Notes under the pieces: model-generated
The model's database searches: none
What the model was told of the DNA's origin: nothing
Seen by the model: the letters and a program-made list of their open reading frames with translations, nothing else
Source: Microlunatus kandeliicorticis
GTDB lineage: Bacteria > Actinomycetota > Actinomycetes > Propionibacteriales > Propionibacteriaceae
Direction: 5' to 3'
Assembly: GCF_014137855.1 (NCBI RefSeq)
Contig: NZ_JACGWT010000004.1
Span: 310,001-374,000, forward strand
DNA length: 64,000 bases
In this document: piece after piece, positions 1 to 64,000 of the stretch
Layout of the letters: each line of letters begins with the position of its first letter
Numbering within the stretch: position 1 is the stretch's first letter
Translations under genes and position numbers: made by a program

Positions 1-49
1 GCGACGACACGGGCGACGGCACCGGGCGGGTGAGCTGTTCGACGGACAC
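1..49 (-). CDS. 5' end of an unidentified SOS-regulated gene running off the left edge
   Basis: A reading frame opens leftward at a GTG (position 49) and stays open to the window edge; its codons are almost all G/C-ending, as in real genes here. The peptide begins V-S-V-E-Q-L. The start lies exactly 10 nt beyond a LexA-type box, the same geometry as at the ImuA-like gene start at 2882, whose product also begins V-S-V. An alternative ATG at 57 gives a frame with poor codon use. Only 16 codons are visible, so no function can be given. Confidence 0.4.
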   Translation of the reverse strand, partial: MSVEQLTRPVPSPVSS

Positions 50-59
50 CTGTTCATAA

Positions 60-75
60 TCGAACAGGTGTTCGT
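60..75 (-). promoter_or_regulatory. LexA/SOS box (15 of 16 symmetric positions)
   Basis: The sequence tcgaacaggtgttcgt fits the actinobacterial LexA operator TCGAAC-N4-GTTCGA with one mismatch. Read leftward it is followed by TTATG and then a GTG 10 nt after the box, so it would control the gene leaving the left edge. It is part of a larger symmetry: acacctgttc (46-55) is repeated inverted as gaacaggtgt (62-71). Confidence 0.65.
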
Positions 76-80
76 CTCAG

Positions 81-611
81 TCAAGAGCGGATTCGAACAC
101 CTGTGAGTTTGCGGAAGTAGCGCGCCGACTCCTCGTACCCGAGGGCACGGTAGAAGGCGTCGGCCCGGCGGGTGGCGACGGCCACGTAGGCGACGTCCCG
201 CGAGCCGGCGAGCGTCTCGAACCGGGCCATCAGCGCCCGCCCGATGCCGCCGCCACGCCGCGCCCCGGTGACACAGACCTCCTCCACCCAGCCGATCGGC
301 CCGTTCGCGTGGAACGCCGGGTGCAGCATCCCGTGCAGGTAGCCGACCACCCGGGCCGACCCGTCACCGGGTTGAGGCTCCACCTCAGCCTGACCCTCAG
401 CCTGACCCTCGACCTGACCCTCGACCGGCACTTCATGGTCGGACCCGGCGACCTCGGCGACCAGCAGGAGCTGCTCGGGATCACCGAGCACGGTGCGCCA
501 GGACCGGTCGAACGCCGTCCGCTCGGGCACCGCGGTGGTGGCGAGCTCGACGGCCAGCGCGAACACCGCGTCGGCGTCCTCCGGTCGGGCGAGTCGGATC
601 AGCGCAGTCAT
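81..611 (-). CDS. GNAT family N-acetyltransferase with a tandem-repeat loop
   Basis: This 176-residue protein is a single-domain GCN5-related N-acetyltransferase, which moves an acetyl group from acetyl-CoA to an amine; the substrate is unknown. The acetyl-CoA pyrophosphate-binding loop is visible as R-R-G-G-G-I-G-R-A around residues 119-127, followed by the usual C-terminal region ending A-F-Y-R-A-L-G-Y. The ATG at 611 was chosen because it overlaps the stop of the upstream methyltransferase (ATGA, 608-611), which implies translational coupling. Residues 63-80 form an unusual E-G-Q-V/A tetrapeptide repeat encoded by a 12-bp tandem repeat, inserted between two core strands. The family is clear, the substrate is not. 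Confidence 0.85.
   Translation of the reverse strand: MTALIRLARPEDADAVFALAVELATTAVPERTAFDRSWRTVLGDPEQLLLVAEVAGSDHEVPVEGQVEGQAEGQAEVEPQPGDGSARVVGYLHGMLHPAFHANGPIGWVEEVCVTGARRGGGIGRALMARFETLAGSRDVAYVAVATRRADAFYRALGYEESARYFRKLTGVRIRS
372..425 (-). repeat. 12-bp tandem repeat inside the GNAT gene
   Basis: About four copies of a 12-bp unit encode V-E-G-Q / A-E-G-Q tetrapeptides in the acetyltransferase. The unit preserves the reading frame, so copy-number change would only lengthen or shorten a hydrophilic loop. Confidence 0.8.
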
Positions 612-1426
612 CCGCGCTCTTCGGCACCATCGGCCCGGTGCGCCGTGGCCACCAGGTGCGGGCTCAATCCGAGCAGCTCCGGTACTCGCTCCACGACCCG
701 AGCCGAGTCGAGCAACACCTTCCACGCCTCCGGGTCAGCTCGCCGCCGGAGGATGTCCTCAGGCGGTAGCGGAATGCCCTCGACCCCGACGAGATCGTCC
801 AGCACCAACCCCGCCGCAGCGATCTCCTCGGCGAGGGCCGCGGGCCGATGGACGTAGGCGTTGAAGCCCCGGTCCGTGACCGGGCCGAGGTGTCCGGACC
901 GCTCCGCTTCCTCGACCACGCCGACGGCCGACGGAACCTGCTCCGCCAGACGCTCGACCAGCAGTCCCGCCAACCGTGGCGCCCACCGAGAGATCGCCGC
1001 GGCGAAGACAATTCCGCCGGGACGGACCACTCGAGCGGCTTCGGCGAGCGCCTGCACCCGGTCGGCCCGATCGGCGAGGTGGTACAGCGGGCCGAGCAGG
1101 AGCACGGCGTCGACCACCCCGTCGCCGAGGTCGAGATCGCGGGCGTCACCAATTGCGGAAGTGACGTGTGCATGACCGCGCTCCCGCACCTGCGCGACGT
1201 GCAACTCCATGAGGTCACGGTGCTCGACCCGGTATCCGAGGCCGGCGAGCCAGAAGGCGTAGCGCCCTGGTCCGCCGCCTATGTCGGCCACGGTCGCGGG
1301 CACGGGCGGAAGGGCCCGAGAAAGGATCTCCTGGGTGCGCGCAAGCTCGAGCGATCCGGTGGCACCGGAGAGCCGGTCACGTTCCAAGCCGCGGTCGTAG
1401 TAGTCGTGCAAGGCCGAATCGGTCAC
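608..1426 (-). CDS. class I SAM-dependent methyltransferase
   Basis: The 272-residue product has a Rossmann-type methyltransferase core. Motif I is V-A-D-I-G-G-G-P-G at residues 46-54. A later L-L-L-G-P-L-Y-H-L segment resembles motif IV of small-molecule methyltransferases of the UbiE/Methyltransf_11 type. The GTG at 1426 gives a normal N-terminus; upstream codons in frame run into the promoter region of the divergent DinB-like gene. It is first in a two-gene unit with the GNAT protein (4-bp overlap). The methyl acceptor cannot be deduced. Confidence 0.85.
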   Translation of the reverse strand: MTDSALHDYYDRGLERDRLSGATGSLELARTQEILSRALPPVPATVADIGGGPGRYAFWLAGLGYRVEHRDLMELHVAQVRERGHAHVTSAIGDARDLDLGDGVVDAVLLLGPLYHLADRADRVQALAEAARVVRPGGIVFAAAISRWAPRLAGLLVERLAEQVPSAVGVVEEAERSGHLGPVTDRGFNAYVHRPAALAEEIAAAGLVLDDLVGVEGIPLPPEDILRRRADPEAWKVLLDSARVVERVPELLGLSPHLVATAHRADGAEERG

Positions 1427-1524
1427 GGCTCGAGCCTGCCGGGTGGGTGGTCCGCCGTCGATCCGGTTTTGGATGACGCGCTTTTCCGGTGGCCGACGCG
1501 CGGACGATTCGCGATGCTGGGGCG

Positions 1525-2109
1525 ATGAGCAGCACCGAGGAGGTCCCCGAGCGCTGGCACCGTGGCACCGTCCACGACGACATGTGGGTCGACCCGGACG
1601 AGGACCCGCGCGAGACCGGGCAGGTCCCGGAGGGCGAGCGCGAGGTCCTGCTGTCCTATCTCGACGCCTACCGGCACACGCTGCGGATGAAGTGCGCCGG
1701 GCTCGACGCCGAGCAGCTGGCGCGCCGGTCGGTGCCGCCGTCGACGATGTCGCTGCTCGGCCTGGTCCGGCACCTGGCCGAGGTGGAGCGCAGCTGGACC
1801 CGCCGCTACGTGCTCGGTCAGGACGTCCCCCCGCTCCACGGCACACCCGAGGACCGCGACGCCGACTTCGACGGCGCGGTCGGCGACCCGGAGGTGGTGG
1901 GTCGCGCCTTCGCCGACTGGGAGGCCGAGATGGCGGTCACCGACACGATGATCGCCTCCACCGCCGACCTCGGCACCCGGGCGGTCCGGGGGCAGCCCGT
2001 TCCGCCGGAGCTGCGCGACATCCTGGTCCACCTGATCGAGGAGTACGCCCGGCACTGCGGTCACGCCGACCTGTTGCGCGAGCGGATCGACGGCCGGGTC
2101 GGGCAGTAG
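1525..2109 (+). CDS. DinB-like (DUF664-type) protein
   Basis: This 194-residue protein belongs to the DinB/YfiT four-helix-bundle superfamily, whose members often bind a divalent metal through three histidines and in actinobacteria include thiol-dependent transferases. Histidine-containing helices H-L-A-E-V-E (around residue 83) and H-C-G-H-A-D-L-L-R-E near the end match the usual ligand positions. The ATG at 1525 (M-S-S-T-E-E) is preferred over an in-frame ATG at 1489, which lies in the divergent promoter region. It faces the methyltransferase gene. No SOS box is seen in front of it. Confidence 0.8.
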   Translation: MSSTEEVPERWHRGTVHDDMWVDPDEDPRETGQVPEGEREVLLSYLDAYRHTLRMKCAGLDAEQLARRSVPPSTMSLLGLVRHLAEVERSWTRRYVLGQDVPPLHGTPEDRDADFDGAVGDPEVVGRAFADWEAEMAVTDTMIASTADLGTRAVRGQPVPPELRDILVHLIEEYARHCGHADLLRERIDGRVGQ

Positions 2110-2156
2110 CCCCGACAGCCCCCGACGACAGTCCGACGGTCCCGACAGCCCCGCGT

Positions 2157-2882
2157 TCAGCGGGCCACCCGGAGCACCGGCGCCCGCGTCTCGGCGGCCA
2201 CCCGGACCACCCCGTCGGCGTCCGGGAGCCACAGGTCGGCCTCCGCACCCGGCGCGCCGACCCGGCGCGAGGCGACGGTCACCCGGCGCGCGTCCAGGTG
2301 CCCGTAGCCCTGACCGATCCCGGTCCAGCTGGTCCGCAGCACCCGCAGCCGGGCGTCGCTGCGCGGCCAGTCGCCCAGCACGATCAACGCCGCCTCCCGC
2401 TGCCGCAGCCGGGAGTCGAGCCGGGCCGCCTGGTGCGGGCCGATCCGGCCGTCGCGTCCCTGTGGCGGCCGCACCACCACCACGGTCAGCACGTCGACCA
2501 TCGCCGCGGCCACGGTCAGCCAGTTCTCCCCCGGCTCGGGCACCAGCACCGTCCGGTCGATCTGCACCCCCAGCGACGCGGCCGCCTCGACCCCGAACTC
2601 GGGGACGCCGACCACCCCGCACCAGGCCCCGGCCCCCGACGGGCCGGCCATCAGCGCCATCGCCAGCAGCGGGGAGTCGACGGCATAGCTGCACCCGGTC
2701 TGCAGCTGCACCAGCGGCCGGAGCACCGGCAGGGTCTCCAGCGGGTGGGTGACCGCGGTGCCCTGCATCCGGTGCACCCGCTCCTGCAGCTCGCGGATGG
2801 TCGCGTCGGTCTCCGCCCCCAGACGCCGCGAGGGACGACGCGCCGGGGCGGGCACCGCGGGCGAGACGGCCGGAACACTCAC
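2157..2882 (-). CDS. ImuA-like SOS protein (RecA-related, degenerate), orphan
   Basis: The 241-residue product resembles the ImuA/ImuA' family, small degenerate RecA-like proteins that assist the error-prone polymerase pair ImuB/DnaE2 in actinobacterial SOS mutagenesis. It has the family-like layout: an N-terminal helix (A-T-I-R-E-L-Q-E-R-V), a T-G-C-S-Y-A-V-D segment and a hydrophobic V-V-V-V-R-P-P strand, with no intact Walker A lysine. The GTG at 2882 was chosen because it lies 10 nt beyond a perfect LexA box with a GATTAT -10-like element between, implying a leaderless transcript. A GGAGG sequence abuts the start too closely to act as a normal ribosome site. No imuB or dnaE2 is present in the window. 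The family call is by eye. Confidence 0.65.
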   Translation of the reverse strand: MSVPAVSPAVPAPARRPSRRLGAETDATIRELQERVHRMQGTAVTHPLETLPVLRPLVQLQTGCSYAVDSPLLAMALMAGPSGAGAWCGVVGVPEFGVEAAASLGVQIDRTVLVPEPGENWLTVAAAMVDVLTVVVVRPPQGRDGRIGPHQAARLDSRLRQREAALIVLGDWPRSDARLRVLRTSWTGIGQGYGHLDARRVTVASRRVGAPGAEADLWLPDADGVVRVAAETRAPVLRVAR

Positions 2883-2892
2883 CCCTCCATAA

Positions 2893-2908
2893 TCGAACGG
2901 AAGTTCGA
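2893..2908 (-). promoter_or_regulatory. LexA/SOS box upstream of the ImuA-like gene
   Basis: The 16-bp palindrome tcgaacggaagttcga matches the actinobacterial LexA operator exactly in both half sites. It abuts GATTAT (leftward) and the GTG start of the ImuA-like gene. It could also affect the small rightward membrane gene at 3016. Confidence 0.9.
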
Positions 2909-3015
2909 TCAGGACAAGTCTCCGGCCCGAGGATGACCGCGACCGACGGCTGGAGAACCTCCGGTCGCCTGGCTTCGAGGTCGTCGGGCGCGCACCGTCC
3001 GCCGAGGAGACGTCG

Positions 3016-3222
3016 GTGGCCGCCACCCTGTGCTCCGGTCTCCGGACCCTGCACCTCGGGGTCGCCGGCCTCCTGACCGTCCCCACCACGGTGCTGGTGC
3101 TGCTGTGCACCCTCGGTGGCCGGATCCCGGCGCGGCCGTCGCCCGCACCACGGGACGCGCCGTCCGGAGACGGCACCGGCCCCGGGACAGGTCCGGACCC
3201 CGCGGGCCGGCCCGTGAACTAG
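3016..3222 (+). CDS. small single-span membrane protein
   Basis: A 68-residue frame starts at GTG 3016, preceded by a good ribosome site (gaggag, 3003-3008, six bases before the start). Codon third positions are nearly all G or C across the frame. The product has one hydrophobic stretch, about residues 12-35 (L-H-L-G-V-A-G-L-L-T-V-P...), and a Pro/Gly-rich hydrophilic tail. It ends 11 bp before the sugar isomerase-like gene, so the two may be cotranscribed. No family is recognised. Confidence 0.55.
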   Translation: MAATLCSGLRTLHLGVAGLLTVPTTVLVLLCTLGGRIPARPSPAPRDAPSGDGTGPGTGPDPAGRPVN

Positions 3223-3233
3223 CGTTGTCGTCC

Positions 3234-4076
3234 GTGTTCTCCAACCTGAGCCTCGGAGCCCTCGGCTTCTCCCTCGACCACCCGACCGCTGTCGACCTCG
3301 CCGCGCGCCACGGCTTCGGCGGGCTCGACCCCGACCTCGGTCACCTGCAGCGCCTCGGCAGCCCGTCGGCGGTCGAGGAGTTCGCCGCCGGCGTCCGCGA
3401 GCGGGGCCTGCAGTGGGGCATCGCGGGCCTCCCGGTCGACCTCTACGCCCCGGTCACCGACTTCGTCACCGCGGTGGCCGGGCTGGCCGACGCCGTCGCA
3501 CCGCTCACCGCCGCCGGCGTGACCCGGATCGGCACCTGGCTGCGCCCTATGCACGACGACCTCGACTACCGCCACAACTGGCGGCTGCACGTCAGCCGGC
3601 TCCAGCTGGTCGCCGACGTCCTCGCCGGCGCCGGGTTGCGGCTCGGCCTCGAGTACATCGGCCCAAAGACCTTCTGGTCGACCGAGCGCTTCCCGTTCCT
3701 GCACTCGCTCGGCGAGGCCCGTGAGCTGATCGCCGACACCGGCGCACGCAACATCGGGCTGATCCTGGACAGCTACCACTGGTACACCGCCGGTGAGGAC
3801 GCCGACGACCTCGCCGGGCTGACCGACGCCGAGATCGTCTCGGTCGACACCAACGACGCCCGCGACGACCGCACCCGCGACGAGCAGCAGGACCTCGACC
3901 GGCGACTCCCGTACGACACCGGCGTGATCGACCTCGACGGGTTCGCCGCGGCCCTGCGCTCCGCCGGCTACACCGGCCCGGTCAAGGTCGAGCCGTTCAT
4001 GAAGAGCCTGGCCGCCCAGCCGGTCGACGACGTGCTCGACGACGTCTCCGCCCGGCTCGGCCGCTTCGTCGGCTGA
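3234..4076 (+). CDS. sugar phosphate isomerase/epimerase (xylose isomerase-like TIM barrel)
   Basis: The 280-residue product looks like an AP_endonuc_2 / xylose isomerase-like TIM barrel, a family that isomerises or epimerises sugars and inositols with a divalent metal. Candidate metal ligands are spaced as in the family: the Glu in G-L-E-Y-I-G, the Asp and His in I-L-D-S-Y-H-W-Y, the Asp pair in S-V-D-T-N-D and the Glu in V-K-V-E-P-F. The GTG start at 3234 was chosen from the conserved-looking N-terminus; a TTG at 3225 is a close alternative. The substrate is unknown. Confidence 0.8.
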   Translation: MFSNLSLGALGFSLDHPTAVDLAARHGFGGLDPDLGHLQRLGSPSAVEEFAAGVRERGLQWGIAGLPVDLYAPVTDFVTAVAGLADAVAPLTAAGVTRIGTWLRPMHDDLDYRHNWRLHVSRLQLVADVLAGAGLRLGLEYIGPKTFWSTERFPFLHSLGEARELIADTGARNIGLILDSYHWYTAGEDADDLAGLTDAEIVSVDTNDARDDRTRDEQQDLDRRLPYDTGVIDLDGFAAALRSAGYTGPVKVEPFMKSLAAQPVDDVLDDVSARLGRFVG

Positions 4077-4119
4077 GCCGCACCACCGGTCAGGACGCCG
4101 CCCCAGCGGTGGGCCCGGC

Positions 4120-5274
4120 TCAGCGCCGCGCCCACTGCCACGGCGGCCCCTCCAGGCTGCCCTGACCGGCGACCCGGGTCTCGCCGGCCTGCTTCTCGAG
4201 CTCGACCAGGACGGCGCCCCGGTCGGCCAGTCCCTGGCTCAGCGGCTCGGCGTGGGTGACCACCAGCACCTGGGTCGCGGTCGCCGAGCCGTGGGCCGAG
4301 GCGTCGGCCACCAGCTCGACGAGCGCCGGCAGCAGGTCGCGGTGCAGGCTGGTCTCGGGCTCGTTGAGCACCACCAGCCCCGCGGGTCGTGGGGCCAGCA
4401 GCGCCGCCGTCCAGGCGAGGAACCGCACCGTGCCGTCGGACAGCTCGGCGGCGCCGAGCGACCGCAGCAGCCCCGCCTGCCGGAGCCGGAGCTCGAACAG
4501 CCCGTCGCGCTCGACCACCTCGACCCGGCTGCCCGGAAAGGCACGGTCGACGGCGGCGTCCAGCCGACCGGCGTCGCCGATCTCACGGACGGTCTGCAAC
4601 GCCGCCGCCAGGTCGGCGCCGTCCCCTGCCAGCACCGGCGTCCGGGTGCCGACCATCGCCGCGCGGGCCGGCGCGGCCTCGTCGGTGCGGACGTGGTCGT
4701 AGAACCGCCAGCTCCGCAGCAGGATCCGGACGGCCCGCAGCTCGGGCTCGTCGACCTCGTCGAGCATGCTCTCCCAGCCCAGCAGCGACTGGTCGGCCTC
4801 GCGCCAGTCGCGCTGCTCGCGGATCCGCACCTGCGGGCCGCGCCGCTCGGCGAGCAGGGTCGCCGGGCGCAGCACCGGGCCCTGCCAGACGCTCTCCACC
4901 TTGATCTCGGGGTCACGGGCGAACATCGAGTCCGAGGGCGTCGGCAGCCCGAGATCGACGGCGTAGCCGAACACGTCGGAGGCGAAGCCGAGCCGCAACG
5001 CCACCGGACCGGTCCGCACCGTGCCCTGCGGACGCCCGACGCTGCCGGCGCGCCCACCGTGCTCGGGTCCGGCCCACAGCACCGAAGGCATCCCGCCCTC
5101 GCGGGCCAGCGCACTGATCGCCCCGTCCCGGCCGGCCGCCGCGAGCAGCCGCAGCGCGCGGTAGAGGCTCGACTTGCCGCTGCCGTTGGGACCGGTGACC
5201 ACGGTGACGCGCCCGAGCTCGACCCGCAGGCTGCGGATCGACCGGTACCCCTCGACGGCCAGCGCGGTCAGCAC
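4120..5274 (-). CDS. AAA-family ATPase, RecF/SMC-like
   Basis: This 384-residue protein has an ABC/SMC-type ATPase fold. Walker A is G-P-N-G-S-G-K-S near residues 29-36, the signature-like region reads L-S-D-G-T-V-R-F, and Walker B is L-V-V-L-N-E-P-E-T-S-L-H, which is characteristic of the COG4637/AAA_21 (OLD-related) group. The C-terminus ends soon after a V-V-T-H-A-E switch motif, so no TOPRIM nuclease domain is attached and it is not a full OLD nuclease. It stands alone, convergent with the isomerase. The role is unknown; DNA repair or defence are only guesses. Confidence 0.8.
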   Translation of the reverse strand: MLTALAVEGYRSIRSLRVELGRVTVVTGPNGSGKSSLYRALRLLAAAGRDGAISALAREGGMPSVLWAGPEHGGRAGSVGRPQGTVRTGPVALRLGFASDVFGYAVDLGLPTPSDSMFARDPEIKVESVWQGPVLRPATLLAERRGPQVRIREQRDWREADQSLLGWESMLDEVDEPELRAVRILLRSWRFYDHVRTDEAAPARAAMVGTRTPVLAGDGADLAAALQTVREIGDAGRLDAAVDRAFPGSRVEVVERDGLFELRLRQAGLLRSLGAAELSDGTVRFLAWTAALLAPRPAGLVVLNEPETSLHRDLLPALVELVADASAHGSATATQVLVVTHAEPLSQGLADRGAVLVELEKQAGETRVAGQGSLEGPPWQWARR

Positions 5275-5353
5275 GCGGCGAGTCTAGGGACGGGTCCGGA
5301 CACCGCCCGGACCGCTGGATAGCCTGACGCCCACCCCGAGCTGAGGAGGTCCC

Positions 5354-6073
5354 GTGGTCGCGACCGCGCTGGGCTTCACCCTGATCCCGGTGCTCGCGGC
5401 ACTCGTCTCCGGGATCGTCGCCGCCGTCCGGCAGCCCGGGCCCCGGGTGAAGAGCGGCCTGCAGCACCTGGCCGCCGGGGTGGTCTTCGCCGCGGCCGCG
5501 ATCGAGCTGCTGCCGGGTGTGCTCGCCCACTCCCCGGTGGTGGCGATCATCGGCTTCGGCATCGGGATCGCGGTGATGTTCGGGTTCCGCGCGCTCGGCC
5601 AGCACCTCGAGCACCGCCGCGAGCAGGCGGGTGCGGTCGGGCTGCCGATCGGGATGGCGGTGGCCATCGGGATCGACTTCTTCATCGACGGGGTGATCCT
5701 CGGTGCCGGTTTCGCCTCCGGGTCGCGGGTCGGGGTGCTGCTGACCATCGCGCTGGCCGTCGAGTACCTGTTCGTCGGCCTGTCGCTGGCCGCCACCGCG
5801 GCCGGCACGGCGACCCGCACGTTCGTGGTCCTCGCACCGGTCGCCCTGGCCCTGCTCACCGTGCTCGGGACGCTGCTGGGTCTGGTGCTGCTCGCCGGCG
5901 TCTCGGCCACCGTGCTCGGCGGCGTGCTGGCCTTCGGGGCGGTCGCCTTCATGTACCTGGCCACCGAGGAGCTGCTGGTCGAGGCCCATGCCGAGGGCGA
6001 GACCAGCATCGGCAGCGTCGGGTTCTTCGTCGGCTTCCTGGTCTACCTGGTGCTCGCCGAGCTGATCAGCTGA
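5354..6073 (+). CDS. ZIP-family divalent metal transporter
   Basis: The 239-residue product is an integral membrane protein with about eight hydrophobic segments. It carries the H-L-A-A-G-V-V-F-A-A-A-A-I-E-L-L-P segment typical of ZIP/ZupT transporters, the I-D-F-F-I-D-G helix in the position of the family's TM4 metal site, and an A-V-E-Y-L-F-V-G-L-S helix like TM5. Some canonical His ligands of TM4/TM5 are Asp or Glu here, so metal preference is uncertain. The GTG start has a strong gaggaggt ribosome site (5344-5351). It is convergent with the PAP2 gene, the stops lying a few bases apart. Confidence 0.8.
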   Translation: MVATALGFTLIPVLAALVSGIVAAVRQPGPRVKSGLQHLAAGVVFAAAAIELLPGVLAHSPVVAIIGFGIGIAVMFGFRALGQHLEHRREQAGAVGLPIGMAVAIGIDFFIDGVILGAGFASGSRVGVLLTIALAVEYLFVGLSLAATAAGTATRTFVVLAPVALALLTVLGTLLGLVLLAGVSATVLGGVLAFGAVAFMYLATEELLVEAHAEGETSIGSVGFFVGFLVYLVLAELIS

Positions 6074-6896
6074 CCGGGTGCTCCGGGGGCGCCGGGCGAC
6101 GGCGCAGGGTCAGATAGAGCCGGTGCGCGGTGATCACCAGCCCGAGCCAGGCCAGCCCGACCACCCAGCCGAAGGCGACGTCGGTGAACCAGTGGTGGCC
6201 GAGGAACACCCGGGACAGCCCGATCGCCACCGCCCAGACCGCCGCCAGCACGACGGTCAGCGTGCGGGACCAGCGGTGCTCGAGCCGGCGGATGATCAGA
6301 TAGGCGATCATCCCGGCCACCACGGTGTTGTTGAGCGCGTGACCGGAGGGGAACGACGGTGCCCACTCGTACGGCGGGACGGCGTCGGCCTGCGGCGGCC
6401 GCACCCGCCCGACCACCGTCTTGCCGATGCTGGTGATCGCCAGCGAGCCGGCAGTGGCCAGCACCATCAGCACGATCGGCGTGCGCGACCGCCAGAACAC
6501 CACCATCAGCACCAGCACCACGAAGGCGATGATCGGCAGCCCCACCGGACCGCCGAGATGGGTGAAGGCGTTGACCGCGGCCACCAGGTCGGGCGTGCGG
6601 TGCCCCATCGACCAGACCAGCAGCGGCACGTCGAGCGCGGCGATCCCGTCGTCCTCGGTGACCGCGTCGTAGACCTCGCCGCCCACCAGCACCAGCGCGC
6701 CGACGATCACCAGTCCGACCAGCAGCGTGATCACCAGGACGGCGTTGACCGAGGTCCGGTGCGCCAGGTCGCGACCCCGCTCGACCAGCCAACGACCCGC
6801 GGTCGTCGGCCAGTGGGTCAGCTCGACCGAACCGATCCGCTGCTCGTCCGGCCGGTCGTCGAGCCACGGCGCGTCGGCGGGCCGCCGACGGGTCAG
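6066..6896 (-). CDS. PAP2-superfamily phosphatase (non-canonical start likely)
   Basis: This membrane phosphatase carries all three PAP2 motifs: K-T-V-V-G-R-V-R-P, P-S-G-H, and S-R-V-F-L-G-H-H-W-F-T-D. Such enzymes dephosphorylate lipid phosphates at the outer face of the membrane. About five to six hydrophobic spans are visible. There is no ATG, GTG or TTG at a sensible place: the nearest internal one (GTG, V-I-T-L-L) falls inside the first span, and the next upstream ATG lies about 200 bp inside the hemerythrin gene. A CTG at 6896 overlaps the hemerythrin stop (CTGA) and has gaggag five bases upstream, so it is taken as start. The function is firm, the start tentative. Confidence 0.75.
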   Translation of the reverse strand: MTRRRPADAPWLDDRPDEQRIGSVELTHWPTTAGRWLVERGRDLAHRTSVNAVLVITLLVGLVIVGALVLVGGEVYDAVTEDDGIAALDVPLLVWSMGHRTPDLVAAVNAFTHLGGPVGLPIIAFVVLVLMVVFWRSRTPIVLMVLATAGSLAITSIGKTVVGRVRPPQADAVPPYEWAPSFPSGHALNNTVVAGMIAYLIIRRLEHRWSRTLTVVLAAVWAVAIGLSRVFLGHHWFTDVAFGWVVGLAWLGLVITAHRLYLTLRRRPAPPEHPVS

Positions 6897-7402
6897 CTGT
6901 TCTCCTCGATGTAGGTCTGCGGGTCCTTGTCGACCACGGGGACGCCGTCGACGTGCTCGGCCTCGAACACCGCGAAAGCCAGCCCGATCCGGTGACGGGT
7001 CTCGAGGTCGACGTGCAGCCGGAAGTCCTTCAGACCCTCGTGCTCCTCCTCGCCCATGTGCTCGTCGTTCGCCTCGCGGGCGGCGTTGACGCCCTCCCAC
7101 CAGTCGTCGCTGCCCACCTCGGCGTCGGCGGCCTTGAGGATGCCGTCCCGGATGTCGTTGTGGTCGCCGATCGCGTCGTCGGTCTCCTCGGCCTCCGCGT
7201 CGTCGTGCCGCGCCTTGCCGAGCTTGAGCAGCTCGGGGTAGAAGAGCTCCTCCTCGGCCTCGGCGTGCACCTCGAGCATCGCCGCCAGCCGCTTCCAGAC
7301 GATGCCCAGGCTGCGGGTGTCGCTGCGGTCGATCTCGTCCAGCACGGCGAACATGCGTCGCTGCTCGTGGTGATCGCTCAAGATCAGCTCGGTGATGTCC
7401 AT
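6893..7402 (-). CDS. hemerythrin HHE-domain protein
   Basis: The 169-residue protein has a hemerythrin-like four-helix bundle that usually binds a di-iron centre sensing or handling O2, NO or iron. The expected pattern is seen: D-H-H-E-Q near residue 10, E-V-H-A-E-A-E-E-E-L-F-Y-P in helix 2, I-G-D-H-N-D-I in helix 3 and E-H-M-G-E-E-E-H-E-G in helix 4. The C-terminus extends beyond the domain. It appears cotranscribed with the PAP2 gene, whose start overlaps its stop. Confidence 0.9.
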   Translation of the reverse strand: MDITELILSDHHEQRRMFAVLDEIDRSDTRSLGIVWKRLAAMLEVHAEAEEELFYPELLKLGKARHDDAEAEETDDAIGDHNDIRDGILKAADAEVGSDDWWEGVNAAREANDEHMGEEEHEGLKDFRLHVDLETRHRIGLAFAVFEAEHVDGVPVVDKDPQTYIEENS

Positions 7403-7462
7403 CGTCGCCCTTCCGGTCGGGACGGCGCGGTGATCACCGACGCCGGGGTTGTGCTCTCGACC

Positions 7463-8158
7463 CTAGCGCCCGGCCGGGACCGGACCGTCGGCCCGGTCGG
7501 CGTCCTCGGCAGGCGCACGGAGCCCCGCGAGCAGCGTGGCGCGCACCTTGGCCACGAAGTAGGCGTGCACCCGGTCGTCGCCACCGACCTCCGGGTGGAA
7601 CGAGGTGGCCAGCAGGGTGTCGGTCTCGACCGCGACCGGGTGGCCTGCCGCCGTGCCGAGCACCCGGACGCCCGGCCCGGCGGCCTCGACCCAGGGCGCC
7701 CGGATGAAGATCGCGTGGAACGGCGCGGCCGGCCCGGTGATTCCGTCGAGCTGCAGGTCGTCCTCGAACGAGTCGACCTGGCGCCCGAAGGCGTTCCGGC
7801 GGACCGTGACGTCGAGCCCGCCGAAGCTGCGCTGGTCCGGGCGTCCGTCGAGGACCCGGTCGGCGAGCATGATCATCCCAGCGCAGGAGCCGTAGGCGGG
7901 CATCCCGGCGCGCAGCCGGGCGATCAACGGCTCGCGGACCTCGAAGATCACCGAGAGCTTGTCGATGGTGGTCGACTCCCCGCCGGGCAGGACGATCGCG
8001 TCCAGGTCGACGAGCTCGCCGGGACGCCGGACCGGAACCGCGTCCGCGCCGCACCGGCTCAGCGCGGCGAGGTGCTCGCGGACGTCACCCTGCAACGCCA
8101 GCACGCCGATCCGCGGCGTCGGAGGCTCTCCCGGAGCGAGGTGAGCGGGCGCGGTCAC
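7463..8158 (-). CDS. pdxT: pyridoxal 5'-phosphate synthase glutaminase subunit PdxT
   Basis: This 231-residue class I glutaminase releases ammonia from glutamine and channels it to PdxS for PLP synthesis. Seen: [11 protein letters not shown] at the N-terminus, the P-G-G-E-S-T-T oxyanion region, the nucleophile Cys in Y-G-S-C-A-G-M-I, and the H-x-E pair in S-F-H-P-E-V-G-G. The GTG at 8158 overlaps the pdxS stop as GTGA, so it is preferred over the adjacent TTG at 8161. It has a short Ala/Asp-rich C-terminal tail. Confidence 0.95.
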
Positions 8159-9051
8159 CAACCGCGCTCGGCCAGCCGGTGCGGCTCAGGGATGTCGTCG
8201 ACGTTGATCCCGACCATGGCCTCGCCGAGCCCGCGCGAGACCTTGGCGATCACGTCGGGGTCGTCGTGGAAGGTGGTGGCCTTGACGATCGCGGCAGCGC
8301 GCTCGGCCGGGTTGCCCGACTTGAAGATCCCGGAGCCGACGAAGACGCCCTCCGCGCCGAGCTGCATCATCATCGCGGCGTCGGCCGGGGTGGCGATCCC
8401 ACCGGCGGTGAACAGCACGACCGGCAGCTTGCCCGCCTCGGCGACCTCGGCGACCAGGTCGTACGGAGCCTGCAGCTCCTTGGCGGCGACGTACAGCTCG
8501 TCGATCGACAGCGAGGTCAGCCGGCGGATCTCGCCGCGGATCCGGCGCATGTGCGTGGTGGCGTTGGAGACGTCCCCGGTGCCGGCCTCGCCCTTGCTCC
8601 TGATCATCGCCGCGCCCTCGGTGATCCGGCGCAGCGCCTCCCCGAGGTTGGTGGCGCCGCAGACGAACGGCACGGTGAACTGCCACTTGTCGATGTGATG
8701 GGCGTAGTCGGCCGGGGTGAGCACCTCGGACTCGTCGACGTAATCGACGCCGAGCGACTGCAGCACCTGCGCCTCGACGAAGTGGCCGATGCGCGCCTTG
8801 GCCATCACCGGGATCGAGACGGCGGAGATGATCTCGTCGATCAGGTCGGGGTCGCTCATCCGGGCCACCCCGCCCTGCGCACGGATGTCGGCGGGCACCC
8901 GTTCGAGCGCCATCACCGCGACCGCACCGGCGTCCTCGGCGATCCTGGCCTGCTCGGCGGTGACCACGTCCATGATCACGCCGCCCTTGAGCATCTCGGC
9001 CATGCCGCGCTTGACCCGCGACGTCCCGGTCTGCTGCCCCTGCTCGCTCAT
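8155..9051 (-). CDS. pdxS: pyridoxal 5'-phosphate synthase subunit PdxS
   Basis: PdxS is the TIM-barrel synthase that makes PLP from ribose 5-phosphate, glyceraldehyde 3-phosphate and PdxT-derived ammonia. The family signatures are clear: G-G-V-I-M-D-V-V near residue 30, [24 protein letters not shown] and [11 protein letters not shown]. The ATG at 9051 (298 aa) has gagagga just upstream; a second in-frame ATG at 9072 is less well placed. It forms a two-gene unit with pdxT. Confidence 0.97.
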
Positions 9052-9116
9052 CCCGTCCTCTCTCCTCGACACGGTCTCTCAGCCTACGCCGGGCCGTCGG
9101 AGCCTGAGCGGGGCTC

Positions 9117-10373
9117 TCAGCAGGCTGTGGGTGAGCCGGACGGACGCACCCGGTCGATGAGCCAGATGCCGTCGACGAGCTTCATCGTGTAGCGCATCGA
9201 CCACACCGAACAGGTCTGACCGTTGTGCCCGTACTCGGCGTCCTGCCGGGTCTGCAGCGTGGCCCGCGCCACCGCGGTGGAGCCGCTGCGGGAGACCTGG
9301 GTGACGTCGAGGTCGGTCCAGAAGGACGTGTTCAGCCCCGAGGCCCAACCGCTCTCGCCACCGAGCCGAGCCTGGTTGGCCGGAGTGAAGACGCTCCAGG
9401 CTGTCGCGTAGCTGCCCACGTTGATGCTCTCGCCGTGCAGGTAGAGCGACTGCGCGATGTCGCCGGCGTCGGCCTGCGTCGACTCGACGGTGACGTTCAG
9501 GTCATCCGACGAGGTCGGCGCGGTCACATCTCCCTCGCACCGCGGTTGCCGGGGAGTCTTGCCGCGCCAGGCCTCGAGCTTCGCCTGGAGCACGTTCGGC
9601 GGCACGACGTAGTTGATCCCGGTGACCGGCCGCTGCTCGGAGTCCCAGCTGGTGCCCCCGCTGACCAGTCCGATCACCGCGCCGGTCCGGTCGACGACGG
9701 GCCCCCCGCTGTTCCCGCCGTTCGTCGAGGCGTTGGTGGTGAAGACGTGCTCGACGTGCTGACCCGGGTAGTCGACGGAGTCGTCGGTGCTGCTGACGAT
9801 GCCGTTGACGATCCGCACGTCGGTGACCCCGAGCGGATAGCCGAGCACGGCCAGGTCGGCCCCGCCGGCCAGCGGCGCGGTGCTGATCGGCAGCGGGGTC
9901 GCGCTCAGGTCGTCATCGGTCCGGAGCAGCGCGGTGTCGGCGTTCATCGCGTAGCCGAGCACGTGCGCGCGGACCAGATCGCCCTTCGGGGTCTGGACGG
10001 TGACCACCCGCATCCCGTCGACGACGTGCGCAGCCGTCATCACCAGGTTCGGTCCGACGGCGAAGCCGGAGGCGGCGTAGGTGCCGTCGTCGCAGGACGC
10101 GGTGGTGATGCGGACCACCGAGCCGGCGTCCTGCGCGAAGACCTGCTCCCAGCTGAGGGTCGCCGCGCTCGGGCTCGGCGTGGCGACCGGTGCCGACGGC
10201 GACGGCGAGGCGCTGGCCACCGCGGCCGGCGACGCTTGGGTCGTCGGACCGTCGCTGCCACCGCGCGCGGCGCCCGGGAGGTTGATCGTGCACCCGGCGG
10301 ACAGCAGCACACCGAGGAGGGCAACGGCTCCGACCAGCGGGTGCGGGCGGTGCGGACGAGCGGTGGGAGGCAT
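9117..10373 (-). CDS. trypsin-like serine protease, predicted lipoprotein
   Basis: The 418-residue protein starts with a signal peptide and lipobox (L-L-S-A-G-C, Cys28), so it should be anchored to the outer face of the membrane. A Ser/Pro/Thr-rich spacer leads to an HtrA/trypsin-like domain with the catalytic His in M-T-A-A-H-V-V-D-G (about 116), Asp in M-N-A-D-T-A-L-L (about 145) and Ser in G-G-N-S-G-G-P (about 220). No PDZ domain is seen; about 150 C-terminal residues form an unidentified domain ending in Cys that resembles NTF2-like or stress-sensor tails. Start ATG 10373 follows from the signal peptide. Confidence 0.85.
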   Translation of the reverse strand: MPPTARPHRPHPLVGAVALLGVLLSAGCTINLPGAARGGSDGPTTQASPAAVASASPSPSAPVATPSPSAATLSWEQVFAQDAGSVVRITTASCDDGTYAASGFAVGPNLVMTAAHVVDGMRVVTVQTPKGDLVRAHVLGYAMNADTALLRTDDDLSATPLPISTAPLAGGADLAVLGYPLGVTDVRIVNGIVSSTDDSVDYPGQHVEHVFTTNASTNGGNSGGPVVDRTGAVIGLVSGGTSWDSEQRPVTGINYVVPPNVLQAKLEAWRGKTPRQPRCEGDVTAPTSSDDLNVTVESTQADAGDIAQSLYLHGESINVGSYATAWSVFTPANQARLGGESGWASGLNTSFWTDLDVTQVSRSGSTAVARATLQTRQDAEYGHNGQTCSVWSMRYTMKLVDGIWLIDRVRPSGSPTAC

Positions 10374-10513
10374 GGTGGGACCTTCGGTTCCGGCGGGTAC
10401 AGACGCGTTTACAGCGTATGACCTGCCGGGCCGACACGGGGCCGGTACGAACAACGCGCTTCCCACCACCGCTGCACCGCGACCCACCGCGGCGGACCGC
10501 GGCCGGCGGCCGG

Positions 10514-11548
10514 TCAGCCGATCCGGCCGCCGAGCTCGTCCTCGACGTGCACCCGGACGATGTCGTCGAACGAGGCGTCGGCGACGAAGCCGAGCGCCTC
10601 GGCGCGGCTGGCATCGAGGGCCGGCGCCCAGGACTCGACGATCCGGGCGATCTCGGGATCGGGCTGGTGCCGGATCAACGCCACCGCGTCGTCACCCGCG
10701 ACGCGGCGCAGCGCCTCGATCTCCTCGCCGACGGTCGCGCTCAGCCCGGGCATCGACAGGGTCCGGGTGGCCCCGAGCCTCGCCCCGTCGAGGGTGGCGG
10801 CGTGGAGCAGGAAGCCGACCGCCGAGCGCGGCGAGGCGAACCAGTGCCGGACGTCGGTCGAGGTCGGCAGCACCGCCTCGCGGCCGGACAGCGGCTCGCG
10901 CAGGATCGAGGAGAAGAACCCGGACGCCGCCGCGTTGGGCGCGCCGGGGCGGATGCAGATGGTGGGCAGCCGGATGCCCACGCCGTCGAGGAAGCCGCGG
11001 CGGGTGTAGTCGGCCAGCAGCAGCTCGCCGATCGACTTCTGCACGCCGTAGCTGGTCATCGGGGTGTGCGCGAGGTCGTCCGGGACCGGGTTCGGCAACC
11101 GGTCCGGCGGCGCGGCGCCGAACACCGCGATCGAGGAGCTGAACACGACCCGCGGCGTCCAGTCGGGCACCGCGCGGATCGCCTCGAGCAGCGCCCGGGT
11201 GCCGTCGAGGTTGACCCGGTAGCCCAACTCGAAGTCGGCCTCGGCGCCACCGGAGACCACCGCGGCCAGGTGGAAGACCACCGCGGGCCGTTCCGCCACC
11301 AGTCGCTCGGCCACGCCGGGCTCGGCCAGGTCGGCGGTCACCGAGGCGATCTCGACCGACCCGGCGTCCGCGGGCACCTCCGGCGCGACCACGTCGGCGA
11401 GCACCAGCCGGCGGACCGGCAGCTCGGCCGACCCCGCGTCGACCAGCCCGCCGTCGGCCAGCAGCCGGGCGGTCAGCTTGCGGCCGATCAGCCCGGCCGC
11501 CCCGGTGACCAGCACGGTGGCTGCCGCACCGGCCGTTCCGGCGCTCAT
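10514..11548 (-). CDS. NAD-dependent epimerase/dehydratase family protein, DenD-like
   Basis: This 344-residue extended SDR protein has the N-terminal dinucleotide motif V-T-G-A-A-G-L-I-G and the active-site Y-G-V-Q-K. Its overall sequence (F-H-L-A-A-V-V-S-G-G-A-E-A-D-F-E, H-T-P-M-T-S-Y-G-V-Q-K) resembles D-erythronate dehydrogenase DenD, which oxidises D-erythronate to the 2-keto form. No DenA/OtnI or related catabolic genes lie nearby, so the substrate is not proven. The ATG at 11548 overlaps the hisS stop by one base (TGATG). Confidence 0.75.
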   Translation of the reverse strand: MSAGTAGAAATVLVTGAAGLIGRKLTARLLADGGLVDAGSAELPVRRLVLADVVAPEVPADAGSVEIASVTADLAEPGVAERLVAERPAVVFHLAAVVSGGAEADFELGYRVNLDGTRALLEAIRAVPDWTPRVVFSSSIAVFGAAPPDRLPNPVPDDLAHTPMTSYGVQKSIGELLLADYTRRGFLDGVGIRLPTICIRPGAPNAAASGFFSSILREPLSGREAVLPTSTDVRHWFASPRSAVGFLLHAATLDGARLGATRTLSMPGLSATVGEEIEALRRVAGDDAVALIRHQPDPEIARIVESWAPALDASRAEALGFVADASFDDIVRVHVEDELGGRIG

Positions 11549-12891
11549 CAGCCCTCCCACCGGGTCTGCACCGCGGGCCGCAGGTCACTGTCCGGCGGCT
11601 CCCAGCGGTCCGGGTCGGCCGGCAGCTGCTCCCCGGTGCGGATGTCCTTGACCTCGCCGTTGGCGCCGGCCGCGCCGAACCAGACGAACGGGATCGACCG
11701 CCGGTCGGCGTAGCGGATCTGCTTGCCGAACTTGTCCGCCTTGGGTGCCACCTCGGCGGCGATCCCGCGCCGGCGCAGCCGTTGGGCGACGTCGACCGCC
11801 GCCCCGCGGGTCTCCTCGGCATCGACCGCTACCAGCACGCAGGTCGGGGTCGGCCGGCTGGCCGTCACCACCCCGCGGCCGAGCAGCGGCACCAGCATCC
11901 GGGTCACCCCGATGCTCAGCCCGACACCGGGATAGCTGGTCCGCCCGTCGGTGGCCAGCGCGTCGTAGCGCCCGCCCGAGCTGACCGAGCCGAGCTCGGC
12001 GAAGCCCACCAGGTTCGTCTCGTAGACGGTGCCGGTGTAGTAGTCGAGTCCGCGGGCGATGCTGAGGTCGGCGACCATCCGACCGGGGGCGTACCGCCCG
12101 CCGGCCTCGACCACCGCGGCCAGCTGCTCCAGCCCGTCGTCGAGCAGCTCCGAGCCGATGCCGAGCGCGCGGACCTGCTCGACGAACGAGGCGTCCGCGG
12201 TGCGGATCCCGGCCAGCGCCACGCAGGCCCGCGCCTGCGCCGCGTCGAGCCCGGCGTCCTCGCGGAGGGCATCGGCGACCCGGTCCGGGCCGATCTTGTC
12301 GATCTTGTCGACGATCCGCAGCACCGGTGCCGGGTCCTCGATCCCGAGGCCGGCGTAGAACCCCTGGGCCAGCCGGCGGTTGCTCACCCGCATCAGCACC
12401 GGGGGCAGCCGCAGGTCGGTCTGCAGCGCCCCGAAGGCGTCGAGGACCACCAGCGGCAGCTCGACGTCGTGGTGGCCGGCCAGCGCGTCGACGTCGACGA
12501 TGTCCACGTCGGCCTGGGTGAACTCGCGGTAGCGGCCCTCCTGCGGCCGCTCGCCGCGCCACACCTTCTGGATCTGGTAGCGCCGGAACGGGAACTGCAG
12601 GTGCCCGGCGTTCTCGAGCACGTAGCGGGCGAACGGCACCGTCAGGTCGAAGTGCAGGCCGAGCTCGTCACGGCTGTCCTCGGCGGCGTGCAGCCGGCGG
12701 ACGGCGTAGACCTCCTTGTCGATCTCGCCCTGCTTGGAGAGCCGGTCGAGCGGCTCGACGGCGCGGGTCTCGACCGAGGCGAACCCGTGCAGCTCGAAGG
12801 TGCTCCGCAGCCGGTCGAGCACGAACTGCTCGACGATCCGGTCGGACGGCAGGAACTCCGGGAACCCGGAGAGCGGTCGTGGGCGAGGCAC
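11548..12891 (-). CDS. hisS: histidine--tRNA ligase
   Basis: HisS charges tRNA-His. The 447-residue protein has class II synthetase motifs: R-G-E-R-P-Q-E-G-R-Y-R-E-F-T-Q-A-D in motif 2, the histidine-A signature G-L-D-Y-Y-T-G-T-V-Y-E, and G-V-G-L-S-I-G-V-T-R in motif 3, followed by an anticodon-binding domain (V-L-V-A-V-D). GTG at 12891 gives the usual start P-R-P-R-P-L-S-G-F-P-E-F-L-P. It sits in the conserved actinobacterial relA-MBL-hisS neighbourhood. Confidence 0.95.
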   Translation of the reverse strand: MPRPRPLSGFPEFLPSDRIVEQFVLDRLRSTFELHGFASVETRAVEPLDRLSKQGEIDKEVYAVRRLHAAEDSRDELGLHFDLTVPFARYVLENAGHLQFPFRRYQIQKVWRGERPQEGRYREFTQADVDIVDVDALAGHHDVELPLVVLDAFGALQTDLRLPPVLMRVSNRRLAQGFYAGLGIEDPAPVLRIVDKIDKIGPDRVADALREDAGLDAAQARACVALAGIRTADASFVEQVRALGIGSELLDDGLEQLAAVVEAGGRYAPGRMVADLSIARGLDYYTGTVYETNLVGFAELGSVSSGGRYDALATDGRTSYPGVGLSIGVTRMLVPLLGRGVVTASRPTPTCVLVAVDAEETRGAAVDVAQRLRRRGIAAEVAPKADKFGKQIRYADRRSIPFVWFGAAGANGEVKDIRTGEQLPADPDRWEPPDSDLRPAVQTRWEG

Positions 12892-12965
12892 GGCCCCGAG
12901 GTTATCGAGGCCCGCGAACCGGTTTCCGCGCCCGTCCGACCGGCAGACCCGGTGACCGGTCGCGC

Positions 12966-13682
12966 TCAGAGGCCCCGGAGGAACGGGTTGGTGCCGCGCT
13001 CGTGCCCCACCGTGGTCTGCGGGCCGTGGCCGGGGAGCAGCACGGTGTCGTCGGACAGCGCGAGGACGACGTCGCGCAGGGTCGCCTCCATCGTCGCCTG
13101 GTCGCCGCCCGGGAGGTCGGTGCGGCCGACCGAGCCGGCGAACACGACGTCGCCGGTGAACACCACCCGCGGGACGTCCGGCTCGCCGACCTCGAGCGCG
13201 TAGAGCGTGCTGCCCTCGGTGTGCCCGGGGGCGGGCAGCAGGGTGAGGTCGAGTCCGGCCAGCCGGACCGGGCCGGGGGCCAGGTCGAGCATCCGGCTCG
13301 GCAGCGGCCTGGACACGCCGGGCGGGAAGAACCCGGCGAACGCCGGCCGGAGCTCGGGGCTCAGCCCGGCCAGCGGGTCGGTGAGCTGGTAGCGGTCGGG
13401 CTCGGCCAGCCAGCAGCCGGCGTCGTGGGCATCGGCGACCGTGGCCGCGTCGGCGGAGTGGTCGGCGTGGCCGTGGGTGACCAGCACCGCCACCGGCCGC
13501 AGCCCGTGCTCGCGGATCACCTCGTCGACCAGAGCGGCCGCGTCCATCCCGGGGTCGACCACCAGGCACGGCCGGAGGCTGCCGCTCCCAGCCGGTTTCG
13601 CGTCGGGATCGGTGTCCGCACCGCCCGCCACGACGTAGCAATTGGCCGCGAGGGGACCGGCCGGGAAACAGGCGAGAAACAC
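12966..13682 (-). CDS. metallo-beta-lactamase-fold hydrolase (glyoxalase II-like)
   Basis: The 238-residue protein has the MBL zinc motif T-H-G-H-A-D-H-S, a downstream A-P-G-H-T-E-G-S and F-T-G-D-V-V-F-A-G-S-V-G-R-T-D, the last being typical of the glyoxalase II/YcbL branch that hydrolyses thioesters. It corresponds in position to the MBL gene between relA and hisS in other actinobacteria. The GTG start at 13682 leads directly into the V-F-L-A-C-F-P-A-G-P-L-A-A-N-C-Y strand. It is divergent from the DUF349 gene across 30 bp. Confidence 0.85.
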   Translation of the reverse strand: MFLACFPAGPLAANCYVVAGGADTDPDAKPAGSGSLRPCLVVDPGMDAAALVDEVIREHGLRPVAVLVTHGHADHSADAATVADAHDAGCWLAEPDRYQLTDPLAGLSPELRPAFAGFFPPGVSRPLPSRMLDLAPGPVRLAGLDLTLLPAPGHTEGSTLYALEVGEPDVPRVVFTGDVVFAGSVGRTDLPGGDQATMEATLRDVVLALSDDTVLLPGHGPQTTVGHERGTNPFLRGL

Positions 13683-13690
13683 GGACGGGA

Positions 13691-13697
13691 GATTATC
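13691..13697. promoter_or_regulatory. candidate bidirectional -10 element
   Basis: The sequence gattatc reads as GATTAT rightward and GATAAT leftward. It lies 9 bp from the leftward GTG (13682) and 16 bp from the rightward ATG (13713), in an intergenic gap of only 30 bp. Overlapping -10 hexamers with short or leaderless transcripts are plausible; no -35 is evident. Confidence 0.35.
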
Positions 13698-13712
13698 GGG
13701 CAAGATGAACCC

Positions 13713-14993
13713 ATGAGCGACGACGCACGCGTCGGGCCCGCTCCCACGGGGAATCCGCCGGAGCCGCCCGAGTCCTACGGCCGGGTGGCGGACGACGGGA
13801 CGGTGTTCGTCCGCACCTCCGAGGGTGAGCGCACCGTCGGCCAGGTCCCCGACGCGAGCCCGCAGGAGGCTCTGGACTTCTTTGTCCGGCGGTACGCGTC
13901 GCTCGAGCTCGAGGTCACCCTGCTGGAGCGCCGGATCCGGTCCGGGGCGCTCTCCCCCGACGACGCGCAGAGCTCGATCCGCACCGTCCGCGAGGCGGTG
14001 TCCGAGGCCAACGCGGTCGGCGACCTCGAGGGGCTGGGCCGCCGGCTCGACGCCCTGTCGCCGCTGCTCGCCCAGCAGCGGGCCCGCCGTCGGGCCGAGC
14101 GCACCCGGCAGGCCGAGGAGACCCGCGCGGCCAAGGAGAAGTTCGTCGCCGAGGCCGAGCGGCTGGCGGCCAGCAACGACTGGCGCGGTGGCGTCAACCG
14201 GTTCCGGGCGCTGCTCGAGGAGTGGAAGGCGCTCCCCCGCCTCGACCGGGCCACCGACGACGCCCTCTGGCATCGGTTCTCCAGCGCGCGGACGCAGTAC
14301 ACCCGCCGGCGCAAGGCGCAGTTCGCCCAGCAGGCCGAGAAGCGCGAGGAGGCCCGGGTCGCCAAGGAGAAGATCATCACCGAGGCCCAGGCGCTGGCCG
14401 GGTCGACCGACTGGGGCCCCACCACCGGCGCCTTCCGCGACCTGATGACCCGCTGGAAGGCGGCCGGGCCGGCGCCCCGCGAGGTCGACGAGGAGCTGTG
14501 GAAGACCTTCCGCGGCATCCAGGACACCTTCTTCGCGGCCAAGCAGGCGGCGATGAGCGAGCAGGACCAGGAGTTCCGCGCCAACCAGGAGGCCAAGGAG
14601 GCGCTGCTCGCCGAGGGCGAGCGGCTGCTGCCGGTCACCGACATCGACGCCGCGCGGGCGGGCTACCGCGACCTGCTCGAGCGCTGGTCGCAGATCGGCA
14701 AGGTGCCGCGCGACGCCATGCGTCCGCTCGACAACCGGCTGCGGGCGATCGAGAACGCGATCCGCGAGGCCGAGGACGAACGGTGGCGCCGGACCAACCC
14801 GGAGGCCCGGGCCCGCGCCGAGGACACCGCGGCCAAGCTCGAGGCACAGATCGACGCGCTGGAGACCCGGGCGACCAAGGCGGCCGCCCGCGGCGACGCC
14901 AAGGCCGAACGGGAGGCGCGGGACAGCGCGGCGACCTACCGCGAGTGGCTGGCCCAGGCGCAGCGCGCGGCGGACGACTTCTCGCCCGAGTGA
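13713..14993 (+). CDS. DUF349 domain-containing protein
   Basis: This 426-residue, highly charged, alpha-helical protein consists of repeated DUF349 units. Successive copies of the W-K-x-x-x-x-x-x-R-x-x-D-x-x-L-W-x-x-F pattern are seen (E-E-W-K-A-L-P-R; T-R-W-K-A-A-G-P-A-P-R; L-E-R-W-S-Q-I-G-K-V-P-R) and a long coiled-coil C-terminus. The family's biochemical role is not established; it is often found near relA in actinobacteria, as here. The start is the only ATG in frame after the divergent promoter. Confidence 0.85.
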   Translation: MSDDARVGPAPTGNPPEPPESYGRVADDGTVFVRTSEGERTVGQVPDASPQEALDFFVRRYASLELEVTLLERRIRSGALSPDDAQSSIRTVREAVSEANAVGDLEGLGRRLDALSPLLAQQRARRRAERTRQAEETRAAKEKFVAEAERLAASNDWRGGVNRFRALLEEWKALPRLDRATDDALWHRFSSARTQYTRRRKAQFAQQAEKREEARVAKEKIITEAQALAGSTDWGPTTGAFRDLMTRWKAAGPAPREVDEELWKTFRGIQDTFFAAKQAAMSEQDQEFRANQEAKEALLAEGERLLPVTDIDAARAGYRDLLERWSQIGKVPRDAMRPLDNRLRAIENAIREAEDERWRRTNPEARARAEDTAAKLEAQIDALETRATKAAARGDAKAEREARDSAATYREWLAQAQRAADDFSPE

Positions 14994-15163
14994 GCCGACC
15001 CGCGCGGACGCGGTCGCTCTGAAGGGTTGCTGAAGCTCCGGCCTCCCGAGCCGTGCCGACCCCGCTCGCCGACCCAGACTGATCGACGGGCCCGACCGGG
15101 CCCGAAGATCGGATCTGCGGCCCGCCGGCTCCACCGGGCGGACCGCCCGGCAGAGAGGTCGGA

Positions 15164-15619
15164 ATGCGAACCAGGAACGCGGTGATCGGTGGCGTGGCCA
15201 CCGTCGCCACCTTGTCGGTGATCGGGATCGGGATCGCCGAGGCGGCCCCGACGACGACCCCGTCGTCCACACCCTCGGGCAGCTCGACTAGTGCGGCCCC
15301 GAACCACCAGAAGCGCCACAAGGGTGACCTGCTGGGTCGTGCGCTGCACGGCCAGGCCACCGTCGGCGGTGCGAAGAAGCAGCGGGTGATCGACTTCCAG
15401 CGCGGGACCGTGACCACGGTCGGCGACGGCAAGCTCACCGTGAAGAGCGTCGACGGGTTCACCGCGACCTACACCGCCGACGCGAAGACCCGGGTCCGCA
15501 AGGACAAGGAGAAGTCGGCCTTCGCCGACATCCGGACCGGCGACCGGGTCCGGGTGATCGCGGTCAAGGACGGCAGCACGCTGACCCTGCGCTCGGTGGG
15601 TGACCGCGGGCCGAAGTAA
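15164..15619 (+). CDS. secreted DUF5666-like protein
   Basis: The 151-residue product has an N-terminal signal peptide (about residues 1-28, ending I-A-E-A-A), a Thr/Ser/Pro linker and a compact beta-rich domain with G-T-V-T-T-V-G-D-G-K-L-T-V-K-S and F-A-D-I-R-T-G-D-R-V-R-V-I-A-V-K-D-G, the pattern of DUF5666/OB-like repeats. A ribosome site (gagagg) precedes the ATG. It is flanked by a strong hairpin on its 3' side. It probably works outside the membrane; no specific role is known. Confidence 0.75.
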   Translation: MRTRNAVIGGVATVATLSVIGIGIAEAAPTTTPSSTPSGSSTSAAPNHQKRHKGDLLGRALHGQATVGGAKKQRVIDFQRGTVTTVGDGKLTVKSVDGFTATYTADAKTRVRKDKEKSAFADIRTGDRVRVIAVKDGSTLTLRSVGDRGPK

Positions 15620-15651
15620 CCCGCGGCGTGCGTCGCTGAGCGTTCGGGGGC

Positions 15652-15685
15652 CGTCGGCGGCCGGTCCGGGGACCGGCCGCCGACG
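15652..15685. terminator. strong bidirectional hairpin between converging genes
   Basis: A perfect 16-bp stem (15652-15667 pairs with 15670-15685) with a 2-nt loop lies between the stops of the DUF5666-like gene and relA, which converge here. It lacks a U-tract, as is common in GC-rich actinobacteria, but its placement fits a shared terminator. Confidence 0.75.
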
Positions 15686-15738
15686 CGCGTCCCGGGCCGG
15701 AGCCGGGGGCCGGTGCCGGGCGCGGCGGCCGGCCTCGG

Positions 15739-18474
15739 CTACTGGTTGACGCGGTAGACGTCGAACACGGCGGGCACTCCGCGCACCGCCTTGAGCACGT
15801 GGTCGAGGTGGGTCGGATCGGCGGTCTCGAAGGTGAACTTCGCCTTGCAGATCCGGTCCTTGCTGGTGCTCAGGGCCGCCGACAGGATGTTGACGTGCTG
15901 GTCGGACAGCGCCCTGGTGATGTCGGCCAGCAGCCGGTTGCGATCCAGTGCCTCCACCTGGATCGCCACCAGGAACGCGCTCTTGGCGGTCGGGGCCCAG
16001 CTGACCTCGACCAGCCGCTCGGGCTCGCTGCGCAGCGCGTCGATGTTGACGCAGTCGGTGCGGTGCACCGAGACCCCGGACCCGCGGGTGACGAACCCGA
16101 CGATCTCATCCCCGGGGACCGGCGTGCAGCAGCGGGCCAGCTTGACCCAGAGGTCGGTCTCGCCGAGCACCTGCACCCCGGATTCGCTGCCGCCGCGGTG
16201 CCGCCGCCGACGGCCGGTGACGACCCGGTCCTCGCTGGTCTCGTCGACCGCGGCGTCCTCGCCGCCCTCGGTGCTGATCAGCCGGTTCACCGCCGCCTGG
16301 GCGCCGACGGTGCCCTCGCCGATCGCCGCGTAGAGCGAGGAGACGTCGCGCAGCTTGAAGAAGCCCGCGACCGCAGTGAGGTGCTCGACGGTCAGCAACC
16401 GCTGCAGCGGCAGGCCCGCCTTGCGCAGCTGCCGGGCCAACAGGTCGCGGCCCTGCTCGATCGACTCCTCGCGCCGCTCGCGGGTGAAGTGGTGCTTGAT
16501 CTTGTTCCGGGCGCGCGGGCTCTTGACGAAGGCCAGCCAGTCCCGGCTCGGGCCGGCGCCGTCGGCCTTGGAGGTGAACACCTCGACCATGTCGCCGTTG
16601 GCGAGCTCCGACTCGAGCGGCACCAGCCGGCCGTTGACCCGGGCCCCGATGGTCCGGTTGCCGACCTCGGTGTGGATCGCGTAGGCGAAGTCGACCGGGG
16701 TCGATCCCGACGGGAGCGAGATGACCTCGCCCTTCGGGGTGAACACGTAGACCTCGGAGGAGTTGATCTCGAACCGCAGCGAGTCGAGGAACTCGCCGGG
16801 GTCCGCGGTCTCGCGCTGCCAGTCGAGCAGCTGTCGCACCCACACCAGGTCGTCGGGCGCACCCTTGGCCGGCGACGGCGTCTCGCCGGTGTTCTTGGCG
16901 CTCTCCTTGTACTTCCAGTGCGCCGCGACACCGAACTCGGCCCGCCGGTGCATCTCGTCGGTGCGGATCTGCAGCTCGACCGGCTTGCCGCCCGGTCCCA
17001 GCACCGTGGTGTGCAGCGACTGGTACATGTTGAACTTCGGCATCGCGATGTAGTCCTTGAACCGACCCGGGAGCGGGTTCCAGCGGACGTGCATCACGCC
17101 CAGCGCGGCGTAGCAGTCGCGCGGGCTCTCGACCAGGATCCGCAGCCCGACCAGGTCGTAGATGTCGGTGAACTCACGACCCCGGACCACCATCTTCTGG
17201 TAGATCGAGTAGTAGTGCTTGGGCCGCCCGGTCACCGTCGCCTTGATCTTGGCGGCGCGGAGGTCGGCGGCGACCTGGTCGATCACCCCGGAGAGGAACT
17301 GGTCGCGCTGCGGGGCCGCCTCGGCCACCAGCCGCACCACCTCGTCGTAGACCTTGGGGTGCATGGTCGCGAACGACAGGTCCTCGAGCTCCCACTTGAT
17401 CGCGTTCATACCGAGCCGGTGGGCCAGCGGCGCGTAGATCTCGAGGGTCTCGGTGGCGATCCGGACCCGCTTGTCCGGACGCAGGTAGTGCAGCGTCCGC
17501 ATGTTGTGCAACCGGTCGGCGAGCTTGATCACCAGGACCCGGATGTCCCGGCTCATCGCCACGATCATCTTGCGGATGGTCTCGGCCTGCGCGGCCTCGC
17601 CGTACTTGACCTTGTCCAGCTTGGTCACACCGTCGACGAGCCGGGCGACCTCCTCGCCGAAGTCGTGGCTCAGCTGGGTCAGCGTGTACGGGGTGTCCTC
17701 GACCGTGTCGTGGAGCAGGGCGGCGCACAGCGTCGACTCGGTCATCCCGAGCTCGGCCAGGATGGTGGTGACGGCCAGCGGGTGGGTGATGTAGGCGTCA
17801 CCGCTCTTGCGCCGCTGGCCCTCGTGCATCCGCTCGGCGGTCCGGTAGGCCCGCTCGATCAGGTCGAGGTCGGCCTTCGGGTGGTTGGCCTTGATCACCG
17901 TGAACAGCGGGTCGAGCACCGGCATCGGCGCCGGGCGTCCGGTGCCGAACCGGGCCAGCCGCTGGCGCATCCGCACCCGCGGGTGCTCGGTCGCGCTCGA
18001 GGCCGGACTCGGGCTGCTCGCGCTGCTCGGGGTCCGCGGCGTCGTCGGTGCCGGCGCGGCCTGCGGCGCCGGGTCCTGGCCGGCGGGAGCACTGCTCAGC
18101 CGGACGGGCGGGCTGACCACGGGACTGTCCGCGCCGGGGAGCTGGGCGGCCGCCTCGGCCGGCCGCACACCCGAGGAGCCGGCGCCGTCGGCCCGGGTGC
18201 CGTTGGACGGGGTGCCGTTGGACGGGACGCCCTGGGAAGGATCGGGGCGGTAGCGGCGGCCGACGGAGGTGCCGTCGCCGTTGACCACGCCGTTGCCGTG
18301 GGTCGGGCGCGACCCGTTCGGGGCGGCGTCGGTGCCGGGGTCGGCGGGTGGACGGCGGTCGGGCGCAGCACTGTCCTGCGAGCGACGGGCGATCCGCTCG
18401 CGACGGTCCTGGACGGCGTCGCCGCGCTCGGGCGCGGGTTCGGTGCCGACGGCGGCTGCGCTCTCGTTCACCAC
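15739..18474 (-). CDS. relA: bifunctional (p)ppGpp synthetase/hydrolase RelA/SpoT
   Basis: This stringent-response enzyme makes and degrades (p)ppGpp. The order is: a 150- to 170-residue Pro/Ala/Ser-rich N-terminal extension; an HD hydrolase domain with H-D-T-V-E-D near residue 254; a synthetase domain around [14 protein letters not shown]; a TGS domain ([14 protein letters not shown]); a zinc-finger-like stretch ([10 protein letters not shown]); and a C-terminal ACT domain. Both catalytic sites look intact. The start is uncertain: tandem GTGs at 18474 and 18471 follow AGGAC, with another GTG at 18522. It is the largest protein of the local cluster. Confidence 0.93.
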
Positions 18475-18668
18475 GTCCTGTTCACCACGTCCCTCCAGAC
18501 GCACCCGCCGCACTCGCGGCACGGATCAGCCGACCGAGACAACGGGGATGACCCAGTGTATTCCCGACCGTCGTCGGGCCCGTCCGCCCGCGCCGGGCGG
18601 CCCGACCGGCGCCCGTGACCCGGCGCTGTTCCCCACCGGTCCCCGAGAGACGACGGGCGGGTGCGGCC

Positions 18669-19736
18669 TCAGCGGTCGCGGCCGTGCCCGCCGTCGCGGT
18701 CCTCGACCGACCGACGGACCACGACCACTTGGTCGCCGGCCTCGAGCGAGGCGACCGCGGGGTCGTAGAAGTGCCGGAGGGTCTTGTTCCGGACCACGCC
18801 GAGCACCCGCTCGCCCTCCAGCGCGTTGGGGTGCTGGCCGACCTCTGTCCGCGCGACCTGCCGTTCGGCGATCTCCAGACCCTCGTTGGCGGTCAGCAGG
18901 TCCTCGATCACCGTGCCGAGGTTGGGGCTGACCGCGCTCAGCCCGAGCAGCCGGCCGACCGCGTCGGAGGAGGTGATCACCGAGCTGGCGCCGGACTGGC
19001 GGAGTAGCGGGACGTTCTCGTGCTCGCGGACCGCGACCACCACGTGGGCGCCCGGGTTGAGCTGGCGGACGGTCAGCGTCACCAGGATCGCGGTGTCGTC
19101 GCGGTCGAGGGTGACGATCACCTCGCGGGCCTTGCTGATCTCGGCGCGGCGGAGCACCTCGCGGCGGGTGGCGTCGCCGTGGATCGCGGCGTGGCCGGCC
19201 AGGTTGGCCTCCTGGACGCAGGACCCGCCGTTGTCGATCACCACCAGCTGGGCGGGGTCGTAGCCGCTGTCGCGCAGGGTCTGGATCGCGCTCCGGCCCT
19301 TGGTCCCGTAGCCGATGACGATCACGTGGTTGCGCATCTTCTTCCTCCAGCGGCCGTCGCGGTAGATCCGCCGCCCCTCGTTGGCCAGCACCTCGAGGGT
19401 GGTGCCGACCAGCAGCACCAGGAAGGCGATCCGCAGCGGGGTGATCAGGATGGCGTTGATGATCCGGGCGTGCGGGGCGATCGGGGTGATGTCGCCGTAC
19501 CCGGTCGTGGTGATGGTGACGGTGGCGTAGTAGATCGCGTCGATCAACGTCACCGAGCCGTCGTGGTTGTCGGTGTACGAGCCGCGGTCGAACCAGACGA
19601 TCGCCACGACCAGCCCGAGCAGGCCGAGGGCGATCAGGCCGCGGCGGGCCAGCTCGCGCGCCGGGGTGGTGCGCCGCGACGGCAGGCTGACCAGCGTCGG
19701 GCTCCCCCAGGTCAGCCCGCTGTCCCGGCCCGGCAC
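18669..19736 (-). CDS. potassium channel with RCK (TrkA-N) domain
   Basis: The 355-residue protein has a hydrophobic span (about residues 34-50), a pore loop with the K+ selectivity filter T-T-T-G-Y-G-D (76-82), a second span, then a cytoplasmic RCK domain with the nucleotide-binding V-I-V-I-G-Y-G-T-K-G-R-S and a TrkA-C-like end. It therefore has the two-helix layout of MthK-type ligand-gated channels. The start is a GTG. It lies between relA and apt, which are otherwise close neighbours in this group of bacteria. Confidence 0.9.
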   Translation of the reverse strand: MPGRDSGLTWGSPTLVSLPSRRTTPARELARRGLIALGLLGLVVAIVWFDRGSYTDNHDGSVTLIDAIYYATVTITTTGYGDITPIAPHARIINAILITPLRIAFLVLLVGTTLEVLANEGRRIYRDGRWRKKMRNHVIVIGYGTKGRSAIQTLRDSGYDPAQLVVIDNGGSCVQEANLAGHAAIHGDATRREVLRRAEISKAREVIVTLDRDDTAILVTLTVRQLNPGAHVVVAVREHENVPLLRQSGASSVITSSDAVGRLLGLSAVSPNLGTVIEDLLTANEGLEIAERQVARTEVGQHPNALEGERVLGVVRNKTLRHFYDPAVASLEAGDQVVVVRRSVEDRDGGHGRDR

Positions 19737-19761
19737 GGTTCGCCTTCTCCCGGGATCCCGG

Positions 19762-20349
19762 TCAGGCGTCCGCGGCGGCGGACCCGCCGGTGGCGGACGC
19801 CGTGCTGCGGAGCGCGGTCAGCTGGTCGATGCCCCGCGCGGCGAGCTTCTCGCGGCCGTGCAGGAAGTCGAGCTCGAGCACCACCGTGACCGCGACCAGC
19901 TCGGCGCCCAGCCGGCGGACCAGCTCGGCGGTGGCCCCGACGGTGCCGCCGGTGGCCAGCACGTCGTCGACGATCAGCACCCGTGCGCCGGGTCGTACGG
20001 CGTCGGCGTGGACGGCGAGCGTCTCGGTGCCGTACTCGAGGTCGTAGCTGGCGGTGATCACCTCGGCGGGCAGCTTGCCCGCCTTGCGGATCGGGACGAA
20101 GGCCGCGCCGAGCCGGAGCGCGACCGGGGCGCCGAAGATGAACCCGCGGGCCTCCATCCCGACCACCACGTCGATCCGTTCCGGTGCGCGCGCCACCAGT
20201 TCGTCGACCACCGCGGCGAAGCCGGCCGGGGAGGCCAGCAGCGGGGTGATGTCCTTGAACACCACCCCGGGCTTCGGGAAGTCGGGGACGTCCCGGATCA
20301 GGTCGGCCCAGTCCGCCGGCGCGGACGGGACGCTCGCGGCGGCGGTCAT
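19762..20349 (-). CDS. apt: adenine phosphoribosyltransferase
   Basis: Apt salvages adenine to AMP using PRPP. The 195-residue protein shows the N-terminal R-D-V-P-D-F-P-K-P-G-V-V-F-K-D-I-T-P-L-L segment, the G-M-E-A-R-G-F-I-F-G loop and the PRPP motif V-L-I-V-D-D-V-L-A-T-G-G-T. A short Ala/Ser/Thr-rich tail follows. It lies between secF and the channel gene on the same strand, in the secDF-apt-relA order common to actinobacteria. Confidence 0.96.
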   Translation of the reverse strand: MTAAASVPSAPADWADLIRDVPDFPKPGVVFKDITPLLASPAGFAAVVDELVARAPERIDVVVGMEARGFIFGAPVALRLGAAFVPIRKAGKLPAEVITASYDLEYGTETLAVHADAVRPGARVLIVDDVLATGGTVGATAELVRRLGAELVAVTVVLELDFLHGREKLAARGIDQLTALRSTASATGGSAAADA

Positions 20350-20409
20350 CGGCTCTCCAGGGTGGTGCTGTCGGGCTCGTCGGGCGGACGAGACAGGACG
20401 GTCAGGACG

Positions 20410-21717
20410 TCAGGTGTGCCGCTGGCTGCGCGGCTTCTTCTCCGGTTGTGGGCGCTTGGCGGCACCGTCGCTGAGCCGCTGGGTCCGCGGGTCCTCGGCC
20501 CGGCCCGCGTCGGGTCCGGTGGTCGAGCCCGCACCGGTCCCGCCGAGCGGCACCCGGATCGTGCGGGTGCCGGCAGCGGCCCCGACCGTCGCCCCCTCAC
20601 GGTCCCCGGCGACCTCGCCCGGGCGGGCGTCCTCGTCGTCGCGCGCGGCGGCGCGGTCGTCGGCGTTGGTGCGGGTGCTCTTGCGGGGACGCCCCTCCCC
20701 GGCCGAGGCGTGCGGCACCGGCAGCCCGGCCTCGCGGGCCCGGCGGTTCTCCACCCGCTGGCGCTGCTTGACCATGTCGGGCTCGCGCTCCTTGAGCTGG
20801 GCGAGCAGCGGGGTGGCGATGAAGATCGACGAGTACGCGCCGGAGACCATGCCGACGAACAGGGCCAGCGAGAGGTCCTGCAGCGGTCCGGACCCGCCGA
20901 GCACCACGGTGCCGGCGATCAGCAGCGCGGCCACCGGCAGCACGCCGATGACCGTGGTGTTGATCGACCGCACCAGCACCTGGTTGACCGCCAGGTTGGC
21001 CGCCTCGGAATAGGTCTTGGTCGTGCTCGACCGGATGTCGCGGACGTTCTCGCGCACCTTGTCAAACACCACGACCGTGTCGTAGAGCGAGTAGCCGAGG
21101 ATCGTCAGCACGCCGATCACCGTGGCCGGGGTGACCGGGAAGCCGACCAGGGCGTAGATGCCGACGGTGATGATCAGGTCGTGCAGCAGCGCGACCAGCG
21201 CGGCGAACGACATCGTCGCGTTCCGGAAGTAGATCCAGATGATCAGTCCGACCAGCACCAGGAAGACCACCAGCGCGATCAGCGCGCGCTCGGTGATCTG
21301 GCTGCCCCAGGACGCGCCGATAAGGCTGTAGGCGACCTTGTCGCTGGTCGTGCCGGCGTCCTGGGCGATGGCCGCGCGCACCTTCGGCACCTCGGTGGTG
21401 CTGTCCAGGGTGCGGGTCTCGACCCGGATGGTGTTGCCGCCGACCGTGGTCACCTCGGCGGCCAGCTCGGGCACGCCGGAACGGTCGAGCGCCGACTGCA
21501 TCCGCTCCACCGAGCTGCTGGTGATCTGCGCCGGGACCTGGAAGTCCGCGCCGCCGCGGAACTCGATGCCGAAGTTCAACCCGCGGACCAGGGTGGCCAC
21601 GATCGCGATCGCGATCAGGATCCCCGAGAGGATGTACCACCGGCGGCGGTGCCCGATGAAGTCGTAGGAGACCTCCCCGGCGTACAGCTGGTGGCCGAGC
21701 CGGCCGAATCTGCTCAT
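20410..21717 (-). CDS. secF: protein translocase subunit SecF
   Basis: SecF works with SecD in the membrane, using the proton gradient to pull secreted proteins out of SecYEG. The 435-residue protein has an N-terminal F-I-G-H-R-R-R-W-Y segment, the G-I-E-F-R-G-G periplasmic entry, and six membrane spans including V-G-F-P-V-T-P-A-T-V-I-G-V-L-T-I-L-G-Y-S-L-Y-D-T-V-V-V-F-D. The last 110 residues or so are a hydrophilic tail. Its ATG overlaps the secD stop by one base. Confidence 0.96.
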   Translation of the reverse strand: MSRFGRLGHQLYAGEVSYDFIGHRRRWYILSGILIAIAIVATLVRGLNFGIEFRGGADFQVPAQITSSSVERMQSALDRSGVPELAAEVTTVGGNTIRVETRTLDSTTEVPKVRAAIAQDAGTTSDKVAYSLIGASWGSQITERALIALVVFLVLVGLIIWIYFRNATMSFAALVALLHDLIITVGIYALVGFPVTPATVIGVLTILGYSLYDTVVVFDKVRENVRDIRSSTTKTYSEAANLAVNQVLVRSINTTVIGVLPVAALLIAGTVVLGGSGPLQDLSLALFVGMVSGAYSSIFIATPLLAQLKEREPDMVKQRQRVENRRAREAGLPVPHASAGEGRPRKSTRTNADDRAAARDDEDARPGEVAGDREGATVGAAAGTRTIRVPLGGTGAGSTTGPDAGRAEDPRTQRLSDGAAKRPQPEKKPRSQRHT

Positions 21718-23462
21718 CAGGCGTCCCCTCCGGCGGTCGCGACGTCGGCGGCCGGGGCGGCGGAACCGCGGACCCGTCCGCGGGCGCCCGGCAGTCTCTT
21801 GACCCCGAGGTGTGCCGGGTCGAGACCCGACAGCTTGTGCCCGTTGCCGAAGAACGACGTCCGCGACAGCAGGCTCATCAGCGGCTTGGTGAAGAAGAAC
21901 ACCACCACGACGTCGATCAGCGTGGTCAGGCCGAGCGTGAAGGCGAAGCCCTTGACCGCTCCGATGGCCAGGATGAACAGGATGATCGCCGACAGCATCG
22001 AGACCGCGTCGGCAATCAGGACGGTCTGCCGGGCCCGGCGCCAGCCGGTCTCGACCGCGGTCCGCAGGCTGCGGCCCTCACGCACCTCGTCGCGGATCCG
22101 TTCGAAGTAGATGACGAAACTGTCCGCCGTGACGCCGATGGCCACGATGGCGCCGGCGATGCCGGGCAGGCTCAACGCGAACCCGACCGAGCTGCCGAGC
22201 AGCACCATGCAGGCGTAGGTGAGGGCGGCGGCGACGGCCAGCGAGCTGACCACCACGATGCCGAGCCCGCGGTAGTAGAGGAAGCAGAAGCCGACCACCA
22301 GGATCAGGCCGATGATGCCGGCCACGATTCCGGCGCGGAGCTGCTCGGCACCCAGGGTGGCCGAGACGTTGTCGACGCTGGAGACCTCGAAGGCCAGCGG
22401 CAGCGCGCCGTACTTGAGGACGTTGGCCAGCGACTGCGCCGACTGCTGGGTGAAGTTGCCGCTGATGCTGGCCTGACCACCGGTGATCGCGCCCTGGGTG
22501 ACCTGCGGTGCGGACACCACCTTGCCGTCGAGGACGATGGCGAACTGGTTCTCCGGGCTCTGCTTGCTGTTGAGCAGCGCGGTCACCTTGGCGAACTGGT
22601 CGGTGCCCTGCCCGTTGAAGTTGAGCTGCACCTCCCAGCCGACCTGGCCCTGCGGGACACCGGCGGTCGCGCTGGTGACCTCCTTGCCCTCGATCACGGT
22701 CGGGCCGAGCAGGTACTTGGTGGTGTTCGACTCGTCACAGGTGAACAGCGGCTGGTCGGAGACGTCCGGGTAGTACTGCCGGACGTTCGGGTCGCAGCTG
22801 AATGACTGGAAGTTGGCCTGGTCGGTGGCCGACGGCTGCCAGTCGACGGCCTTGTCCTGCGGGGTGCCCTTGCCCTCGGCGGTCGGCAACGGGGTGGCCG
22901 GCGGCTCGGGCGGCGCGGTCGGCAGCAGCGGCAGCGGACGGCCGTTCCCGGTCTTCGACGCGCTGGGCTCGCTGCTGGGTTCACTGCTCGCCCCGCTGCT
23001 GGGCTCGGCCGCGGCGGACGACCCGCTGCCGGCCTCGGTGCTCGGCACACCCGAGGGCACCTGTCCCCCGCCGCTCGGGGCGGCGACCTGCTCCTCGGCG
23101 TAGACCATCCGGAAGCGCAGCAGCGCGGTCTGCCCCACCGTGGCAACGAGCTGGTCCTGCTGGACGTTGGGGACGCTGACGATGATCTGGTTGTCCCCGG
23201 AGGTCGAGACCTCGCTCTCGCCGACGCCGAGGCCGTCGACGCGCTGCTGGATGATCGTCTGCGCCTGCCGGAGGCTGGTGGGGTCGACGCCGCCGCGACC
23301 GGTGGTGTTGGTCGCGGTCAGGGTGACGGTGGTCCCACCGCGGAGGTCGAGTCCGAGCTTGGGCGTCCAGCTCTTGGTGAACGCCATCAGCCCGTACAGA
23401 CCCGCGAGGATCACCGCGAGGACGATCAGGACGCGGAGGGGGTGTCCGACTCTGGTTGGCAC
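21717..23462 (-). CDS. secD: protein translocase subunit SecD
   Basis: The 581-residue SecD has an N-terminal span, the L-G-L-D-L-R-G-G-T-T-V-T-L periplasmic motif, and a C-terminal six-helix block (G-I-V-A-G-I-I-G-L-I-L-V..., G-V-T-A-D-S-F-V-I-Y-F-E-R-I-R-D-E). Between the periplasmic parts, roughly residues 125-200, there is a low-complexity Ser/Pro/Glu insertion. It follows yajC and is coupled to secF. Confidence 0.96.
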   Translation of the reverse strand: MPTRVGHPLRVLIVLAVILAGLYGLMAFTKSWTPKLGLDLRGGTTVTLTATNTTGRGGVDPTSLRQAQTIIQQRVDGLGVGESEVSTSGDNQIIVSVPNVQQDQLVATVGQTALLRFRMVYAEEQVAAPSGGGQVPSGVPSTEAGSGSSAAAEPSSGASSEPSSEPSASKTGNGRPLPLLPTAPPEPPATPLPTAEGKGTPQDKAVDWQPSATDQANFQSFSCDPNVRQYYPDVSDQPLFTCDESNTTKYLLGPTVIEGKEVTSATAGVPQGQVGWEVQLNFNGQGTDQFAKVTALLNSKQSPENQFAIVLDGKVVSAPQVTQGAITGGQASISGNFTQQSAQSLANVLKYGALPLAFEVSSVDNVSATLGAEQLRAGIVAGIIGLILVVGFCFLYYRGLGIVVVSSLAVAAALTYACMVLLGSSVGFALSLPGIAGAIVAIGVTADSFVIYFERIRDEVREGRSLRTAVETGWRRARQTVLIADAVSMLSAIILFILAIGAVKGFAFTLGLTTLIDVVVVFFFTKPLMSLLSRTSFFGNGHKLSGLDPAHLGVKRLPGARGRVRGSAAPAADVATAGGDA

Positions 23463-23488
23463 GATCGATCAGGCCTCTTCGGTCGCGG

Positions 23489-24010
23489 TCAGTCCCGCTT
23501 GGTGCGCGAGTCGTCGGTCAGCGAGCTGTCGCCCAGCGCGGACGACGGCTCGTCGCGGTGCGGCGGGACCTCGTCGCGGGCGGCGGCCTGGCTGGAGGCG
23601 TCGGTGCCCGCGGACCAGACGTTCTCGTCGGTCGCGGTGCCGGTCGCGCTGGTCGGCGGCCAGTGGGTGGTCGGGTTGCCCAGCTCGCCCTGCTCGGACT
23701 CGGGCAGGTCGTCGGTCTCGTCCTCGTAGACGACCGGGTCCTCCTCGCCCTCGGGGACGACCTTGGCCACGGCCTGCTTGAGCACGGTGATCTCGCTGCC
23801 GGGCGAGGTCTCGAGCACCATCTGCTTCTCGCCGACGTGCAGGACGGTGGCGTAGATGCCGGCGGTGGTCATCACCCGGGCGCCGGGCTCGATGGCCCGG
23901 ATCGTCTGCTGCTGGGCCTGCTGGCGCTTGCGCTGCGGCCGGAGGACCACGAAGTACATCAGCAGCACCAGGACCGCGATCAGGACGATGGACGCGTACG
24001 GACTGTTCAT
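23489..24010 (-). CDS. yajC: preprotein translocase subunit YajC
   Basis: YajC is the small SecDF accessory protein. The 173-residue product has one N-terminal span (I-V-L-I-A-V-L-V-L-L-M-Y-F-V-V-L), the following R-P-Q-R-K-R-Q-Q basic stretch, and the conserved G-A-R-V-M-T-T-A-G-I-Y-A-T-V core. A long acidic C-terminal tail of about 90 residues is unusual compared with the roughly 110-residue E. coli protein. ATG 24010 is chosen because it places the span at the N-terminus. Confidence 0.93.
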   Translation of the reverse strand: MNSPYASIVLIAVLVLLMYFVVLRPQRKRQQAQQQTIRAIEPGARVMTTAGIYATVLHVGEKQMVLETSPGSEITVLKQAVAKVVPEGEEDPVVYEDETDDLPESEQGELGNPTTHWPPTSATGTATDENVWSAGTDASSQAAARDEVPPHRDEPSSALGDSSLTDDSRTKRD

Positions 24011-24131
24011 GACTCCACGTTCGCTCGACGGCATTCGACACCCGACCACTGACGGCCGGACCGCCGTAGCCTACCCACTCCGCCTGGCAATCCCGATTCA
24101 GCGCGCGGGCCCGGCGCGGCCCGTCGGCCCA

Positions 24132-24196
24132 GTCGACGGGTCGGTCGACGGGTCGGTCGACGGGTCGGTCGACGGGTCAGTCGACGGGTCAGTCGA
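24132..24196. repeat. 12-bp tandem repeat at the 3' end of ruvB
   Basis: Five full copies and a partial copy of gtcgacgggtcg/a run from the yajC-ruvB gap across the ruvB stop codon (24189-24191). The unit contains the palindrome gtcgac. No ORF depends on it. Confidence 0.9.
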
Positions 24197-25319
24197 ACAG
24201 CCCCGGCTCGGGCCGGTCCGGCTCGTCACCGGCGCCATCGGCACCGCGGCCGAGCGGCCGGGCGGGCGGTGGGGCGAGGGTCCGGCCGGGACCGGCACCC
24301 GGCGCGCCCGCCGGCGGGGTCAGGCCGAGGTGCTGCCAGGCCAGCGGGGTGGCGACCCGGCCACGCGGGGTCCGCATCAGGAACCCCTCGCGGACCAGGA
24401 ACGGCTCGGCCACCTCCTCGACCGTCTCGGTCTCCTCGCCCACCGAGATGGCCAGGGTGGACAGCCCGACCGGGCCGCCGCCGAAGCGTCGGCAGATCGC
24501 CTCGAGCACGCCGCGGTCGAGCCGGTCGAGCCCGATCTCGTCGACCTCGTACAGGTCGAGCGCGGAGCGGGCCACCGCGGCGGTGAGCACCCCGTCGGCC
24601 CGGACCTGGGCGTAGTCCCGCACCCGGCGCAGCAACCGGTTGGCGATCCGCGGGGTGCCGCGGGAGCGGCGGGCGATCTCGGCCAGTCCCTCGGGCTCGG
24701 CCTCCGCACCGATCAGCGCGGCCGAGCGGGCGACGATCCGCTCGAGCGCGTCCGTGTCGTAGAAGTCGAGCTGAGCGGTGAAGCCGAAGCGGTCGCGGAG
24801 CGGCCCGGGCAGCAGCCCGGCCCGGGTGGTCGCGCCGACCAGGGTGAACCGCGGGATCTCCAGCGGGATCGCGGTGGCACCCGGGCCCTTGCCGACGACC
24901 ACGTCGACCCGGAAGTCCTCCATCGCCAGATAGAGCATCTCCTCGGCCGGGCGGCTCATCCGGTGGATCTCGTCGAGGAAGAACACCTCGCCCTCGACCA
25001 GCCCGGAGAGGATCGCGGCCAGGTCGCCGGCGTGCTGGATCGCCGGGCCGCTGCTGACCCGCAGCGGCGCGTTCATCTCGGCGGCGATGATCATGGCCAG
25101 GGTGGTCTTGCCCAGCCCGGGCGGCCCGGAGAGCAGCACGTGGTCCGGGACGTGGTCGCGGTGCCGGGCGGCCTCGAGCACCAGCCCGAGCTGGTCGCGG
25201 ACCCGAGGCTGGCCGTCGAAATCGGCCAGGCTGGTGGGCCGGAGCGCCGACTCGGCGGCGCGCTCGTCGGGATCCTGCTCGGGATCGACCAGGTCGCGTT
25301 CGGCGCTCACGCCCGCCAT
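24189..25319 (-). CDS. ruvB: Holliday junction branch migration helicase RuvB
   Basis: RuvB is the hexameric ATPase that drives branch migration with RuvA. The 376-residue protein has the RuvB opening [11 protein letters not shown], Walker [10 protein letters not shown], Walker B F-F-L-D-E-I-H-R, the G-A-T-T-R sensor and the C-terminal winged helix ([10 protein letters not shown]). A Gly/Pro-rich tail ends at a tandem DNA repeat. ATG 25319 is chosen over one at 25349. It is the third gene of ruvCAB. Confidence 0.97.
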
Positions 25320-25395
25320 TCTCACGTCCGTCACGTTGTCACCGACCACCGACAGTCCGCACCGGGCTCGGCACGGACGTCCGGTGCACCGTGGT

Positions 25396-26001
25396 TCACC
25401 GGGCCAGGGTGCGGAGCGCGGCGCGCATCAGCACGGCGACGCTGGCACCCGGCTCGGCGGCCTGCGGTTCGACCCGGTCGCAGGCGGCCTCGGCGTCCTT
25501 GGCCGACCAGCCGAGCCCCTGCAGGCCCTGCGAGACCTGCTCGCGCCAGCCCGGCTCGGCGACGCCCGGCTCCGGGGTGGCGATCCGGGTGCCGACGGCG
25601 AGCGCGTTCACCTTGTCCTTGAGCTCGATCACGATCCGTTGCGCGCCCTTGCGGCCGACGCCGGGGACCCGGCAGAGCGCCACCAGGTTCTCGGTGACGA
25701 TAGCCTCGCGGAGGTCGTCGGGGGTGAACACGGCGAGCGCGGCCTGGGCCAGTTTCGGCCCGACACCGGTCGCAGTCTGCAGCAGCTCGAAGCAGTCGCG
25801 CTCCTCGTCGCTGCCGAACCCGTACAGCGTCAGCGAGTCCTCGCGGACGACCAGCGAGGTGGCCAGGGTGGCGGGCTGGCCGACCCGGAGCTCGGCGGTG
25901 GTGTTGGGACCGCAGAGCGCGCGGACGCCGAACCCGCCTACCTCGATCACGGCGGCGGTGGGGCCGAGCCCGATCACCGTCCCGCGGAGCTGGGCGATCA
26001 C
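25396..26001 (-). CDS. ruvA: Holliday junction DNA-binding subunit RuvA
   Basis: RuvA holds the Holliday junction for RuvB. The 201-residue protein has the N-terminal OB fold (I-A-Q-L-R-G-T-V), two helix-hairpin-helix motifs ([11 protein letters not shown] and [19 protein letters not shown]) and the C-terminal RuvB-contact domain. Start GTG 26001 overlaps the ruvC stop as GTGA. Confidence 0.97.
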
Positions 26002-26567
26002 CGGCGGGCTCCGCGGCGGACGGCGGCGAAGGCCTGGCGCTGCCGGGCGGACTGCGCGGCGGCCGCGGTCATCGCGTCGTCGAGCCGGCCGGCGGCCGAG
26101 CCGCGCCAGACGTGGCAGATGGCCAGCGCGAGCGCGTCGGCGGCGTCGGCGGGCTTGGGGGTCTCGGCGAGCCGGAGGATCCGGGTGACCATGGCGCCGA
26201 CCTGGGGCTTGTCGGCCCGGCCCGAGCCGGTGATCGCCGCCTTGACCTCGCTCGGGGTGTGCAGCGCGACCGGGATGCCGTGCCGGGCGGCGACCAGCAT
26301 CGCGACGCCGGCGGCCTGCGCGGTGCCCATCACGGTCTGGACGTTGTGCTGGGCGAAGACCCGCTCGACCGCGACCCGGTCGGGGCGGTGGGTGACCACC
26401 CACTGCTCGAAGGCCGCCTCGAGCGCGAGCAGCCGGTGGGCCAGCTCGCCATCCACCGGCGTCCGGACCACGTCGACCGCGACCAGGGTGGGCGGGCGTC
26501 CGGGCGTCCCGTCGACCACCCCGAACCCGCACCGGGTCAGCCCGGGGTCGATCCCCAGCACCCGCAT
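25998..26567 (-). CDS. ruvC: crossover junction endodeoxyribonuclease RuvC
   Basis: RuvC resolves Holliday junctions. The 189-residue protein has the four acidic active-site positions: G-I-D-P-G-L at the N-terminus, V-E-R-V-F near residue 70, and [12 protein letters not shown]. The start ATG has a good aggagg ribosome site five bases upstream, and a perfect LexA box lies 25 bp upstream, so ruvCAB should be SOS-induced. Confidence 0.97.
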
Positions 26568-26591
26568 CCGGACCTCCTGGTGGCCGCCTGA

Positions 26592-26607
26592 TCGAACAGT
26601 CGTTCGA
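26592..26607 (-). promoter_or_regulatory. LexA/SOS box upstream of ruvCAB
   Basis: The perfect 16-bp palindrome tcgaacagtcgttcga matches the actinobacterial LexA operator. Unlike the two boxes at 60 and 2893 it is followed by a conventional leader with a Shine-Dalgarno sequence. Confidence 0.92.
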
Positions 26608-26782
26608 TCCTAGGCAGCGGCCCGCGTCCCGGACGGTTCCGCCACGCCGGGGCCATGGGCCGAGGGCAGGGGCCGAGGGGCGATGGCCGATGGTGAGGCC
26701 AGGGCCCTGAGCCGGGGCCGAAAGGCGGCCAGAAGGCAGGCGGGCCGCCAGACTCTGTACCCGCTCAGTCGCCACCCCCGAC

Positions 26783-26858
26783 CCGACTTTGCGTCCGTTC
26801 CCCATGCATTGCGGCTGCTGCAGCAGACGCAAACAACATCGAACGGACGCAAAGTCGG
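26783..26858. repeat. 76-nt hyphenated palindromic element, copy 1
   Basis: Outer arms of 18 bp are perfectly complementary (26783-26800 and 26841-26858). Inside, after 8-nt spacers on each side, a second near-perfect pair (26809-26820 and 26821-26832) forms a central stem on ctgctgcagcag. Read on the opposite strand it matches copy 2. Confidence 0.85.
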
Positions 26859-27017
26859 ATGCGCACAGACCAGGGTGATGAGGCGTTCGGCGTCCGCGCC
26901 CGGCGTCCCGCACTCGGCGTCCCGCGGCGTCCGGGTCCGGCATCCCGGCCTCGGCCGCCCGTGGCGTCCCAATTCCGGCGTCCCGCACCGGCCCCGAGCC
27001 TGGCCCAAGAGCCGTCA

Positions 27018-27081
27018 TTGCGTCCGTTGCTCGATCGTTGCGTCTGCTGCAGCGGCCGCAAGGTGCGTGCAACGGACGCAA
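27018..27081. repeat. hyphenated palindromic element, copy 2 (inverted)
   Basis: Outer arms ttgcgtccgttgc (27018-27030) and gcaacggacgcaa (27069-27081) are perfect. The inner arms 27038-27049 and 27050-27061 pair with two mismatches. The arms match the reverse complement of copy 1 almost base for base, while the spacers between arms differ completely. Confidence 0.85.
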
Positions 27082-27139
27082 GGTTGCTCGTGCGGTGGGA
27101 TCAGGAATGGCCCGCCGACGACCGGTGGCGAGGTGACGC

Positions 27140-28066
27140 TCAGCGCCGACCGCGCTGCGCGGCTCGGCGGAACGCGTCCTCCACCCAGCCGACGACGCGC
27201 CTCGGTCGTTCCCAGTCGGGCCACGTCCACCTGACGACCTCGAGCCCGAGTCGGCGGATCGCGTCCTCGCGGCGCTTCTCGGCGAAGACGACGTCGCCCG
27301 GATGCTCTCCCGCCCGGAGAAGACGGCCGTACTTCACGCGGCCGTCGAACTCGCCGACGGTCCGCTGCTTGCGCCAGAAGAAGTCGACGCGGCCGAGGAA
27401 CTCACCGTCGGGTGACCGGAGCTCGTGCTGCAGCTCCGGCGCGGGCAGGCCAGCCGCCGCGAGCCGTACCCGGCTGACCGACTCGCCGTCGGACTCGCTC
27501 CGGCCGTCGAAGAAGGCGCATGCCCGGCGGGCGCGGATCACTCCGGGACGATGACGCGACAGGGCGAGGACGGTGTCGAGGGCGTCCCGATCGAGGCCGG
27601 CGGCAAGCGCCGCGTCTCCGGTGACGACCGCCTCCTCCAGGCGCAGCGCGCGGGCGAGATCGACGACCGTGCGCGCCAGTGTGGTGACCGGGAGCCCGTC
27701 GACCTCGGTGATCTCGTCCGGGTGCAGGCGGGCGACCCGCAGGTTGACGCACCCACGGTCTTGACCGCTGTGAGGCGGCTGGCGGGTGAGCTGGACCCGG
27801 GACGGCAGCCCGGCGGTCGGCAGGCCCCAGACGACGGCCGCCGAGTGGTGGCTCAGCACCGACCCCGGATCGCAGAGCGGCAGGGTCGCGGCGACCAGCA
27901 AACGGTGCCGGTGGACGGCGTCGATCTCGGCCGGGTCCGGCTCGTCGAGATAGCTGCCGCGACGCAGCCGGCTCCGTCGACCACGGGAGACGTCACGCCG
28001 AAGCTCGTCGTGAGTGAAGCCTTGGTGCAGGAGGTCTCGGGTGTGCTGCGCGGGCCGTGTCGTCAC
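27140..28066 (-). CDS. AbiEi-type winged-helix / DUF559 endonuclease-like protein
   Basis: The 308-residue product begins with a winged helix of the type seen in AbiEi-like antitoxins (L-L-H-Q-G-F-T-H-D-E-L-R-R, then R-R-G-S-Y-L), followed by the L-S-H-H-S-A-A-V-V-W-G-L-P and G-L-P-V-T-T-L-A-R-T-V-V-D-L-A-R blocks. It ends with a DUF559/Vsr-like nuclease fold (R-V-D-F-F-W-R..., G-E-F-D-G-R-V-K-Y). Such proteins are common in actinobacteria; their function is unproven and no AbiEii toxin is adjacent. The GTG at 28066 is favoured because codon use weakens upstream; an ATG at 28108 is possible. It interrupts the usual yebC-ruvC neighbourhood. Confidence 0.75.
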   Translation of the reverse strand: MTTRPAQHTRDLLHQGFTHDELRRDVSRGRRSRLRRGSYLDEPDPAEIDAVHRHRLLVAATLPLCDPGSVLSHHSAAVVWGLPTAGLPSRVQLTRQPPHSGQDRGCVNLRVARLHPDEITEVDGLPVTTLARTVVDLARALRLEEAVVTGDAALAAGLDRDALDTVLALSRHRPGVIRARRACAFFDGRSESDGESVSRVRLAAAGLPAPELQHELRSPDGEFLGRVDFFWRKQRTVGEFDGRVKYGRLLRAGEHPGDVVFAEKRREDAIRRLGLEVVRWTWPDWERPRRVVGWVEDAFRRAAQRGRR

Positions 28067-28316
28067 GCGAGCAGCGTGCCGACCGCGAGCCTGCCGTAGG
28101 GCGGTCATCCACAGGCCTGAGGGATCGGACAACACTGCGCCCGTCCGGCCAACACTGCGAAGCACCTGCCAGCCGAACCCCAGCACGACACCGCTCGCTG
28201 CTGCATCGTGTGCAACGCCCGCCCGAACGCGACTTTGCAGGACGCAGGCGGGGGGCCGACAGACGAGCGGGTCGGCTATCGCGGGCAGGCATCGACCCGC
28301 GGGCCGTCCGACCCGG

Positions 28317-29075
28317 TCAGGCGTCGACCAGGGCGCCTTCGGGGGCCTCGAAGTTGGCGTAGACGTTCTGGACATCGTCGGAGTCCTCGAGGGCCTCGAT
28401 GATCCGCTCGACCTTCTCCATGGTGGGGGCGTCGACGGGCTGGGTGAACTCGGGGACGAACTCGACCTCGGCGGACTCGTAGTCCAGACCGGCCTCCTGG
28501 ACGGCGGTGCGCACCTTGACCACGTCGGCCGGGTCGCAGAGCACCTCGAACGCCTCACCGAGGTCGCTGACGTCCTCGGGCCCGGCCTCGAGGGTCGCCT
28601 CGAGCACGTCGTCCTCGGTGAGGGTCCGGTCGCCCTGGGTCTTGCCGACCACCACGACGCCCTTGCGGTTGAACACCCGGGCCACCGAGCCGACGTCGGC
28701 CATCGTGCCGCCGTTGCGGGTGACGGCGACCCGGACGTCGGAGGCCGAGCGGTTGCGGTTGTCGGTGAGGCACTCGATCAGCAGCGCGACACCGGCCGGG
28801 CCGTAGGCCTCGTACATCAGCGTCTCGTAGTCGGCTCCGCCGGACTCGGCACCCGAGCCGCGCTTGACCGCGCGGTCGATGTTGTCCTTGGGGACCGAGG
28901 TCTTCCGGGCCTTCTGGATCGCGTCGTAGAGCGTCGGGTTGCCGTCCGGATCGCCGCCGCCGAGCCGGGCGGCGACCTCGATGTTCTTGATCAGCTTCGC
29001 GAACGACTTCGCACGACGTGCGTCGACCACGGCCTTCTGGTGCTTGGTGGTGGCCCACTTGGAGTGTCCGGACAT
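28317..29075 (-). CDS. yebC: YebC/PmpR family DNA-binding protein
   Basis: The 252-residue protein has the family's invariant start [14 protein letters not shown], the [16 protein letters not shown] segment and the [21 protein letters not shown] motif. YebC proteins bind DNA or act on translation at proline stretches, depending on the member. It normally sits directly next to ruvC; here about 1.8 kb of extra DNA separates them. Confidence 0.96.
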
Positions 29076-29099
29076 GACTCCGATCCTAGTCCGGAGCGC

Positions 29100-29987
29100 T
29101 CAGCGGACCCAGATCCGGCGGCGCGAGCGCTGCCCGCCCTTGCCCGGCGGCTGGGTCTGCTGCCAGATCCGCCGCCAGCTCCCGACCGGCGGGTCCACCG
29201 ACTCCCCCGCCGGCCGCGGGTGCCGCTGGGCCTCCCACCAGGTGGTGGCGTCCTCGTCGATCAGCCGGGTCACCGCGGCGGCCAGCTGGTCGCCGACCGA
29301 CCGGACGTCCTCGCCCGGGCCGGGCCGCAGCGCGGGGCCGAACCCGACGCTGATCCGCGACCGGGCCGGGTGGTCGCGCCCCGACCGGACCGGCCACGGC
29401 CGGCCCTTGGGCAGCACCGCGTACGTCCCGCGCACCCCCGCCGGGACCAGCGGCAGCCGGTGCCGGATGGCCAGTTCGGCGGCCAGGTCGGCGAACCGGC
29501 CGAGGAAGCCGTCGACCGAGCGCCCGCCCTCGGGATAGACCAGCAGGCTCCAGCCCTCGGCGAGCAGGGCGTCGGCGCTCACCCCGCCGGGGCGGTGTCC
29601 GCCGCCGAGCAGCGCCGCGTTGAACAGCAGCGCGGACGCCTGGCGCCGCCAGCCGCTGTCGAAGAGCGCGCCGCCCATCGCGGCCACCACGGTCCGGCGG
29701 CGCAGCGCGCCCGGCAGCGCGCTGAGCAGCACCGGGGTGTCGAGGTGGCTGGCGTGGTTGGCCGCGATGATCACCGGGCCGACGGTGCCGGCCGGGCCGG
29801 TCGCGGTCTCGGCGAGGTCGTCCGCGCCGCGCGCCTCCACCGCCACCAGCGAGCGGAGCACCGGGCCGAGGGTCAGCGCCTGGAGCGGGCGGCGGACCAG
29901 CCCGGCCAGCGGCGACCGGGCCCAGTCGTTCCCGTTCCCCGCGGTCGTTCCCGCACCGCCGGTGCGGGACCAGAGCTCAGCGGACAT
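29100..29987 (-). CDS. PlsC-like 1-acylglycerol-3-phosphate acyltransferase family protein
   Basis: The 295-residue protein has the acyltransferase motif I N-H-A-S-H-L-D (His-X4-Asp), a later P-E-G-G-R-S matching motif III, and V-P-A-G-V-R-G-T matching motif IV. These enzymes acylate lysophosphatidate or other acceptors from acyl-CoA or acyl-ACP at the membrane. Its start lies 11 bp inside the LarA-like gene, so it is translationally coupled to that gene and to the reductase upstream. The real acceptor is unknown. Confidence 0.85.
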   Translation of the reverse strand: MSAELWSRTGGAGTTAGNGNDWARSPLAGLVRRPLQALTLGPVLRSLVAVEARGADDLAETATGPAGTVGPVIIAANHASHLDTPVLLSALPGALRRRTVVAAMGGALFDSGWRRQASALLFNAALLGGGHRPGGVSADALLAEGWSLLVYPEGGRSVDGFLGRFADLAAELAIRHRLPLVPAGVRGTYAVLPKGRPWPVRSGRDHPARSRISVGFGPALRPGPGEDVRSVGDQLAAAVTRLIDEDATTWWEAQRHPRPAGESVDPPVGSWRRIWQQTQPPGKGGQRSRRRIWVR

Positions 29988-31485
29988 CGGCCGAGACCGG
30001 GGCGGCGTTGCGGAGATAGCGGATCCGCGGGCTGTGCCCGACGCCCGCGGCGACGATCTCCAGCGCGTCGGCCAGCGTCGAGGCGGCCCGCAGCCCGAGC
30101 CGGGACGCGGCCGCCCGGTCGGCGCCGACGGCCACCACGTCGCCGCAGTGGGCCAGCACCGGCGCCAGCTCGTACCAGCGGTGGAACGGGTGGACGCCGT
30201 GGAAGGCGTGCGCGGTCCGGTAGAGGTTGCGCCACCAGGGGTCCTCGGCGAACTTCGACTCGAAGTCCTCGGCCAGCCGCGCCGGGTCGGCGGTCACCGG
30301 GAGGACCGAGGAGAAGAAGTCGACGTAGGACGGGTGGTGCAGGGCGCTGAACTGGGTGCTCAGCGGGTGGTAGAGCACCACCGCGCCGCCCTCGCGGACC
30401 AGCGGTGTGCCGGTGGTCGCCCCGACGCCGGGCACCAGCGCGTTCCACAACGCCAGCACCGGGTTGGTCAGCGAGTCGATGCTGTAAGGCGTGGGGTCGG
30501 GCGCACCGACCACCAGGACGTCGGCCTGCCCGTCGACCTGGACCCGCAGGTGCTCGGCCACGTGCGCGGCGCTGGCGGCGGCGACGGCGGTCGGGTCACC
30601 GGCGGTGACCAGGCTGACGGTCGCCGACGCCTCGCGGCCGCCGGCCAGCCGGTCGGCCCAGCGGCTCGGTGCGGCTGACAGCCCGCGCGAGACCGCCTGG
30701 TAGGCGCCCTGCGCGGCCAGCCCCCACTCCCACTCGCGGCGGCCGAGGAACTCGAGCCGGCCGCCGTACCGCTGCACCGAGACCACCGCGTCGAGCGCGA
30801 AGACCGGCACCGCGGCGCCGATCAGCTCGACCGCGCGGGGGGCGGTGGCGGTGGCCGGCGAGCCGAGCCCGCGAGCGATCAGCTCGAGCCCGCCCGCGCC
30901 CGGCCGGGTCACCAGGTGGACCAGCACGACGAGGTCGGACTCGGCCACCCGGCGGTGGATCGCGACCTCGGGCGCACCGTCGCCGCCCGGGTCGAGCACG
31001 GTCAGCCCGTCACGGTCCTCGGCGTCGTGCTGGAGCAGCCGGCCGTCGCCGTGGAAGCTGCGGAAGACCCGCTCGCCCAGCACCCGCCGGAGCTCGGTGT
31101 CGGTGCTGCGCCGTTCGAGCCCGCGGGCCCCGACCAGCACGACGTCGTCGACGCCGGCCGCGGCGGCCAGCGTCAGCACCCGCTCGACGACCCGGCCGCG
31201 GACGTCCGGGCTGCGGAGCCGGACGCCGGGGCTGCTGAGGTCGTCGAAGACCAGGGTGAGCCGCATCCCGGGGCGGAGCCGGTCGGCCAGCGGGTCGGAG
31301 CCCACCGGGTGCGCGCAGGCGGCGTCGATCGCCTCGGTCAGGTCGTCCACCGGGGTCGCCGGGTCGGGCGGGTAGACGACCTCGGTGCCGAGTGGGAACT
31401 GCTCGGTCCGCAGCCGCGGACCGTCGTGCACCAGCAGCGGCGGGGTGCGCTCGTCGACCTCGAGCACGAAACCGGGGCGGGCCAT
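29977..31485 (-). CDS. LarA-like (DUF2088) protein lacking recognisable catalytic residues
   Basis: The 502-residue protein looks like the lactate racemase LarA/DUF2088 family. The D-D-x-T-R-P-type motif appears as D-D-L-S-S-P (81-86), followed by G-A-R-G-L-E-R-R-S-T-D-T-E-L-R-R-V-L-G where LarA has G-x-H-R-x-x-x-x-x-E-L. By eye, the first catalytic His is Glu124, and the segment that carries the second His and the cofactor-binding Lys in LarA (E-P-H-x-x-x-G-F-S-G-G-x-K) reads V-T-R-P-G-A-G-G-L-E-L here. It is therefore unlikely to use the nickel-pincer cofactor, and no larB/C/E is in the window. It lies one base after the reductase gene. Confidence 0.65.
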   Translation of the reverse strand: MARPGFVLEVDERTPPLLVHDGPRLRTEQFPLGTEVVYPPDPATPVDDLTEAIDAACAHPVGSDPLADRLRPGMRLTLVFDDLSSPGVRLRSPDVRGRVVERVLTLAAAAGVDDVVLVGARGLERRSTDTELRRVLGERVFRSFHGDGRLLQHDAEDRDGLTVLDPGGDGAPEVAIHRRVAESDLVVLVHLVTRPGAGGLELIARGLGSPATATAPRAVELIGAAVPVFALDAVVSVQRYGGRLEFLGRREWEWGLAAQGAYQAVSRGLSAAPSRWADRLAGGREASATVSLVTAGDPTAVAAASAAHVAEHLRVQVDGQADVLVVGAPDPTPYSIDSLTNPVLALWNALVPGVGATTGTPLVREGGAVVLYHPLSTQFSALHHPSYVDFFSSVLPVTADPARLAEDFESKFAEDPWWRNLYRTAHAFHGVHPFHRWYELAPVLAHCGDVVAVGADRAAASRLGLRAASTLADALEIVAAGVGHSPRIRYLRNAAPVSADVR

Positions 31486-31486
31486 C

Positions 31487-33961
31487 TCAGGAGTCTCCTC
31501 GTACGGGGCGCGGGGCCGGGGACGGGTCCCCGGACGGGGCGCCGGTCAGCTCGGGCGGGTCGGTGCGTTCCTCGGCGGTCAGCCGGGACAGCGTCCAGCG
31601 CGAGTTCTGCGGACGGATCTTCCACTCGACCGTGGTCCAGGACTGGCCGGCCGCGGCCCGCATCAGCGGGACGTCCGGGCTGACCGCGACCGGACGTCCG
31701 ACGCAGGACAGCATCGGCAGGTCGGAGTGGCTGTCGGCGTAGGCGAAGCTGCGCGACAGGTCCATGTCGTGCAGCGACGCGTAGTGGTTGAGCCAGGCGG
31801 CCCGGGACTCGCCGACCAGCGGCGGGCCGGTGAGGAAGCCGGTGCACCGGCCACGGGCGTCGACGGCGAGGTCGGCGGCCACGATGACGTCGAACAGCGG
31901 CGCCAGCGGCCGGGTCAGCGGCCGGATGCAGCCGGTGATCAGGATGGTGGTGTGCCCGGCCTCGCGGTGCTCGCGGACCCGGCGGACCGCGTCCGGGCTG
32001 AGCCGGCCGAGGATCTCGCCGGCCATCGTGGTGTCGACGAACTCCTCGAGCGCGGCCAGGTCGGCCCCGGCGTAACGCCGGTAGACCGCGCGCAGGAACG
32101 CCCCGCGGTCGCGCCGCTCGACCCGCAGATAGCTGGGCAGCGAGCGGAGCACCGAACCGAGCTCGGCCAGCTGGTGGGCCCGGTCCAGCTCGGGCAGCCG
32201 CGACCACAGGTACTGCTCGATCACGTTGGTCGACATGATCGTGCCGTCGAGGTCGAAGGCGGCCAGCACCCGGTGCGCCTCCGGGTCGGCCTTGGCCCGG
32301 CGCATCCCCTCGTCGCTGCTCAGGTCGGCCCAGGTGCTGGCCCGCGACCCGCGCTTGCGGCGGAGCGCGTCGAGCCGACGGACCGGGGCGGTGATCGACG
32401 GGCAGTGGATCCGCTCGACGTACTCGGTCCAGTCGACCACCGCGGTGTCGCAGGCGAAGACCGGCTGGTCGGCCGGGTCGAGCGAACGGCTCAACCGCAG
32501 GGTGTTGTCGTCGACGAAGTGCAGCTCGGACTGCGCGTACTCGTTGTAGAGGCTGAGGTAGCGGCGCAGGAAGTCCAGCCGCGACCGGGTCCGGTCGAGG
32601 TCGCGGGCGAACTTGCGGGTGCGCTCGGAGCGCGGGAGCTTGAGCACCGCCCGGTCGGCCAGCGCGTGCGCCCGCTCGGAGGTGGACAGCAGCCGCTCGA
32701 CCGAGGCCGCGCCGGGGAACTTCCACTGCGGCAGCCGCGCCGCGCCCCGGGCGCCGCCCTCGAACGGGTGGGCCAGGAAGTAGTTGCGGATGTGGATGTA
32801 GAAGCCGGAGAAGGTGATCGGGTTCCGGGCGCCGGAGCTGACGTGGTAGTACTCGCAGACCCCGATCTCCGGCTCGGTCGCGCAGACCGCGATGGTCGCG
32901 TTGACCACGTGGTCGCACGGGACGACGTCGATCACCGAGTCCGGGGAGGCCGGGAACTCGGGCAACTCGCCGCGGCCATAGGCCAGGATCAGCGGCTCGG
33001 CCATCTTGAAGCCCTCGATCCAGCCCGGGTAGGGGTGGACGAGCGAGGACTCGACGATCGAGGGCCGGACCACCGAGGTGCGGATGTGCGCGCCCTTGTC
33101 GGCGACCACCCGCTCACCCAGCGCCTTGGTGAACGTGTAGACGTCGGTCCAGCCGAGCGAGCGGGCCCGTTCGGTGCCGGCCTCGACCAGCTTGGCCTGC
33201 ACCCACTCCTTGCGGCGGCGCTCGGTGTCGGCGGCGGTGGTGAGGTAGCCGGCGGCGCGGTGGTCGCGCTCGGCCTCCTTACGCAGCCGGGTCAGCTGCG
33301 CCGACGTCCGCGACTCGGCCTCGATCAGGTCGCGCATGGCCAGCCCGGCCGCGGTCTCGGCCCGGTAGTCGATGTCGTGGGCGTGCGGGGCCTCGCCGAT
33401 CGCCCCGCGCCGCCGGCCGGCGGTGTAGGCGGTGGAGATCTGGACGTAGTGCGGGATCCGGACCAGCTCGCCGTCCTCGCCGGTGCAGGCCTCGAGCATC
33501 CGGTCCATCAGCGCCTCGGTGCCGATGACGTTGGTGCGGAAGGCCTGGTCGATCGGCGGGTCGAAGGATACGTCGCCGGCGCAGTGCACCACCACGTCGA
33601 GGTCGCGCGGCAGCGCGGGAACGTTGGGCAGGTCACCCTCGATGACCCGGATCCGCTGCTCCAGCAGGGCTTCCGGGCCACCGGCCGCCTCCCGGACCCC
33701 GGCGAAGATCTTCTTCCGGACGACCGCGAGCGTGCGGTCGCGGGCACTGGCCGAGCCCTTGCGGCGGACCAGCACGGCCACCGTGGTGTCGGGCAGCTCG
33801 ACCAGCATCTTCCACAGCAGCTGCTCGCCGATGAACCCGGTGACCCCGGTCATCACGATCACCTTGCCGGCCAGCAGGTCGCGGAGCCGCCCGTCGACCG
33901 TGGGGCCGGGGTGGTCGGCCGCGGTGGCGCGCTGGAAGGTCTCGGCGGGCGCGACCGTCAC
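31487..33961 (-). CDS. fatty acyl-CoA reductase fused to a HAD-IB phosphatase
   Basis: The 824-residue protein has two modules. The N-terminal half is a Male-sterility/NAD_binding_4 reductase: T-G-V-T-G-F-I-G at residues 38-45, Y-T-F-T-K as the catalytic Tyr/Lys, and R-P-S-I-V-E-S-S following, the pattern of fatty acyl-CoA reductases that make fatty aldehyde or alcohol. The C-terminal half is a HAD-IB hydrolase with F-D-L-D-G-T near residue 570, I-T-G as motif II, and [10 protein letters not shown] as motif IV, like phosphoserine or lysophosphatidate phosphatases. GTG 33961 overlaps the priA stop (GTGA). The substrates are inferred only. Confidence 0.85.
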
Positions 33962-34752
33962 CGCACCGCTCCGGCCGGGCGCTCGCCGCGCGCGGTGGCC
34001 AGCGCGTCGGTCAGGGTGAAGTTGCCGACGTAGAGCGCGGTGCCGATGATCGCGCCCTCGACGCCGGGCTCGCCGGGCCGGTCGGGCACCAGGGCGGCGA
34101 GCCGCTCGATGTCGTCGAGGGTGGAGATGCCGCCGCTGGCCACCAGCGGCCGGGAGGTGCGCTCGGCGATCTGGGCCAGCAGCCGGTAGTTCGGCCCAGC
34201 CAGCATGCCGTCGGAGGCGACGTCGGTGACCACGAACCGCGCGCAGCCCTCGGCGTCGAGCCGGTCCAGCGTCTCGAACAGGTCCCCGCCCTCGGTGGTC
34301 CAGCCGCGCGCGGCCAGCCGGTGGTGCTCGCCGTCGGGATCGGACTTCACGTCCAGGCCGACGGCGATCCGCTCGCCGTGCTCGGCGATGATCTCGGCCA
34401 CCCACTCGGGACGTTCGAGCGCGGCGGTGCCGATGTTGACCCGGGCGCACCCGGTGGAGAGGGCGCGGTCGAGGCTGGCGGCGTCGCGGATCCCGCCGGA
34501 GAGCTCGACCTTGAGCCCGACCACGCTGGCCACCTCGGCGATGACCTCGCCGATCACCGCGGCGTTGCTGCCGCGGCCGAACGCCGCGTCGAGGTCCACC
34601 AGGTGGATCCACTCGGCGCCGGCCTCGGCCCACCGGCGGGCCGCCTGACGCGGGTCGCCGAACCGCTTCTCGCTCCCGGCCCGGCCCTGCACCAGCTGCA
34701 CCGCCTGGCCGCCCGCCACGTCGACGGCGGGCAGCAGCACCAACGAACTCAC
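33958..34752 (-). CDS. priA: phosphoribosyl isomerase A (HisA-type, probably bifunctional with TrpF)
   Basis: The 264-residue (beta/alpha)8 protein isomerises ProFAR in histidine synthesis and, in actinobacteria, usually also phosphoribosylanthranilate in tryptophan synthesis. Seen: [13 protein letters not shown], the Asp at strand 1, [14 protein letters not shown] and [14 protein letters not shown] with the second catalytic Asp, and A-S-G-G-I-S-T. Bifunctionality is inferred from the lineage. It is about 6 kb from hisH, whereas the two are normally adjacent. Confidence 0.93.
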
Positions 34753-34835
34753 CCGGTGACCCTATCCGAGTCCGACCGGCTCACCGACCCGCCGCGGAGC
34801 CGGGAGACGGCGTCCGCCGTGGCACGTCGGAGCGG

Positions 34836-35954
34836 TCAGGCGCCGACCGTCGCGAGGCCGTGGGCGCGCCGGGCGGCGTCGCTGACCCCGCTCAGGAAGC
34901 CGGCCGAGCTGCCATCGACCTGCGCCGGGACGAACCAGTCGCGGTCGATCTCGCAGACCAGCACCCGGGCGCCGACCTCAGCGATCAGCGGCGGCAGCGT
35001 GTGCACCACGGTGGAGGGGAAACTGATCATCGTCCGGCGGATCGGACCGGTCCGGGCCACGATCTCCAGCGGCAGCTCGGGCCGGACCACCTCGAGCCCG
35101 AGGTCGGCGATCCGCCGCAGCTTCTCCTCGGACTCCCGGCGGTGCGCCAGGTAGCGGCCGAGCCCGTGGCTGCGGGTCAGCCCACCGACCGCCCGCAGGT
35201 ACGGCGAGAGACCGATGACTCCGGACTCGACCAGCGAGGTGCCGATCAGGTCGGCGCCCGGCAGCACGGTGGGCGGGCCGAAGCTGCGCCGGGTCCAGGC
35301 CAGCCGGTTGGGCAGCACCGGCAGCACCGGCGAGTGCACCGGCATCGCGGTGAACAGGCTGACCGGGCGCTTCCGCCGTGGCGTCAGTCGCCGGGTGGCC
35401 GTCCGCGCGACCCGCCGGCGCACCGCGCCGGCCCGGCCGCCGCGGTGCCAGCGGATCAGGTCGTCGCCGCGGGCCAGCAGCTCGACCAGCTCGAAGGTGG
35501 CGCTCCCGTCGTCGACCACCACCACCTCGCGGGCGGTGGAGGCGCCGAGCAGCAGCTGGATCGGCCCCGAGAACGGGTCGCCGACCACCAGCGTCCGGGC
35601 CGCCCGGACCCAGCCGAGCAGCCCCGGCCAGCAGGACAGCCGACCGGCCGCCGACCCGCGGAGGTCGTACCAGACCACGGCGAACCCGACCGAGCGGGCC
35701 AGCCCGGCCATCGCCCGCAGCTGCTCGCGGCCGGCCGCCTGGGCCGGCGCCAGCACCACCACGGTGGCCCCGGCGCCGATCCGGTGCGGCGACAGCTGCG
35801 GCTCGCCGTCGCCGGTCGAGCAGCGGGCGTGCGCCCACTCGATCACGTTCAGCAGCTGCGCCGGGCTCTCCACCAGCGCGACCACGTCACGGTGCGGGGT
35901 CTCCCCCGTCGGCAGCGGGGACGGCGGGCGGGTCGAAGGGGTCTGCGGGGACAT
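34836..35954 (-). CDS. polysialyltransferase/GT52-like glycosyltransferase
   Basis: This 372-residue protein resembles GT52/alpha-2,8-polysialyltransferase-type enzymes. It has an N-terminal V-V-A-L-V-E-S-P-A-Q-L-L-N strand-turn, a central V-V-V-D-D-G-S-A-T-F-E-L, and a late M-I-S-F-P-S-T-V-V-H-T-L-P motif comparable to the S/T-x2-T/S region of these enzymes. There is no signal peptide or span. It shares the locus with a NeuB-type synthase (64 bp upstream, same strand) and a second polysialyltransferase-like protein. The transferred sugar is unknown. Confidence 0.7.
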   Translation of the reverse strand: MSPQTPSTRPPSPLPTGETPHRDVVALVESPAQLLNVIEWAHARCSTGDGEPQLSPHRIGAGATVVVLAPAQAAGREQLRAMAGLARSVGFAVVWYDLRGSAAGRLSCWPGLLGWVRAARTLVVGDPFSGPIQLLLGASTAREVVVVDDGSATFELVELLARGDDLIRWHRGGRAGAVRRRVARTATRRLTPRRKRPVSLFTAMPVHSPVLPVLPNRLAWTRRSFGPPTVLPGADLIGTSLVESGVIGLSPYLRAVGGLTRSHGLGRYLAHRRESEEKLRRIADLGLEVVRPELPLEIVARTGPIRRTMISFPSTVVHTLPPLIAEVGARVLVCEIDRDWFVPAQVDGSSAGFLSGVSDAARRAHGLATVGA

Positions 35955-36017
35955 CGGGTCCTCCGTGGGTGTGGGTGTCGGGCGAGCGCGTCCGGTGAGG
36001 ATGGGCCGGTCGACCGC

Positions 36018-36938
36018 TCAGGCCCCGACCAGCACCTGCTCGTCGACGTCGCCGCGCACCCGGCGCAGCTTCTTCATCGCCGCCAGCTCACCCTCGTAGA
36101 TCTTCTTGACGCCGTCGCCGAGCGAGGCCTCCACCGCGCGGATGTCGCGGACGAGCCGCTGCAGACCGCCCGGCTCGACCGACGCCGCCTGGTCCGAGCC
36201 CCACATGGCCCGGTCGAGGGTGATGTGCCGCTCGACGAAGGTGGCGCCGAGGGCGACCGCGGCCAGCGTGGTCTGCAGGCCGGTCTCGTGCCCGGAGTAG
36301 CCGATCGGGACGTTCGGGAACTCCGCGGCCAGCGTGTTGATCATGCGGAGGTTGAGCTCCTCGGCCTTGGCCGGGTAGGTGCTGGTGGCATGGCAGAGCA
36401 CGATGTTGTCGCTGCCGAGCACCTCGACCGCGTGCCGGATCTGCCGCGGGGTGGACATCCCGGTGGACAGCACCACGGTGCGGCCGGTGGCGCGGAGCCG
36501 GCGGAGCAGCTCGTCGTCGGTCAGCGAGGCCGAGGCGACCTTGTGCGCGGCCACGTCGAACTGCTCGAGGAAGTCGACCGACTCGACGTCCCACGGGGAG
36601 GCGAACCAGGCGATCCCCTGCTGCGCGCAGTAGGCGTCGATGGCGCGGTACTCGTCGAACCCGAACTCGACCCGGTGCCGGTAGTCGATGTAGGTCATCC
36701 GGCCCCACGGGGTGTCGCGCTCGATGTCCCACTGGTCGCGCGGGGTGCAGATCTCGGGGGTGCGCTTCTGGAACTTGACCGCGTCGCAGCCGGCGGCGGC
36801 CGCGGCGTCGATCAGCCCGAAGGCGTTCTCCAGCTCGCCGTTGTGATTGATCCCGATCTCGCCGGTGACGAATACCGGGTGGCCGGGGCCGACAGTCTTG
36901 GTGCCGATGGTGCGGGTGCGGGCGTCGTGGTTGCTCAC
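36018..36938 (-). CDS. NeuB-type N-acetylneuraminate synthase family protein
   Basis: NeuB enzymes condense phosphoenolpyruvate with a hexosamine to give sialic acid or a related nonulosonic acid. The 306-residue product has the family marks V-T-G-E-I-G-I-N-H-N-G, A-V-K-F-Q-K-R, A-S-P-W-D (for F-S-T-P-W-D), H-K-V-A-S, L-S-T-G-M-S, L-C-H-A-T-S-T-Y-P, G-Y-S-G-H-E and F-V-E-R-H-I-T-L-D. It lacks the C-terminal antifreeze-like SAF domain found in many NeuB proteins, so it is the short form. The GTG start at 36938 follows a ggaagg site. No NeuA or NeuC homologue is in the window. Confidence 0.88.
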   Translation of the reverse strand: MSNHDARTRTIGTKTVGPGHPVFVTGEIGINHNGELENAFGLIDAAAAAGCDAVKFQKRTPEICTPRDQWDIERDTPWGRMTYIDYRHRVEFGFDEYRAIDAYCAQQGIAWFASPWDVESVDFLEQFDVAAHKVASASLTDDELLRRLRATGRTVVLSTGMSTPRQIRHAVEVLGSDNIVLCHATSTYPAKAEELNLRMINTLAAEFPNVPIGYSGHETGLQTTLAAVALGATFVERHITLDRAMWGSDQAASVEPGGLQRLVRDIRAVEASLGDGVKKIYEGELAAMKKLRRVRGDVDEQVLVGA

Positions 36939-37196
36939 CTGGGGTGGCCTTCCGGTCGTGTCCCGGCCGATCCGGGACGGCGGTCGCGTCTGCGTCGAAC
37001 CCGAAGCTAGGAAGGCGAACCGGACGGACACCCATCCGCAGACGAACGACACGTGAACAGCCGACGGACGCTGGGTGGCCGGGTCCCGGACGGCACGGTG
37101 GGTGTTCACGTCGGCGTCACCGACTCGTTGCCGGGCCCGCCTAGCGTCGGTCACGACCGGGCCCGGCAGGGTCGTCCGCTACCCCGACAGGACCAG

Positions 37197-38285
37197 ATGT
37201 CCGCACCCGATCCCCGTGCACCCGAGATCTCGATCATCGTCCCGGCCAAGGACCTCGACCACTACCTGGCCGACTGCCTGACCAGCCTGGTCCGGCAGCT
37301 CGACGACCTCTCCGGACCCGACGCCCTGCAGGTGGTCGTGGTGGACGACGGGTCGACCGACCGGACCGCCGACGTCGCCGCCTCGTTCCGGAACCGGCTG
37401 CCCGGTCTGGAGATCCTCCGCAACGCGACCCCGGTGGGGCTGGCCTCGGCCCGCAACCAGGGACTGCGGGCCGCCCGGGGCCACTACCTCGGGTTCCTCG
37501 ACGGCGACGACTGGCTGTCCCCGGGACAGCTGTCCACCCTGCTGCGGTGGATCCGCCGGCTGGACGTCGACTTCGTCCGGACCGATCACGTCCGCAGCAC
37601 CGCGGGTCGCCGGCAGCAGGTCCGCGCGCCCCAGGCCGTCCGGCACGTCCGGCTCGACCCGCGCGCCTCGATCCTGCCCGAGACCGCCACGACCATGATC
37701 GACTACTGCTACGCCTGGGCGGGGCTGTTCGACCGCCGGGTGCTGCCGCTGCTGTCCTTCCCCGAAGGCCTGTTCACCGCCGAGGACCGGCCGTGGTGCT
37801 GGGGTCTGCACCTGCGCGCCGCGTCCTACGCGGTGGTCGACAGCCCCGGCATCCTCTACCGGCGCGGCAGCGCGACCTCGCTGACCCAGATCGTCGACCG
37901 GCGTCAGCTCGACTTCCTGCCCGCCTTCGCGCAGGTCTTCGGTCTGGTCCGCGATGATCACGAGGCCGACCGGTTCTGGCCCAAGGCGGCCCGGATGTTC
38001 CTCGGCGTGCTGGCCCACCACCTGTCGCGCCAGCACCTGATGCGGCTGGCCGACGCCACCGCGCTGCACCGCCGGGCCCGGCCGCTGGTCCAGCAGGTGC
38101 CGGAGGCGGCCCTGGCGCACGCGTTCGCCGGGCTGTCGGAGGAGCGTCGCCGGCTGCTCCGGCCGGTGGTCGGCCGAGCCGTCGGTGACGAGGTCGACGC
38201 CGGCTTCTGGTCCGGGCACAGCCGGGTGGCGGCAGTCCGCGGCCGGGTCGTCGGCAGCCTCGCGCACCAGGCGGTGATCGAGTGA
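37197..38285 (+). CDS. GT2 family glycosyltransferase
   Basis: The 362-residue protein is a GT-A inverting glycosyltransferase. It shows I-S-I-I-V-P-A-K-D near residue 10, V-V-V-D-D-G-S-T-D-R-T near residue 42, A-S-A-R-N-Q-G-L and F-L-D-G-D-D-W as the metal-binding D-x-D, with no membrane span. The C-terminal 200 residues are helical. It heads a rightward pair with the polysialyltransferase-like gene (GTGA overlap), divergent from the NeuB-type gene. Confidence 0.88.
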   Translation: MSAPDPRAPEISIIVPAKDLDHYLADCLTSLVRQLDDLSGPDALQVVVVDDGSTDRTADVAASFRNRLPGLEILRNATPVGLASARNQGLRAARGHYLGFLDGDDWLSPGQLSTLLRWIRRLDVDFVRTDHVRSTAGRRQQVRAPQAVRHVRLDPRASILPETATTMIDYCYAWAGLFDRRVLPLLSFPEGLFTAEDRPWCWGLHLRAASYAVVDSPGILYRRGSATSLTQIVDRRQLDFLPAFAQVFGLVRDDHEADRFWPKAARMFLGVLAHHLSRQHLMRLADATALHRRARPLVQQVPEAALAHAFAGLSEERRRLLRPVVGRAVGDEVDAGFWSGHSRVAAVRGRVVGSLAHQAVIE

Positions 38286-39796
38286 GCCAGCTGGTGGTCG
38301 CCTCGACCTTCTACCAGTGCCTCAGCCTGGCCGCCGCGGTCGACGTCGGCGCGCTGCCCGACCCCGACGGCGAACGGATCCTGCTGCTCGCCGACTCCAG
38401 CCAGGCTCCCGAGCTGTCGGTGCCGCTGGACCGGCAGACCGGGTTCGCCGAGGTGGCCAAGCGGTTCGACCGGGTGATCGACCTGGCACCGCTGGTCGCC
38501 CCGCGGCGGCCAGTGCAGTTCGCGCCGCGCGCCGACGAGCTGGAGATGTGGTCGCAGCTGCTGGTCCGCTTCTGGGAGCTCGACGCCGCGCCCGGCTCGG
38601 TGATCATGGACTCGGTGCAGGTGAACCCGGCGCCGGCGCTGGCCCGGATCTTCCGGCACGCCGAGCTGTGGACGCACTCGGACGGGCTGATGACCTACTC
38701 CCCCACCCGCAAACCGTTGCCCACCGAGCTGGGCCAGCGGATCCGTGGGCTCTGCTACGTCGACCTGGTGCCCGGGCTGCGTCCCCAGCTGCTCGCCGAG
38801 CACCGACCCGAGCACCGGACGGTGCCGGCCGCCGCGGTCCGTGAGGTGCTCCGCGGCGTGGTCGGCACCGCCCCTGATCACGACCATGATCACGACGCTG
38901 ATCACGACCGTGATCACGACCGGGGGGCCGGCCACCGCCCGCACGCCCTGGTGCTCGGCCAGTACCTGCCCAGCCTCGGGCTGATCAGCACCGAGGAGGA
39001 GACCGAGCTGCACCGGGCGATGATCGCCGAGGTGGCCGGTCGCGGGATCGACCGCTGCGTGTTCAAGAAGCACCCGAGCGCGCCGCCGGCCGCCGGCTGG
39101 GCGCTGCGCGAGATCGCGGCCGAGCTCGGCGTCACGCTGGTGGTCGACGACGGCCCCGGGGTGGCCGAGCTGGCCATGATCGACGACCCGCCCGCGCTGG
39201 TGGTGAGCTGCTTCTCCACCGGGCTGGCCACCGCCCGGTTCCTGCTCGGGCTGGACGCGGTCGCGGTGGGCACGCCGCTGGTGCTCGGCCGGCTCACCCC
39301 GTACGCGAACAGCAACCGGATCCCCCTGGTGATCGCCGACGCACTGTTCGCCGGCAGGGGCGGTGGGGCGGTGGCGCCCGGCGCCGAGCTCGACGGGCTG
39401 GTGGCGGCGGTGGCCTACTGCATGCAGCCGACGGTGGTGCCGCAGCTGCGGCCCGTGGCGGTGGCGCAGCTGGCCCGACTGGCCGCCGAGGACCGGCGGA
39501 CGCTGACCCGCTACTTCACCCGGCGCCGGCTGACCCGGCTCGACCTCCCCGGTCAGCCGCCACAGCCGTCCGCCCACCGGCGGGCCCTCAGCCGGCTCAA
39601 GCGGCGGACCCTGCGGCTGCCGGTGGTCGGGACGGTGGTCGGCACGGCGCTCACCGGGCCGGACGGGGCCAGGCGCAGCAACGGCCGCGTTCCGGTCCCG
39701 GCGCGTCCGCGGACCGGAGGCACCGTGCACCGGGTCGCACACCAGGCGACCGCGGCGGTGCTCGGCCGGATCAGCCGAGCGGCGCGACGACGCTGA
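38282..39796 (+). CDS. polysialyltransferase family protein with a His/Asp repeat
   Basis: The 504-residue protein matches the polysialyltransferase-like family: N-terminal L-V-V-A-S-T-F-Y-Q-C-L-S-L, central H-S-D-G-L-M-T-Y-S-P, F-K-K-H-P-S-A-P-P and L-V-V-S-C-F-S-T-G-L-A-T. The K-H-P and S-x-x-S/T type motifs are typical of GT52/GT38 enzymes. Around residues 199-215 a run of alternating His and Asp is encoded by a short DNA repeat (38876-38926). A basic C-terminus follows. Its 3' end overlaps the converging HAD gene by 26 bp. Confidence 0.78.
   Translation: MSQLVVASTFYQCLSLAAAVDVGALPDPDGERILLLADSSQAPELSVPLDRQTGFAEVAKRFDRVIDLAPLVAPRRPVQFAPRADELEMWSQLLVRFWELDAAPGSVIMDSVQVNPAPALARIFRHAELWTHSDGLMTYSPTRKPLPTELGQRIRGLCYVDLVPGLRPQLLAEHRPEHRTVPAAAVREVLRGVVGTAPDHDHDHDADHDRDHDRGAGHRPHALVLGQYLPSLGLISTEEETELHRAMIAEVAGRGIDRCVFKKHPSAPPAAGWALREIAAELGVTLVVDDGPGVAELAMIDDPPALVVSCFSTGLATARFLLGLDAVAVGTPLVLGRLTPYANSNRIPLVIADALFAGRGGGAVAPGAELDGLVAAVAYCMQPTVVPQLRPVAVAQLARLAAEDRRTLTRYFTRRRLTRLDLPGQPPQPSAHRRALSRLKRRTLRLPVVGTVVGTALTGPDGARRSNGRVPVPARPRTGGTVHRVAHQATAAVLGRISRAARRR
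38876..38926 (+). repeat. short repeat encoding alternating His/Asp
   Basis: Variants of tgatcacgac occur four times in tandem inside the polysialyltransferase-like gene. They keep frame and encode a potentially metal-binding His/Asp run. Confidence 0.8.
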
Positions 39797-40781
39797 CCCC
39801 GGCCGGGTCGAGCGGCGCGAAGAGGTGCGGGAAGCCCCGGGCGGCGGTCGGGTCGGCGTCCGGCCCGGTGGTCAGACTCGCCGGGGCCGGCTCGACCAGG
39901 ATCGGTGCGGTGCCGGCCGGCAGCGTGACCCGGAGCAGGTCGTCCGGGTCGATGTCGGCGAAGCTGCGGGCCCGGACCCCCTCGACCTGGTCGGCGAACG
40001 CGGTGTGGACGAAGCCGGCCTGCTCGTAGTCCAGGCCGCGGGTCGACCACGGGTAGCGACCGATCACCCGCGCCTCCTCCCAGACGGCCCGCTCGACCAG
40101 GTGGTGGACGTCGACGTCGAGCGCGGGCGGAGCACCGACGAGCCCGAGCGCGGCGAGCTCGCAGCGGAGCGCGGCGGCGTCGGTGAAGGTGACCGTGCGC
40201 AGCCCGAGCCGGCGGGCGGCCGCGCAGTTCGCGGCCGAGTCGTCGACGAACACCGTGGTCACCGGGTCGAGCCCGTAGCGGTCGAGCAGCAACCGGAAGA
40301 TCGCCGGGTCGGGCTTGGCCAGCTTCTCGGTGCCCGAGACGACGATCCCGGCGAACCGGTCGAGGACGTCGAAGCGCGGCCGGGTCGCGGCGAACGTGTC
40401 GGCGGCCCAGTTGGTCAGCGCGACCAGGGTCGTACCGCGGCGCTGGAGCTCGGCGACGACCGCGGCGGTGCCGGGCACCATGCCCGGGATCGCGTGGTCG
40501 AAGTGCTGCCGGTAGGCCAGGACCGCTTCCTCGCGGTGCGGGAACCGCTCGAGCAGTTCCTGCTCGCCGTCGGCCCACGGACGCCCGGCGTCGTGCAGGC
40601 GGTTCCAGGCCGGGAAGTCGATCTCGGCCAGGAAGCCGTCGATCTCGTCCTCGGGCAGCACCCGGGCGTAGGCGAGCCGCGGGTCCCAGCGCAGCACCAC
40701 GCCACCGAGGTCGAAGATCACCGCCTCGACCGGGGCGTCGGGCTCACCGCCGGGGACCGGGTCGCTGGCCGGCGCGGTCAC
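39771..40781 (-). CDS. HAD-IA hydrolase fused to a DUF952 domain
   Basis: The 336-residue protein begins with a HAD phosphatase: V-I-F-D-L-G-G-V-V-L (motif I), A-L-T-N-W (motif II), G-T-E-K-L-A-K-P-D-P (motif III) and F-V-D-D-S-A-A-N (motif IV). From about residue 215 it continues as a DUF952 domain (V-H-H-L-V-E-R-A-V-W-E-E-A, G-F-V-H-T-A-F-A-D-Q-V). GTG 40781 overlaps the hisH stop (GTGA), which ties it to the his operon. Histidine synthesis needs a HisN phosphatase, but the HAD-IA type is not the usual actinobacterial HisN, so that role is only a possibility. Confidence 0.85.
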   Translation of the reverse strand: MTAPASDPVPGGEPDAPVEAVIFDLGGVVLRWDPRLAYARVLPEDEIDGFLAEIDFPAWNRLHDAGRPWADGEQELLERFPHREEAVLAYRQHFDHAIPGMVPGTAAVVAELQRRGTTLVALTNWAADTFAATRPRFDVLDRFAGIVVSGTEKLAKPDPAIFRLLLDRYGLDPVTTVFVDDSAANCAAARRLGLRTVTFTDAAALRCELAALGLVGAPPALDVDVHHLVERAVWEEARVIGRYPWSTRGLDYEQAGFVHTAFADQVEGVRARSFADIDPDDLLRVTLPAGTAPILVEPAPASLTTGPDADPTAARGFPHLFAPLDPAGVSVVAPLG

Positions 40782-41407
40782 AGCGTGGCGACCCAGTTGC
40801 GGAGCAGCCGGGCGCCGGCCGCGCCGGACTTCTCGGGGTGGAACTGGGTCGAGCTGAGCGGGCCGTCCTCGACCGCCGCCAGCACGGTGTCGCCGTCGTG
40901 CTCGGTCCAGCTGAGGGCGGCGTCCGGCCGGTCGTCGGCCGCGGCCCGCACCCCGTAGGAGTGGACGAAGTAGAAGCGCTCGTCCTCGACGTCGGCGAAG
41001 AGCCGGGACCCGGGGGTGACGTCGACGGTGTTCCAGCCCATGTGCGGCAGCCGGGTGCTCCGCAGCTGCTCGACCACCCCGGGCCAGCGGCCGCAACCGG
41101 GGGTGCGCTCGCCGTGCTCGACGCCCGCACTGAACAGCACCTGGTGACCGACGCAGATCCCGAGCACCGGCCGGTCGTGCGCGACCCGTTCGGCGATGAT
41201 CTCGTCGCCCCCGACGGCGCGCAGCCCGTCCATGCAGGCGGCGAAGGCGCCGACCCCGGGGACGACCAGCCCGTCCGCCTCGAGCGCGGCTCGACGGTCG
41301 GCGGTCACGGTGACGCTGCTGCCGGTGGCGGCCAGCGCTCGCTCGGCGGAACGCAGGTTGCCCGAGCCGTAGTCGAGCACCACCACCCGGCGACCGGGAA
41401 CGGTCAC
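40778..41407 (-). CDS. hisH: imidazole glycerol phosphate synthase glutaminase subunit HisH
   Basis: HisH supplies ammonia to HisF in the fifth step of histidine synthesis. The 209-residue class I glutaminase has [19 protein letters not shown], the nucleophile in G-I-C-V-G-H-Q, and the H-P-E triad residues in [10 protein letters not shown] 41407 overlaps hisB (GTGA). Its partner hisF is not in the window. Confidence 0.96.
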
Positions 41408-42039
41408 AGCGCGCCCTTGGTGCTGGGGATGCCGCTGACCCGCGGGTCCGGCTCGACCGCGAACCGGAGAGCCCGGGCCAGCGCCTTGAACTGCGCCTCC
41501 ACGACGTGGTGCGGGTCCCGGCCGGCGAGCACCGTGAGGTGCAGGCAGAGGTGGGCGTGGAAGGCCAGCGTCTCCATCACGTGCCGGGTGAGCGACCCGG
41601 TGTAGGGCGCGCCGCCCTGCGGGAAGCCCGGCCCGACGCCACCGCCGATCAGCACGTGCTCCTGGCCGGCGGGCTCGCCGGTGTGGACGCAGTAGGGCCG
41701 ACCGGAGACGTCGACCACGGCCCGGGCCAGCGCCTCGTCGAGCGGCACCAGCGCGTCCCCGAACCGGCGGATGCCGCGCTTGTCGCCGAGCGCGGTGCGG
41801 ATCGCCTGGCCGAGCACGATGGCGGTGTCCTCGACCACGTGGTGGGCGTCGATGTGGGTGTCACCGTGGCTGGTGATCTTGAGGTCGAGCAGCCCGTGCC
41901 GGGAGAGCGCGGTGAGCATGTGGTCGTAGAACCCCACCCCGGTGGAGATCTCGGACTCCCCGGTGCCGTCGAGGTCGATCCACACCGAGACGCTGGACTC
42001 CGAGGTGGAGCGGGCCAGCTCGGCGGTCCGGTGGCTCAT
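41404..42039 (-). CDS. hisB: imidazoleglycerol-phosphate dehydratase HisB
   Basis: The 211-residue enzyme is the monofunctional Mn-dependent dehydratase. It has the [10 protein letters not shown] motif, [14 protein letters not shown] and [23 protein letters not shown] 42039 overlaps the hisC stop (ATGA). Confidence 0.97.
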
Positions 42040-43193
42040 CGGCTCTGCTCCTGATCATGGTCGGTGGTCCCGCCCGCGGAGGCGTCGAGCACCTCGGTGA
42101 GCGCGGTCTTGAACGCCTCCATCTCGGCCGGGGTGCCGGCCGAGACCCGCAGCCAGCCGTCCGGCCCGGTCTCGCGGATCAGCACCCCGCGGTCGAGCAG
42201 GCCCTGCCAGACCGCGTGCCGGTCGGCGAACCGGCCGAACAGCACGAAGTTGGCGTCGGAGTCGGCCACCTCGTGCCCGCGGCCGCGGAGCCACCCGGCG
42301 AGGTCGTCCCGGGCCGCGCGGAGCGCGGCCACCTGGGCCAGCATCTCCCGGGCGTGGGCCAGCGCCACCCGGGCGACCGCCTGGGTGACCGCCGAGAGGT
42401 GGTAGGGCAGCCGGACGATCCGCAGCGCGTCGACGAACGCCGGGGCGGCGGCCAGGTAGCCCAGCCGGCCGCCGGCGAAGGCGAACGCCTTGCTCATGGT
42501 GCGGCTGACCGCGAGCCGGCCGAACTCGGGCAGCAGCTCGAGCGCGCTCGGCGTCCCCGGCCGGGCGAACTCGTGGTAGGCCTCGTCGACCACCACCACC
42601 CCCGGGGCGGCCCGGCAGATCGCGGTGACCACGTCGAGCCCCACCGCGGTGCCGGTCGGGTTGTTCGGGCTGGCGACCAGCACGACGTCCGGTCGCTGGT
42701 CGGCGATGGCGGCGAGACACCCGTCGACGTCGAGGGTGAAGTCGTCGCGGCGCGGGTGGGTGACGAACCGGGTGTGGGTGTCGCGCGCGTACTCCGGGTA
42801 CATCGAGTACGTCGGGGCGAACGACAGCACACTGCGTCCGGGGCCGCCGAAGGCCTGCAGGACGTGCAGCATCACCTCGTTGCTGCCGTTGGCCGCCCAG
42901 ACGTGGTCGGCGGTCAACCCGTGGCCGAGGTATCCGGCCAGGTCGGCGCGGAGCGCCAGGGCGTCGCGCTCGGGATAGCGGTTGAGCCCGCGCATCGCCG
43001 CGGCCACCGCGGCGGCGGCGTCGGCCACCACCTGCTCCCCCGGTGGGTAGGGGTTCTCGTTGACGTTGAGGCAGACCGGGACGTCCAGCTGCGGGGCACC
43101 GTACGGCTCCTCCCCGGCCAGCTCCGGACGCAGCGGCAGGTCGGCGAGCCGCGGCGCGGCGGTGCCGGCCCGGCCCGGTGCGGAGGCGGTCAC
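42036..43193 (-). CDS. hisC: histidinol-phosphate aminotransferase HisC
   Basis: This 385-residue fold-type I PLP enzyme transaminates imidazole acetol phosphate. Visible are [27 protein letters not shown], the PLP lysine in [12 protein letters not shown], and R-L-G-Y. GTG 43193 overlaps hisD (GTGA). It is the second gene of the block. Confidence 0.96.
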
Positions 43194-44545
43194 GCGTCCG
43201 CTCCGGTGCCCGGCCGCCCAGTCCCCCGCCGGTCCGCGACCCGGTCCAGCCGGGCGGTGATCGCGGCGGCGTGCGCGGGCAGGTCCTCGGCCTCGGCGAA
43301 CAGCTCGACGCCGTGCCCGATCGCCGCCAGCGCGTCGGCGTCGTAGTCGATCACGTGGACGGCGCGGAGGAAGCTCTTGACGTTGAGCCCGGACGAGTGG
43401 CAGGCGCAGCCGCCGGTGGGCAGCACGTGGGTGCTGCCGGCCGAGTAGTCGCCGAGCGAGACCGGGCTGTAGGACCCGACGAAGATCGCGCCGGCGTTGC
43501 GGATCCGGCCGGCCACCCCGGCCGCGTCGCGGACCTGCAGCTCGAGGTGCTCGGCGGCATAGGCGTTGATCACGTCGAGCCCCTGCTCGAGGTCGGCGAC
43601 CATGATCACCGCGGACTGCGGGCCGGTCAGCGCGGTGCGGATCCGGTCGGCGTGCTTGCTGGCCGGCACCTGGCGGTCGAGCTCGGCGGCCACCGCGGCG
43701 ACCAGCGGCTCGGAGTCGGTGACCAGGACGGCGGCCGCGTTCGGGTCGTGCTCGGCCTGCGAGACCAGGTCGGCGGCCACGAAGACCGGATCGGCGCTGT
43801 CGTCGGCGAGGATCCCGATCTCGGTGGTGCCGGCTTCGGAGTCGATGCCCACCAGACCCTTGAGCAGCCGCTTGGCCGCCACCACGTAGATGTTGCCCGG
43901 GCCGGTGATCAGGTCGACCCGCGGACACAGCCCGGGGACGCCGTGGGCGAACATCGCCACCGCCTGGGCACCGCCGACGGCGTACACCTCGTCGATCCCG
44001 AGCAGCGCGCAGAGCGCCAGGATGTTGGGGTGCGGCAGCCCGCCGAACTCCCGCTGCGGCGGTGAGGCGAGGGCCAGCGAGCCGACCCCGGCCACCTGCG
44101 CCGGCACCACGTTCATGATCACGCTCGAGGCCAGCGGGGCGAGCCCGCCGGGGACGTAGAGCCCGACCCGGCCGACCGGGATCATCCGCTGGCCGACGTG
44201 CGCGCCGGGCGCGAGCTCGACCTCGACCGAGGTCTCGCCGCGTTCGGCCTGCGACACGGTGCGTCGGCGGGTGATCGAGGTCTCGAAGGCGGCCCGCAGC
44301 TCGGGGTCGAGCTCGTTGAGCGCGCGGCCCAGCGCCTCGGCCGGGACCCGGAAGCGCTCCGGGACGACGTGGTCGAACCGTTCGGAGTACTCGCGCAGCG
44401 CGTGCTCGCCGTGGTCGCGGACGGCGTCGCAGATCGGGCGCACCACCTCGACGGCGGCGTCCACGTCGAACTCGGCACGCGGCAGCAGGTCGCGGTAGTC
44501 GCGATCGCCGCCCGCGCGGTTGCGGAGGTCGAGGGTCCGGAGCAC
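43190..44545 (-). CDS. hisD: histidinol dehydrogenase HisD
   Basis: HisD oxidises histidinol to histidine in two NAD-dependent steps at a zinc site. The 451-residue protein contains [36 protein letters not shown] and the C-terminal H-V-L-P-T-G-G-x-A signature. It is first in the leftward his block and starts at GTG. The promoter should lie in the short gap (44546-44624). Confidence 0.97.
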
Positions 44546-44624
44546 GGGTCCGAGTCTACGAAGCGTGGTCGAGCGGGTATCGGCTCGTCTCGACCGCGGG
44601 GTCAGGGCTGGGTCAAGGCTGGGG

Positions 44625-45191
44625 TCAGGACTCGGGTGTGGATTCGGGCCACCCGGTGACGGCCAGCACCCGGTCGACCACGGCGAGGGCGTCGAACTCG
44701 GTGACGTCGACCACCGCGTCGTCGACGTCCGCGGCGTCGAGGATCGCCTGCAGCTCGGTGACCCGGGCCAGGTGCCAGGCCAGCCCGGCGCCGCCGTCGT
44801 GGTCGTCGCGGTGCCGTGCGGCCAGCCGCGGGACGATCCGGTCGGGGTCGGCGCGGAGCCGGACCACCGTGGTGGGCAGCCCGATGGCGCGCTGCTGCCG
44901 GTCGCGCTGGGACCGGTCCTCGAGCACGTCGGCCAGCACCAGCCGGAGGGCTCCGGCCCGGACGTGGTTGGCCACCACCGCGGCCAGGTTGGTCAGCCCG
45001 AGCGTGGCGTGGAACGGGTCGTCCGGCGGCGCCGGCCAGGCCCGGCGGAGCCCGTCGACGTCGATCACCGCCCCGGGGATGCCGGCCTCGCGCCACCGGT
45101 CGCCGACCAGGTCGGCCGTGGTGGTCTTGCCGACCCCGACCGTCCCGTTGATGACCAGCGCCCGCGCCCCGTGGTCGTTCCGGTCGGTCAC
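44625..45191 (-). CDS. P-loop nucleotide kinase-like protein
   Basis: The 188-residue protein has an N-terminal Walker A ([10 protein letters not shown]) and the general shape of small AAA_33/adenylylsulfate kinase-like phosphotransferases, including V-I-D-V-D-G-L-R-R and a late R-L-R-A-D-P lid-like segment. The substrate is not identifiable. GTG 45191 is chosen as the first start close to the P-loop. It is divergent from azlC. Confidence 0.75.
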
Positions 45192-45346
45192 GACGGGCAC
45201 TCTACGCAGCGCCCTCCGGCCGTCCCTGCCGTCCCGACCCCTCCCCAACCTTTGCGCCCGAGGACGGGTGGGCGGCGCGGGCCGAGGAGCGGGCCGAGGC
45301 GTGGAAAAGCGGGCCGGACGTCGGACCGGCTGGCTAGCGTGCGGAC

Positions 45347-46066
45347 GTGCCCGACCCGCAACCGGACGTGCCCCACCCGTCACCACTCCCCGACCGCGGC
45401 CGCATCCTCCGCGCGGCGGTGGGGCTCGGCCTCTACGCCGCGGCGTTCGGGGCCGCGTTCGGCGCGTTGTCGACCGGCAGCGGGCTCTCGCTGGCGCAGA
45501 CGGCGGTGCTCAGCCTGGTGATGTTCAGCGGCGCCTCGCAGGTCGCGCTGGTCGGCGCGGTCGGCGTCGGCTCGCCGTTCGCGGCCATCCCCGTGGCGCT
45601 CCTGCTCGGCGCCCGCAACGCCTTCTACGGCGTGACCCTGTCGGAGATCGTCGACCTGCGCGGCTGGCGCCGGCCGGTCACCGCCCACTTCGTGATCGAC
45701 GAGACCACGGCGATGGCCGTGGCGCAGCCCAGCACCCGGTCGAAGCGGTACGCGTTCTGGGCCACCGGGCTGATCCTCTTCACGCTGTGGCAGGTCGGCA
45801 CGGTGCTCGGGGCGCTGCTCGGCACCGTCGTCGACCCGAAGGACTTCGGGCTGGACGCGGCCGCTCCGGCGGTCTTCCTGGCCCTGCTCTGGCCCGGGCT
45901 GACCACCGCGCGGGCGCGGCTGGTCGCGGTGACCGGGGCGCTGCTGGCCCTGGTGCTGGTGCCGGTGCTGCCGGCCGGGTTGCCGGTGCTCGCCGCCGCC
46001 GGGGTGGCCGTGATCGCCGGGCTGCTCCGCCCGCGAGCCGACCGGGCCGACCGGGGCGCGGCGTGA
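45347..46066 (+). CDS. azlC: branched-chain amino acid exporter large subunit AzlC
   Basis: AzlC and AzlD together export branched-chain amino acids. The 239-residue protein has about seven spans and the family segments F-S-G-A-S-Q, L-L-G-A-R-N-A-F-Y-G and H-F-V-I-D-E-T-T-A-M. The start is GTG. It overlaps azlD by 4 bp. Confidence 0.9.
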   Translation: MPDPQPDVPHPSPLPDRGRILRAAVGLGLYAAAFGAAFGALSTGSGLSLAQTAVLSLVMFSGASQVALVGAVGVGSPFAAIPVALLLGARNAFYGVTLSEIVDLRGWRRPVTAHFVIDETTAMAVAQPSTRSKRYAFWATGLILFTLWQVGTVLGALLGTVVDPKDFGLDAAAPAVFLALLWPGLTTARARLVAVTGALLALVLVPVLPAGLPVLAAAGVAVIAGLLRPRADRADRGAA

Positions 46067-46374
46067 CCGCGCTCTGGGCGACGGTGCTGATCGCCTCGGT
46101 CGGCTGCTACCTGCTCAAGCTGGCCGGGGTCTCGCTGCCGCAGGCGGTGCTCGACCAGCCGACCGTCCGCCGGATCGCGGGTTACCTGCCGATCGCCATG
46201 CTGGCGGCGCTGGCCGCGGTGCAGCTGTTCAGCAGCGGCGGGCAGTACGCGGTCGACTGGCGGACGGTGGCCGGCGTGCTCGCCGGGGTGGTCATGCTGC
46301 TGCTCCGGCGCGGCTTCCTGGTGGTGTTCCTGGTCGCCATCGGAGTCACCGCACTGCTCCGGCTGCTGACCTGA
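46063..46374 (+). CDS. azlD: branched-chain amino acid exporter small subunit AzlD
   Basis: The 103-residue membrane protein has four short spans and the typical Y-L-L-K-L and R-R-I-A-G-Y-L-P-I-A-M-L-A-A-L-A segments of AzlD. GTG 46063 overlaps the azlC stop (GTGA), which supports formation of one complex. Confidence 0.9.
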   Translation: MTALWATVLIASVGCYLLKLAGVSLPQAVLDQPTVRRIAGYLPIAMLAALAAVQLFSSGGQYAVDWRTVAGVLAGVVMLLLRRGFLVVFLVAIGVTALLRLLT

Positions 46375-46401
46375 ACCCGTCGCCGAGGAGGTGGAGACCC
46401 G

Positions 46402-46899
46402 ATGAGCAAGAAGGATCGCAGGTCCGAGCACGGCGGTGGCACCCCCGCGACGGTCGCGCTGACCCGGGCCGGGATCGCGCACACCCTGCACCCCTACCAC
46501 CACGACCCGGACGCGACCGCGTTCGGCGAGGAGGCGGCCGCCGCGCTCGGCGTCGACCCGGACCGGATCTTCAAGACGCTGGTGGTCGACGCCGGCCGCC
46601 TGGTGGTCGCGGTGGTTCCGGTCTCGCACCAGCTCGACCTCAAGGCGCTGGCCGCCGCCGTCGGGGCGAAGCGGGCCCAGCTGGCCGACCCGGCAGCGGC
46701 GGCCCGGAGCAGCGGGTACGTGGTGGGCGGGATCTCGCCGATCGGCCAGCGCACCCCGCTGCCCACGGTGCTGGACGCGTCCGCGCTCGGCCACGCCACG
46801 GTGCTGGTCAGTGCCGGCCGGCGCGGGCTGCAGGTCGAGCTCGACCCGCACGACCTGGTCCGGGTGACCGACGCGACGGTGGCTGCGGTCGCCGGGTGA
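46402..46899 (+). CDS. ybaK: Cys-tRNA(Pro)/Cys-tRNA(Cys) deacylase, YbaK family
   Basis: The 165-residue protein is a YbaK-type editing domain that removes Cys wrongly attached to tRNA-Pro. It has F-K-T-L-V-V, the catalytic-type Lys region in D-L-K-A-L-A-A-A-V-G-A-K, and G-Y-V-V-G-G-I-S-P-I-G-Q. It follows azlCD by 27 bp with a gaggagg ribosome site. Confidence 0.88.
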   Translation: MSKKDRRSEHGGGTPATVALTRAGIAHTLHPYHHDPDATAFGEEAAAALGVDPDRIFKTLVVDAGRLVVAVVPVSHQLDLKALAAAVGAKRAQLADPAAAARSSGYVVGGISPIGQRTPLPTVLDASALGHATVLVSAGRRGLQVELDPHDLVRVTDATVAAVAG

Positions 46900-46944
46900 G
46901 AAGGCCGGCTGCGGAGCCGGGTCGGATGCGGCGCGGACCCCGGG

Positions 46945-47418
46945 TCAGGAGCCGGTCGCGGCGCCCCAGACCGCGCGTGCCCCGGAGTCGCCGGTCAGGA
47001 AGACCCAGACGATCGAACCGACCGCGACGACCACGGTGACCACCGCGAGCCCGACGCGGATCCCGGTGACCGTGCCGGCCGCCATCGCCTCGCGCCGGCT
47101 CGCGAGCACCGGGCCGTGGAACAACCAGACCGCCACCGCCACCACGAAGAGCCCGATCGCCCAGATCACCAGCCGGTCGCCGTAGGCGGCGTGCTGTGCG
47201 ACCCCGATCCCGAGCTGGCGCTGGAGGGCCTCGCCGGCCTCCTTGGTGATCGGGGTGAGCACGAGCACGACCAGCGCGGCCAGCGGGGTCACCACCCCGA
47301 GCCGGCGGGCGGCCACCGGCCACACGGCGTGCAGCACGGCGGCGATGGCGGTGAGCGGCATCAGCACGACGACGGCGTGGACGAGCAGCGGGTGCAGAGG
47401 CAGGCCGGAGACGGTCAT
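46945..47418 (-). CDS. DUF2231 membrane protein
   Basis: The 157-residue product has four hydrophobic spans and the N-terminal G-L-P-L-H-P-L-L-V-H-A-V-V-V-L-M-P-L-T motif of DUF2231, in which paired His residues might bind heme or metal. It is divergent from the ECF sigma factor gene, so it could be a target of it. The function is unknown. Confidence 0.82.
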   Translation of the reverse strand: MTVSGLPLHPLLVHAVVVLMPLTAIAAVLHAVWPVAARRLGVVTPLAALVVLVLTPITKEAGEALQRQLGIGVAQHAAYGDRLVIWAIGLFVVAVAVWLFHGPVLASRREAMAAGTVTGIRVGLAVVTVVVAVGSIVWVFLTGDSGARAVWGAATGS

Positions 47419-47504
47419 GCCTCTTCTACGATCAGCGGGTCCGGATGGTTCAAGCCCCCGGGACTGAACGATCCGGGCCGGGGTGTCGTGTCAGGAGGGT
47501 GAGC

Positions 47505-48011
47505 GTGGAGCAGACCGGCCGGTGGGAGCTGGCCGACCTCTACGCCGAGCACGCGCCGGCGTTGTGGCGCCACGTCACCCGGCTCACCGGGAACGCCTCG
47601 CTGGCCGAGGACGTCGTCCAGGAGACGCTGCTGCGGGCCTGGCGGCACCGGGCCCGGCTCGACGCGGCGACCGGCAGCCTGCGGCCGTGGCTGTTCCGGG
47701 TGGCGGGCAACCTGGTGATCGACGACGTCCGGTCCGCCCGGCACCGGCACGAACGGGTCGCCGAGGAGCTGCCGGAACAGCCGGTGACCGACCGGAGCGA
47801 CGCCGTCTTCGACGCGATGCTGGTCGCCGACGCGCTGTCCGGGCTGAGCGCCGAGCACCGCCAGGCGGTGGTGCTGGCCTACTACGGCGGACGGACGGTG
47901 CCGGAGATCGCCCGCGAGATCGACGTCCCGGAGGGCACGGTCAAGTCGCGGCTGCACTACGGACTGCGCGCGCTGCGGCTGGCGCTGCAGGAGAAGGGGG
48001 TGACCCGATGA
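47505..48011 (+). CDS. ECF sigma factor (RNA polymerase sigma-70 family)
   Basis: The 168-residue protein has region 2 (L-T-G-N-A-S-L-A-E-D-V-V-Q-E-T-L-L-R-A-W-R-H) and region 4 (L-S-A-E-H-R-Q-A-V-V-L-A-Y-Y-G-G-R-T-V-P-E-I-A-R-E-I-D-V-P-E-G-T-V-K-S-R-L-H-Y) with little else, as in ECF sigma factors. The GTG at 47505 has AGGAGG six bases upstream; the GTG at 47499 is too close to it. It overlaps its anti-sigma factor gene (ATGA). Confidence 0.93.
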   Translation: MEQTGRWELADLYAEHAPALWRHVTRLTGNASLAEDVVQETLLRAWRHRARLDAATGSLRPWLFRVAGNLVIDDVRSARHRHERVAEELPEQPVTDRSDAVFDAMLVADALSGLSAEHRQAVVLAYYGGRTVPEIAREIDVPEGTVKSRLHYGLRALRLALQEKGVTR

Positions 48012-48787
48012 CCGAGCACGACCCGCGCTTCGACCGCTGGGACGCCGCCTACGTGCTGGGCGCCCTGTCGACGACCGACCGCCGCGCCTACGAGGAGCAC
48101 CTGGCCGGCTGCGCCCGCTGCCGCGCCGAGGTGGCCGACCTCAACGGTCTGCCCGGGCTGCTGCACCGGTTGCCCGACGCGCAGGGGCTCTCGCTGCTCG
48201 AGCCGGCCGTCCCGTCCGCGACACCGGACGCCGACGCCGCGACGTCCCGGGCCCGGATCGCCCCGCCCGAGCCGGCCGCCCCGGAACCACCGGCCGATCT
48301 GGCCGACCGGCTGCTGCGGAGTCACCGGCTGCGGTCGCGCCGCCGGGTCTGGACTGCGGTCGGTGCCGGCCTGGCCGCGGCCGTCGTCGCGGTGGTCGCC
48401 GTGCTGGGGCTGCGTGGGACCAGCGCGCCGGTCGCCACCGGCCCGGCCCCGACACTGGTCGCCGAGCTGCGTCCGGCGGGCCCGCACCCGGTCCCGCCCG
48501 AGGAGCTCAGCGGGTCGGTCCGGCTCTACGCCAAGGCCTGGGGCACCGAGGTCGACACCGAGTGCCGGCACCGGGTGGATGCGGCGCAGCCGCCCGAGGA
48601 CGAGCAGTACGGCGTCTACGTGATCGACGCCCAGGGGTCGGCCACGCTGGTGTCGAGCTGGCGGAGCGTCCCGAAGTCGCCCATCGTCACCACCGCCGCG
48701 ACCGCGACGACCATCGGTCAGATGCGCCGGATCGAGCTCCGGCTGCTGCCGGACCAGACGGTGCTGCTCAGCGCGACGATCGGCTGA
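48008..48787 (+). CDS. zinc-finger anti-sigma factor, membrane-anchored
   Basis: The 259-residue protein begins with a cytoplasmic ZAS domain bearing the H-L-A-G-C-A-R-C (H-x3-C-x2-C) zinc motif, continues through an Ala/Pro-rich linker, one span (about residues 116-137) and an extracytoplasmic anti-sigma-K-factor-like domain. It should hold the adjacent sigma factor inactive until a signal outside the cell is sensed. Confidence 0.9.
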   Translation: MTEHDPRFDRWDAAYVLGALSTTDRRAYEEHLAGCARCRAEVADLNGLPGLLHRLPDAQGLSLLEPAVPSATPDADAATSRARIAPPEPAAPEPPADLADRLLRSHRLRSRRRVWTAVGAGLAAAVVAVVAVLGLRGTSAPVATGPAPTLVAELRPAGPHPVPPEELSGSVRLYAKAWGTEVDTECRHRVDAAQPPEDEQYGVYVIDAQGSATLVSSWRSVPKSPIVTTAATATTIGQMRRIELRLLPDQTVLLSATIG

Positions 48788-48813
48788 CGCGGCCCTCGCG
48801 GTGCGGGTGTGTG

Positions 48814-48985
48814 CGCTTCGACAGGCTCAGCGCGCGTACCTCGGCGCTTCGACAGGCTCAGCGCGCGGACCTCGGCGCTTCGACAGGCTCAGCGCGCGCA
48901 CCTCGGCGCTTCGACAGGCTCAGCGCGCGCATCTCGGCGCTTCGACAGGCTCAGCGCACGGATTCGACGGGCTCAGCGTGCGGGC
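48814..48985. repeat. 31-bp-period array of a short interspersed repeat (array A)
   Basis: Five units with a 31-bp period share gcgcttcgacaggctcagcg; the fifth unit ends about 48968 and a degenerate sixth follows. Only two or three bases vary between units. The array fills the space between the anti-sigma factor gene and the DNA glycosylase gene stop. Confidence 0.92.
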
Positions 48986-48988
48986 GGC

Positions 48989-49828
48989 TCAACGCACAGG
49001 GCTGCGCGGAGTACGGGAGGCCGGCACCGGGCCGGGCTGGCAGTGCGGGCACCACCAGGTCCGGCGCTCGCGACCTTCCTCGTCGTCGCCACCGTCGCCC
49101 TGGTCCCGGACCTCGATCATGGTGCCGCACCGCAGGCAGGCCCGGTGGGCGCGGCCGGCCACCCAGTGCTCGCGGCCGCGACGGTTGTTGCCGGTGGTGA
49201 CCTGGTAGGCGCCCGGGGTGGTCGCCGAGTGCCGGAGCATCCGGGCGGCCAGGGCCACCAGTGAGGGCAGGTCCACCTCGCCGACCGGTGTCCACGGACT
49301 CACCCCGCGGAGGAAGCAGAGCTCGTTGACCCAGAGGTTGCCGAGCCCGGCCATCGTCCGCTGGTCGAGCAGGGCGGCATTGACCGGCCGCTCGGGGTCC
49401 GCACCGATCCGCGCCACCGCGGCCGCCGGGTCCCAGTCGCGGCGCAGCGGGTCGGGCCCGAGGTGCCCGACCACCTGGTCCTCCTCGGTGGTCCGGACCA
49501 GGTCGGTGACCGGCAGGCTGAGCCCGTAAGCGGTCCGTCCCTCGACCCCGAGCACCACCCGGACGTCGGGTTCCATCCGCCGCGGCAGCTGCTTGCCGGG
49601 CCCGACGATCGTCCAGCCGCCGTCCATCTTGAGGTGGGTGTGCAGCGTCCAGCCGTGGTCGAAGCGGGTCAGCAGGTGCTTGCCCCAGGTGGCCTGCTCG
49701 GTGACCGTGCGGCCGACCAGCTCGACGCCGGCGAGCTTGCCGCGCCGCAGCTCCGCCCGCACCAGCGGACGTCCGACCAGCACGTCGAGCTTGCGCGCCA
49801 CCAGCCAGACGCTGTCCCCCTCGGGCAA
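48989..49828 (-). CDS. Fpg/Nei family DNA glycosylase (endonuclease VIII-like, Nei2 type)
   Basis: The 279-residue bifunctional glycosylase/AP lyase removes oxidised bases. It starts M-P-E-G-D-S, with the Pro/Glu active site after Met removal. It has the H2TH segment (D-Q-R-T-M-A-G-L-G-N-L-W-V-N-E) and a C-terminal zinc finger with C-L-R-C and C-P-H-C pairs separated by an unusually long charged insert. M-P-E-G-D rather than M-P-E-L-P points to the Nei/Nei2 branch. It lies 4 bp after ku. Confidence 0.9.
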   Translation of the reverse strand: MPEGDSVWLVARKLDVLVGRPLVRAELRRGKLAGVELVGRTVTEQATWGKHLLTRFDHGWTLHTHLKMDGGWTIVGPGKQLPRRMEPDVRVVLGVEGRTAYGLSLPVTDLVRTTEEDQVVGHLGPDPLRRDWDPAAAVARIGADPERPVNAALLDQRTMAGLGNLWVNELCFLRGVSPWTPVGEVDLPSLVALAARMLRHSATTPGAYQVTTGNNRRGREHWVAGRAHRACLRCGTMIEVRDQGDGGDDEEGRERRTWWCPHCQPGPVPASRTPRSPVR

Positions 49829-49832
49829 CGGT

Positions 49833-50825
49833 TCAGCTCGCCTTCTTCTCGCTGGTCTTCCCGCCGGTCGCCTTCTTCCCGGTCGACTTCTTCGCGGTCG
49901 CCTTCTTCCCGGTCGACTTCTTGGCGGGCGTCTTCTTCGACGCCGGTTTCTTCGACGCCGCCTTCTTCGCAGTCTTCGTCGACGCCGTCTTCTTCGCGGT
50001 CTTCGGCTCGGCGGCTGCCCGGCCCGACGACCCGCCCCCGTGCTGCCCGACGCTGCGACGCAGCGCCTCGACCAGGTCGATCACGTCGGCGTCGCCGTCG
50101 TCCTCGTCGTCGCTCTCCTCCCCGAACGTCGCCGCGGTGTCGACCGCGTCACCCTCGGCCAGCTTCGCCTCGATGAGCGTCCGCAGCTGCTCCTGGTAGT
50201 CGTCGGAGAACCGGTCGGGGGCGAAGTCGGTGCTCATGCTCGAGACCAGCTGCGCCGACATCCGCAGCTCCTGCTCGCTGATCTTGGTCGACCCGTCGAG
50301 GACGTCGAAGTCGGCCTCGCGGACCTCGTCGTCCCAGAGCAGCGACTGGAGCATCAGCACCTTGCCCCGGCTGCGGAGGGCCCCGAGCCGGGTCTTCTGC
50401 CGCAGCGAGAACTGCACCACCGCGGTGCGGTCGCTCTCGTCGAGGGTGCGCCGCAGCAGGGTGTACGCCTTGAGCGCGGTCTTGTCCGGTTCGAGGAAGT
50501 AGCTGCGGTCGAACATGATCGGGTCGATCTGCTCGCTGGGCACGAACTCGACCACCTCGATCGCGTGGCTGCGCTCCTCCGGCAGCGCGTCGAGGTCCTC
50601 CTCGGTCAAGATCACCGTGCGGTCGCCGCCGTCGTAGGCCTTGTCGATGTCGGCGTACTCGACGACCTTGCCGCACACCTCGCAGCGCCGCTGGTAGCGG
50701 ATCCGGCCGCCGTCGGCGTGGTGCACCTGGTGCAGCGACACGTCGTGGTCCTCGGTGGCGCTGTAGACCTTGATCGGCACGCTGACCAGACCGAAGCTGA
50801 TCGCGCCCTTCCAGATCGATCGCAT
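49833..50825 (-). CDS. ku: NHEJ DNA end-binding protein Ku
   Basis: Ku encircles DNA ends and recruits LigD for non-homologous end joining. The 330-residue protein starts with the family signature M-R-S-I-W-K-G-A-I-S-F-G-L-V and has the V-E-F-V-P region and a Ku core to about residue 250. The last 60 residues form a Lys/Ala/Ser repeat tail (K-K-x-x-A-K-K, K-K-S-T-G-K-K) like histone H1, which in related proteins increases DNA binding. It is divergent from ligD by 58 bp. Confidence 0.95.
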   Translation of the reverse strand: MRSIWKGAISFGLVSVPIKVYSATEDHDVSLHQVHHADGGRIRYQRRCEVCGKVVEYADIDKAYDGGDRTVILTEEDLDALPEERSHAIEVVEFVPSEQIDPIMFDRSYFLEPDKTALKAYTLLRRTLDESDRTAVVQFSLRQKTRLGALRSRGKVLMLQSLLWDDEVREADFDVLDGSTKISEQELRMSAQLVSSMSTDFAPDRFSDDYQEQLRTLIEAKLAEGDAVDTAATFGEESDDEDDGDADVIDLVEALRRSVGQHGGGSSGRAAAEPKTAKKTASTKTAKKAASKKPASKKTPAKKSTGKKATAKKSTGKKATGGKTSEKKAS

Positions 50826-50883
50826 GGCCCCCAGTCTGCTCCACCGGCGTTTCGTCGGGCGGGCGAGCGGGCATCATGGGTCC

Positions 50884-53460
50884 ATGCCCGGGTCGGAGCC
50901 GCAGACCGTCGTGATCGACGGCCGCCGGCTCAAGCTGACCAACCTCGACAAGGTGCTCTATCCGGAGACCGGCACCACCAAGGGCGAGGTGATCGGCTAC
51001 TACCACGAGATCGGCGCGATCATGGTGCCGCACCTGGCCGACCGGCCGGTGACCCGGAAGCGCTGGCCGAACGGGGTCGGCCACGCCGGAGCGCCGGTCA
51101 ACCCGTTCTTCGAGAAGAACCTCAACCCGACCAACACGCCCGACTGGGTGCCGCGGTACCCGATCGAGCACTCCGACCGGACCAACCACTACCCGATCGT
51201 CGACGACCTGGTCACGCTGGTCTGGCTGGCCCAGCTGGCCTCGCTGGAGATCCACGTGCCGCAGTGGCGCTTCGACGACGGGGGCCGCCCGCAGAACCCC
51301 GACCGCCTGGTGCTCGACCTCGACCCCGGACCCGGTGTTGGGCTGCCGGAGTGCGCCGAGGTGGCCCGGTGGGCACGCGAGCTGATGGCCGGCATCGACC
51401 TCGAGCTGTTCCCGGTGACCAGCGGCAGCAAGGGCATCCACCTGTACGCCCACCTCGACGGCCGCTACACCAGCCACGACGCGTCCATGATCGCCAGGGA
51501 GCTGGCCCAGACCCTCGAACGCGCGCACCCCGACCTGGTGGTCTCCGAGATGGCCAAGGCCCAGCGGAAGGGCAAGGTGTTCATCGACTGGAGCCAGAAC
51601 AACGGCAACAAGACCACCATCGCGCCCTACTCGCTCCGCGGCCGGTCGCGTCCGACGGTGGCCGTCCCGCGCACTTGGGACGAGCTCGACGAGGACCTCG
51701 AGCACCTCGACTTCACCGAGGTGCTGGCCCGGGTCCGGGAGGTCGGCGACCTCTTCGCGCCGCTGGCCCCGCAGGCGGTGCCGGCGCCGGGCCGACCCGA
51801 CCGGCTATCGACCTACCGCAGCATGCGCGACCCGCGGAAGACGCCCGAACCGGTCCCGGCCGCGGCACCGCCGACCAGTGACGGGCAGAGCTTCGTCATC
51901 CAGGAGCACCACGCCCGCCGCCTGCACTACGACTTCCGGCTCGAGCACGACGGCGTGCTGGTCAGCTGGGCGGTGCCGAAGGGCGTCCCGACCGACCCGA
52001 GGACCAACCACCTGGCCGTCCAGACCGAGGACCACCCGCTCGAGTACGGCAGCTTCGAGGGCTCGATCCCGCACGGCGAGTACGGCGGCGGCGAGGTGTT
52101 CATCTTCGACGAGGGCCGCTACGAGCTGGAGAAGTGGCGCGACGGCAAGGAGGTGATCGTCACCCTGCACGGCACCCGCCCCGGCGGCGTGGGCACCGGC
52201 TGCAAGGTGGCGATCATCCACACCGGCGGCAAGGGCAACCAGCCGGAGAAGAACTGGCTGATGCACCTGATGGAAGGCTCGCCGAGCGTCCCGGACCCGG
52301 TCGACGTCTCCCCCGGCTCCACCGACCCGCGGCGGCACGTGGCCGCCGAAGCCACCTGGTCGCCCGAGCACGGGAGGGTGCCGCTCGGCCCTTCGACGGG
52401 CTCAGGGCGCGAATCGACGGGCTCAGGGCGCGAGGCGACCGGCACAGGACAGAAGGCGGCGGGGTCCGGCGACGAGGCGGAGATCCCGTTCCCGGACGAG
52501 ATCGAGCCGATGCTGGCCACCGCCATCCTCCCGGAGCGGTTCGGCAGCTCCGAGGGCTGGGCGTTCGAGATGAAATGGGACGGCGTCCGCGCCGTCTGCT
52601 ACCTGGCCGGCGGCCGGGTCAGGCTGCTCAGCCGGCGCGGGAACGACGCCACCGTCACCTACCCGGAGATCGTCTCCGCCCTCGAGGCGGTCGACGTCGA
52701 GACGGCGGTGCTCGACGCCGAGGTGGTGGCGATGGGCTCGGACGGCGTGCCCAGCTTCTCCCGGCTCCAGCAGCGGATGGGTCTGACCCGCCCGGCCGAC
52801 GTGGCCGCCGCTCGCCGGCACACGCCGGTGCAGCTGGTGGTGTTCGACCTGCTGCACCTGAACGGGCGGTCGCTCCTCCGCGACAGCTACGACGAGCGCC
52901 GCGCTGCGCTCGACGCGCTGCTCGGCGACGGGGCCGGCACCCGGATCCAGGTGCCGCCGACCTTCGAGGGCGATCTGGCCGGCGCCGAGGCGGCGAGCCG
53001 ACAGCTCCGCCTCGAGGGGGTGGTGGCCAAGCGGCGGACGTCGGTCTACCAGCCGGGCAGCCGCGCCCACACCTGGCTCAAGATCAAGAACTTCCACACC
53101 CAGGAAGTGGTGGTCGGCGGCTGGAAGCCCGGGCAGGGCCGCCGCGACGGCGGGGTGGGCTCACTGCTGCTGGGGATCCCCGGGCCGGACGGGCTCGCCT
53201 ACGTCGGAAAGGTCGGCACCGGCTGGACCGACGCGATGCTCACCGAGATCGAGGCCCGGCTGCGCCCGCTGGAACGCAAGACCAGCCCGTTCCTCGAGGT
53301 CCCCCGGCTCGACGCCAAGGACGCCCGCTGGGTGACGCCGCGCTTCGTGGGCGAGGTCCGCTACGGCGAGTTCACCGACGACGACCGCCTCCGGCACCCG
53401 TCCTGGCGCGGCTGGCGCGACGACAAGTCCCCCGAGGACGTCCGGCGCGAGGAGCCCTGA
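50884..53460 (+). CDS. ligD: multifunctional ATP-dependent DNA ligase LigD (POL-PE-LIG)
   Basis: The 858-residue protein carries all three NHEJ activities in mycobacterial order. The primase-like polymerase domain comes first (L-D-L-D-P-G-P-G-V metal site, T-S-G-S-K-G-I-H-L-Y, F-I-D-W-S-Q-N). A phosphoesterase domain follows at about residues 345-480 (H-H-A-R-R-L-H-Y-D-F-R-L-E, S-I-P-H-G-E-Y-G-G-G). The ligase domain has E-M-K-W-D-G-V-R at the adenylated Lys and a C-terminal OB fold. The PE-LIG linker contains two copies of the interspersed DNA repeat, translated as S-T-G-S-G-R-E. Confidence 0.96.
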   Translation: MPGSEPQTVVIDGRRLKLTNLDKVLYPETGTTKGEVIGYYHEIGAIMVPHLADRPVTRKRWPNGVGHAGAPVNPFFEKNLNPTNTPDWVPRYPIEHSDRTNHYPIVDDLVTLVWLAQLASLEIHVPQWRFDDGGRPQNPDRLVLDLDPGPGVGLPECAEVARWARELMAGIDLELFPVTSGSKGIHLYAHLDGRYTSHDASMIARELAQTLERAHPDLVVSEMAKAQRKGKVFIDWSQNNGNKTTIAPYSLRGRSRPTVAVPRTWDELDEDLEHLDFTEVLARVREVGDLFAPLAPQAVPAPGRPDRLSTYRSMRDPRKTPEPVPAAAPPTSDGQSFVIQEHHARRLHYDFRLEHDGVLVSWAVPKGVPTDPRTNHLAVQTEDHPLEYGSFEGSIPHGEYGGGEVFIFDEGRYELEKWRDGKEVIVTLHGTRPGGVGTGCKVAIIHTGGKGNQPEKNWLMHLMEGSPSVPDPVDVSPGSTDPRRHVAAEATWSPEHGRVPLGPSTGSGRESTGSGREATGTGQKAAGSGDEAEIPFPDEIEPMLATAILPERFGSSEGWAFEMKWDGVRAVCYLAGGRVRLLSRRGNDATVTYPEIVSALEAVDVETAVLDAEVVAMGSDGVPSFSRLQQRMGLTRPADVAAARRHTPVQLVVFDLLHLNGRSLLRDSYDERRAALDALLGDGAGTRIQVPPTFEGDLAGAEAASRQLRLEGVVAKRRTSVYQPGSRAHTWLKIKNFHTQEVVVGGWKPGQGRRDGGVGSLLLGIPGPDGLAYVGKVGTGWTDAMLTEIEARLRPLERKTSPFLEVPRLDAKDARWVTPRFVGEVRYGEFTDDDRLRHPSWRGWRDDKSPEDVRREEP
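52389..52431 (+). repeat. two interspersed-repeat copies embedded in the ligD linker
   Basis: Cttcgacgggctcagggcgcg and a degenerate second copy lie inside ligD in frame, encoding the S-T-G-S-G-R-E pairs. The same family forms the arrays at 48.8 and 53.5-53.9 kb. Confidence 0.85.
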
Positions 53461-53919
53461 CCGCGCCCTGAGCTTGTCGACGGACGAAACGGCGCTTCGA
53501 CAAGCTCAGCGCACGGACCAACGACGGTGCCCTGAGCACGGCCCGCACCACCGTGCCATGAGCACGGACCGCACCACGTGCCCTGAGCCTGTCGAAGGGT
53601 GGGCGCTTCGACAAGCTCAGCGCGCGGATAGCACCACCGTGCCCTGAGCCTGTCGAAGGGCGGATGGGCGCTTCGACAAGCTCAGCGCGCGTTCCTCCGC
53701 GCTTCGACAGGCTCAGCGCGCGTTCCTCCCGCGCTTCGACAGGCTCAGCGCACGTTCCTCCCGCGCTTCGACAGGCTCAGCGCACGTTCCTCCCGCGCTT
53801 CGACAGGCTCAGCGCACGTTCCTCCCGCGCTCCGACAGGCTCAGCGCACGTTCCTCCCGCGCTCCGACAGGCTCAGTGCGCGGTCCTCCCGCGCTCCGAC
53901 AGGCTCAGCGCACGTTCGC
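53461..53919. repeat. mixed-orientation array of the interspersed repeat (array B)
   Basis: This gene-free stretch after ligD holds about ten rightward copies of cttcgaca(a/g)gctcagcgc and three leftward copies (near 53467, 53582 and 53642). The first part has head-to-head pairs that can form hairpins; the second part (from about 53669) is a head-to-tail array with a 31- to 32-bp period, with a ttcctc(cc)gcg spacer. No gene is supported. Confidence 0.9.
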
Positions 53920-55143
53920 TCAGCTGTCCCAGCCGGGATCGGCCGGGCCGTCGCCGAAGTCGGGGATCTCGAGCCGCTTGCCGCCCTGCTTGGCCGACTC
54001 GAAGGCGACCACACCGGGGATGGTGAACCGGGCGGCCCGCCAGGCGTTGACCGGCGGCTGGGTCTTGGTGGTCACCGCGCGCACGAAGTCGTCGGCCAGG
54101 AAGTGGTGGCTGCCCTCGTGCCCGTTGTGCGCGCCCTCGAACTCCTTGGGCAACCGCGACCGGTCCTGCACCTTGGCGGTGCCGGAGGCGAAGCTCTGCA
54201 TCAGGGCCGGGTCGATGTCGCCGAAGCCCTCGGGGACCTGGCCGCCGCCGGTGTAGAAGAGGTCGCTGACGTCGAGCACCTCGCCCTTGGCGTAGTCCTC
54301 GCCCTCGGTCTTGACCGCCAGCGTGGCGCCCTGGCCGGTCTGCTCGAAGACCTGCTCGGTGCCGTAGAAGCGGAACCGCGACTCGTGGCCCTTCCAGTAG
54401 CCGACCCGGCGGAACTCGTTGGTCCGCATCGCGCCGCCGTCGGCCAGCTGGAACAGCGCCGACATGTTCGAGAAGTCGTTGCCCCACAGCGACACCTCGG
54501 TGTCGAAGACGCCGTCGCCGCGGTCGTCGTGGATGCCGATGCACGAGACCGAGGTGGCGTGGGTCGGCAGCGCACCGAGGACGCCGCCGATGGCGTGCGT
54601 CGGGTAGAGCATGGGCGGGTAGGAGGCGGTCTTCTTCCAGTCCTCGCCGCCGCTGAACTGGTAGGCGGCGTAGAAGCCGTTGTCCATGTCGTGGACGTAG
54701 TCGCCCTCGGAGTAGAACACGCGGCCGAAGGCGCCCTCGGCGACCTGCTTCCGCGCCCAGACCACGGCCGGGTTGTAGTAGCTGGTCTCGCCCATCATGT
54801 AGATCAGCCCGGTCTCCTCGACCTTGGCCACGATGGCGGCGATCTCGTCGGCGGTGATCGCCATCGGGACCGCGGAGTAGACGTTCTTGCCGGCGTCGAG
54901 TGCTTTGAGCACCAGCTCGCCGTGGGTCCAGCGCTGGGTCATCACCGCGACCGCGTCGACGTCGGAGGCGATCAGCGCGTCCGCGTCGGGGAAGCTCCCG
55001 GCCAGCTGGTGCCGCTCGACGTGCTCGGCGGCCCGCTCGGGAACGAGGTCGGTGACCCACACCTCCTCGACGTCGGGGTGCAGCTGCCAGAGCGAGATGA
55101 AGCTGCGGGCGAACTGCCCGGTACCGATGACACCGATCTTCAT
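53920..55143 (-). CDS. Gfo/Idh/MocA family oxidoreductase
   Basis: The 407-residue protein is a sugar or cyclitol dehydrogenase-like oxidoreductase. The N-terminal Rossmann motif is I-G-V-I-G-T-G-Q-F-A-R-S; D-V-D-A-V-A-V-M-T and A-L-D-A-G-K-N-V-Y-S-A-V-P resemble the E-K-P region of the family, with Val-Pro instead of Lys-Pro, so the usual catalytic Lys appears to be missing. The substrate is unknown. ATG 55143 starts immediately before the Rossmann fold. It stands alone between repeat array B and a divergent DedA gene. Confidence 0.85.
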   Translation of the reverse strand: MKIGVIGTGQFARSFISLWQLHPDVEEVWVTDLVPERAAEHVERHQLAGSFPDADALIASDVDAVAVMTQRWTHGELVLKALDAGKNVYSAVPMAITADEIAAIVAKVEETGLIYMMGETSYYNPAVVWARKQVAEGAFGRVFYSEGDYVHDMDNGFYAAYQFSGGEDWKKTASYPPMLYPTHAIGGVLGALPTHATSVSCIGIHDDRGDGVFDTEVSLWGNDFSNMSALFQLADGGAMRTNEFRRVGYWKGHESRFRFYGTEQVFEQTGQGATLAVKTEGEDYAKGEVLDVSDLFYTGGGQVPEGFGDIDPALMQSFASGTAKVQDRSRLPKEFEGAHNGHEGSHHFLADDFVRAVTTKTQPPVNAWRAARFTIPGVVAFESAKQGGKRLEIPDFGDGPADPGWDS

Positions 55144-55351
55144 GGTGGGGACGTGGTCCTTTCCGAGGTCTGCGGTCAGTTGCTGGTGGGCGCCCGGCGC
55201 GAGCCCGGGCGCGGCGTCCGTGAGGCCGGCGAGCCCGGCGCCGACGCGATTGTCAACGCGGGTAACTTCACCGACGGACACCACCCTACGACCCGCGCGC
55301 GGGACCGCGGAACCGACCCGCGTTTGCCCCGGTTCCGTACCGTTGACGGGC

Positions 55352-55993
55352 ATGGAGCCGGGTGCGGAGGGTGAGCTGGGTGGGGTGGCCGGCTGGGCCG
55401 TCGACCTGATGGAGCGACTCGGCAGCCCCGGTGCGGGCCTGGCCATCGCGCTGGAGAACCTGTTCCCGCCGCTGCCGAGCGAGCTGATCCTGCCGCTGGC
55501 CGGCTTCACCGCGAGCCGTGGCACCTTCGGGCTGGTCGAGGTGCTGGTCTGGACGACGGTCGGCTCGGTGGTCGGCGCGGTCGCGCTCTACCTGCTCGGC
55601 CGGGTGCTCGGCGCGGCGCGGCTCAAGCGGATCGCCGACAAGCTCCCGCTCACCAGCGCCGACGACGTGGTCCGGGCCGAAGGCTGGTTCGCCCGGCACG
55701 GCTCGAAGGCGGTGTTCTTCGGTCGGATGATCCCGGTGTTCCGCAGCCTGATCTCGATCCCGGCCGGGGTCGAACGGATGTCACCGGTGCGCTTCGTCGC
55801 GCTCACGGCCGCCGGCAGCGGGATCTGGAACACCGTCTTCGTGGTCGCCGGCTACCTGCTCGGCGAGAACTGGATGCTGGTCGAGCGGTACGCCGAGGTG
55901 TTCCAGCTGCTGGTGCTGCTCGCGGTGGTCGCCGCCGTCGCGGTGTTCGTCTACCGCCGGGTGCGGAGCCGGGTGGCCCCCACCGCCGGCTGA
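55352..55993 (+). CDS. DedA family membrane protein
   Basis: The 213-residue protein has about five spans and the DedA/SNARE-associated motifs E-N-L-F-P-P-L-P-S-E, G-S-V-V-G-A-V-A-L-Y-L-L-G-R, and F-F-G-R-M-I-P-V-F-R-S-L-I-S-I-P-A-G, including the conserved Arg pair. DedA proteins flip lipids or act as proton-dependent transporters; polyprenyl-phosphate recycling is known for some members. Confidence 0.9.
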   Translation: MEPGAEGELGGVAGWAVDLMERLGSPGAGLAIALENLFPPLPSELILPLAGFTASRGTFGLVEVLVWTTVGSVVGAVALYLLGRVLGAARLKRIADKLPLTSADDVVRAEGWFARHGSKAVFFGRMIPVFRSLISIPAGVERMSPVRFVALTAAGSGIWNTVFVVAGYLLGENWMLVERYAEVFQLLVLLAVVAAVAVFVYRRVRSRVAPTAG

Positions 55994-56029
55994 GTCCTCG
56001 TCACCTGCCGCACGTCGACGGGCTGCGCT

Positions 56030-56062
56030 CGAGCACGTCGACAGGCTCAGTGCGCGTTCGAC
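56030..56062. repeat. solitary copy of the interspersed repeat
   Basis: One copy (gtcgacaggctcagtgcgcg) lies between the converging DedA and OsmC genes, followed by short gcgttcggc tandem words. Confidence 0.7.
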
Positions 56063-56096
56063 TGCGCGTTCGGCGCGTTCGGCGCGTTGAGCGAGC

Positions 56097-56582
56097 TCAG
56101 TCCGCGACGGTCGGCTCGTGCCGGACGGGGAACGCGACCGAGCTCGCGATGAAGCAGAGCCGGTGGGCCCGGTCGTGCAGCGCGAGCGCGAGCTCCCGGT
56201 CCGAGCCCGGGGAGAGCGTCACCCGCGGCCGGAGCACCACCTCGGTGAAGTGCCCACCGCCGTCGGCGTCGGTGACCATCGTCCCGACCGCCTCGTCGGT
56301 GTAGCCGGTGACCACCACGCCGCTGACCGCGCAGACGTGCAGATAGCTCAGCAGATGGCACTGGCTGAGCGCCGCGGTCAGCAGCTCCTCGGGGTTCCAG
56401 CGGGTCGCGTCGCCGTGGAAGGTCCGGTCGGACGACCCGGCCAGCACCCCGGCGGCGGTGGCGACCTTGCCACCGATCCGCACCTCGTGGTCGCGCGCGT
56501 ACGAGCGATAGCTGCGGGTGCCCTCGCCCCGGTCCCCGGTCCAGACGACCTCCACCCGGTAGTGGTGCGTCCGTCCGGTCAC
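56097..56582 (-). CDS. OsmC family peroxiredoxin-like protein
   Basis: OsmC/Ohr proteins reduce organic hydroperoxides with a Cys pair. The 161-residue protein has the N-P-E-E-L-L-T-A-A-L-S-Q-C-H-L-L-S segment with the first Cys. A second Cys occurs in H-V-C-A-V-S-G-V and another near the C-terminus (R-L-C-F-I-A-S). The start GTG 56582 overlaps the preceding membrane protein stop (GTGA). Confidence 0.88.
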   Translation of the reverse strand: MTGRTHHYRVEVVWTGDRGEGTRSYRSYARDHEVRIGGKVATAAGVLAGSSDRTFHGDATRWNPEELLTAALSQCHLLSYLHVCAVSGVVVTGYTDEAVGTMVTDADGGGHFTEVVLRPRVTLSPGSDRELALALHDRAHRLCFIASSVAFPVRHEPTVAD

Positions 56583-57214
56583 CGCAGCTCCGAGCGGTAG
56601 GGCAGCTCCCTGCTGGCCGCCTCGCGGCGGGCCAGGTCCTCCTCGTCGCGGCCGAGCGAGGCGCGCAGCAGCACCGGGATGACCACGGCGAAGGCCCAGA
56701 CCACGATCGACACCTTGGTCTGCAGGGTGAGCTGCACCGGCACCACGTCGCCCGGCCGGGCCGCGGCCATCCGGGCGACGAACGGTCCCGGACCGAGCTG
56801 CGACCCGACGTACCAGCAGACCAGCGCGGCGATCACCGAGCCGGCCACGGCGACCGGGACGGTCGGCCAGCCGAGCCGGTGGAACCAGCGCCAGGCCACC
56901 ACGCCGAGCCCGATGCTCACGCAGAACCCGATCGCGCAGTACCAGGCGTCGGAGCCGAACATCTCGGCCAGCCCGCGCTCGGTGGTGGTGGCCACCCCGT
57001 CCTGACCGACGGTGTAGGTGGGCAGGTCGACGGCCTGCACCCAGAACACGCCGGACACCGCGCCCACGGCCAGGCAGAGCAGCAGGAAGCCGAGCAGCCA
57101 GGCGGCCACCCGGCTCGGGCTGAGCCGGCTGTCGACCTCGACCGGGTCGGGAGTGCTCCCCGGCTCCGCGGTCGGGACGTCGGGCGGAGCCAGCTCATTC
57201 TCCGGGCTGCTCAC
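56579..57214 (-). CDS. four-span membrane protein of unknown function
   Basis: The 211-residue protein has a Pro/Glu-rich cytoplasmic N-terminus and four hydrophobic spans (around residues 38-58, 90-108, 120-138 and 166-184), with a charged C-terminus. It resembles the DUF2567 group of actinobacterial membrane proteins, but that assignment is weak. It lies 43 bp after dnaE1 and overlaps OsmC by 4 bp. Confidence 0.7.
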   Translation of the reverse strand: MSSPENELAPPDVPTAEPGSTPDPVEVDSRLSPSRVAAWLLGFLLLCLAVGAVSGVFWVQAVDLPTYTVGQDGVATTTERGLAEMFGSDAWYCAIGFCVSIGLGVVAWRWFHRLGWPTVPVAVAGSVIAALVCWYVGSQLGPGPFVARMAAARPGDVVPVQLTLQTKVSIVVWAFAVVIPVLLRASLGRDEEDLARREAASRELPYRSELR

Positions 57215-57257
57215 CGCACCCGCTCTTCGGCTCGGGTCGGCCGCCTGCTGCAGGCGC

Positions 57258-60200
57258 TCACGAGGCCAGACAAGACGGACCGAGCAGCGCCTTGAGGTCG
57301 GCCATCAGCGGTTGCGACGGGGTGACCCGCAGCTGCTGGTCGACCCGCATCAGCGTGGTCTTGTTCTGGGTCAGCAGCCGCAGCCGCACCTCGGTCATGC
57401 CGGGGTGCGCGGCCAGCACCGACCGCAGCTGCTCGACGACCGGCGGGGTGCACCGGACCGCGGGCAGCGAGATCACCACCGGGCCGGTCGGGGCGTCGGT
57501 GACGTCGGGCAGCGTCAGCTCCTGCCCGATCAGCGCCACCCCGTCCTCGTCGGCGCGCACCCGTCCCTTGACCCGGACCACGGTGTCGGTGGCCAGCACG
57601 GTCGAGACCAGGTCGTAGGCCTTGGGGAACAGCAACACCTCGATCGAGGCCTCCAGGTCTTCGACGCTGATCACCGCCCAGATGTCCCCGCGCTTGGTGG
57701 TCTTGCGGGTCACCGCGGTGATCATCCCGGCGATGGTGACCATGCCCTCGCGCCGGCCGCCGCCCTCGCCGCTCTCGTCACCGCCGATCAGCTCGCCGAT
57801 CCCGATGTCGCGCTCGCGGTGCAGCACGTGCTCGAGGCCCTGCAGCGGGTGGTCGCTGACGTAGAGCCCGAGCATCTCGCGCTCGAAGGCCAGCTTCGTC
57901 CGCTTGTCCCAGTCGTCCAGGTCGGGCACGGTCCCGGTCAGGGTGGCCGCCTCGCCCTCGTCGCCGAAGCCGAAGTCGAAGCCGTCCTGGCCGTTGGCGG
58001 CGTTCCGCTTGAGGTCGATCACGCCGTCGACCGCGGACTCGTAGACGCTCATCAGCGCCCGCCGGGTGTGGCCCATCGACTCGAAGGCGCCGGCCTTGAT
58101 CAGCGACTCGATGACCCGCTTGTTGCAGGCCACCAGCGGCACCTGGTCGAGGAAGCCGTAGAAGTCCTTGGCCGGGCCGTGCTCCTGCCGGGCCGCGACG
58201 ATGCCCTCGACGACGTTGGCGCCGACGTTGCGGATCGCGGTCAGCCCGAACCGGATGTCGCCGCCGACCGGGGTGAAGTTGGCCTCGGACTCGTTGACGT
58301 CGGGCGGCAGCACCTTGATCCCCATCCGCCGGCACTCGGCCAGGTAGATGGCGATCTTGTCCTTGTCGTCCTGCACCGACTGGAGCACCGCGGCCATGTA
58401 CTCGGCCGGGTAGTGCACCTTGAGGTAGGCCGTCCAGTAGGAGACCAGCCCGTAAGCCGCCGAGTGCGCCTTGTTGAACGCGTAGCTGGAGAACGGCACC
58501 AGCACGTCCCAGAGCGTCTGGATCGCGGCGTCGGAGAAGCCCTTGGCCCGCATCCCGTCGCGGAACGGCGGGAACTCGGCGTCGAGCACCTCCTTCTTCT
58601 TCTTGCCCATCGCCTTGCGGAGCAGGTCCGCGCCACCCAGGCTGTAGCCGGCCAGCTCCTGGGCGATCTTGAGCACCTGCTCCTGATAGATGATCAGGCC
58701 GTAGCTCTCGCCGAGGATCGGGGCCAGCGCCTCGGCCAGCTCCGGGTGCACGTAGCTGACGGCCTGCTGGCCGTTCTTCCGCTTCGCGTAGTTGGTGTGG
58801 CTGTCGGCCCCCATCGGGCCCGGGCGGTAGAGCGCGCCGAGCGCGGAGATGTCGTTGAACTCGGTGGGCCGCATCAGCCGGCAGAGCTGGCGGTAGCCCG
58901 AGGAGTCGAACTGGAACACCCCGAGCGTCTCGCCGCGGGCGAGCAGCTCGTAGGTCTCCCGGTCGTCGAGGGTCTTGGCCAGAGCGTCGAGGTCGACCTC
59001 GATCCCCCGGTTGAGCTTCACGTTGTCGAGCGCGTCGCCGAGGATGGTCAGGTTGCGCAGCCCGAGGAAGTCCATCTTGACCAGCCCGAGCGACTCGCAC
59101 GTCGGGTAGTCGAACTGGGTGATGATCGCGCCGTCCTGCTCGCGCTTCATGATCGGGATGATGTCGACCAGCGGGTCGCTCGACATGATCACGCCGGCCG
59201 CGTGCACGCCCCACTGCCGCTTGAGCCCCTCGAGCCCCATCGCGGTGTCGACCACCCGGTGCGCGTCGGGGTCGGTGTCGTAGAGCTGGCGGAACTCACC
59301 GCCCTCGGTGTAGCGCGGGTGGTCGCTGTCGAACAGCCCGGTGAGCGGGACGTCCTTGCCCTGCACCGCCGGCGGCATCGCCTTGGTGATCTTCTCGCCG
59401 ACCGCGTAGGGGTAGCCGAGCACCCGGCCGGCGTCCTTGACCGCCTGCTTGGCCTTGATGGTGCCGTAGGTGACGATCTGGGCCACCCGGTCGTCGCCGT
59501 ACTTCTCGGTGACGTAGCGGATCACCTCGCCGCGGCGACGGTCGTCGAAGTCGACGTCGAAGTCGGGCATCGACTTGCGCTCGGGGTTGAGGAACCGCTC
59601 GAAGATCAGCCCGTGCTCGATCGGGTCGAGGTCGGTGATCCGCATCGCGTACGCGCAGATCGAGCCGGCACCCGAACCGCGGCCGGGGCCGACCCGGACG
59701 CCGTGGTCCTTGGCCCAGTTGATGAAGTCGGCGACCACCAGGTAGTAGCCCGGGTAGCCCTTGCCGATGATGACCTCGGTCTCGAAGTCGGTCTGGGCCC
59801 GGACCGCCGCGCTGACCCCGTCCGGGTAGCGCTGCCGGAGCCCCTCCTCGACCTCGTGCAGGAACCAGCTGGTCTCGTCGTAGCCCGGCGGGCACGGGAA
59901 CCGGGGCATGTACCGGCCCTCGCCGTGGGTGAACTCGACGTTGCACCGCTCGGCGATCTCGAGGGTGTTGTCGCAGGCCTCGGGCAGCTCGGCGAACAGC
60001 GCACGCATCTCGGCCGGGCTCTTCAGGTAGTAGCCGTCGCCGTCGAGCTTGAAGCGGTTGGCGTCGGCCATCGACGAGCCGGACTGGACGCAGAGCAGCA
60101 CCTCGTGGCTGGCCGCGTCCTCCCGGCTGGAGTAGTGCAGGTCGTTGGTGGCGACCAGCGGCAGGTGGAGGTCCTTGGCGATCTGGAGCAGCCCGGAGCG

Positions 60201-60836
60201 GACCCGCTTCTCGATGCTCAGACCGTGGTCCATCAGCTCGACGTAGTAGTTGTCGGCGCCGAAGATGTCGCGGAACTCGGCGGCGCTGGCCACCGCCTCC
60301 TCGTACTTGCCGAGCCGCAGGTAGGTCTGCACCTCCCCCGACGGGCAGCCGGTGGTGGCGATCAGGCCCTGGGCGTAGGTCTGCAGCAGCTCGCGGTCCA
60401 TCCGCGGCTTGTAGAAGAACCCCTCGAGCGAGGCGCGGGAGCCGAGCCGGAACAGGTTGTGCATCCCGGTGGTGTTCTCGGCCCACATCGTCATGTGGGT
60501 GAACGCGCCGCCGCCCGAGACGTCGTCGCCGTTGGCCGCGTCCTTGGCGTCGCCCCAGCGGACCCGTTTGCGCTCGCTGCGGTGGGTCTTCGGGGTGACG
60601 TAGGCCTCGAGCCCGACGATCGGCTTGACCCCGGTGCCCTGCGCGGCGGCGTGGAACTCGTGCGCGCCGAAGAGGAACCCGTGGTCGGTCACCGCCAGCG
60701 CCGGCATCCCCATCCGCTCGCACCCGTCGAACAGGTCGGGGATGCGGGCGGCACCGTCGAGCATCGAGTACTCGGAGTGGACGTGCAGGTGGACGAACGA
60801 GTCCGTGCCGCCGGACCTGCCCCCGGAACCCGCCAT
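57258..60836 (-). CDS. dnaE: DNA polymerase III subunit alpha (DnaE1)
   Basis: The replicative polymerase of 1192 residues. The N-terminal PHP domain begins V-H-L-H-V-H-S-E-Y-S-M-L-D-G and keeps metal-site histidines, consistent with the built-in proofreading exonuclease of actinobacterial DnaE1. The catalytic aspartates are in M-P-D-F-D-V-D-F-D-D (about 422-431). A finger/HhH region and a C-terminal OB-fold (T-I-A-G-M-I-T-A-V, K-R-G-D-I-W-A-V-I-S-V-E-D-L) follow. The length and PHP domain mark it as DnaE1, not the SOS-induced DnaE2. Confidence 0.97.
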   Translation of the reverse strand: MAGSGGRSGGTDSFVHLHVHSEYSMLDGAARIPDLFDGCERMGMPALAVTDHGFLFGAHEFHAAAQGTGVKPIVGLEAYVTPKTHRSERKRVRWGDAKDAANGDDVSGGGAFTHMTMWAENTTGMHNLFRLGSRASLEGFFYKPRMDRELLQTYAQGLIATTGCPSGEVQTYLRLGKYEEAVASAAEFRDIFGADNYYVELMDHGLSIEKRVRSGLLQIAKDLHLPLVATNDLHYSSREDAASHEVLLCVQSGSSMADANRFKLDGDGYYLKSPAEMRALFAELPEACDNTLEIAERCNVEFTHGEGRYMPRFPCPPGYDETSWFLHEVEEGLRQRYPDGVSAAVRAQTDFETEVIIGKGYPGYYLVVADFINWAKDHGVRVGPGRGSGAGSICAYAMRITDLDPIEHGLIFERFLNPERKSMPDFDVDFDDRRRGEVIRYVTEKYGDDRVAQIVTYGTIKAKQAVKDAGRVLGYPYAVGEKITKAMPPAVQGKDVPLTGLFDSDHPRYTEGGEFRQLYDTDPDAHRVVDTAMGLEGLKRQWGVHAAGVIMSSDPLVDIIPIMKREQDGAIITQFDYPTCESLGLVKMDFLGLRNLTILGDALDNVKLNRGIEVDLDALAKTLDDRETYELLARGETLGVFQFDSSGYRQLCRLMRPTEFNDISALGALYRPGPMGADSHTNYAKRKNGQQAVSYVHPELAEALAPILGESYGLIIYQEQVLKIAQELAGYSLGGADLLRKAMGKKKKEVLDAEFPPFRDGMRAKGFSDAAIQTLWDVLVPFSSYAFNKAHSAAYGLVSYWTAYLKVHYPAEYMAAVLQSVQDDKDKIAIYLAECRRMGIKVLPPDVNESEANFTPVGGDIRFGLTAIRNVGANVVEGIVAARQEHGPAKDFYGFLDQVPLVACNKRVIESLIKAGAFESMGHTRRALMSVYESAVDGVIDLKRNAANGQDGFDFGFGDEGEAATLTGTVPDLDDWDKRTKLAFEREMLGLYVSDHPLQGLEHVLHRERDIGIGELIGGDESGEGGGRREGMVTIAGMITAVTRKTTKRGDIWAVISVEDLEASIEVLLFPKAYDLVSTVLATDTVVRVKGRVRADEDGVALIGQELTLPDVTDAPTGPVVISLPAVRCTPPVVEQLRSVLAAHPGMTEVRLRLLTQNKTTLMRVDQQLRVTPSQPLMADLKALLGPSCLAS

Positions 60837-61084
60837 GAACGTGCACTACCTCCAGGATCGTGGTCGGCGCGTGGCCGCTGTTCGGGTCGGGCGGACGGGC
60901 TCGCGCCACGGCCGCCGGGTCGCTGGGGGAAGACAGCGAGAGGAGCCAGACTAGCCCCGCGCACCGACAGTCGACGCCGACCGACACGGCCCAGCCGCCA
61001 TCCCAGCACAGATCCCGTCGGGCCGTCCCGGGCGGCCCGTCGCGGCCGGGCATCGGGGCCGCCGACCGGCTCCGAATCACCGGT

Positions 61085-62047
61085 GTGCCGACCCGCCGCC
61101 AGCTGCTCGCCGCCACCGCCCGGCTGGGTGTGGTCGCGGGCGCCGGGACCGGGCTGGCCGGCGGTCTGCTGGGTCTCTCCGCGTGCGGCGCGGACTCTCC
61201 CGCCGCAGCCCCGGCTCCGGACGGGACGGTCCGGGTGGCCTACGGCAGCGATCCGAGCCAGTTCGCCGAGCTGAGCCTGCCCGGGCCGGGTCCGACGGCG
61301 TCGTCCGTCCCGGCCGGCCTTCCGGTGGTGGTGGTCGTGCACGGCGGCTACTGGTCGACCGGCTACGGGCTCGAGCTCGGCCGTCCGCTGGCCGCCGACC
61401 TCGTCCGCGCCGGGGTGGCGGTCTGGAACGTCGAGTACCGCCGGGTCGGCGAGGGACCGGGCGGCGGGGGCGGTTGGCCGGCCACCGGCGACGACGTCGC
61501 CGCCGCGCTCGACGCCCTGGCGGGCTCCGCGGTGGTCACCGCCGCCCGACGGGCGGGCGTCTCGCTGGACCTGGCCCGGGTGGTCGGGCTGGGGCACTCC
61601 GCGGGCGGTCAGCTGGTCGGCTGGCTGGCGGCGCGGTCCGGCGGGAGCGGCGGTGCGAGCGGTGGGCGTGGAACCGGCGGGCAGGTCCGGCTCCGCGGAG
61701 CGGTGAGCCAGGCCGGGGTGCTCGACCTGGTCGAGGCGGCCCGGCTCGGGCTGGGCGGCGGCGCCGTCGAGAGCCTGCTCGGCGGCACGCCCGACAGCCG
61801 CCCGCGCGCCTACGCCGGCGCCTCACCAACCGCGCGGGTACCGATCCGGGTCCCGGTCTGCTGCGTCCACGGCACCGACGACGACGTGGTGCCGATCAGC
61901 CAGTCGGAGCGTTTCGTGGCCGCCGACCGGGCCGCCGGCGGCACCGCCGAGCTGCGCCGGGTGCCCGGCGGCCACTTCGAGCAGATCACCGTCGGCACCC
62001 CGGCCTGGGCGACCTGTCGGGCCGCGACGCTGCGACTGCTCGGCTGA
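61085..62047 (+). CDS. alpha/beta hydrolase, predicted Tat-exported lipoprotein
   Basis: The 320-residue protein starts with a twin-arginine signal (T-R-R-Q-L-L) and a lipobox (G-L-S-A-C), so it should be folded before export and lipid-anchored. The hydrolase domain has H-G-G-Y-W-S for the oxyanion hole, G-H-S-A-G-G with the nucleophile Ser (about residue 169), an Asp in G-T-D-D-D-V-V, and a final His in G-G-H-F-E-Q, as in esterases and kynurenine formamidase-like enzymes. GTG 61085 follows from the signal peptide. It is divergent from dnaE1. Confidence 0.82.
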   Translation: MPTRRQLLAATARLGVVAGAGTGLAGGLLGLSACGADSPAAAPAPDGTVRVAYGSDPSQFAELSLPGPGPTASSVPAGLPVVVVVHGGYWSTGYGLELGRPLAADLVRAGVAVWNVEYRRVGEGPGGGGGWPATGDDVAAALDALAGSAVVTAARRAGVSLDLARVVGLGHSAGGQLVGWLAARSGGSGGASGGRGTGGQVRLRGAVSQAGVLDLVEAARLGLGGGAVESLLGGTPDSRPRAYAGASPTARVPIRVPVCCVHGTDDDVVPISQSERFVAADRAAGGTAELRRVPGGHFEQITVGTPAWATCRAATLRLLG

Positions 62048-62074
62048 CCGCTCGGGCCGGCGGGTGCTCGGCGG

Positions 62075-62704
62075 TCAGGCGTCGGCGCAGAACCGGGTCG
62101 CCCCGGCGCCGCTGACCGCCGTCGAGGACACCCAGCGACCGCGGTCGGTGTAGTGCCAGCGATGGGTGGTCGGGCCGACGAAACAGACCAGGCCGACCCG
62201 CTGGCCCCGGGTGTACCGACCGGCGGCGGCGTCGGCGCTGCTCGGGCCCCGTCGGACGGTCACCGTCGCGCGGGCGTGACCCGAGACGGTGCCGGACGGC
62301 CGGCAGAAGTCGGGCGCGGGGCCGTCGTTGGCGACGTACTTCGCGGCCACCCAGATCCGGCCGCCGCCGGTGATCGGGATGCCGTACCAGAGGTCGTTGC
62401 CGCCGACGCTCGGGCCGTGGACCTTGCAGTCGAGATCGATCCTGGCGCCCCGCCGAAAGCTCGGCCCGGCCTCGGAGTGGGTGGTGGGGAACGAACGGCC
62501 GGTCAGGCTGGTGCGGGCGGTGACGATGCCGTGCCGGAGCGCGGGCGCGGACCGGGCGGCCTGCGCGCCCGAGGAGCTCGGGGCGGCGACGGCCTGGTTG
62601 CCGCCGCCGAGGAAGCCGCCGCCGCCGACGGCGCTGGTGGCCACCGCCGCGACGGTGCCGGCGGTGCGGATCGAGAGGCCGGCGAAGCGGGTGCTGTGGG
62701 TCAT
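62075..62704 (-). CDS. secreted SH3-like repeat protein
   Basis: The 209-residue product has a signal peptide (R-T-A-G-T-V-A-A-V-A-T-S-A-V...), then two repeats of a bacterial SH3-like pattern: W-Y-G-I-P-I-T-G-G-G-R-I-W-V-A-A-K-Y-V and W-H-Y-T-D-R-G-R-W-V-S-S, each with a paired Cys. Such domains bind cell-wall peptides. ATG 62704 was chosen from the signal peptide. No enzyme domain is attached. Confidence 0.75.
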   Translation of the reverse strand: MTHSTRFAGLSIRTAGTVAAVATSAVGGGGFLGGGNQAVAAPSSSGAQAARSAPALRHGIVTARTSLTGRSFPTTHSEAGPSFRRGARIDLDCKVHGPSVGGNDLWYGIPITGGGRIWVAAKYVANDGPAPDFCRPSGTVSGHARATVTVRRGPSSADAAAGRYTRGQRVGLVCFVGPTTHRWHYTDRGRWVSSTAVSGAGATRFCADA

Positions 62705-62811
62705 GGTCGTGCTCCTGGTCGGTTGGGATGTGCCTTCATCCCTCTCGATGCACGCCCGAGGAGAAAAGTTGCCGCCGGGCGTCGGAAACCTCCGAGGACG
62801 ACCGGGCGGGC

Positions 62812-63978
62812 TCAGTGCCGGGCCTCGACCGCCCACACCTCGCTCACGCCGGGGTGCTCGGTGCCCTCGTCGACGACGTGCACCCGGCTCCACATGTTCT
62901 CGGTGCCGCAGGCGTGGTTGGGCACGATCCGGACGAGGTCACCGACGTGCAGCGCGGCCACCCCGCGACCGGTGAGGAAGCCGTGCTCCTCGTTGCCCTG
63001 TTCGAACACCACGTCGGGCAGCGGCTGGAGGTGCAGGTCGCAGACCAGCCCGAGACCGCCGAGCGCCCCGAACGCGTCCATGCTCATCGCCTTGGTCCCG
63101 GCGTCGAGGATCGCCCGGCCGTCCCGACTGCGGTTGACCACCCGACCGAGGACGGTCAGCGCCGCGTCCTCGAGTCGCCCGCTGCCCAGCCGGATCTGGG
63201 TCAGGTCGGAGTAGACGTAGGTGCCCGGCCGGGCCTCGGTGACCCCCGGGCTGAACGGCACCGAGGCGGCGCCCGGCGTCGAGCCGACCGACACGATCTC
63301 GACCGGGTGCCCGGCGGCCCGGAGCCGCTCGGCCAGCGCGACCATCCCGGCGCCGACCCCGCGACCGACCCGGCCGCGTTCCTCGACGCCGGCGTAGCCG
63401 GTCAGCTGGCCCTCGTGAGTGGTGATCCCCCGGCAGCGCAGCGAGGGCCGGTCGGCCAGGGCGTCGAGCAGCGCGAGCGCGTCGTCCGGATCGATCCCGG
63501 TCCGGCCCTGACCGGTGTCGATCTCCAGCAGGTACGGGGCGACCACCCCGGCCGCAGCGGCCGCCTCGGCCAGCGGGAGCGCCACCTCGAGCGAGTCGAC
63601 CTCCAGCAGCACCCGGCCGGTGGCGGCGGCCTCGACGGCGAAGGCGACCTTGGCCGGGCCGACCGGGAGGTGCGCCCAGAACAGGTCCTCGACGCCGTGG
63701 CCGAGCAGCCAGGAGACCTCGGCCGGGGTGGAGCAGGTGAAGCCGACGGCGCCGGCCTCGAGCTGGCGCCGCGCCACCTCCCAGCACTTGCTGGTCTTGA
63801 CGTGCGGACGCAGCGCCACCCCGGCCCCGGCGATCGCGGCGGCGGTGGTAGCGATGTTGCGCTCCAGCCGAACCCGGTCGACCAGCAGCGCCGGCGTGGC
63901 GAGCTGGTCGAGCCGGGGCGCCGGGTCGGGTCCGGCGACGAAGCCGACGGGCAGGGTGGGCGGGGTCGGGCCGGTCAC
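62812..63978 (-). CDS. fold-type III PLP enzyme, D-threonine aldolase / D-serine dehydratase-like
   Basis: The 388-residue protein has an alanine-racemase-like N-terminal barrel with T-P-A-L-L-V-D, the PLP lysine in R-P-H-V-K-T-S-K (Lys61) and S-T-P-A-E-V. The C-terminal D-ser_dehydrat domain has the zinc ligands in P-N-H-A-C (His355, Cys357). This pairing is seen in D-threonine aldolases and eukaryotic-type D-serine dehydratases, not in alanine racemase. It acts on a D-hydroxy amino acid, but which one is unknown. It is the last gene before the right edge. Confidence 0.85.
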   Translation of the reverse strand: MTGPTPPTLPVGFVAGPDPAPRLDQLATPALLVDRVRLERNIATTAAAIAGAGVALRPHVKTSKCWEVARRQLEAGAVGFTCSTPAEVSWLLGHGVEDLFWAHLPVGPAKVAFAVEAAATGRVLLEVDSLEVALPLAEAAAAAGVVAPYLLEIDTGQGRTGIDPDDALALLDALADRPSLRCRGITTHEGQLTGYAGVEERGRVGRGVGAGMVALAERLRAAGHPVEIVSVGSTPGAASVPFSPGVTEARPGTYVYSDLTQIRLGSGRLEDAALTVLGRVVNRSRDGRAILDAGTKAMSMDAFGALGGLGLVCDLHLQPLPDVVFEQGNEEHGFLTGRGVAALHVGDLVRIVPNHACGTENMWSRVHVVDEGTEHPGVSEVWAVEARH

Positions 63979-64000
63979 GGCGACGATCCTTCCACCCGCC

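Follow-up and report, generated by a model that had tools for sequence, protein, structure and literature searches.

The window, a 64,000-nucleotide stretch of a Microlunatus kandeliicorticis contig, carries on one strand the genes for a FAR-HAD fusion, a LarA-like protein, and a PlsC-family acyltransferase, lying between priA and yebC (Table 1). A preliminary description had placed the three genes here, and both their presence and their positions were confirmed. The FAR-HAD gene overlaps priA by 4 bp (GTGA), a gap of 1 bp separates it from the LarA-like gene, and the latter overlaps the PlsC gene by 11 bp.

Table 1. Genes of the cassette and its neighbors in the window.
Gene	Position	Strand	Remarks
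priA (hisA/trpF isomerase)	33958..34752	minus	Upstream neighbor; TIGR01919 345.6 bits, above cut-off
FAR-HAD	31487..33961	minus	GTG start at 33961, stop at 31487; 824 aa
LarA-like protein	29977..31485	minus	502 aa
PlsC-family acyltransferase	29100..29987	minus	295 aa
yebC	28317..29075	minus	24 bp beyond PlsC

In the fusion protein, a fatty acyl-CoA reductase (FAR) domain (approximately residues 30–545) is followed by a HAD-IB phosphatase domain (approximately residues 566–780). The former shows the PF07993 (NAD_binding_4, 152.5 bits) plus PF03015 (Sterile, 36.1 bits; cut-off 35.4) architecture together with the Rossmann and YxxxK motifs, and the best solved-structure match of the protein is a fatty acyl-CoA reductase (7eoz, 3.5e-48); judging from its family, it would turn acyl-CoA into fatty alcohol. 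The latter scores above the TIGR01490 cut-off (106.2 versus 98.3 bits), with the DxDGT motif present as FDLDGT. These motifs are almost invariant across 80 FAR-HAD loci, the exceptions being L078, with an altered HAD nucleophile motif, and L075, in which the start of FAR-HAD is missing. In LarA-type loci from other classes, the second Asp of the nucleophile motif is replaced by Glu in 11 of 17 readable cases, which counts against the explanation favored below. The PlsC protein matches PF01553 (39.2 bits; cut-off 23) and the 1-acyl-sn-glycerol-3-phosphate acyltransferase 5kym (2.8e-7), retains the HX4D (NHASHLD) and PEG (YPEGGRS) motifs, and scores 32 bits with TIGR00530, under the cut-off of 102.95.

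The LarA-like protein is, on sequence criteria, a diverged member of the LarAH14/15/16 group and a predicted pseudoenzyme lacking the nickel-pincer-nucleotide (NPN) residues. It scores 478 bits with NF052592, the LarAH14/15/16 model, below the curated cut-off of 740 (Kribbella LarA, 914.5 bits), and PF09861 (Lar_N, 70.6 bits) covers just profile positions 18–163 of 204. Nevertheless, the fold is retained: the predicted model has a pLDDT of 91.2 and matches 9q3k with an E-value of 1.9e-28 and TM-scores of 0.76/0.79, the LarA-like NPN enzymes 9q3k and 9q3j being the nearest solved folds for both the window and Kribbella proteins. At the cofactor site, the NPN-tethering lysine (K184 equivalent) is Glu, the nickel histidine (H200 equivalent) falls in a gap, and the catalytic histidine (H108 equivalent) is Glu, and approximately 25 residues beyond the cofactor segment are absent. 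Among readable Propionibacteriaceae genomes, including that of M. kandeliicorticis, these residues are kept in 0/16, 1/16, and 0/17 cases, respectively; in relatives from the same order outside the family, each is present in 12/12. Because the NPN residues are gone, the earlier view of a working LarA enzyme in the window was abandoned, and an active NPN enzyme was rejected as the identity of this protein.

Full-score LarC and LarE accompany intact LarA in all 12 of these relatives, and neither is found at full score in four genomes with degenerate LarA (G003, G004, G008, and G020). LarC is, however, still present in 12 of the 16 family genomes with a readable degenerate LarA; this counts against the favored explanation, and the retained LarC may perhaps serve other LarA paralogues. 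The dN/dS of the degenerate LarA, calculated pairwise by the Nei–Gojobori method on high-GC DNA, is 0.09–0.46, indicative of purifying selection, and the protein is therefore not simply dead. We infer that it is a relic or scaffold; still folded and under selection, it could perhaps act as a subunit or scaffold. That it has instead acquired a new, non-NPN catalytic function would be compatible with the favored explanation and would suit the intact fold, the purifying selection, and the retention of LarA past the loss of the lysine in two lineages, but several family members (L048, L066, and others) have no LarA in the cassette, and the window protein lacks the residues behind the cofactor segment, which makes this quite unlikely.

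The three genes form a conserved unit, contrary to the refuting condition that the preliminary description had set. Of the 80 named loci, which were collected via FAR-HAD, 75 also yielded LarA and 67 yielded PlsC; contig ends account for some of the misses. Gene content was taken from tblastn matches because the picking of open reading frames was crude. Conversely, when sampled genomes of the phylum were selected for a full-score LarAH14/15/16 protein, 70 out of 71 also proved to encode FAR-HAD, 59 of them within 3 kb, and the pairing extends to other classes of the phylum. A role in defense was dropped, PADLOC recognizing none of its families here, as was a viral source, with no relative among 33 pattern matches in IMG/VR.

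The proposed functional coupling to priA fares differently. In Propionibacteriaceae and Kribbella, priA is followed by FAR-HAD, but the Nocardioides loci gave no priA match in flanks of up to 10 kb; this adjacency varies by lineage, the coupling was rejected, and priA is not judged to be part of the system. The same observation bears on the idea that the his operon lacks a histidinol-phosphate phosphatase and the HAD domain fills that place, with the remaining genes as passengers. Although the domain adjoins priA in the window and matches histidinol-phosphate phosphatase models (74.4 bits; cut-off 280), the genome already has a HisN-like gene (272.2 bits; cut-off 275.15), as do, with best matches of at least 247 bits, 39 of 40 relatives, this genome included. 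This idea is therefore regarded as extremely improbable, and the HAD domain was rejected as the missing HisN. Overall, the preliminary description stands with regard to the conserved unit and, likely, the lipid pathway, but not with regard to priA or LarA activity at this locus.

As read from the compared loci, a fourth gene, encoding a zinc-type alcohol dehydrogenase (ADH), stands between FAR-HAD and LarA in the ancestral cassette. This gene is present in 35 of the 80 loci and absent at the window locus; a displaced copy elsewhere in the genome was sought and dropped, no match being obtained at E<=1e-15, a weak result given that the search had no positive control. Of 20 FAR-HAD loci from the class, 13 contain ADH, LarA, and PlsC. 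The other seven contain neither LarA nor ADH, and in these loci SDR, PlsC, and AGPS genes lie no more than approximately 3.5 kb from FAR-HAD, on the same strand in three and divergently oriented in four. In 6 of 20 regions from the phylum, one of them checked by Pfam, a TetR gene lies close to the cassette, too few cases to be given weight.

AGPS, alkyl-DHAP synthase, is the enzyme that forms the ether bond of ether lipids. The M. kandeliicorticis genome itself contains a second operon, SDR-PlsC-AGPS, away from the window (G000:C2, approximately 449842–453349). Its AGPS scores 867.2 bits, with 68% identity to that of L201, and matches the alkyldihydroxyacetonephosphate synthase 2uuu (401 bits, 9.2e-119), with which it shares an LSHHH motif; a PlsC-like acyltransferase and an SDR adjoin it (L223, 9567–10421 and 10535–11350). 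The FAD enzyme of the clade was thus assigned as AGPS by homology.

In the genomes sampled, intact LarA and close AGPS were found to be mutually exclusive. A tally of 78 genomes gave 41 with intact LarA but lacking a close AGPS, 36 with AGPS, one with neither, and none with both, where close AGPS matches score 604–906 bits and all others at most 361; G428, G603, G476, and G563, with unreadable LarA, and G673 and G007 were left out. A further 14 genomes fall into the first of these groups, bringing the counts for 92 FAR-HAD genomes to 55, 36, one, and zero. In the 36 AGPS genomes, LarA either lacks the lysine (23) or is absent from the cassette (13). Within Propionibacteriaceae, AGPS occurs in 22 of 24 genomes, and the only family genome without FAR-HAD (G022) also lacks AGPS. 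The pattern recurs in genus g241 of family f88, with AGPS in 9/9 genomes and the LarA lysine lost in 8/8 readable copies; the other genera of f88 (20 genomes) have no close AGPS and retain the lysine and both histidines in 16/16 readable LarAs. A third repeat is seen across families f89, f11, f108, and f111. The switch from LarA to AGPS has thus occurred about three times—three on well-supported branches and four on all branches—and a sign test on these switches is unable to reach 0.05. The trees were quick ones, and L050, L075, and 16 Kribbella rows were left out of one other than that used for this count.

In g241, the ADH has also lost its Cys and His-Glu positions, which we take to be zinc ligands, in 7/7 readable copies, and ADH and LarA therefore behave as one module. 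Some observations count against a clean exchange: g241 LarA is only partly degenerate, with the nickel-His column kept in 7/8 and the catalytic His in 4/8, and G021 (82% complete) has neither module. In addition, no match for SDR or PlsC was found near AGPS in the four g241 AGPS loci read.

Since, across sampled relatives, loss of the LarA cofactor site is accompanied by a second ether-lipid gene set, the cassette probably belonged to the same lipid pathway and took another route through it; rather than the distinct lipid proposed earlier, the data point to a pair of alternative gene sets serving a single pathway. From the gene content, residue losses, mutual exclusion, and fold established computationally, we lean, at somewhat better than even confidence, toward the view that the window holds what pruning has left of an ancient cassette of actinobacteria, ordered FAR-HAD, zinc ADH, NPN-LarA, and PlsC, in which FAR-HAD feeds alkyl-ether lipids and ADH plus NPN-LarA serves in place of the AGPS module. 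The alkyl ether guessed earlier among possible products gains indirect support because a FAR-HAD of the same kind adjoins AGPS, PlsC, and SDR in seven sampled genomes. In this scheme, whose product, LarA and ADH chemistry, and HAD role we infer, the fatty alcohol made from acyl-CoA would in relatives become an O-alkyl (ether) glycerolipid, and PlsC would provide the intermediate, an acylated glycerol-phosphate or acylated DHAP. As the gene substitution implies, either the AGPS(+SDR) or the ADH plus NPN-LarA module would carry out the alkyl-ether step as well as the keto/alcohol steps. In M. kandeliicorticis, the ether step would be carried out by the AGPS of the second operon. By analogy, the SDR is a putative 'alkyl-DHAP reductase' and PlsC a putative 'DHAP acyltransferase'.

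Two other lipid readings were weighed. In one, LarA would isomerize and ADH oxidize a 2-hydroxyacyl group, yielding with FAR, for example, 2-hydroxy or 1,2-diol lipids, and an FAD 2-hydroxyacid dehydrogenase would have replaced both. The NPN enzymes with activity reported in PMC7583248 use 2-hydroxyacids, D-lactate and D-2-hydroxyglutarate dehydrogenases of the FAD superfamily also match the FAD enzyme (48.8–73.2 bits), and the authors of the nearest solved LarA folds assigned them to carbohydrate metabolism (PMC12611868). However, the FAD enzyme is far nearer AGPS (367–401 bits with 2uuu and 278–304 with mammalian AGPS, with the SHHH motif), both the seven LarA-less loci and this genome place it together with PlsC and SDR, and Frankia LarAH14 had none of the seven activities tabled in PMC7583248; this reading is thus unlikely. 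In the other, PlsC would esterify the FAR alcohol as a wax ester or fatty-alcohol store, with AGPS and LarA incidental and their exclusion reflecting shared ancestry. FAR domains do also serve wax-ester synthesis, according to PMC11948995, and the independent switches number just three, but the proximity of AGPS (approximately 3.5 kb or less) to FAR-HAD in 7/7 LarA-less loci, the joint loss of the LarA lysine and ADH ligand residues in g241, and the absence of a wax synthase among the few annotated neighbors render it distinctly improbable.

The favored ether-lipid scheme resembles known systems in part. The mammalian pathway is outlined as FAR1, GNPAT, AGPS, and alkyl-DHAP reductase in PMC9131029; AGPS-type relatives cluster FAR, a PlsC-family acyltransferase, AGPS, and SDR, and this genome carries the full set of four, spread over two sites, but here FAR has a HAD-IB domain fused to it, and LarA-type genomes hold NPN-LarA and zinc ADH instead of AGPS and SDR. 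According to the same source, the Myxococcus xanthus elb operon encodes ElbD, with FAR-like and AGPAT-like domains, and ElbB, a separate HAD protein, and the MXAN_1676 operon is an AGPS-containing ether-lipid locus whose disruption had just a minor effect. Compared by described domains, FAR-like, acyltransferase-like, HAD, and AGPS parts are thus common to both, but ElbD also has ACS and ACP domains, and LarA does not figure in the Myxococcus loci as described there. The mycobacterial HAD-PlsC fusion, as the preliminary description gives it, likewise associates HAD-IB and PlsC functions, but in the window the HAD domain is joined to FAR, and PlsC is a protein of its own.

With respect to LarA, the window protein belongs by sequence and fold with LarAH14/15/16, differing in its lower score and absent NPN residues; a group 16 without NPN and catalytic residues has already been reported (PMC7583248), and groups 14 and 15 are described in PMC12611868 as lacking the His174 equivalent. 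A Phytophthora D-gluconate epimerase is called LarAH15 (PMC11770544), which may not be the same group 15. Unlike the window protein, the single-histidine enzymes 9q3j and 9q3k still carry the NPN lysine along with one catalytic histidine.

More tentatively, and with doubt outweighing confidence, the intact LarAH14/15-type proteins of Kribbella, Nocardioides, and other Actinomycetota may be NPN enzymes that act jointly with the zinc ADH in forming the alkyl-glycerol ether bond, or in an equivalent step of ether-lipid synthesis. For example, transient hydride removal at glycerol C2 could activate C1 for acyl-alkoxy exchange. Among the papers listed in a limited literature search with broad terms, no published link between LarA and ether lipids was found. 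If true, the LarA route would provide a flavin-free counterpart to AGPS and would extend nickel-pincer chemistry beyond 2-hydroxyacid racemization, and the loss of LarA cofactor residues in some groups could be explained. The uncharacterized LarAH14/15 group thereby gains a testable place in lipid synthesis, with two interchangeable bacterial gene sets, one flavin-based and one nickel-based, suggested for one ether-lipid step, and ether lipids are predicted to occur in many soil actinobacteria.

The window carries, on its minus strand, a run of five genes comprising priA, a FAR-HAD fusion, a LarA-like gene, a PlsC gene, and yebC. The overlaps and gap noted among the cassette genes in the preliminary description match the gene coordinates exactly, and domain searches agree with the identities it assigned: NAD_binding_4 and Sterile type fatty acyl-CoA reductase (FAR) domains followed by an HAD-IB domain in the fusion, a Lar_N domain, only partial, in the LarA-like protein, and an acyltransferase domain in PlsC. 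The nearest solved sequence relatives are a fatty acyl-CoA reductase (7eoz) for FAR-HAD, LarA-like nickel-pincer enzymes (9q2u/9q3j) for LarA, and an acylglycerol-phosphate acyltransferase (5kym) for PlsC. The host genome comprises 9 contigs (4.3 Mb), and the closest named relatives belong to Propionibacteriaceae (Microlunatus, Friedmanniella, and kin). Between a hisH-like gene (identified by eye) and priA lie NeuB-family, glycosyltransferase, and polysialyltransferase-family genes, a putative sialic-acid-like surface polysaccharide locus inside the his region.

Genes of the cassette and its surroundings in the window
Feature	Coordinates	Strand	Remark
priA	34752-33958	minus	
FAR-HAD fusion	33961-31487	minus	
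LarA-like gene	31485-29977	minus	
PlsC gene	29987-29100	minus	
yebC	29075-28317	minus	
NeuB-family gene	36018-37154	minus	
Family-2 glycosyltransferase	37053-38285	plus	
Polysialyltransferase-family gene	38282-39796	plus	
HAD hydrolase and DUF952 domain in one frame	39771-40697		adjoins hisH-like gene

The cassette is genuine and predates Propionibacteriaceae, the family of the window. Conservation of the genes together in other genomes, the check proposed earlier, was found: among 80 named FAR-HAD loci, 75 contain LarA and 67 contain PlsC; a zinc-type ADH occurs in 35, of which 34 have both LarA and PlsC as well. The proposed coupling to priA holds as adjacency in the window, but the link is lineage-specific. 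At three loci (L049, L062, and L066), a GNAT acetyltransferase gene absent from the window lies between the cassette and yebC, as assigned by Pfam for L062 and by eye for the other two. Beyond the class, 20 LarA regions were taken from other phylum classes. LarA reaches full score in 18, and among these PlsC, at least part of ADH, and FAR and/or HAD occur in 17 each, some missing genes reflecting contig ends; no PlsC, ADH, FAR, or HAD was found in the two low-score regions. Of 296 phylum genomes searched, 77 (window excluded) contain FAR-HAD at E ≤ 1e-60. A full-score LarA occurs in 71 genomes, and 70 of these also contain FAR-HAD (Fisher p 1.5e-58, a statistic that ignores shared ancestry). 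In 59 of these 70 genomes, FAR-HAD lies upstream of LarA on the same strand and within 3 kb; the two are further apart on one contig in six and on different contigs in five.

FAR-HAD is the constant part of the cassette. Its motifs are near-invariant over the 80 loci, the exceptions being L078, with a changed HAD nucleophile motif, and L075, with a truncated start. In other classes (L146-L162), 11 of the 17 LarA-type loci that could be read have DxENT or DxEGT in place of the HAD motif DxDGT, and DxEGT also occurs in L204 and L247; the HAD domain at these loci may thus not act as a normal phosphatase. Both PlsC motifs, HX4D and PEG, are kept in 33/33 copies outside the family and in the window copy, and in 5 of 34 cassette copies of Propionibacteriaceae (L039-L083, L102, and L112), HX4D being missing in 25. 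Cassette PlsC is a second predicted pseudoenzyme across much of the family, and pairwise dN/dS among such copies ranges from ~0.05 to 0.63.

The first predicted pseudoenzyme is the window LarA itself. Among the named loci, the nickel-pincer nucleotide (NPN) site motif is missing in 40/40 readable LarAs of the Propionibacteriaceae side and kept in 33/33 outside it. Genome searches showed the cofactor lysine to be absent in all 16 family genomes readable at the site, that of the window included, and the catalytic histidine in all 17 readable; a histidine occupies the nickel column in one family member only. All three residues are kept in 12/12 order relatives outside the family. The window LarA also lacks ~25 residues following the cofactor segment, and its predicted fold is intact (model pLDDT 91.2, best match 9q3k); dN/dS between close pairs of degenerate LarAs is 0.09-0.46. 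Both cofactor-making genes, LarC and LarE, occur in 12/12 genomes with an intact LarA. Four family genomes with a degenerate LarA (G003, G004, G008, and G020) lack LarC and a full-score LarE; LarC is present in the other 12 of 16, where it perhaps serves other LarA paralogues. Three further Lar_N proteins are encoded elsewhere in the genome of the window (C2:365034, C6:47478, and C3:648470), which may be why it keeps LarC and LarE.

Within the class, own order included, 76 of 394 genomes contain FAR-HAD at E ≤ 1e-100. Of 20 loci fetched, 13 contain ADH, LarA, and PlsC, and the remaining seven lack LarA and ADH and contain SDR, PlsC, and alkyl-DHAP synthase (AGPS) instead. In Propionibacteriaceae, with the NPN site lost and ADH mostly lost, AGPS is found at 748-867 bits in 22 of 24 genomes, and G022, the sole family genome without FAR-HAD, yielded no AGPS either; order relatives outside the family yielded no close AGPS (best score 316 bits). 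In the genome of the window, AGPS belongs to an SDR-PlsC-AGPS operon on another contig, adjoining ackA-like and pta-like genes (by eye). Of 78 scored genomes placed on one FAR tree, an intact LarA and no close AGPS occur in 41, AGPS in 36 (23 with LarA lacking the lysine, 13 with no cassette LarA), neither in one, and both in none. Fourteen further genomes all have an intact LarA without close AGPS, giving 55, 36, one, and zero among 92. On the 78-genome tree, independent switches on well-supported branches number three, too few for sign-test significance.

Genus g241 of family f88, in which two genomes were first noted with LarA lacking the lysine motif, provides an independent test. Close AGPS occurs in 9/9 g241 genomes searched (790-814 bits), and none was found in 20 genomes of other f88 genera (all 341 bits or less). 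The eight readable g241 LarAs have lost the lysine (8/8), the catalytic histidine (4/8), and the nickel histidine (1/8); all three are kept in 16/16 readable LarAs of other f88 genera. The g241 ADH has lost its Cys and His-Glu positions, presumably zinc ligands, in 7/7 readable copies, the cassette PlsC motifs are intact in copies examined, and no SDR or PlsC match was found near AGPS in four loci examined. Thus, in this lineage AGPS went with decay of the ADH-LarA pair.

In the literature consulted, LarA groups 14 and 15 are described as lacking the second catalytic histidine (PMC12611868), Frankia LarAH14 as negative in all seven tabled assays, and group 16 as lacking NPN residues (PMC7583248), so LarA groups lacking these residues are already published. 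No description of the cassette, the LarA/AGPS exclusion, or the parallel switches was found in the parts of the LarA and ether-lipid literature covered. According to PMC9131029, AGPS swaps the acyl group of acyl-DHAP for a fatty alcohol, which is made by FAR. The simplest reading of these gene patterns is that FAR-HAD would serve ether-lipid synthesis in both settings, with ADH and NPN-dependent LarA forming a module alternative to AGPS.
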